From assembly GCA_900128395.1 (NCBI GenBank), contig LT649524.1, forward strand, positions 1 through 21,905: DNA of 21,905 bases. Direction: 5' to 3'. The translations under genes were made by a program, and so were the position numbers. Below are positions 1 through 21,905 of this stretch, piece by piece. The notes beneath the pieces were generated by a model. That model was not told where the DNA came from, ran no database searches, and saw nothing but the letters and a program-made list of their open reading frames with translations. This DNA comes from Stramenopiles sp. TOSAG23-2. Lineage: Eukaryota > Sar. Numbering within the stretch: the stretch's first letter is position 1; every line of letters begins with the position of its first letter.

Positions 1-2
1 AG

Positions 3-302
3 AAAGATCGTGAAAATATATTTAATGATCATATTGAGAAATTAATAAAGGATCGCGATGAACAGAAAGATAGTAGAAATAATAGTAATACAACTAATAC
101 GAACAACAGGTTTTCAAATCCAGTAGTAAGTGGGGATAAAAATGATGATCAAGGCGGTACAAAAGTCAATGAAGAAGTATTAGGAATGATGGAAGAGACA
201 GATGATGAAGGACATTTATTATCAATGGGCTCAGGCGATGAAATAGATAATGGTTTGAGTGATAGTGAAAGAAGTGGAATTGATAGTGATGCACCACATT
301 GA
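3..302 (+). CDS. 3' end of an unidentified acidic protein (5' partial)
   Basis: From base 3 the frame is open for 99 codons to a TGA at 300-302, and the gene must begin before the window. The visible C-terminus starts charged (KDRENIFNDHIEKLIKDRDE), passes through an Asn/Thr/Ser stretch, and ends in an Asp/Glu/Ser/Gly-rich tail finishing SGIDSDAPH. Such tails are usually disordered and could be casein-kinase-2 sites, but no domain can be recognised. The long open frame, plausible amino-acid mix and the change to extremely AT-rich DNA just after the stop support real coding sequence. It is also possible that this is only the last exon of a longer gene. No function can be assigned. Confidence 0.6.
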   Translation, partial: KDRENIFNDHIEKLIKDRDEQKDSRNNSNTTNTNNRFSNPVVSGDKNDDQGGTKVNEEVLGMMEETDDEGHLLSMGSGDEIDNGLSDSERSGIDSDAPH

Positions 303-627
303 GAAAAGAAAAAAAGATTTGTGTCAGCGCAGACAAACACTGGTGGTGATTGATCTTATCATTAAATACACAATATATAATACACAATATATTCAAATTT
401 ATTTTTTTATTTTATTATTGTTGTATGAATATATATATTTTTTAGAAAAATATTCACATACAAACTGTTGTGTATTTTTTAGTCTTTTTTTTAAAATATA
501 ATACCACTCTCTCAACTTTTTTTTGTGTTTTTAATTTTTATTTTTCATTATTATTTAATTTTTATTTTTCATTTTTATATATAATATTTTTTTATTATAA
601 AAATATTTTGTTTATTTGTACATTATT
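303..627. other. AT-rich intergenic region between convergent genes
   Basis: This gap separates the partial + strand gene from the 3' end of the - strand repeat gene. It is almost entirely T-rich and A-rich DNA with long T runs (for example around 403-417, 486-493 and 530-600). Frames that stay open across it translate to Phe/Tyr/Ile-rich strings with no ATG context of interest. I see no gene. It presumably holds both 3' UTRs. Confidence 0.6.
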
Positions 628-1603
628 TTACATTATGTATACTTTATATATATGTATATATATATGGAGAGAGAGAGAGAGAGAGAGAGAAGGAAAGAAT
701 GGCTTTGATCGAAGAGACCGAATCATACGTGGTAAAGAGAATGGACGGTTACCGTATAAGTTCCAGTTCCAACCTCCAAACCAGCCAGTATTTTCTGAAA
801 CAACTACTGCTTTTTTAGCTACTGCTTTCTTTTTGGCAACTTTCTCTTCTTCTGCAGTTTCTTTTTCTTCAACTTTATCTTCTGCTTTTTTCTTGGCGAC
901 TTTATCTTCAATGACTCTTTCTTCTTCTTCAACTTCATCTTCTGCTTCTTTTTCTTGATCATCTTCTGCAGAATGGCAAACTAGCTTCTCTGGCTTAGTA
1001 TGCACCATTTCTCTTACCTGCCTTACCATATAAGTTCCAGTTCCAACCTCCAAACCAGCCAGTATTTTTTGAAACAACTACTGCTTTTTCAGCTACTGCT
1101 TTCTTTTTGGCAACTTTATCTTCTTCTACAGTTTCTGTTTCTTCAACTTCATCTTCTGCTTTTTTCTTGGCGACTTTATCTTCTTTGACACTTTCTTCTT
1201 CTTCAACTTCATCTTCTGCTTCTTTTTCTTGATCATCTTCTGCAGTTTCTTCTTTTTTAACAACTCCAGCTTCTGCTTTCTCTTTTGCTTCCTTACCATC
1301 ATCAAGCTCATTTATCAATAACTTGACCATGCCAGATGTTGCAGTATTGCATTTTAAGAGATGATCGATTTTTTTGTCATGCTCTTGCAAGACATCTACT
1401 ACCACATCAAATTTTTCGTCAAGTTTTTTGATATGTGTGGAATTTTCTTCACCAACTTTCAGTGCCTGTGTTATTTGAACATCATGTTCTGCTAACACAC
1501 TATCGACAACATTTTTTCTTTCTTCATTTTCTTTTTCTAACCTAGCTGCTACTTCTAAAAATGCTGCTTGTTGTTTTGCAGCTTCACTTGAAAAGGAAAA
1601 CAT
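628..1603 (-). CDS. Acidic/lysine-rich coiled-coil repeat protein (probably two exons: 1603-1027 and 965-628)
   Basis: The ATG at 1603-1601 opens MFSFSSEAAKQQAAFLEVAA. Residues 1-110 look like an amphipathic helix or coiled coil, followed by a Glu/Lys region with repeated EDKVAKKKA motifs and the aromatic motif NTGWFGGWNWNLYG. Read without splicing, the frame stops at 997-995 (202 aa). A good intron exists: donor G|GTAAGG (GT at 1026-1025), acceptor CTGCAG (AG at 967-966), 61 nt, phase 1. It keeps the frame exactly and appends a second copy of the acidic segment and of GWFGGWNWNLYG, giving about 304 aa. The last 40 or so residues run through (GA)n and (AT)n microsatellites (Leu-Ser and His-Ile-Tyr runs) and through the complemented block at 704-748, so the true C-terminus is doubtful. 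Function unknown; possibly a structural or membrane-interacting protein. Confidence 0.6.
667..690. repeat. (GA)12 microsatellite
   Basis: Twelve uninterrupted GA units lie next to an (AT)n tract (646-665). On the - strand this is a (TC)n run that either codes a Ser-Leu tail of the repeat gene or acts as 3' UTR or a polypyrimidine tract. Confidence 0.9.
697..1244. repeat. 274-bp head-to-tail tandem duplication (697-970 and 971-1244)
   Basis: The two copies align at a constant offset of 274 with no indels. From 751-971 against 1025-1245 I count 10 substitutions in 221 positions (about 95% identity), and both copies start GAATGGC (697 and 971). Within this alignment 704-748 differs from 978-1022 at all 45 positions, each being the Watson-Crick complement; both edges return to identity (GGC before, TTACC after). 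The duplication covers the acidic/GWFGGW C-terminal segment of the - strand gene. Confidence 0.9.
966..1026 (-). other. Predicted 61-nt intron
   Basis: On the - strand the segment starts GTAAGGCAGG and ends CCATTCTGCAG. It contains TACTAAG, close to a branch-site consensus. Removal joins a phase-1 exon end (TAT G) to AA GAT GAT, restoring the frame of the second repeat copy. The acceptor hexamer CTGCAG is also present at 1241-1246, where in the first copy it is ordinary coding sequence (Thr-Ala-Glu), so the intron appears to have been formed by the tandem duplication. Confidence 0.55.
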
Positions 1604-2349
1604 CTTTATATATGAAGTTTGTCTATACTCTTGTTTTTGTTTTGTTTGGATTTGGTATTGTGTTAAAAAGTTTTACACACTATATGGTTTGTGGAAATAA
1701 TTGTCTAATATTCTTCTCTGTGTATATATATGTTGTGATTATTAGTAATATAGATAATAATGAAATAATATGTTCGTCGCCCACGCCCTTTTCCCTGGCT
1801 TTCCAATTCAATGTTAGTGCTATGTACATGTTAAATAAGCTAGTGCTATGTTCATCTTAAAATAAATGACAACCATGGTCTAACGTTCATTAAGGCAAGA
1901 TGTTCACTTTGCAAATTAGTGTCAAAAGTAGATTTAATCTTATTCTATGTTAAATTTATGTAAAAAGCTATACTTGATAGGTTTTAAATTTAACATTTCA
2001 AAAATATTTAAGTATAAATAAACATGCATTGGTTTTCTATATTATCTATCATGCATATTTATAACCATTTATAATGTAGACTATTATATTTTTAGGAAAA
2101 CAACTAACATATAAATAGCACTATAAAAACATATTGTTATCCTTAATTTAGGACAAAAGATACATATTCAAGAGTCGTCGTCGAAAATACAGTACAGGGA
2201 GGCTCATTCACAATACATGTATAATAATAAATAAATATATAAGCTCTATAATACTCACACAAACACAAAATACTCAGTATAACATCTTGATATATACTTC
2301 TTTTTAATTAGAAATTATCAAAGTTCTACAATAACAAATTACCAAGATA
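1604..2349. other. Intergenic region between divergent genes
   Basis: This gap of about 745 bp separates the start of the - strand repeat gene from the start of the + strand 312-aa gene, so it should hold both promoters. It is AT-rich with several TATA-like runs (for example 2230-2245) and a slightly less AT-rich patch around 2171-2215 containing GTCGTCGTCG. A frame open at 1561-1860 overlaps the upstream gene's coding start and gives a low-complexity hydrophobic translation; I do not consider it a gene. No specific binding site can be assigned. Confidence 0.5.
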
Positions 2350-3288
2350 ATGTCCACAATTATGGAAACACCAGTAAAAAATCCCACAGGTGCAGCAGCA
2401 ACTTTATCTGTAGTAAGACATACAGCTAATCATTTACTACAAAGAAATGAAGTGCTACGTTTAGAGCATGAACTAAAAGAGAAGGAAGATGTTATTAAAA
2501 AATTAAAGGATGCACTTGATAAACAAGAGAAAAATTATCAAATAATACAAACAAGTGCCAAAAGCACCATATCTAATTTGATTGGTCATATTAAAATGCT
2601 TGAGAATCTTTTGCAGAAAGCAAAAAGCACAAAATGTCGACCAAAAAAAAAAAATGAAGAGACTGTTATAAAGAAGATGATGAATAATATTAGCAAAGAG
2701 CTAATGAAACATCTTCTTTATAACAGGAATGAAAATAATGGTAATACACCAGAAATGGAAGGATTAATGAAACAAATTATAACACAGGAAAGAATTAAAA
2801 ATGGAAAATGCACTTTTCAAACCTGGCATAACATTGGATATGGAATCCAATGCCTTCCCTTGAAACAGCAACAATTATTAGCATTTAATGTCGTAAAAAT
2901 GTTAAAACCTGAAAAGTTTAAACTGTTGGATCCAACATGTAAGCAAAGGAACGGTAGAAAGGCATATCATGATCTATACATAAAATTTTTTGAATCAATT
3001 CCCTGTGATTGGGTAGAGAAAAAGGCATTCTTAAAGATGAATGGAGTTTGGAGACATTTTCGTGGTGTTTTAAAAAGACCCGAAAGCACAGCTGATAAAA
3101 AGAAATATGGAACAAGATTAGAAAAGTATTTAAAAGCATGGCAAGTATACTTTGATCTAATTCGACTCATCATACGTAACTTTGTACCATCATCATCATC
3201 AGATGCAGGCAGAAAAAGCCTTTATACAATTATCCAATATACAGGATTGTGTGATATTAATGAAAAGATTGAAAAATTTATCTTGTAA
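2350..3288 (+). CDS. Unrecognised 312-aa coiled-coil protein
   Basis: The ATG at 2350 follows a stretch with in-frame stops and the frame ends at TAA 3286-3288. Residues 1-30 are a short flexible leader. Residues about 32-90 form a convincing coiled coil (EVLRLEHELKEKEDVIKKLK), followed by a Lys-rich patch (KCRPKKKNEE, about 96-105) that could be a nuclear localisation signal. Residues about 145-312 look globular, mainly alpha-helical and rich in aromatic and basic residues (TFQTWHNIGYGIQCLPLKQQ; DWVEKKAFLKMNGVWRHFRG). Coiled coil plus basic helical domain suggests a nucleic-acid-binding or nuclear protein, but I recognise no named family. No transmembrane segment or signal peptide is seen. 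It converges on the giant gene, with 185 bp between the stops. Confidence 0.8.
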   Translation: MSTIMETPVKNPTGAAATLSVVRHTANHLLQRNEVLRLEHELKEKEDVIKKLKDALDKQEKNYQIIQTSAKSTISNLIGHIKMLENLLQKAKSTKCRPKKKNEETVIKKMMNNISKELMKHLLYNRNENNGNTPEMEGLMKQIITQERIKNGKCTFQTWHNIGYGIQCLPLKQQQLLAFNVVKMLKPEKFKLLDPTCKQRNGRKAYHDLYIKFFESIPCDWVEKKAFLKMNGVWRHFRGVLKRPESTADKKKYGTRLEKYLKAWQVYFDLIRLIIRNFVPSSSSDAGRKSLYTIIQYTGLCDINEKIEKFIL

Positions 3289-3473
3289 ATCCTTTTTCAC
3301 AAGTAAAACCCCTTTGTTTCACAGACCTAAAATATAAAAAAAACAAAAACATGAAAAAAATGATAAAACAAAAGAAAACAATGAAAAAAAATTGATAAAA
3401 CAAAAAAAACAAAAGAAGGTTATCTAGATGTGTGAGACATAAAATATTTTAAAAAAAAAAATATTTCGCTCTC
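3289..3473. other. A-rich gap between convergent stops
   Basis: This short gap lies between the TAA of the + strand 312-aa gene and the TGA of the giant - strand gene. The + strand is very A-rich, including a degenerate tandem repeat at 3351-3411. It should contain both 3' UTRs and polyadenylation signals. No gene is seen. Confidence 0.6.
3351..3411. repeat. Degenerate ~30-bp A-rich tandem repeat (2 units)
   Basis: Two adjacent units follow the pattern ATGAAAAAAA, TGATAAAACAAAA, then AAACA (3351-3380 and 3381-3411), differing by small A-run length changes. It probably arose by slippage in a low-complexity 3' UTR. Confidence 0.6.
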
Positions 3474-6400
3474 TCAAACAAACGCCTTATTCGTCACCAC
3501 ATCACTTTCACTTCTTTTCTTTGCCACGCTCCCTCCCATTAAATTTTTCGCACTTTTAATTTTTAAAAATGCATGGGACCATCCTTTGTTTTTACCCAAA
3601 CGCATGTATTGACGAAATGTAGATTTACTTTCTATCCTTTTATTGTCAAAATGCACTGCCAAATGTGTGATTTCACGTTTCAATTCTTTCGTTTCTTCTT
3701 TGCCATTGCTGTCATCATCATCTACTAAAATTTGGAATGTCCAATTACTGCTTTCACCAACGGATGGTTTTAATCGTAAACAAAATATTGAATTCTTATT
3801 TTCAAATGTTTCCGCAACAAAATTATCATCCAATCTAATCAATTTAATAACTTTCTTCCGTTTGTTATCATCTATTACTTTTGCTAATACTAAAATATCT
3901 TTAAAGACATATAAACAATATGCACCGTCTTTCTCTACTCCTTCAATGTCCTCCATTATTTTCACACGAGCGACAGTTTGATATACATGATTGGATAATA
4001 TATCAGCATCAAATCCAAATTCATATTGTACTAATGATTTATCTTTCAATATTTCGCACATATCTTTCCATCTATCAACTTGCGTGGATAAAACTTTAAT
4101 TTGCTCGTATGCTTCTAACCAATTATCATAGTCATCATGGAATTTTGGCGTAAAATCAAAGATCACTTCAATTTTTGCAGCAAAATTTACAACATGTGAT
4201 ATTGGCAAATACAAGTATGAAAATAAATTCATTTTTGATTTTGTATTTGCATCCGCTTCATAAAATACGCGATATGCAATTTGTTTCTCTTCCCCTTTGC
4301 ATAAAGTGGACATTCTATCTAATAAATTTTTGAATTTCATCGTATACGTGACATGGTGTCTAAATGCAGGTATTAAATCTAAAATTAATTCCCCTACAAC
4401 TTTTGAAGCTAATTCTGCATTGTCAGATATACCTGCATCGTCTAATGAATTGATGAATCCTTTATGTATCCGTATGACATGCCTGAAATTATTCAGCCAT
4501 AAATGCAAGCGATGAGACAATGATTTTGGATTTGATATATGCTCATCTTCAAGTTTTATATCACACAATGGTTTAAAGTATATTTCCCAAGCAGTTTCAA
4601 TATCATTTAAAAATGCTTGTTCGAATTTTACCACTTCGTTTACCAATAACGAGCGTTTTTGCATAGAGATCGGAGTCATCTCTCCAAGAATGTTTTGATC
4701 TGTTCCACCATGAATAGTTGTAGTGGTTGCTGGTGCATCTGATCCAACTTTTATCGTCAATCCTCGCTTTCTAAATGTATGCGGTTCCTCTCCTTCCTTC
4801 TTATTTTCAACTCCAACTTTCCCAGATTCTTCGCCTTCTTCTTTGCCTTCTTCAACCTCTGCAATAACATCTTCCTTTGATATACCTTTGCTCTCCTCTT
4901 TTTCAATTTGTTTTCGTTCTTGTCTTAATCGTTTTTCTTCCTCTTCCTCTTCTATTTTCTTTTGTATCGTGATGAAATCTTCTTCAACTCGACCCATCGT
5001 CGATAAAATTGATTTTAAATTGGAAACATCCCCTTGTACTTTTTTAATATCATTTTGTACATTCACACTAACTTCTTTCAACGACGTGATTGTCCCATCG
5101 ATACTTTCATCTTTGATATTGTTGTTTCGTAATGCGTGATTGAGATCCTCAATTCTTTCATTCATACTTTTCGCAAATAGCTCAAGCTCATGCTCAATCA
5201 TTCTAACACTATACTCACTCGCTTCAATTCTTTCTTCTTTATCTAATTTGATTTTCGACTCTTTTAAAAGAGCAATTATATGTGCTGTTTTATCAGCTTT
5301 GCTTTGTTGTACGTTTAAATTTGGATTTCGTTTATCACGTTGTTGTTTCATCCAAGCAGAAACCCACAGCGTTGCAGTGTGTTCATCAATATATCTTTTC
5401 GCAGTGAAATACCTTTGTACATGTTCGCGAAATTTCATGCCGACTTTTCGCCTCAGTTTTCTGACTTTTTCCATACGATTGATCCAATCCGATTCTTGTT
5501 TTCCAGCGAAATCGGCAAATGTTTTAGATGGAACACCCGATGCTTCCTCCTCGACTAATTTTCCAATTGGGCCCAACATTGCCATTACTTCTAATTGTGC
5601 AATGGCTATTTTATCTGGGCGCCGCGGTGGAACAATAGCACCGAAGACACCACCAGGTCCAGTAACAACTTCTTTCGAACCACCAACGTCAGTACATACT
5701 ACTGGAAGACCTGCAAGGCCAGCTTCACCAAGTGCTAATGGCAAACCTTCCGATAATGACGAATTTAAAAAGATCCATCCTTCCGTCAAAACTAGTTTTG
5801 CATTGCCAAAACCACATAAAAAAACGTTGGAACCTAAATTATTTGATGAGATTAAATCTCTACATTCCGACGTATATGCAACGTCCTTATCCAACGACCC
5901 ATAAATTTTTAATCTATATTTCGTAATTTTATACACATTAACAATAATAGCAGCAGCTTGAATTGCATCTTTAACTCCTTTTAATTCATATACGTGTGAC
6001 AACATGACGACTGTTGGTAGTTGTGCTTCATTATCGCGCAAGACAACAAAGCGATTTGTTTCCATCCCATTGATTACTGGAAATATCTTTCGTCTCATCA
6101 TGACCTCTAAACCATTATTGCCACGCAAAGAGCCCATCCACGCTTCCCAAGACACATTTGTCTCGCAACAAGGAACAATACAATCAGCACTATTGAATAC
6201 TACATGAACGCATAACCTATTCAAACCAATAAGTGCATTTCTAGCAAATAATGGGAATCCGCGAAATCCAGAGATTGCCCTTAGGCGCTCTCTCCATAAT
6301 ACACCGTGATCCCATACAGCAAGCGATGTACCTCGCTTTTCTTTCGCAACAACTGCTAATATCGTTTGTATGCCATGATGTGTTGCATGTGCAACAGGAA

Positions 6401-9400
6401 TATCATAATCTGGCAAAGGACACGATAAAATTTCCAGAAAATGTATGAACAACGATAAAGCCATATTAAAATCCTCAAGTTGAGGATCTTCGCATGTCAT
6501 CATCGGGTGTTGACCTTCTGCATTTGCAACCATCACGTCATGCAACACTTTCCACTGCTTCATCCACGCTTGCCTGACTAATTTATGTTCCCAAGATGTT
6601 TGCCAATCAAAATGTTGAAAATAGGTCCATAAGTTTACGAAATTTTGCGTGTACGAGGCAACTTCTACTTCTGTAAATACGCTTTTTGCGCAGCCAACAG
6701 CAAGTTTTTGTACCATTGGAACAAAATATGTTTTTATTACATCATCGGTTGTTTTATAAACTTCCATCTGCATCTTACAGACTGGTTGATCACCTCGAAC
6801 AGTTTCATACGGCGAACCAAAATCGTTTCCCCAAAGTGGTACAAAGTTAATTGTTTCCACATTTTCCTCCACTTGATATGATTTTTGTACAACTTTCATA
6901 TCATTACCAACTTCAGCAACCATATTCCATGCCACATTTTGAACGTGCATGACGACATCGCGTCTGCAAGATGCAACGCCACCGCCATCCATTGGCCAAG
7001 TGCCGCTATCTAATCCTAAAACTCGTAAATGGGTAAAACTTTTATCTTCATCTTCCCCGTCATCAGATGTCTTCTTCGTATTTTGTGCAATGTTAATGGA
7101 TTCCCCACCACGTCCCATAATTTCTAAATCACTCAATCTCATGGCTAATCTACTTCGAACTCCAGGGAGGGGCTTAATGTAAGTAGCACTTAAGATTCCA
7201 CCCATATCTTTTCTCAATGCATCGACAGCATCATCCGTTTTGCATGAATCTCGTAATTTCCAATAGTCCTTTAACGTGGGCTCATCGCGTAATAAGAATT
7301 CATCCAAAAGTTGGCAATGAATACCTGCTAATTTACCATGCTCGGTATTCCACATCTCCCACAACGACGTCCGTTTGACTCCCGTCCGTTTGTTACCAGT
7401 TTTAAAATGTATTTTTCTCGATTTCTTCAGGTAACATGTTTTCCAAGATCGATGCTGCTGTAAACGTTGCAAACTATACAACGCAATATCATCATTGTAT
7501 ACATTCGATGCTGATTCTTTTTGTGAGAAATTATCTTTCAATAAATTTTCATTTACACCAATTAATCCATATGGATCATCTTTCACAAATGATGGGATCT
7601 CGTGCTCAATTTCATACGTTATCTCTTTTGTTTTTCTTCGCCTGCGATATGCCGTTTGTCTCTCAGCGGCTGTATCAACTAATTTCAATTGACTCGTAGT
7701 ATGTCCCAATGTTTTCTTATGTTGTTTTTTCTCATCACGGGATAAATTACGAGTTAAAGTTTTTTTCTTCGCACTCATTCCCTCCGTTGCACTTCGTTGT
7801 CGCATACTTAGACCTCTATTATGAAAACTTACCTTACTAAATTTTCGCGAGCTTCTACTCAAATCTCCAGAAAGAGTTGTACTATTAACGTTTATGGCAT
7901 CCGTAAATTCTTCAGATAATTCATTCATGAAATTTTTTGATTTTCGCATCATGCTATTAAATCGGTTTTTCACGCTAGATCGTTTTGAACTCCGGTCCTT
8001 TTTCTCCGTCTCCTCTTCATCAGGAACTTCGATTCTTTCACGGGTTAATTTCACGGTTTTCGTACTCGGTTCTTTCGCATGACGGTATGTAAATTTAGTT
8101 AAAAAGATATCATTATCCCATCGAAACATAACACTTTGAACGCGGCTTGTTAAAAATCGTTCACCATCTTTAGTATGATGATGATTTACAACCAGGGTCC
8201 AATTATCCCGTTTACACTCGTATACTGATCTATATGCATAACTGCGAGCGGGGTGGTGACTCTCATCATGAAAATAACTCGCTTTGATCTCTACCATATC
8301 ATTCAATTCATCTTCAATTTCTTGATTACTTTTATCAGTCATCGTTATGACAGATCTTTTAGAGGTGACTGAAAATTTATGAGCTCCCAACCCCGCAATG
8401 CCACCGCGATTTTTACTCATTTCTTCATCTTTTTTACTAGCTCGCATTTTGCTCTTTCTCATTGCTAATGCTTCTTCAGGGCTTAATTTTATTTTCAACA
8501 TTTCCGATCTATGTTCTTTAAATGCAATTTTAATCCCTTCCTCAATTTTTGCTCTCCAATTCATTGATTCAACGGTAGACTTAATCATGAATTGCAATAT
8601 ATCACGTTTATCTCTAAGACTGTACAATGATGAAAATGGTATTCCATTATTCTTATGCCTTCCACTATGATCTTTCCAAACTAAACCTGTCAAGTCAAAT
8701 TTGCTTTCAAACGCTTTTGAATCATCTCGAAATGCAACATCAGAACGATAATAAAATAATGGACCATTTGGTGGCAAGACGAAGAAACGCTTTGACCATC
8801 TGCTGTATCCATAGCGTCTTATTGTGCGACACTCGAACCACCCCATAGTTAACAATTCTTCCTGTTTTGAATTGTCTCCAGCCTTTTTCTTACCATAATG
8901 TTTGCTATCATGGCCAACTTTAAACATTCCATGTCTCCTTTTGAATATATTTGCTTTTATAATTCTACCTTCCTTATCATAGAATTCCTTCTCGATCAGC
9001 AGACCCTGGTTATCAACAATTTCTACACCAGATGGACATATTTCATATTCATGCGAATATTCAAAAAATTTCTCTTGCTCTACCTTTCCTTTTTTATAGA
9101 TAATTTGTTTTTCTAGTCGTCCGAATGGCAACTTCGATCCCCCATCATTTCTTTCTGCATAAAACGTTTCTGACATTAATGCGGCCTTTGTTTTTTTAAC
9201 TATCTCCTCTCCTTTAGGTAAATATGCGCTACCAAATTTTTGATTGCCGGATATTATTTTATTACGCAATTGCTCGTATTGCCTAACAACCGTATTTCCT
9301 GTTCTAGTTTTATCAAAGTATCCAACACGACATAGTCGTACACTTTCATCCAATACGCAAAATAATTTATGACTTTCACCAAAAAATATCGTTCGATCCA

Positions 9401-12400
9401 ACCCATCCCAACTAGCATGCAATGTTTGTACTTGTTCCTTTAAATTCCAGATTATTTTCCAAAACACCTTTTGTTTTAATGAGGATGCAAGTTTGAAAAC
9501 ATTAATTAAATACGTGTTGAGGATATTCTTAAAAAGCCAGTTTAACTTCGTCTGTTTTAAGAGATAGCTAGCTTCCCGAGGAAAATCATTATCACCGCGA
9601 TGGGACAAAACAAGCATTTCAAACATGACGAAAAAATGCCACATTATGCTAGATTCAGCCTTCATACTTAAACGATGATCAATTTCAAGAAACTCTTCAA
9701 AGTTATCAAAAGCTTCGATATCACCGCTAGTACTAAATTTAGACTCCGCATCTGGCCGTAATGGATTGTAGCCCCACTTTTCTGAACCGGCATTTTCTGT
9801 AATAGATGCCATACGGCGTTTTAAAAGCATCCTTGCAGCTGTTCCAATGCGTCGTGTCATCGTAATAGTACCTAGTGCGCGTATCACAACACGCCGCATG
9901 ATCCTTTTTGACAATAAATTACTTTTGTCAAAAGTTAATAGCTCCTCCGAGCCAAGTTCTTTTGCAACAATAAATTTCATTCCTTCCGGTGAATCCACAT
10001 CCGTCAAATAATCAATTGCAGAGAAAATAGCACCTTGAAACACTTTTGTACCCATGTTTTTTTGCAACGTTTTAAAAAGTGTTGCAAGCCCTTCGTCATC
10101 GTAACATGTATCAATTCCATATATAATGGCTAAAATTAAATGTCGGACTGGGTGAGACATAGTTTGCCAATCATTGTCAAAATCCATACCAAGTCCAGAT
10201 GCTTTAAATACCCTAAATTCGGTATCTTCATCTAGAATATACAACATGCTTGGCGGCATTAATCGCAACTGGCATAGTATTCTCATCGGTAAAAGACTTT
10301 CCGCATCCATTTCTTCATTATTTTCATTACCATCGGGTGACAATTTTGGATTGGAGTGACTGTCATGAACTGCAAGCTCGGCTAAACATGCTAAACTGTG
10401 CGAAGTTCCCATGATGCTCTCTGCTACTTCATGTACAAACGATTCTGCAAGTGCTTTTGCTAAAAAAATATTGTTTTTGTTGGAAGATGGTCGATTTGCA
10501 GATTTTTTGTAAGTTTCCCACGGGACGCCAATATATATAAATAGTATATTATCTGTTAATGTGTTTTCAGGGCTATCTGTATACGATGATATTGCAGAAT
10601 AGCCTTCGCCATGAGCTCGATCAACAACCATTTCATTATCAGGAACAATTAAAATACTTGTGCTTTTTATATACTGTTCAATATCATCATTAGCAACAAT
10701 GCTCCTTGATGAACCAACGCTATCTTTGTTCATTTTTACCCAAGAGGACATTTCTTTTTCAATATCAGCTTCATTATTTGATAAAAATGCTTCAGCAACT
10801 TTAAGTATTTTCTTTACATAATTTTCTCCATTGGCATCGTTTATAAATGATCGCAATGTACCTTCAATAGACAGATTGTTCTTGTTTATTTTCTCAGCAG
10901 CGTCTTCAACAAATGTTATGCTATCATGTATGACTTTTAATACGTACTTTCCAAGATTAGTATCTTGAGTAATAAGTACCTTCTTCTGCAACTTAGCCAA
11001 TTTTGTTGACATTTTTCTTTGCTCCGACGGCAACTTGCATTTCTTTGCTCCAATCCAACTTTGTCCTGAAGTTTGCATAGTTGGGCTCAGCAACTTGTGG
11101 TCGGCGCCATATGCAGCTATAGATGATAGATGATTTATTTGTATGCTATAAATTGAATAAATTCCATAGGTCCATCCACCAATTACAGTTGCAGCAACTG
11201 CTGAACCAGACGCTCCTGTAAGTCTTAGGAAAATAATTCCGCCTAAAAGACCAGCAATGATACCATAGACAAGGCCCACTAGCCTGGCTCCAGTCCAATT
11301 GGATGCGGACGTACTCATGAAGAGTTTATTAAATAATGCAAATATTAAACCTACATATCCAAAACATCCAATGGTAAAAATTACAATAGGATGTTGCGCT
11401 CCAAATTCGCCTTTATATGCAGTTTGAGAATGCCAAATGCATAGCCCAAGAGTAAAGAAATAACAAATGATAGCTAAAAACGACAAATTTCTAACTTCTG
11501 AAAAGTAAATTTTTTTCTTGTGTTCAAAGCGCTCTTGTATAAGGTTACCAATACTGCCATCGGATGCTGCTTCCGCTTTGTTATATGTGCGTCCTTTGAA
11601 TGTTGTGTTAAAAGATGTAATCTTAGGAACAACAAGTTCTAAATATGCACTGGTTAACATCAAGAATACAGTTGCCCAAAGCATCCCTTGTGTATAACCG
11701 CTTGTTGGGTCGCCAACAAATAAAAATGCCCCACGACCAGAAAATAAGAAAGCAAAGCGATCTAAAAAGATAAAGATAAAATAACACATTCCGTACAACA
11801 TTTCAGGCCCTTCAAAATCGAACAAAATACCACCTCGTATACCAATATCCGTCATTTGCTTCACAGTAACTGCACCAATTGCTTCTTTCAAAGTGCTATC
11901 CCAGTCACTCGAAAATGGTTGTGTATTTGCTTCCTTGCTGGATTGCAAGCAATACCATTTCATCAATAAATGTTCTTTAGCAAATAATTTTGCCCGTTGT
12001 GCAACCGCACGTGATTGGACAGGGTCAAGATAATCCACGCATGGATTAATTGGAAACCATTTTGGTAGCTTTAGGACAAATTGACTCCTTCGCTTTATTG
12101 CTTTTTCAACTTGCAAACAAAAATATTGTCGCAAGTCATGCTTTCGCTTTGCTTCTAGTTTTTTTGCTGCAGATGGATCAACTGCATCATTATTAGTAGC
12201 AGCATTTCCAGGTTGCAATTCTGGGCGTTCACGGCAAAACGTAGCTGCCCACTCATCTAGCTGTTTTTGACTTGGTACACTAAGATTATTAAAAGATTGA
12301 GATCTCGCATAACATATACGTCGAAAGAAAATTATCATCATGACGTCGACTAAAAATATAAACCCAATATATGTTGGTGCTATCCACTCCGTACCAAATC

Positions 12401-15400
12401 TATTATCCCCTTTTGATCCTTGAATTAACAAACTTGGAATTGCCAAAACAGCTGATGCGAAGAGTAAGACCCTTCCCCCACTTGACATCCATACGGGGTG
12501 GATACGAATGGTAGTCAATGCAGCAAGCATTAATAAATATGTTCCAAAGCCAAATGAATAACCAAAAAAATAAAGTGCATATATAAAATTTTGCATGTAC
12601 AAACCACAGACAATGGAACACATGGTAGCGCCTAGCAGCATCATTATACAGCCCATCATCACTCGCTCTGTCACTGTTACAATAGCAACATCAAATGAAT
12701 ATTGAAACATATAGTACGATCCCACACGCCCAATTGAAGCATTTACTGCACCACAAATAACAAATGCCAACAACATTGCAACACTCGCAATTGATTTTTC
12801 ATCATCTGACATTGCCATTGATGCAAAAAGGCCATCCCCTGTTGTTAAAACCAAACAAATTTCCAATAATGTACTAATGGAGAAAAACATACCAGATGCA
12901 TATTTAGAATATTTCGATTCTTCATCTTTAATCTCTTTCTTCTTTGGTTTAAATATGAAAGATGGTGGTTCTTCCTGAACCATTTGAGACCGGATGTATT
13001 CATACAACAGCTTCCCCGTCTCTCTACGCGACATGTCAAATGCACAATTAATAACATCTTCATCCAACCCAATCATCTCGATCAAAACGACAATGATATC
13101 CGCATCACGTATTGGAAATGCATCCATATCTCGCACTGATATATTCATTTCGCTAATTGCAACCATACGCATTGCACATAGCAAATGAAGCTGAATTGCC
13201 AATATATCATCTATCATAGGGACGCCTTCCCTTGTACATCTAGTTATTTCACCAATTAAACGATTCAATTGCCTCATATCTTCCTCCTTCCAACATGCAC
13301 GCTTAACCAGATGAACCAACACATCAAGCAATTTTTTATCGATTGAATTCAAATCATCGCGAGATACATCACTTGGTACAGTTGTAACTATGTTCTCAAT
13401 GACTAGGCCAAACGGAATGGTACCCCACCGTTTTGCCCGTTGTTTGCTATTGACTGTATCTAGTAAAAAATGATCCGCTTCATCCCTTATACCCCTTGCC
13501 AATTCTATTAAGACTCTTTCTATCATTTTATTATGATGTCTCTTTTTTGTTTTATGAATGACACGAGATGTTCGATGTACCATCATAGCAAGTTCTTCAT
13601 ACGATGCATTTTTTATTTGATTATAAATTCTATCCGGTAAAAGAGGAGATTTTGCTTTTTTCAACTTTTTTGATCCCAGCAATTCCAATAATACACATTC
13701 CGGATGATCAAACCCTCTAGCTTGTGCATAGGAATGTAAAACTGCTTCCACTGGATTAACATGTGAACTTGATATAAAAATATGTATTCCGTAGGGTGTA
13801 ACTTCATGTAAAGAGAAAAATCGTCTGCTACGCCCACGTCCATTTTCAACTGTAGAAAAAGCCCTTGGATATGCACTCCATAGATGAACTTTTTTGTACA
13901 CTCCATCAGCACTGGTTTCAGTTAATTCACGTCTAAGATCGGCAACTAGTTTGCTTACAGTTAAGATTGGGGATAGGGCTGTTTGAATATCATGATTTGC
14001 ACCCAAGTATATTGCATCTAGTTCTTTTAAAATTTCGTTAAATGTTGGTGAATATTCTTTTTTTTTTACATTTTTCCAATCACTGCCAACATAAACTTCT
14101 CTTTCTGTCTGTTCGGAAAGGTTTCCTAAGCAATTATTGGAACGGAGTAAACGAAGCAAGCCAAGCACTTCTTCAAAATCATTCATAGTACATCGTGTTC
14201 CAAATTCTTTTTGTCCACCACAATCTTTCACTGGCGAATCGACTGCATATATATTGTCAAGCATGTGTGCAGATTTTATTAATTTCTCGGTATTTTTTTT
14301 CTTAATGCCATCTTTCTTTATCACTTCTTCTTTTTTGTCCTCGTGCTCCTCCTCCCCTTCTTCTTCTTCTTCTTCTTCTTCTCCTTCTCCAATATCTTGT
14401 AAACCATCATCATTTATAGTGTTCAAAAATAGCATAGGTTTTTCTAGTTGGTTTGGGGCAAAACCAGGATCGTTCTCTAATTGGTGCCAAGAACTTCTAC
14501 CGCTGCTAGTTGAAGAAGATCTAGATGATTTAGTTGACATAGACATATAATCATAGCTACTTCCACGACGGCGTACGCTACTTTGCACATTACCACCATT
14601 GCCGGCATGAGCTGACCAATGTCGACTATGGCGACCACCTTGTTTTTGTGGTGACTCAGGTGTTTGAGAAAGAAACGACCATCTGCGATGCGTCTTTTTC
14701 TGTCCTAACTTTCCTTCCGGAGAAAATTTTGTCATATTTGCTTCTTTAATCACAGCCACTACAGGTTTAATCTTAAGCGGAGAAGCATCTTCGTCTTCTT
14801 TCTTCAACTTGTAGTTATACTCCTGGTCCGTTAAAGCAGTGGTTAATCCAGCTATTAATTCTCTTGTATCTACAGTGTAATTGTTATTATTGTCAGGCCT
14901 AAGGCATGTTTCCGGGTTCCATTTCCGGGTTACTTGACTGCTACTCGCAACAGACGTATAACCACGATTTTTAATTAAATTCCGTACTCTATCACCAATG
15001 GATTTCCCAACGCCTTCTGTCAACATATCGACAACTGAAAGGATGGCACTTCCACTTTTACTGGCGTCATTAAAAACCGCTTTTGGATCTGTAAATGTTG
15101 GATCTGTACATATTGTACATGCCATTTGGATGTCACCAGCCCATGAACGGCGAAAAAAACGTTTTATGGCGCTAGGATCGATGCAATCCTCATTACTAAA
15201 AACTTCTAAACCAATGACTACAAAATTTTGACGTCGAGATGTCACATCTTTCAAAAGTCTCGTTAAATTTTGTATATTATTGTATCGCTCGCCAAAAAAT
15301 GGTTTCAAATTACCATCCATATCCATTGTAGGATTATACATTACAATACCATCTACCGTATTTTGTATATCAAAATTATCATTTGCAAATGATGAAGCTG

Positions 15401-15743
15401 CATCTTCTACCAAAATTATTTTATTAACATCATTCTCTTTTAGATACAATTCTATATCCTGAAACATTTGAAAGACCCATTGTTGGCCTTTCTTATTTGC
15501 AGCAATATCAACTTGCGTAATCAACACACCATCATACTCTGTTTTAAAAATTTCTTCAATAGTATGATGATTTAATTCATCTTCGTCTAATGCTAACATT
15601 GAAAATTCACCAACAAAAAGGGGAGGTTTATCTTCATCCGTTAATTTTCCTGCTCCACCTGTCAACTTCGATTTGCTAAGAGCATATTGATGCACTAACC
15701 GTTTAATGCCATTTATATTCATATTTGATTTAAGAATAGCCAT
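3474..15743 (-). CDS. Giant 4089-aa PelG-like/PelF-like (GT4) polysaccharide synthase fused to PH and RhoGEF domains
   Basis: One uninterrupted ORF runs from ATG 15743-15741 to TGA 3476-3474. Order by residue: 38-275 alternating beta/alpha region; 370-430 Ser/Arg-rich and 449-470 Glu-rich disordered segments; 945-1540 twelve hydrophobic helices in two sets of six; 1540-2290 unrecognised; 2298-2405 PH; 2905-3440 PelF-type GT4; 3500-3625 coiled coil; 3695-3895 DH (RhoGEF); 3905-4062 PH-like. In bacteria PelF (cytosolic GT4) and PelG (12-TM) make and move the Pel exopolysaccharide across the inner membrane. Having both here suggests a membrane synthase/exporter using a UDP-sugar, with the GEF facing the cytosol. 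There is no signal peptide, and no intron is needed over 12 kb. Large fungal GT4 synthases are the nearest analogues I recall. The substrate is unknown, and I am less sure of the PelG match than of the GT4, PH and DH calls. Confidence 0.9.
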   Translation of the reverse strand: MAILKSNMNINGIKRLVHQYALSKSKLTGGAGKLTDEDKPPLFVGEFSMLALDEDELNHHTIEEIFKTEYDGVLITQVDIAANKKGQQWVFQMFQDIELYLKENDVNKIILVEDAASSFANDNFDIQNTVDGIVMYNPTMDMDGNLKPFFGERYNNIQNLTRLLKDVTSRRQNFVVIGLEVFSNEDCIDPSAIKRFFRRSWAGDIQMACTICTDPTFTDPKAVFNDASKSGSAILSVVDMLTEGVGKSIGDRVRNLIKNRGYTSVASSSQVTRKWNPETCLRPDNNNNYTVDTRELIAGLTTALTDQEYNYKLKKEDEDASPLKIKPVVAVIKEANMTKFSPEGKLGQKKTHRRWSFLSQTPESPQKQGGRHSRHWSAHAGNGGNVQSSVRRRGSSYDYMSMSTKSSRSSSTSSGRSSWHQLENDPGFAPNQLEKPMLFLNTINDDGLQDIGEGEEEEEEEEGEEEHEDKKEEVIKKDGIKKKNTEKLIKSAHMLDNIYAVDSPVKDCGGQKEFGTRCTMNDFEEVLGLLRLLRSNNCLGNLSEQTEREVYVGSDWKNVKKKEYSPTFNEILKELDAIYLGANHDIQTALSPILTVSKLVADLRRELTETSADGVYKKVHLWSAYPRAFSTVENGRGRSRRFFSLHEVTPYGIHIFISSSHVNPVEAVLHSYAQARGFDHPECVLLELLGSKKLKKAKSPLLPDRIYNQIKNASYEELAMMVHRTSRVIHKTKKRHHNKMIERVLIELARGIRDEADHFLLDTVNSKQRAKRWGTIPFGLVIENIVTTVPSDVSRDDLNSIDKKLLDVLVHLVKRACWKEEDMRQLNRLIGEITRCTREGVPMIDDILAIQLHLLCAMRMVAISEMNISVRDMDAFPIRDADIIVVLIEMIGLDEDVINCAFDMSRRETGKLLYEYIRSQMVQEEPPSFIFKPKKKEIKDEESKYSKYASGMFFSISTLLEICLVLTTGDGLFASMAMSDDEKSIASVAMLLAFVICGAVNASIGRVGSYYMFQYSFDVAIVTVTERVMMGCIMMLLGATMCSIVCGLYMQNFIYALYFFGYSFGFGTYLLMLAALTTIRIHPVWMSSGGRVLLFASAVLAIPSLLIQGSKGDNRFGTEWIAPTYIGFIFLVDVMMIIFFRRICYARSQSFNNLSVPSQKQLDEWAATFCRERPELQPGNAATNNDAVDPSAAKKLEAKRKHDLRQYFCLQVEKAIKRRSQFVLKLPKWFPINPCVDYLDPVQSRAVAQRAKLFAKEHLLMKWYCLQSSKEANTQPFSSDWDSTLKEAIGAVTVKQMTDIGIRGGILFDFEGPEMLYGMCYFIFIFLDRFAFLFSGRGAFLFVGDPTSGYTQGMLWATVFLMLTSAYLELVVPKITSFNTTFKGRTYNKAEAASDGSIGNLIQERFEHKKKIYFSEVRNLSFLAIICYFFTLGLCIWHSQTAYKGEFGAQHPIVIFTIGCFGYVGLIFALFNKLFMSTSASNWTGARLVGLVYGIIAGLLGGIIFLRLTGASGSAVAATVIGGWTYGIYSIYSIQINHLSSIAAYGADHKLLSPTMQTSGQSWIGAKKCKLPSEQRKMSTKLAKLQKKVLITQDTNLGKYVLKVIHDSITFVEDAAEKINKNNLSIEGTLRSFINDANGENYVKKILKVAEAFLSNNEADIEKEMSSWVKMNKDSVGSSRSIVANDDIEQYIKSTSILIVPDNEMVVDRAHGEGYSAISSYTDSPENTLTDNILFIYIGVPWETYKKSANRPSSNKNNIFLAKALAESFVHEVAESIMGTSHSLACLAELAVHDSHSNPKLSPDGNENNEEMDAESLLPMRILCQLRLMPPSMLYILDEDTEFRVFKASGLGMDFDNDWQTMSHPVRHLILAIIYGIDTCYDDEGLATLFKTLQKNMGTKVFQGAIFSAIDYLTDVDSPEGMKFIVAKELGSEELLTFDKSNLLSKRIMRRVVIRALGTITMTRRIGTAARMLLKRRMASITENAGSEKWGYNPLRPDAESKFSTSGDIEAFDNFEEFLEIDHRLSMKAESSIMWHFFVMFEMLVLSHRGDNDFPREASYLLKQTKLNWLFKNILNTYLINVFKLASSLKQKVFWKIIWNLKEQVQTLHASWDGLDRTIFFGESHKLFCVLDESVRLCRVGYFDKTRTGNTVVRQYEQLRNKIISGNQKFGSAYLPKGEEIVKKTKAALMSETFYAERNDGGSKLPFGRLEKQIIYKKGKVEQEKFFEYSHEYEICPSGVEIVDNQGLLIEKEFYDKEGRIIKANIFKRRHGMFKVGHDSKHYGKKKAGDNSKQEELLTMGWFECRTIRRYGYSRWSKRFFVLPPNGPLFYYRSDVAFRDDSKAFESKFDLTGLVWKDHSGRHKNNGIPFSSLYSLRDKRDILQFMIKSTVESMNWRAKIEEGIKIAFKEHRSEMLKIKLSPEEALAMRKSKMRASKKDEEMSKNRGGIAGLGAHKFSVTSKRSVITMTDKSNQEIEDELNDMVEIKASYFHDESHHPARSYAYRSVYECKRDNWTLVVNHHHTKDGERFLTSRVQSVMFRWDNDIFLTKFTYRHAKEPSTKTVKLTRERIEVPDEEETEKKDRSSKRSSVKNRFNSMMRKSKNFMNELSEEFTDAINVNSTTLSGDLSRSSRKFSKVSFHNRGLSMRQRSATEGMSAKKKTLTRNLSRDEKKQHKKTLGHTTSQLKLVDTAAERQTAYRRRRKTKEITYEIEHEIPSFVKDDPYGLIGVNENLLKDNFSQKESASNVYNDDIALYSLQRLQQHRSWKTCYLKKSRKIHFKTGNKRTGVKRTSLWEMWNTEHGKLAGIHCQLLDEFLLRDEPTLKDYWKLRDSCKTDDAVDALRKDMGGILSATYIKPLPGVRSRLAMRLSDLEIMGRGGESINIAQNTKKTSDDGEDEDKSFTHLRVLGLDSGTWPMDGGGVASCRRDVVMHVQNVAWNMVAEVGNDMKVVQKSYQVEENVETINFVPLWGNDFGSPYETVRGDQPVCKMQMEVYKTTDDVIKTYFVPMVQKLAVGCAKSVFTEVEVASYTQNFVNLWTYFQHFDWQTSWEHKLVRQAWMKQWKVLHDVMVANAEGQHPMMTCEDPQLEDFNMALSLFIHFLEILSCPLPDYDIPVAHATHHGIQTILAVVAKEKRGTSLAVWDHGVLWRERLRAISGFRGFPLFARNALIGLNRLCVHVVFNSADCIVPCCETNVSWEAWMGSLRGNNGLEVMMRRKIFPVINGMETNRFVVLRDNEAQLPTVVMLSHVYELKGVKDAIQAAAIIVNVYKITKYRLKIYGSLDKDVAYTSECRDLISSNNLGSNVFLCGFGNAKLVLTEGWIFLNSSLSEGLPLALGEAGLAGLPVVCTDVGGSKEVVTGPGGVFGAIVPPRRPDKIAIAQLEVMAMLGPIGKLVEEEASGVPSKTFADFAGKQESDWINRMEKVRKLRRKVGMKFREHVQRYFTAKRYIDEHTATLWVSAWMKQQRDKRNPNLNVQQSKADKTAHIIALLKESKIKLDKEERIEASEYSVRMIEHELELFAKSMNERIEDLNHALRNNNIKDESIDGTITSLKEVSVNVQNDIKKVQGDVSNLKSILSTMGRVEEDFITIQKKIEEEEEEKRLRQERKQIEKEESKGISKEDVIAEVEEGKEEGEESGKVGVENKKEGEEPHTFRKRGLTIKVGSDAPATTTTIHGGTDQNILGEMTPISMQKRSLLVNEVVKFEQAFLNDIETAWEIYFKPLCDIKLEDEHISNPKSLSHRLHLWLNNFRHVIRIHKGFINSLDDAGISDNAELASKVVGELILDLIPAFRHHVTYTMKFKNLLDRMSTLCKGEEKQIAYRVFYEADANTKSKMNLFSYLYLPISHVVNFAAKIEVIFDFTPKFHDDYDNWLEAYEQIKVLSTQVDRWKDMCEILKDKSLVQYEFGFDADILSNHVYQTVARVKIMEDIEGVEKDGAYCLYVFKDILVLAKVIDDNKRKKVIKLIRLDDNFVAETFENKNSIFCLRLKPSVGESSNWTFQILVDDDDSNGKEETKELKREITHLAVHFDNKRIESKSTFRQYMRLGKNKGWSHAFLKIKSAKNLMGGSVAKKRSESDVVTNKAFV
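3558..4031 (-). other. C-terminal PH-like domain following DH
   Basis: Residues about 3905-4062. Strand-rich sequence includes GAYCLYVFKDILVLAKVIDD, FCLRLKP and NWTFQILVDD, with a late helix containing W4055 (KNKGWSHAFLKI). A DH domain is almost always followed by a PH domain, which supports this. An Asp-rich insertion (DDDDSNGKEETKEL) separates the last strand from the helix. Confidence 0.6.
4059..4661 (-). other. RhoGEF (DH) domain
   Basis: Residues about 3695-3895. CR1 is seen as RSLLVNEVVKFEQAFLNDIE, ending in YFKPL, the usual 'NELxxTExxYxxDL...Y..PL' pattern. A middle helix has AFRHHVTYTMKFKN. CR3 is seen as YLYLPISHVVNFAAKIEVIF, matching the 'LxxPxQRLxRYxLLL' helix but with S-H-V-V-N in place of Q-R-L-x-R-Y, then TPKFHDDYDNWLEAYEQI. 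DH domains load GTP on Rho-family GTPases. The CR3 substitutions leave open whether exchange activity is retained. Confidence 0.75.
4869..5246 (-). other. Coiled-coil linker between GT4 and RhoGEF modules
   Basis: Residues about 3500-3625 are rich in Glu, Lys and heptad hydrophobics (RMIEHELELFAKSMNERIED; KKIEEEEEEKRLRQERKQIE). It could drive dimerisation of the synthase or act as a spacer for the C-terminal GEF. Confidence 0.7.
5424..7031 (-). other. PelF-like GT4 glycosyltransferase domain
   Basis: Residues about 2905-3440. The start has DSGTWPMDGGGVASC (W2916), matching the PelF-type 'GTYPYVRGGVSSW' signature. HHGIQTI and WDHGVLWRER (W3144-R3153) correspond to the PelF 'EHGIYLRER' segment, and FPVINGME (F3221) to the GT4 'IPNGID' motif. 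The donor-binding half has LSHVYELKG and the GT4 retaining EX7E motif SEGLPLALGEA (E3332, E3340) followed by GLPVVCTDVGG. All key positions look intact, so the enzyme is probably active. PelF uses a UDP-amino sugar; the donor here cannot be read from sequence. Confidence 0.85.
8529..8852 (-). other. Internal PH domain of the giant protein
   Basis: Residues about 2298-2405 follow the PH pattern: MGWFECR (M2300), then RWSKRFFVLPPNGPLFYYRS, then a C-terminal helix with the invariant Trp (ESMNWRAKIEEGI, W2396). Basic residues in the beta1-beta2 area suit phosphoinositide binding at the cytosolic membrane face. It lies between the membrane region and the GT4 domain. Confidence 0.8.
11124..12911 (-). 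other. Twelve-helix PelG-like membrane region
   Basis: Residues about 945-1540 hold six hydrophobic helices (952 to about 1145), a soluble loop of about 170 residues, and six more (about 1315 to 1535, the last near W1524). Helix 7 and the following segment (LYGMCYFIFIFLDRFAFLFS, then YTQGMLWATVFLMLTSAYLE) resemble my memory of PelG, where a helix with an 'IDKFLFWF'-like end is followed by an 'AMFLAYLSIIPGLALF'-like helix. Twelve helices is also the count for PelG and PST-type flippases. The inferred role is passage of the growing glycan across the membrane. Confidence 0.6.
14358..14390. repeat. Imperfect (TTC)n/(CTC)n tract coding a Glu run
   Basis: The + strand reads repeated TTC and CTC triplets. 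On the coding - strand they are GAG and GAA codons of the acidic segment (residues about 449-470) of the giant protein. This is a triplet-slippage tract inside a predicted disordered linker. Confidence 0.7.
14919..15632 (-). other. N-terminal alpha/beta region of the giant protein, possibly barrel-like
   Basis: Residues about 38-275 show regularly spaced hydrophobic strands: PLFVGEFSML, YDGVLITQVDI, KIILVEDA, VDGIVMYNP, FVVIGLEVF and MACTICTDP. The alternation with helices and the strand-end Asp and Glu residues recall half of a TIM barrel, as in glycoside-hydrolase domains. No catalytic signature was identified, so this is a fold guess only. It ends before the Ser/Arg-rich linker. Confidence 0.3.
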
Positions 15744-15843
15744 GTCAACCGTACATAATTTCTTAATACTTAAACTTTTTCAATAATATTATTACTAATT
15801 GATATTACACATCCAGGATCACCAATGAGTATACCGTTAAGTA

Positions 15844-16311
15844 TTATGTATTTCTATTATTATTATTATTATTATTATCATTGTCCATTTCTAGTTCCTC
15901 ACTTAAATTTAATAACATTTTTGCATCATTTTTAAATGAGTCCGCCTCGTCGATCGTACCAAAATATTTTACAACTTTCTTTACTTTAGACAATCTAACT
16001 TTGAGATCCTCTGTTGATAAAAATTTTAATTTTTCTTCCATTTTGGAGTCAATGGATGCAGGTGTATTAACATTATACAATCCATGAAAAGAATGTTTTT
16101 TATCACTTAAATTTTCTAAACCATGTTTTGCTAAAATATCTTTCTTTTTCTTTTCATCTTCAATAATTTTTTCAAAGGATTTCAATGCTTCTTTTCTTTC
16201 TAAATATTTGGACCAATTATAGAAAACAATAAGAATCCCTGTGATTGTTAAGAAAAATGTTAACGATGCATAATATCTACCTTCGTTATGATATGCATAT
16301 TGTTCATCCAT
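15844..16311 (-). CDS. Small single-pass membrane protein with coiled-coil tail (155 aa)
   Basis: The ATG at 16311-16309 is preceded on the - strand by a (CAA)n leader; the stop is TAA 15846-15844. Residues 1-13 are polar, about 14-34 form one membrane helix (YYASLTFFLTITGILIVFYN), and about 35-65 are a highly charged helix (ERKEALKSFEKIIEDEKKKK). The rest is soluble, with FGTIDEADSFKNDAKMLLNL near the end and a terminal Asn run encoded by (ATT)n on the + strand. Without a signal peptide it would be an N-out or organelle-inserted anchor. It lies 100 bp upstream of the giant gene on the same strand, but co-regulation is only a guess. No family is recognised. Confidence 0.75.
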   Translation of the reverse strand: MDEQYAYHNEGRYYASLTFFLTITGILIVFYNWSKYLERKEALKSFEKIIEDEKKKKDILAKHGLENLSDKKHSFHGLYNVNTPASIDSKMEEKLKFLSTEDLKVRLSKVKKVVKYFGTIDEADSFKNDAKMLLNLSEELEMDNDNNNNNNNRNT

Positions 16312-16315
16312 TTTT

Positions 16316-16329
16316 GTTGTTGTTGTTGT
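16316..16329 (-). promoter_or_regulatory. (CAA)n leader of the 155-aa gene
   Basis: The - strand reads about four to five CAA units ending four A's before the ATG at 16311. A TATA-like TTTATAAT lies just upstream (16339-16332), but so close to the ATG that it may simply be AT-rich leader. The same kind of leader precedes the + strand gene at 17168. Confidence 0.5.
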
Positions 16330-16577
16330 ATTATTATAAAAGGAAGTTGATGGTGGTATTTTAGGGATGGGGAGAAAAATTAATTTTTAAAAGTTAAACA
16401 AACGAAAAGATGTGTTATATGAATTAAAAGTATGTTAACAATGATGAAAATATGATTATGATTGATATTTGTTGCAGATGTAATATGATAAAATGTGTAT
16501 ATATATAGATACAAATTGTTTTGTTTTGTTTTTTCATCACTACTTGTGCAATTTTATGATGATGAGGAGTGCAGGAC

Positions 16578-16630
16578 ACAATTTTTTAGGCACAGCAGAT
16601 AGAATTCTGTGCCTAATTCATAAAAATTGT
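16578..16630. repeat. Imperfect inverted repeat / hairpin
   Basis: The inner arms TTAGGCACAG (16586-16595) and CTGTGCCTAA (16607-16616) are perfect inverted repeats around an 11-nt loop. The outer arms ACAATTTTT (16578-16586) and AAAAATTGT (16622-16630) also pair, leaving a small asymmetric bulge (16617-16621). It could be a relic MITE tip, a small structured RNA or a cruciform-forming element. Confidence 0.8.
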
Positions 16631-17147
16631 TCAGATTGGTTGAGATGATTATTTACTGTATCTTCAACATCCAATGGTGCCCTGTTGCCTGGACCGATTA
16701 AAATAATAAGACTGAAAAGACAGATTTTACGAAAATTTAATTTATACGAACTGGACATGTACCTATTATAATACCGTGAAAATTAACCTTTTCGGAAATT
16801 ATTATGAATATTATATTTTTTTACAATTATAACATAGGGATAGGGTTATATAGTAATGTAAATATGAATTTATTGGGCTTATTTTTATTTTCAAAATGCA
16901 AATTTAAATAATTATTTTATTTTAATCATCAGTGTGCCGCCAGTCTAAGTCGTCGTTATCGTCTCGTCTTTTCTTTCTGTCCAATGTCCTTTTACTATGT
17001 ATATGGTGATGTAATTGTTTCAGCGTAAAAAATCAAATAATTCCACAGAAAATATCTTTTTCGTATTTCGTCCAGTTTGTTTCGGGAACTTTATGAAGCA
17101 TTCACAAAAAACATATCATCCGAACGTTAGCATAATATATATTTAAA

Positions 17148-17167
17148 CAACAACAACAACAACAACA
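17148..17167 (+). promoter_or_regulatory. (CAA)6 leader of the secreted-peptide gene
   Basis: Six CAA units plus CA run straight into the ATG at 17168. An AT-rich TATA-like run (17131-17145) lies immediately upstream. Unstructured CAA repeats are known translation-friendly leaders, as in the tobamovirus omega leader; a similar role here is inference. Confidence 0.5.
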
Positions 17168-17702
17168 ATGAAAATATCAGCATCAATATTAGCGTTGATT
17201 GCATTCGTTGCAATATTTATGGCCGTTCCTACCGAAGCACGACTAGGGCGTCGGCCACGCTATCCATGCTATTGTAGAGGTATTGGATGTTGTGGGGGTA
17301 TTCCGAATACGGGGCCAATACCACACTACAATTTCGACGAGGAAGACGAAGATGTAGGAGGGGCAATTGTAAGTTTTCTTTGATATTGACTTATCCGATG
17401 ACTGGCCTAACTATGGCACTGGAAAGGGTATTTTATTGTTGGAGAAGAGCAAAGTAAAAATTGTTGGTAACAGTGTTATATTGGACTATATTGGAAAAGG
17501 AGCTGCAGAAATACATTCAGAAATAAATATGGGCAACAAAACTATTAGAAATTTGGAAAGGTTAAATGAAGAGTTACAGGAAAATGTTAAAGAAGCAAAT
17601 AAAAGACATGACACATTTAAAGACAAGGCAATAGAGCGAGTTAATATTAATACATTGGTTTTTGGAAGCATGAGTGTTTATAATGGTAATATTTTCCTGT
17701 AA
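17168..17702 (+). CDS. Secreted Cys-containing protein, probably spliced (17168-17368 joined to 17427-17702)
   Basis: The ATG at 17168 opens a clear signal peptide (KISASILALIAFVAIFMAVP), likely cleaved after PTEA (residue 24). The mature start is basic (RLGRRPR), followed by PCYCRGIGCCGG (Cys 34, 36, 41, 42) and an acidic patch (NFDEEDEDVGG). Unspliced, the frame ends at TGA 17381-17383 (71 aa). A GTAAGT donor at 17369, a CTAAC branch-like site (17407-17411) and AG at 17425-17426 define a 58-nt phase-0 intron that joins an open frame of 91 more codons, including a coiled coil (RNLERLNEELQENVKEANKR). The product would be 158 aa. A possible further intron (17686-17741, GTAATA...TTTTAAG) would give a different C-terminus ending near 17785. 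Function unknown; the first exon resembles small secreted Cys-rich peptides. Confidence 0.6.
17369..17426 (+). other. Predicted 58-nt intron
   Basis: It has a GTAAGT donor, CTAAC 14 nt before the acceptor AG, and lies between phase-0 exon ends. The acceptor context AAAG|G is not ideal; an alternative in-frame acceptor is GGAG at 17441-17444. The length is close to the 61-nt intron predicted in the repeat gene. Confidence 0.5.
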
Positions 17703-17785
17703 TGCTATTCCAATGGTAAAATATATATACTTTTTTTTAAGGATTGCTGGATCGTCAAAATATACGAGTAATTTTTTTTGTTTAG

Positions 17786-17836
17786 AGGTACAGGTGAAAA
17801 GTCTAGGACCTAGATTAAGGTACAGGTGTACAGGTA
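17786..17836. repeat. Cluster of GTACAGGT repeats with a small palindrome
   Basis: GTACAGGT occurs at 17788-17795, 17820-17827 and 17828-17835. Between the first two copies sits the near-perfect palindrome TCTAGGACCTAGA (17802-17814). It lies in the 3' region of the secreted-peptide gene and has no recognised function. Confidence 0.6.
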
Positions 17837-18138
17837 GAGTACGATACAAAGCATGATGTGTATTTTAAAATTGTATTTTTAATAAAATATTTTAAAATAT
17901 TTAATTTACGCATCATAAATTTACTCGTACCTTTTTTTATTTTTTTAACACCTAACAAAACTTTTCTCCACTCTCTCGACACATTTTTTTTTCAGATCAT
18001 CTTTTTATACCTTGTATTTTTTTGATAGTACTAAATGATATCATAAAAGTAGCTTGTATAATGTCTCCTGGCATATCATATGATATATCAATAATATATA
18101 CACACAAAGTATATACCTTTAAAATATAGTTCATACAT
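17837..18138. other. Gap between convergent genes
   Basis: This AT-rich gap separates the secreted-peptide gene from the PRPP synthetase stop. An AATAAA at 17881-17886 could be the polyadenylation signal of the + strand gene. Nothing else can be supported. Confidence 0.5.
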
Positions 18139-19533
18139 TTACTTCTTAGTATCAAACAATTCGGATACAGATTTCCTTGCATGTACTCGTAAAATTGCAT
18201 TTGCTAACAATTCCCCTACAGATAATTGTACTAATTTCTCATTTGATTCCATATGCTTTGGCAATGGTACGGTATTAACAACTAATACTTTTTCCATACA
18301 TGAATTACGGATACGTTTATCAGCTGGACCTGAAAATAATCCATGAGAAGCAAATGCATATACTTTACGTGCACCATATTTTTTAATATTTTCTGCTGCT
18401 TTGCATAATGTACCAGCTGAATCAATCATATCATCTACTATAATTGCATCGCAACCTTCAACACTACCAACTAAATCCATCCTTGCAATTTCACCAGCTT
18501 TTTGACGTTGTTTAATAATCATTGCAACACCTGGTTCCGTACCTATACGTTTATGCAACGCTTCACCAAATTTTTTAGCACGATATACACCACCAGCATC
18601 TGGTGATACTACCACAGGATTTTGCAATGGTGGGTCTAAATTGCCAAAATATTCAACACCAACTTGTGCTGCTTCTAAATTATCCACAGGAACACGTGGT
18701 CCAAAGAAACCTTGGATTTGGCCACAATGTAAATCAACTGCGATGACTCTATCAACACCCATTGATTCCAATAAACGGGCAACATCTGCTGCAGAGATTG
18801 GAACTCGTGATGTCATTTTACGATCTTGTCTAGCATATCCATAATATGGTATGACAGCAGTAATTCTACGTGCCGATGCACGTCTCATCGTACTAACTAT
18901 TAATAATAATTCCACTAAACTTTCATTTACGTTTGGTGGGCATGTTGGTTGGATTAAATAGACATCTTGTCCACGTACATTTTCATTTACCATAACGTTT
19001 ACCTCACCATCAGCAAAACGACCAACTGTTATATCACCAAGTTTCATTCCTAAATGTTCTGTAATTTCTTCCGCTAATTTATGATTCGAACCGCCACAAA
19101 ATACTTTTGCGCGTCGCATTGGGTTAAATCCTTTCTCTTGCCCTGCATCTTCTAAGCCACTTTTATCGACTGGCTCATCATCATCATCCTCATCATCATC
19201 CTCATTCTGTTCCACAGTATCTTCCGCATTATTATTATTAGCTTTTGCATGTAACACAGAAGCAAATCCAGCGCAAGAGGTTAAACAAATAGTAAAAATA
19301 GTTGCTGAGGATGAATTATTTTGCTTCGAGCTAAAAGTTGTCACCCTGTTTGTTTTATTAAACGTTGAAAATTGTTTATTTGTACCTTTGCCAAATTGTT
19401 GGTAGTTGGTTCTTTTACTATTTTTCAAAGTATTGGTGAAAAAACGTTTTGACGTAGTGGTAATAGGTTTGTTGGATATTGATAATATTGCATGGCGTTG
19501 TGCTGCTAATTTTTGAATAGATGAACGTAACAT
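18139..19533 (-). CDS. Ribose-phosphate pyrophosphokinase (PRPP synthetase), organelle-targeted form
   Basis: It makes 5-phosphoribosyl-1-pyrophosphate from ribose 5-phosphate and ATP for nucleotide, His and Trp synthesis. The catalytic core spans residues about 139-464 and matches class I enzymes: KVFCGGSNHKLAEEI, GRFADGEVNV, the ATP-contacting YYGYARQDRK (RQDR 235-238), metal/ATP site DLHCGQIQGFFGPRVPVDNL (from 267), SPDAGGVYRAKKF (310-322), the flexible catalytic loop KQRQKAGEIAR (K341, R343) and the PRPP loop VDDMIDSAGT (366-375). All are intact. Residues 1-75 are basic and Ser/Thr-rich (MLRSSIQKLAAQRHAILSIS), a mitochondrial-type presequence, then a hydrophobic stretch (about 77-94) and an Asp/Glu run (about 110-120). 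Membrane anchoring or a bipartite plastid signal is possible. The core is about the usual 315-325 residues; the extra 138 are N-terminal. Confidence 0.95.
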   Translation of the reverse strand: MLRSSIQKLAAQRHAILSISNKPITTTSKRFFTNTLKNSKRTNYQQFGKGTNKQFSTFNKTNRVTTFSSKQNNSSSATIFTICLTSCAGFASVLHAKANNNNAEDTVEQNEDDDEDDDDEPVDKSGLEDAGQEKGFNPMRRAKVFCGGSNHKLAEEITEHLGMKLGDITVGRFADGEVNVMVNENVRGQDVYLIQPTCPPNVNESLVELLLIVSTMRRASARRITAVIPYYGYARQDRKMTSRVPISAADVARLLESMGVDRVIAVDLHCGQIQGFFGPRVPVDNLEAAQVGVEYFGNLDPPLQNPVVVSPDAGGVYRAKKFGEALHKRIGTEPGVAMIIKQRQKAGEIARMDLVGSVEGCDAIIVDDMIDSAGTLCKAAENIKKYGARKVYAFASHGLFSGPADKRIRNSCMEKVLVVNTVPLPKHMESNEKLVQLSVGELLANAILRVHARKSVSELFDTKK

Positions 19534-19552
19534 ATTTGTTTTAATTTTCTAT

Positions 19553-19587
19553 AAATATATATATATATGTATATATATAGTATATAT
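19553..19587. repeat. (AT)n microsatellite
   Basis: Near-perfect alternating AT with single G interruptions lies about 20-55 bp upstream of the PRPP synthetase ATG (- strand). It may be part of the core promoter or 5' UTR. Confidence 0.8.
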
Positions 19588-20030
19588 CAATTATGACTAA
19601 TCCAAACCTATGAATGATCCAACCTAAGATGAGGGGAGAATAGATGGATAGAAAAGGGGACGGGGTGATGAAGATGGAGTATTTGTTATTGTTTTGTCCA
19701 ATAGATATTCACATTTCTTACATAAAAATGAACCTTTTCCATTAATTATTTTGCCAGTTTGCACTATTCATTACTTGTTGTATTTTTTTTTCTGGTGTAG
19801 TAGTAATTCGACGGCCCGTATCTTTTTGTTTATATAGGGTATTGTTCTGACTGTAGTTATTAGAATATAATGTTGGGGCAGGAATATAGCAGGGAAAAAA
19901 CACAATAATAACAATGCTGGAATGGCAAAAACAGAGGGGCAGAATTTAAAAAATCACAGACTAAATTGACCGTATTCATCAGAGCCATATACCACCAATA
20001 ATACTACTTTAGGAAATCTCAGCTGGGAAG

Positions 20031-20090
20031 ACTCTGCGCTTGCTGGCTTGCCAGCTTGCTTGCCAGCTTGCCAGAGTACTATTAATAGTA
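20031..20090. repeat. GC-rich hairpin cluster plus 14-bp palindrome
   Basis: The outer arms ACTCTG (20031-20036) and CAGAGT (20072-20077) are inverted. Inside is the perfect hairpin GCTGGC-TT-GCCAGC (20042-20055), with further copies of GCCAG at 20062 and 20070 forming CTTGCCAG direct repeats. It is followed directly by the perfect palindrome TACTATTAATAGTA (20077-20090). The GC content stands out from the surrounding AT-rich DNA. Confidence 0.8.
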
Positions 20091-20405
20091 TTTACTATAC
20101 TTCTTTAACTTCTTATAGCGATCATTGTGCCAGATGATTGCACTATTATTCGGTTTTTTTTTGTTGGAAGAATTATTAAAAAAAAAAAACAGAAGAAGAT
20201 GTAGTATATCTTTATCTTTTGTACAGATTGAAAAAGGAGTTATAATACCAAAGTAATTATAGAAGAACGAGTGAATAAAAAAGTAGATAGATATCAGTAT
20301 TGTTAGTATATTTACTTGAAAGTTATTTTTTTACGTGAAAAAAGCAGGAACGGATCCATATATAAATATACAATATTTTGTAAAAACAAATATAATTACA
20401 TCAAT

Positions 20406-21554
20406 ATGATGACAGTTCCAGAAAATAATAATTATAATGAAGACAGTAGAAATAATAATACTGATAATAATAACGAATTGCAAGGTTTTCATGATTTACC
20501 AAAATTTTTACAATTTGGTTTGAAATATACAGCTTCACGGTATAAGAAATCATATATTGTGATACAATTTTTAGTACAATTTGGACTACTTATTCCAATA
20601 TTTGGTTATATGACTAAATCACTACCATTTTCAATAATATTATCTGGGTATTTATTTATATCGAATTTGGCACAAATGTTTGCACCTGACTTTACAAAAG
20701 GTGTATTTCTTGATTTATTATTGAAAGATGCAAAAATAACAAAAAGAATCAATGATAATATGTATAAGTTATGTATTGGATCAATGGTAACTTTTCTACT
20801 TATTTTACCTCCCTTCTTCTTTTACTATATAATAATACCATTTGCAACAGACCCTAATCAAATGCTTGGTCCATCGACATTCGTAATAACCCTTCTTATG
20901 TCAATTATTGGATATATTGCGATGATTCCCATGTTTATATTAACTAGTTGTCAAACCCTTATCGATCAAGTAAGCTTAGTGCATATTTCGACTATTAAAG
21001 CATATCTTGAAAAAGTTCGTATTATTATTATGAATAATAATAATAATGTTGAAGAGGATGGGATTCCACTAGTTGATAAATTATCAAAAGAACAGGAACA
21101 AGTTGAAAAATGGATCATGGATATTAATAATGGTATATCATTGTGTAATACTTTACAATTATGCAATTATATGGGAGGATCTATTTTATTTTTGGTAATT
21201 GCAGATGGAGATTATGGTATTGGGCCAACTGTGGGATGTGCTATTACCTCTCTCTTTGCATGGTTGCTGGTTGGTAATGCATTATATGCAATTGCAAAAC
21301 CAAATATGGTTTGGGAACAACAAAAAGTATTATTATTAAACGATGCAAAAGTTATTTTAAATTTAAAATTTCCAAAAGAAAATTTTGAATCATGGTTACT
21401 TTTACATCATATCAATGCAAGCAAAGCATTTGGTACTAAAATAACATTTGAAAAGATGAAGCAAACAGCTGGTGTATTGACATCCTTATTCGGTATTACG
21501 TTGTATTTATTATTACGACATCAATTGAGGAATGTGTGGAATATGTTTGGGTAA
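20406..21554 (+). CDS. Polytopic membrane protein (382 aa), family not recognised
   Basis: The start is taken at the first ATG (20406, MMTVPENNN); upstream in-frame codons lack ATG. The stop is TAA 21552-21554. The N-terminal 25 residues or so are Asn/Asp-rich and cytosolic-looking, then LPKFLQFGLKYTASRYKKS leads into hydrophobic helices at about 48-67, 72-92, 122-145 and 157-180. A polar loop with an Asn run and charged helix (about 205-260) follows, then hydrophobic segments at about 265-280, 285-308 and a final one near 358-375. Six or seven helices are likely. No transporter, receptor or enzyme signature is visible. The Asn run sits in a loop and looks like codon slippage. Its neighbours give no functional hint. 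Confidence 0.8.
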   Translation: MMTVPENNNYNEDSRNNNTDNNNELQGFHDLPKFLQFGLKYTASRYKKSYIVIQFLVQFGLLIPIFGYMTKSLPFSIILSGYLFISNLAQMFAPDFTKGVFLDLLLKDAKITKRINDNMYKLCIGSMVTFLLILPPFFFYYIIIPFATDPNQMLGPSTFVITLLMSIIGYIAMIPMFILTSCQTLIDQVSLVHISTIKAYLEKVRIIIMNNNNNVEEDGIPLVDKLSKEQEQVEKWIMDINNGISLCNTLQLCNYMGGSILFLVIADGDYGIGPTVGCAITSLFAWLLVGNALYAIAKPNMVWEQQKVLLLNDAKVILNLKFPKENFESWLLLHHINASKAFGTKITFEKMKQTAGVLTSLFGITLYLLLRHQLRNVWNMFG

Positions 21555-21905
21555 TGATCGAACTTTATGTGAGTTGCTTTGTATTTCTTATTTTTACGAG
21601 ATAATTTGGGGAATATGATATATAATGTGGTAAAAGGATTACTGATACGAAGTGTATATTATACGAAGTAGTATTAGTATTTTACAAATCGCATCGTATT
21701 ATTAATTTTAAAAAAAATCTTATTTTATTAATTTTAAAAAAAATCTTATTTTTTTTAAACAGGGGCGATATGTTTTACTCGTACGAAGTAATAATCATTT
21801 AAAAAATACATTGATGGTTAAAATCTAAGTTATTAATAATTTTAGTTCCCGTGGTAAATACTACGCTCAATACTCAATCTCAGGAATAACATTGTTAATA
21901 CATGA
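21555..21905. other. AT-rich 3' flank, no gene seen
   Basis: This flank contains a perfect 26-bp tandem repeat (21701-21752) and three copies of TACGAAGT (21646, 21662, 21782). I find no convincing ORF on either strand to the window edge. Confidence 0.6.
21701..21752. repeat. Perfect 26-bp tandem repeat, two copies
   Basis: Units 21701-21726 and 21727-21752 are identical: ATTAATTTT, eight A's, then TCTTATTTT. This is a simple recent duplication in a 3' flank. Confidence 0.85.

Follow-up and report, generated by a model that had tools for sequence, protein, structure and literature searches.

Near one end of the contig analysed here, 45 bases at positions 704-748 are the exact complement, read in the same direction, of the 45 bases that occupy the same place in the neighbouring repeat copy at positions 978-1022. 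The complement pair is present in the sequence and lies beyond chance, and it almost certainly has no biological origin. We assign a probability of about 0.95 to its being an in-silico artefact. The window, by which we mean the whole stretch of 21,905 nucleotides that was analysed, makes up the entire contig C291, one of 793 contigs in an assembly of 17.45 Mb. The features that bear on the block are listed in Table 1.

Table 1. Features around the complement block, with positions in the window
Feature	Positions	Strand	Remarks
TA-rich stretch, then (GA)n run	641-690		GA from 667; leaves 13 bases before the altered block
Downstream repeat unit (second copy) of the gene end; includes the altered block	696-971	-	From the offset-274 alignment
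Altered block	704-748		Exact same-direction complement of 978-1022
Other repeat unit (first copy) of the gene end; block in its ordinary form	970-1245	-	From the offset-274 alignment
Probable original block	978-1022		Minus strand: TAA stop (995-997), preceded by most of the KAGKRNGAY C-terminus
202-aa open frame with stop	995-1603	-	Second half acidic and lysine-rich; ends NTGWFGGWNWNLYGKAGKRNGAY

The complement pair and its edges

When the two blocks were compared pairwise at an offset of 274 bp, we observed Watson-Crick complementarity in the same direction at 45 of 45 positions and identity at 0 of 45, confirming the in-place complement described in the initial annotation of this DNA. Both blocks lie in register within a tandem duplication that has this same offset. 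On the left, positions 696-703 are identical to their counterparts (8/8), and on the right identity is back at position 749, in agreement with the earlier remark that identity resumes at once on both sides. Over positions 749-971 we counted 10 substitutions by eye on the printed alignment, three of which are A/T changes (910, 911 and 916); the earlier count of 10 substitutions therefore stands, and the span to which it applies is 223 positions rather than 221. The edges of the block are abrupt: no exception occurs among its 45 positions, and the 223 positions outside it carry 10 substitutions. By our own arithmetic, a run of 45 positions free of exceptions has p of ~0.13 at the outside substitution rate, which gives weak support to a recent copy. 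On the minus strand, the altered block reads as another open frame (GNRPFSLPRMIRSLRS...) instead of the protein end and stop, and positions 748-972 translate into a stretch that shares 87% identity with the 202-aa protein (residues 120-194).

All 45 pairs are A/T or G/C, and the length of the run is far beyond what chance would give. Assuming independent bases, exact complements in the same direction that extend for at least 45 bases are expected 9.3e-18 times over all pairs in the window, which upholds the earlier claim that chance is excluded by length. The runner-up complement match within the window is 17 bases long and consists of a TTG repeat.

Polymerases and recombinases work on antiparallel strands and so produce direct or reverse-complement copies. 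An ordinary mutation at this site, whether an inversion, a microinversion, a template switch at an inverted repeat or chance divergence, might be considered on the general ground that repeats commonly undergo inversions and template switches. However, these events yield reverse complements, and the original 45-mer agrees with the reverse complement of the altered block at only 11 of 45 positions, which is also its match to its own reverse, and with its own reverse complement at 2 of 45. Since the block has neither mirror nor palindromic symmetry, inversion cannot mimic a same-direction complement here, as the initial annotation had maintained. When both blocks were masked, the altered block scored at best 11.0 (direct) and 10.5 (reverse complement) in ungapped matching against the rest of the window, inside the range of 9.5-14.5 obtained with 60 control 45-mers in the direct orientation only. 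Likewise, a search of the assembly at up to 3 mismatches revealed no outside source for the altered block. Given these results and a chance expectation of ~9e-18, the probability that we attach to an ordinary mutation is vanishingly small.

With up to 3 mismatches allowed, a search of the assembly (17.45 Mb) finds each of the two 45-mers a single time, so that the genome-wide search for both 45-mers proposed in the initial annotation yields one place for each. In each search the backward control counted a single match, necessarily the other copy. The neighbouring coding stretch GWFGGWNWNL supplied a 32-base pattern, which matched twice, both times within the duplication. No exact copy of either 45-mer was found in viral_contigs, and a 29-base portion of the repeat matched nothing in either genome_contigs or viral_contigs. 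At the protein level, a pattern for relatives of P0001, a protein introduced below, matched nothing in viral_contigs, and 100 stretches in genome_contigs matched a pattern for relatives of the 202-aa protein, none of which was confirmed. Few matches are to be expected in these collections, since they hold viral and prokaryotic contigs.

Which copy carries the original form

The block at 978-1022 is probably the original, or ancestral, form, as judged from a comparison of protein ends. Among 1157 candidates in a protein search, the sole relative found for the 202-aa protein is P0001, encoded on another contig of 977 bp. The last 127 residues of P0001 align to the last 131 of the 202-aa protein with 123 of 131 columns identical, and both proteins end in KAGKRNGAY, residues that are mostly encoded within 978-1022. 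Thus, the earlier proposal that this copy is the original, which had been offered as inference, now has one relative on its side. The comparison with P0001 was made at the protein level. Over the whole alignment the identity is 62%, most of which comes from the second half; the N-terminal halves align poorly. P0001 has the unaltered C-terminus, but because its N-terminal half is mostly different it may represent a paralogue at another locus. The combination of a common C-terminal stretch with N-terminal halves that can hardly be aligned is an observation in its own right, and suggests gene-end shuffling or a chimeric contig. The 202-aa protein matched no Pfam family at E 0.001.

A second search, queried with 48 residues of the frame crossing the altered block, again returned P0001 as the only match (1 of 4 candidates). 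This match covers about one third of the query and fits the stretch that precedes the block. That the frame through the altered block finds only P0001, and that the ordinary form corresponds to the end of a protein on another contig, were both counted in favour of an artefact. The window's own frames are absent from the matches of both searches (1 of 1157 and 1 of 4 candidates).

The initial annotation had also pointed to an in-frame stop in 978-1022 that is lost at 704-748. We find this stop at 995-997 and an open frame across the altered block. Between the two copies, the minus strand reads GTAAGG ... TACTAA ... CTGCAG, which by eye is a candidate for splicing that would join both copies in frame. 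The end of P0001 coincides with the stop of the window frame, which would fit a plain stop.

Base composition gave mixed indications. The test leaned slightly to 704-748 at order 2 and slightly to 978-1022 at order 3, and at order 4 it favoured 704-748 as the more natural form by ~3.5 to 1, a result that was counted against the artefact reading. The altered block contains 4 CG and 0 GC dinucleotides, a mild lean opposite to the order-4 result; of 20,000 sampled 45-mers with like G+C, at least 4 CG occurred in 1460 and 0 GC in 1395. We gave the protein evidence from P0001 more weight than composition in regarding 978-1022 as the probable original.

Origin of the complement block

An in-silico origin is by far the likeliest because replication, repair and recombination are not known to copy from a parallel template. 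With inversion and chance both excluded, the reading preferred in the initial annotation, that of data handling or an in-silico edit of one copy, is supported. That the origin is computational is our inference, as is the step that introduced the block. Somewhere between the reads and the contig, 45 bases of the second repeat copy would have been written as the complement of the true sequence, through a piece that underwent complementing but no reversal or, if it was on the other strand at the time, reversal but no complementing. In what appears to be the simplest route, a short minus-strand piece would have been extended leftwards, or placed, from the right-hand repeat. On return to the plus strand this piece would have been reversed and not complemented, leaving a same-direction complement that abuts the right flank.

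Within the artefact reading, an error of assembly or gap closing has slightly better than even odds. Assemblies tend to break and be patched at microsatellites and at near-identical repeats near contig ends. The altered block lies 704 bases from the contig end, between the TA/GA microsatellite, which is a likely assembly break point, and the near-identical tandem copy to its right, and this setting suits an assembly error. The length of the block, 45, corresponds to no k-mer size or word boundary that we could think of, which we counted against an artefact. Moreover, among the titles listed in literature searches (20 of 515 and 20 of 77) there was no report of an assembly error that complements without reversing. 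One stramenopile single-cell study used SSPACE and GapCloser (PMC5778133), but nothing ties the window to that study.

A further possibility, which takes its share of the probability given above for an artefact, is a 'complement' operation applied later to 45 bases of the finished contig, by accident or deliberately, including as a planted change. We hold this to be quite possible, if a little short of an even chance, and it fits about as well as a gap-closing step. Nothing speaks directly against it. The sharp edges of the block and the isolation of the event in the 222 kb scanned (see below) suit a one-off edit, and the copy of the contig in the assembly carries the same block, being identical to the window (100%) over positions 600-1300. 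Any such edit must therefore predate both. A microsatellite beside a tandem repeat is, however, a more natural place for an assembly problem than for an edit at a random spot.

To look for further cases, we scanned an all-against-all set of 221,905 bases, made up of the window plus twenty 10-kb stretches; the set contains 3337 N and represents ~1.3% of the assembly. The scan took exact matches with low-complexity ones dropped, so that blocks broken by later changes are missed. Sixty same-direction complement matches of at least 16 bases were found in these 222 kb, each pair being counted in both directions, and only the pair formed by 704-748 and 978-1022 reached 20 bases, the next longest being 19. 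After the low-complexity filter, two surrogate sets simulated from the 222 kb by a first-order Markov model had a longest complement match of 18. Mirror matches, the class that would result from such an error between inverted copies, included 1 in 90 of at least 20 bases; it measured 21 bases, as against maxima of 22 and 21 in the surrogates. Finally, a repeat 25-mer has 19 ordinary copies in the assembly, all of them on contig C1, and 0 complement copies. The scan for other complement matches that had been suggested in the initial annotation, as made here over 1.3% of the assembly, gave no other exact, non-simple match longer than 19 bases.

The lack of a second pair in 222 kb and of complements among the 19 repeat copies gives no sign of a systematic bug, and was counted against an artefact. 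Global mis-processing, in which reads would have been complemented throughout, is unsupported given that the 222 kb hold no other complement pair. In the sampled stretches N occurs only at two contig starts, and there is accordingly no open scaffold gap in them, which was counted against the gap-closing version.

The biological alternative is a real event, taking place in the organism or while its DNA was being amplified, in which a strand was synthesised or repaired on a parallel template provided by the neighbouring copy. Synthesis of this kind would yield exactly the observed pattern. To our knowledge, however, no accepted enzyme performs such synthesis, only one case was found in 222 kb, and the sole relative found, P0001, ends in the ordinary form. 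One paper, on 'Parallel DNA PCR', claims amplification in vitro with a primer that pairs in parallel with single-stranded DNA, and the polarity of its product would be the same as that of the block described here; as described there, though, the reaction is an in-tube and not a cellular one, with designed primers and a 120-nt single-stranded template (PMC4304224). Among the titles listed in literature searches (again 20 of 515 and 20 of 77), there was no independent confirmation of this claim. We therefore consider a real event highly improbable, and the truly novel process that the initial annotation had named as an alternative gained no support. Were it real, the antiparallel rule of nucleic acid copying would be broken.

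Among known systems, the nearest formal category for the block is that of the 'complement repeats' reported by REPuter in chloroplast papers, which are likewise paired same-direction complements. Those repeats are mostly short and of low complexity, whereas the block here is complementary at 45/45 positions, is not a simple repeat and lies in register inside a tandem duplication. Orientation errors in scaffolding and gap closing of short-read assemblies also occur at repeats and microsatellites, where a piece from the other strand is put back wrongly; in the familiar cases the outcome is a collapse or a wrong reverse complement, in contrast to the complement without reversal seen here. As an artefact, the block is a warning that errors of this type may sit unnoticed in assemblies, since it takes a second copy of the sequence, such as is present here, to reveal them. 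An inexpensive quality check would be to search the tandem repeats of assemblies for complement blocks that lie in register.

Other features of the contig and the assembly

No tRNA was found in the window. A PRPS protein is encoded at 18139-19533, and its named relatives among the best 120 of 7989 include Phytophthora, Ectocarpus, Cafeteria and Triparma, all of them stramenopiles, which suggests that the organism belongs to this group. The cluster to which this protein belongs at 90% identity, P0002, stands for 11 contigs, the longest of which is 18,083 bases. The minus strand at 3474-15743 holds a single open frame of 4089 aa with glycosyltransferase domains (DUF3492 and group 1) and a RhoGEF domain, as well as a PH match that falls below Pfam's cut-off. 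The fusion in this frame looks unusual. A perfect inverted repeat of 17 bp at 2663-2679 and 2710-2726 (CTGTTATAAAGAAGATG and CATCTTCTTTATAACAG), with 30 bases between its arms, sits within an open frame of 312 aa at 2350-3288. On contig C1, positions 16068-17852 form a tandem array with units mostly 84 bp apart, in which the 25-mer mentioned above occurs 19 times at up to 3 mismatches, on one strand and nowhere else in the assembly. By eye, this array looks like leucine-rich repeats.
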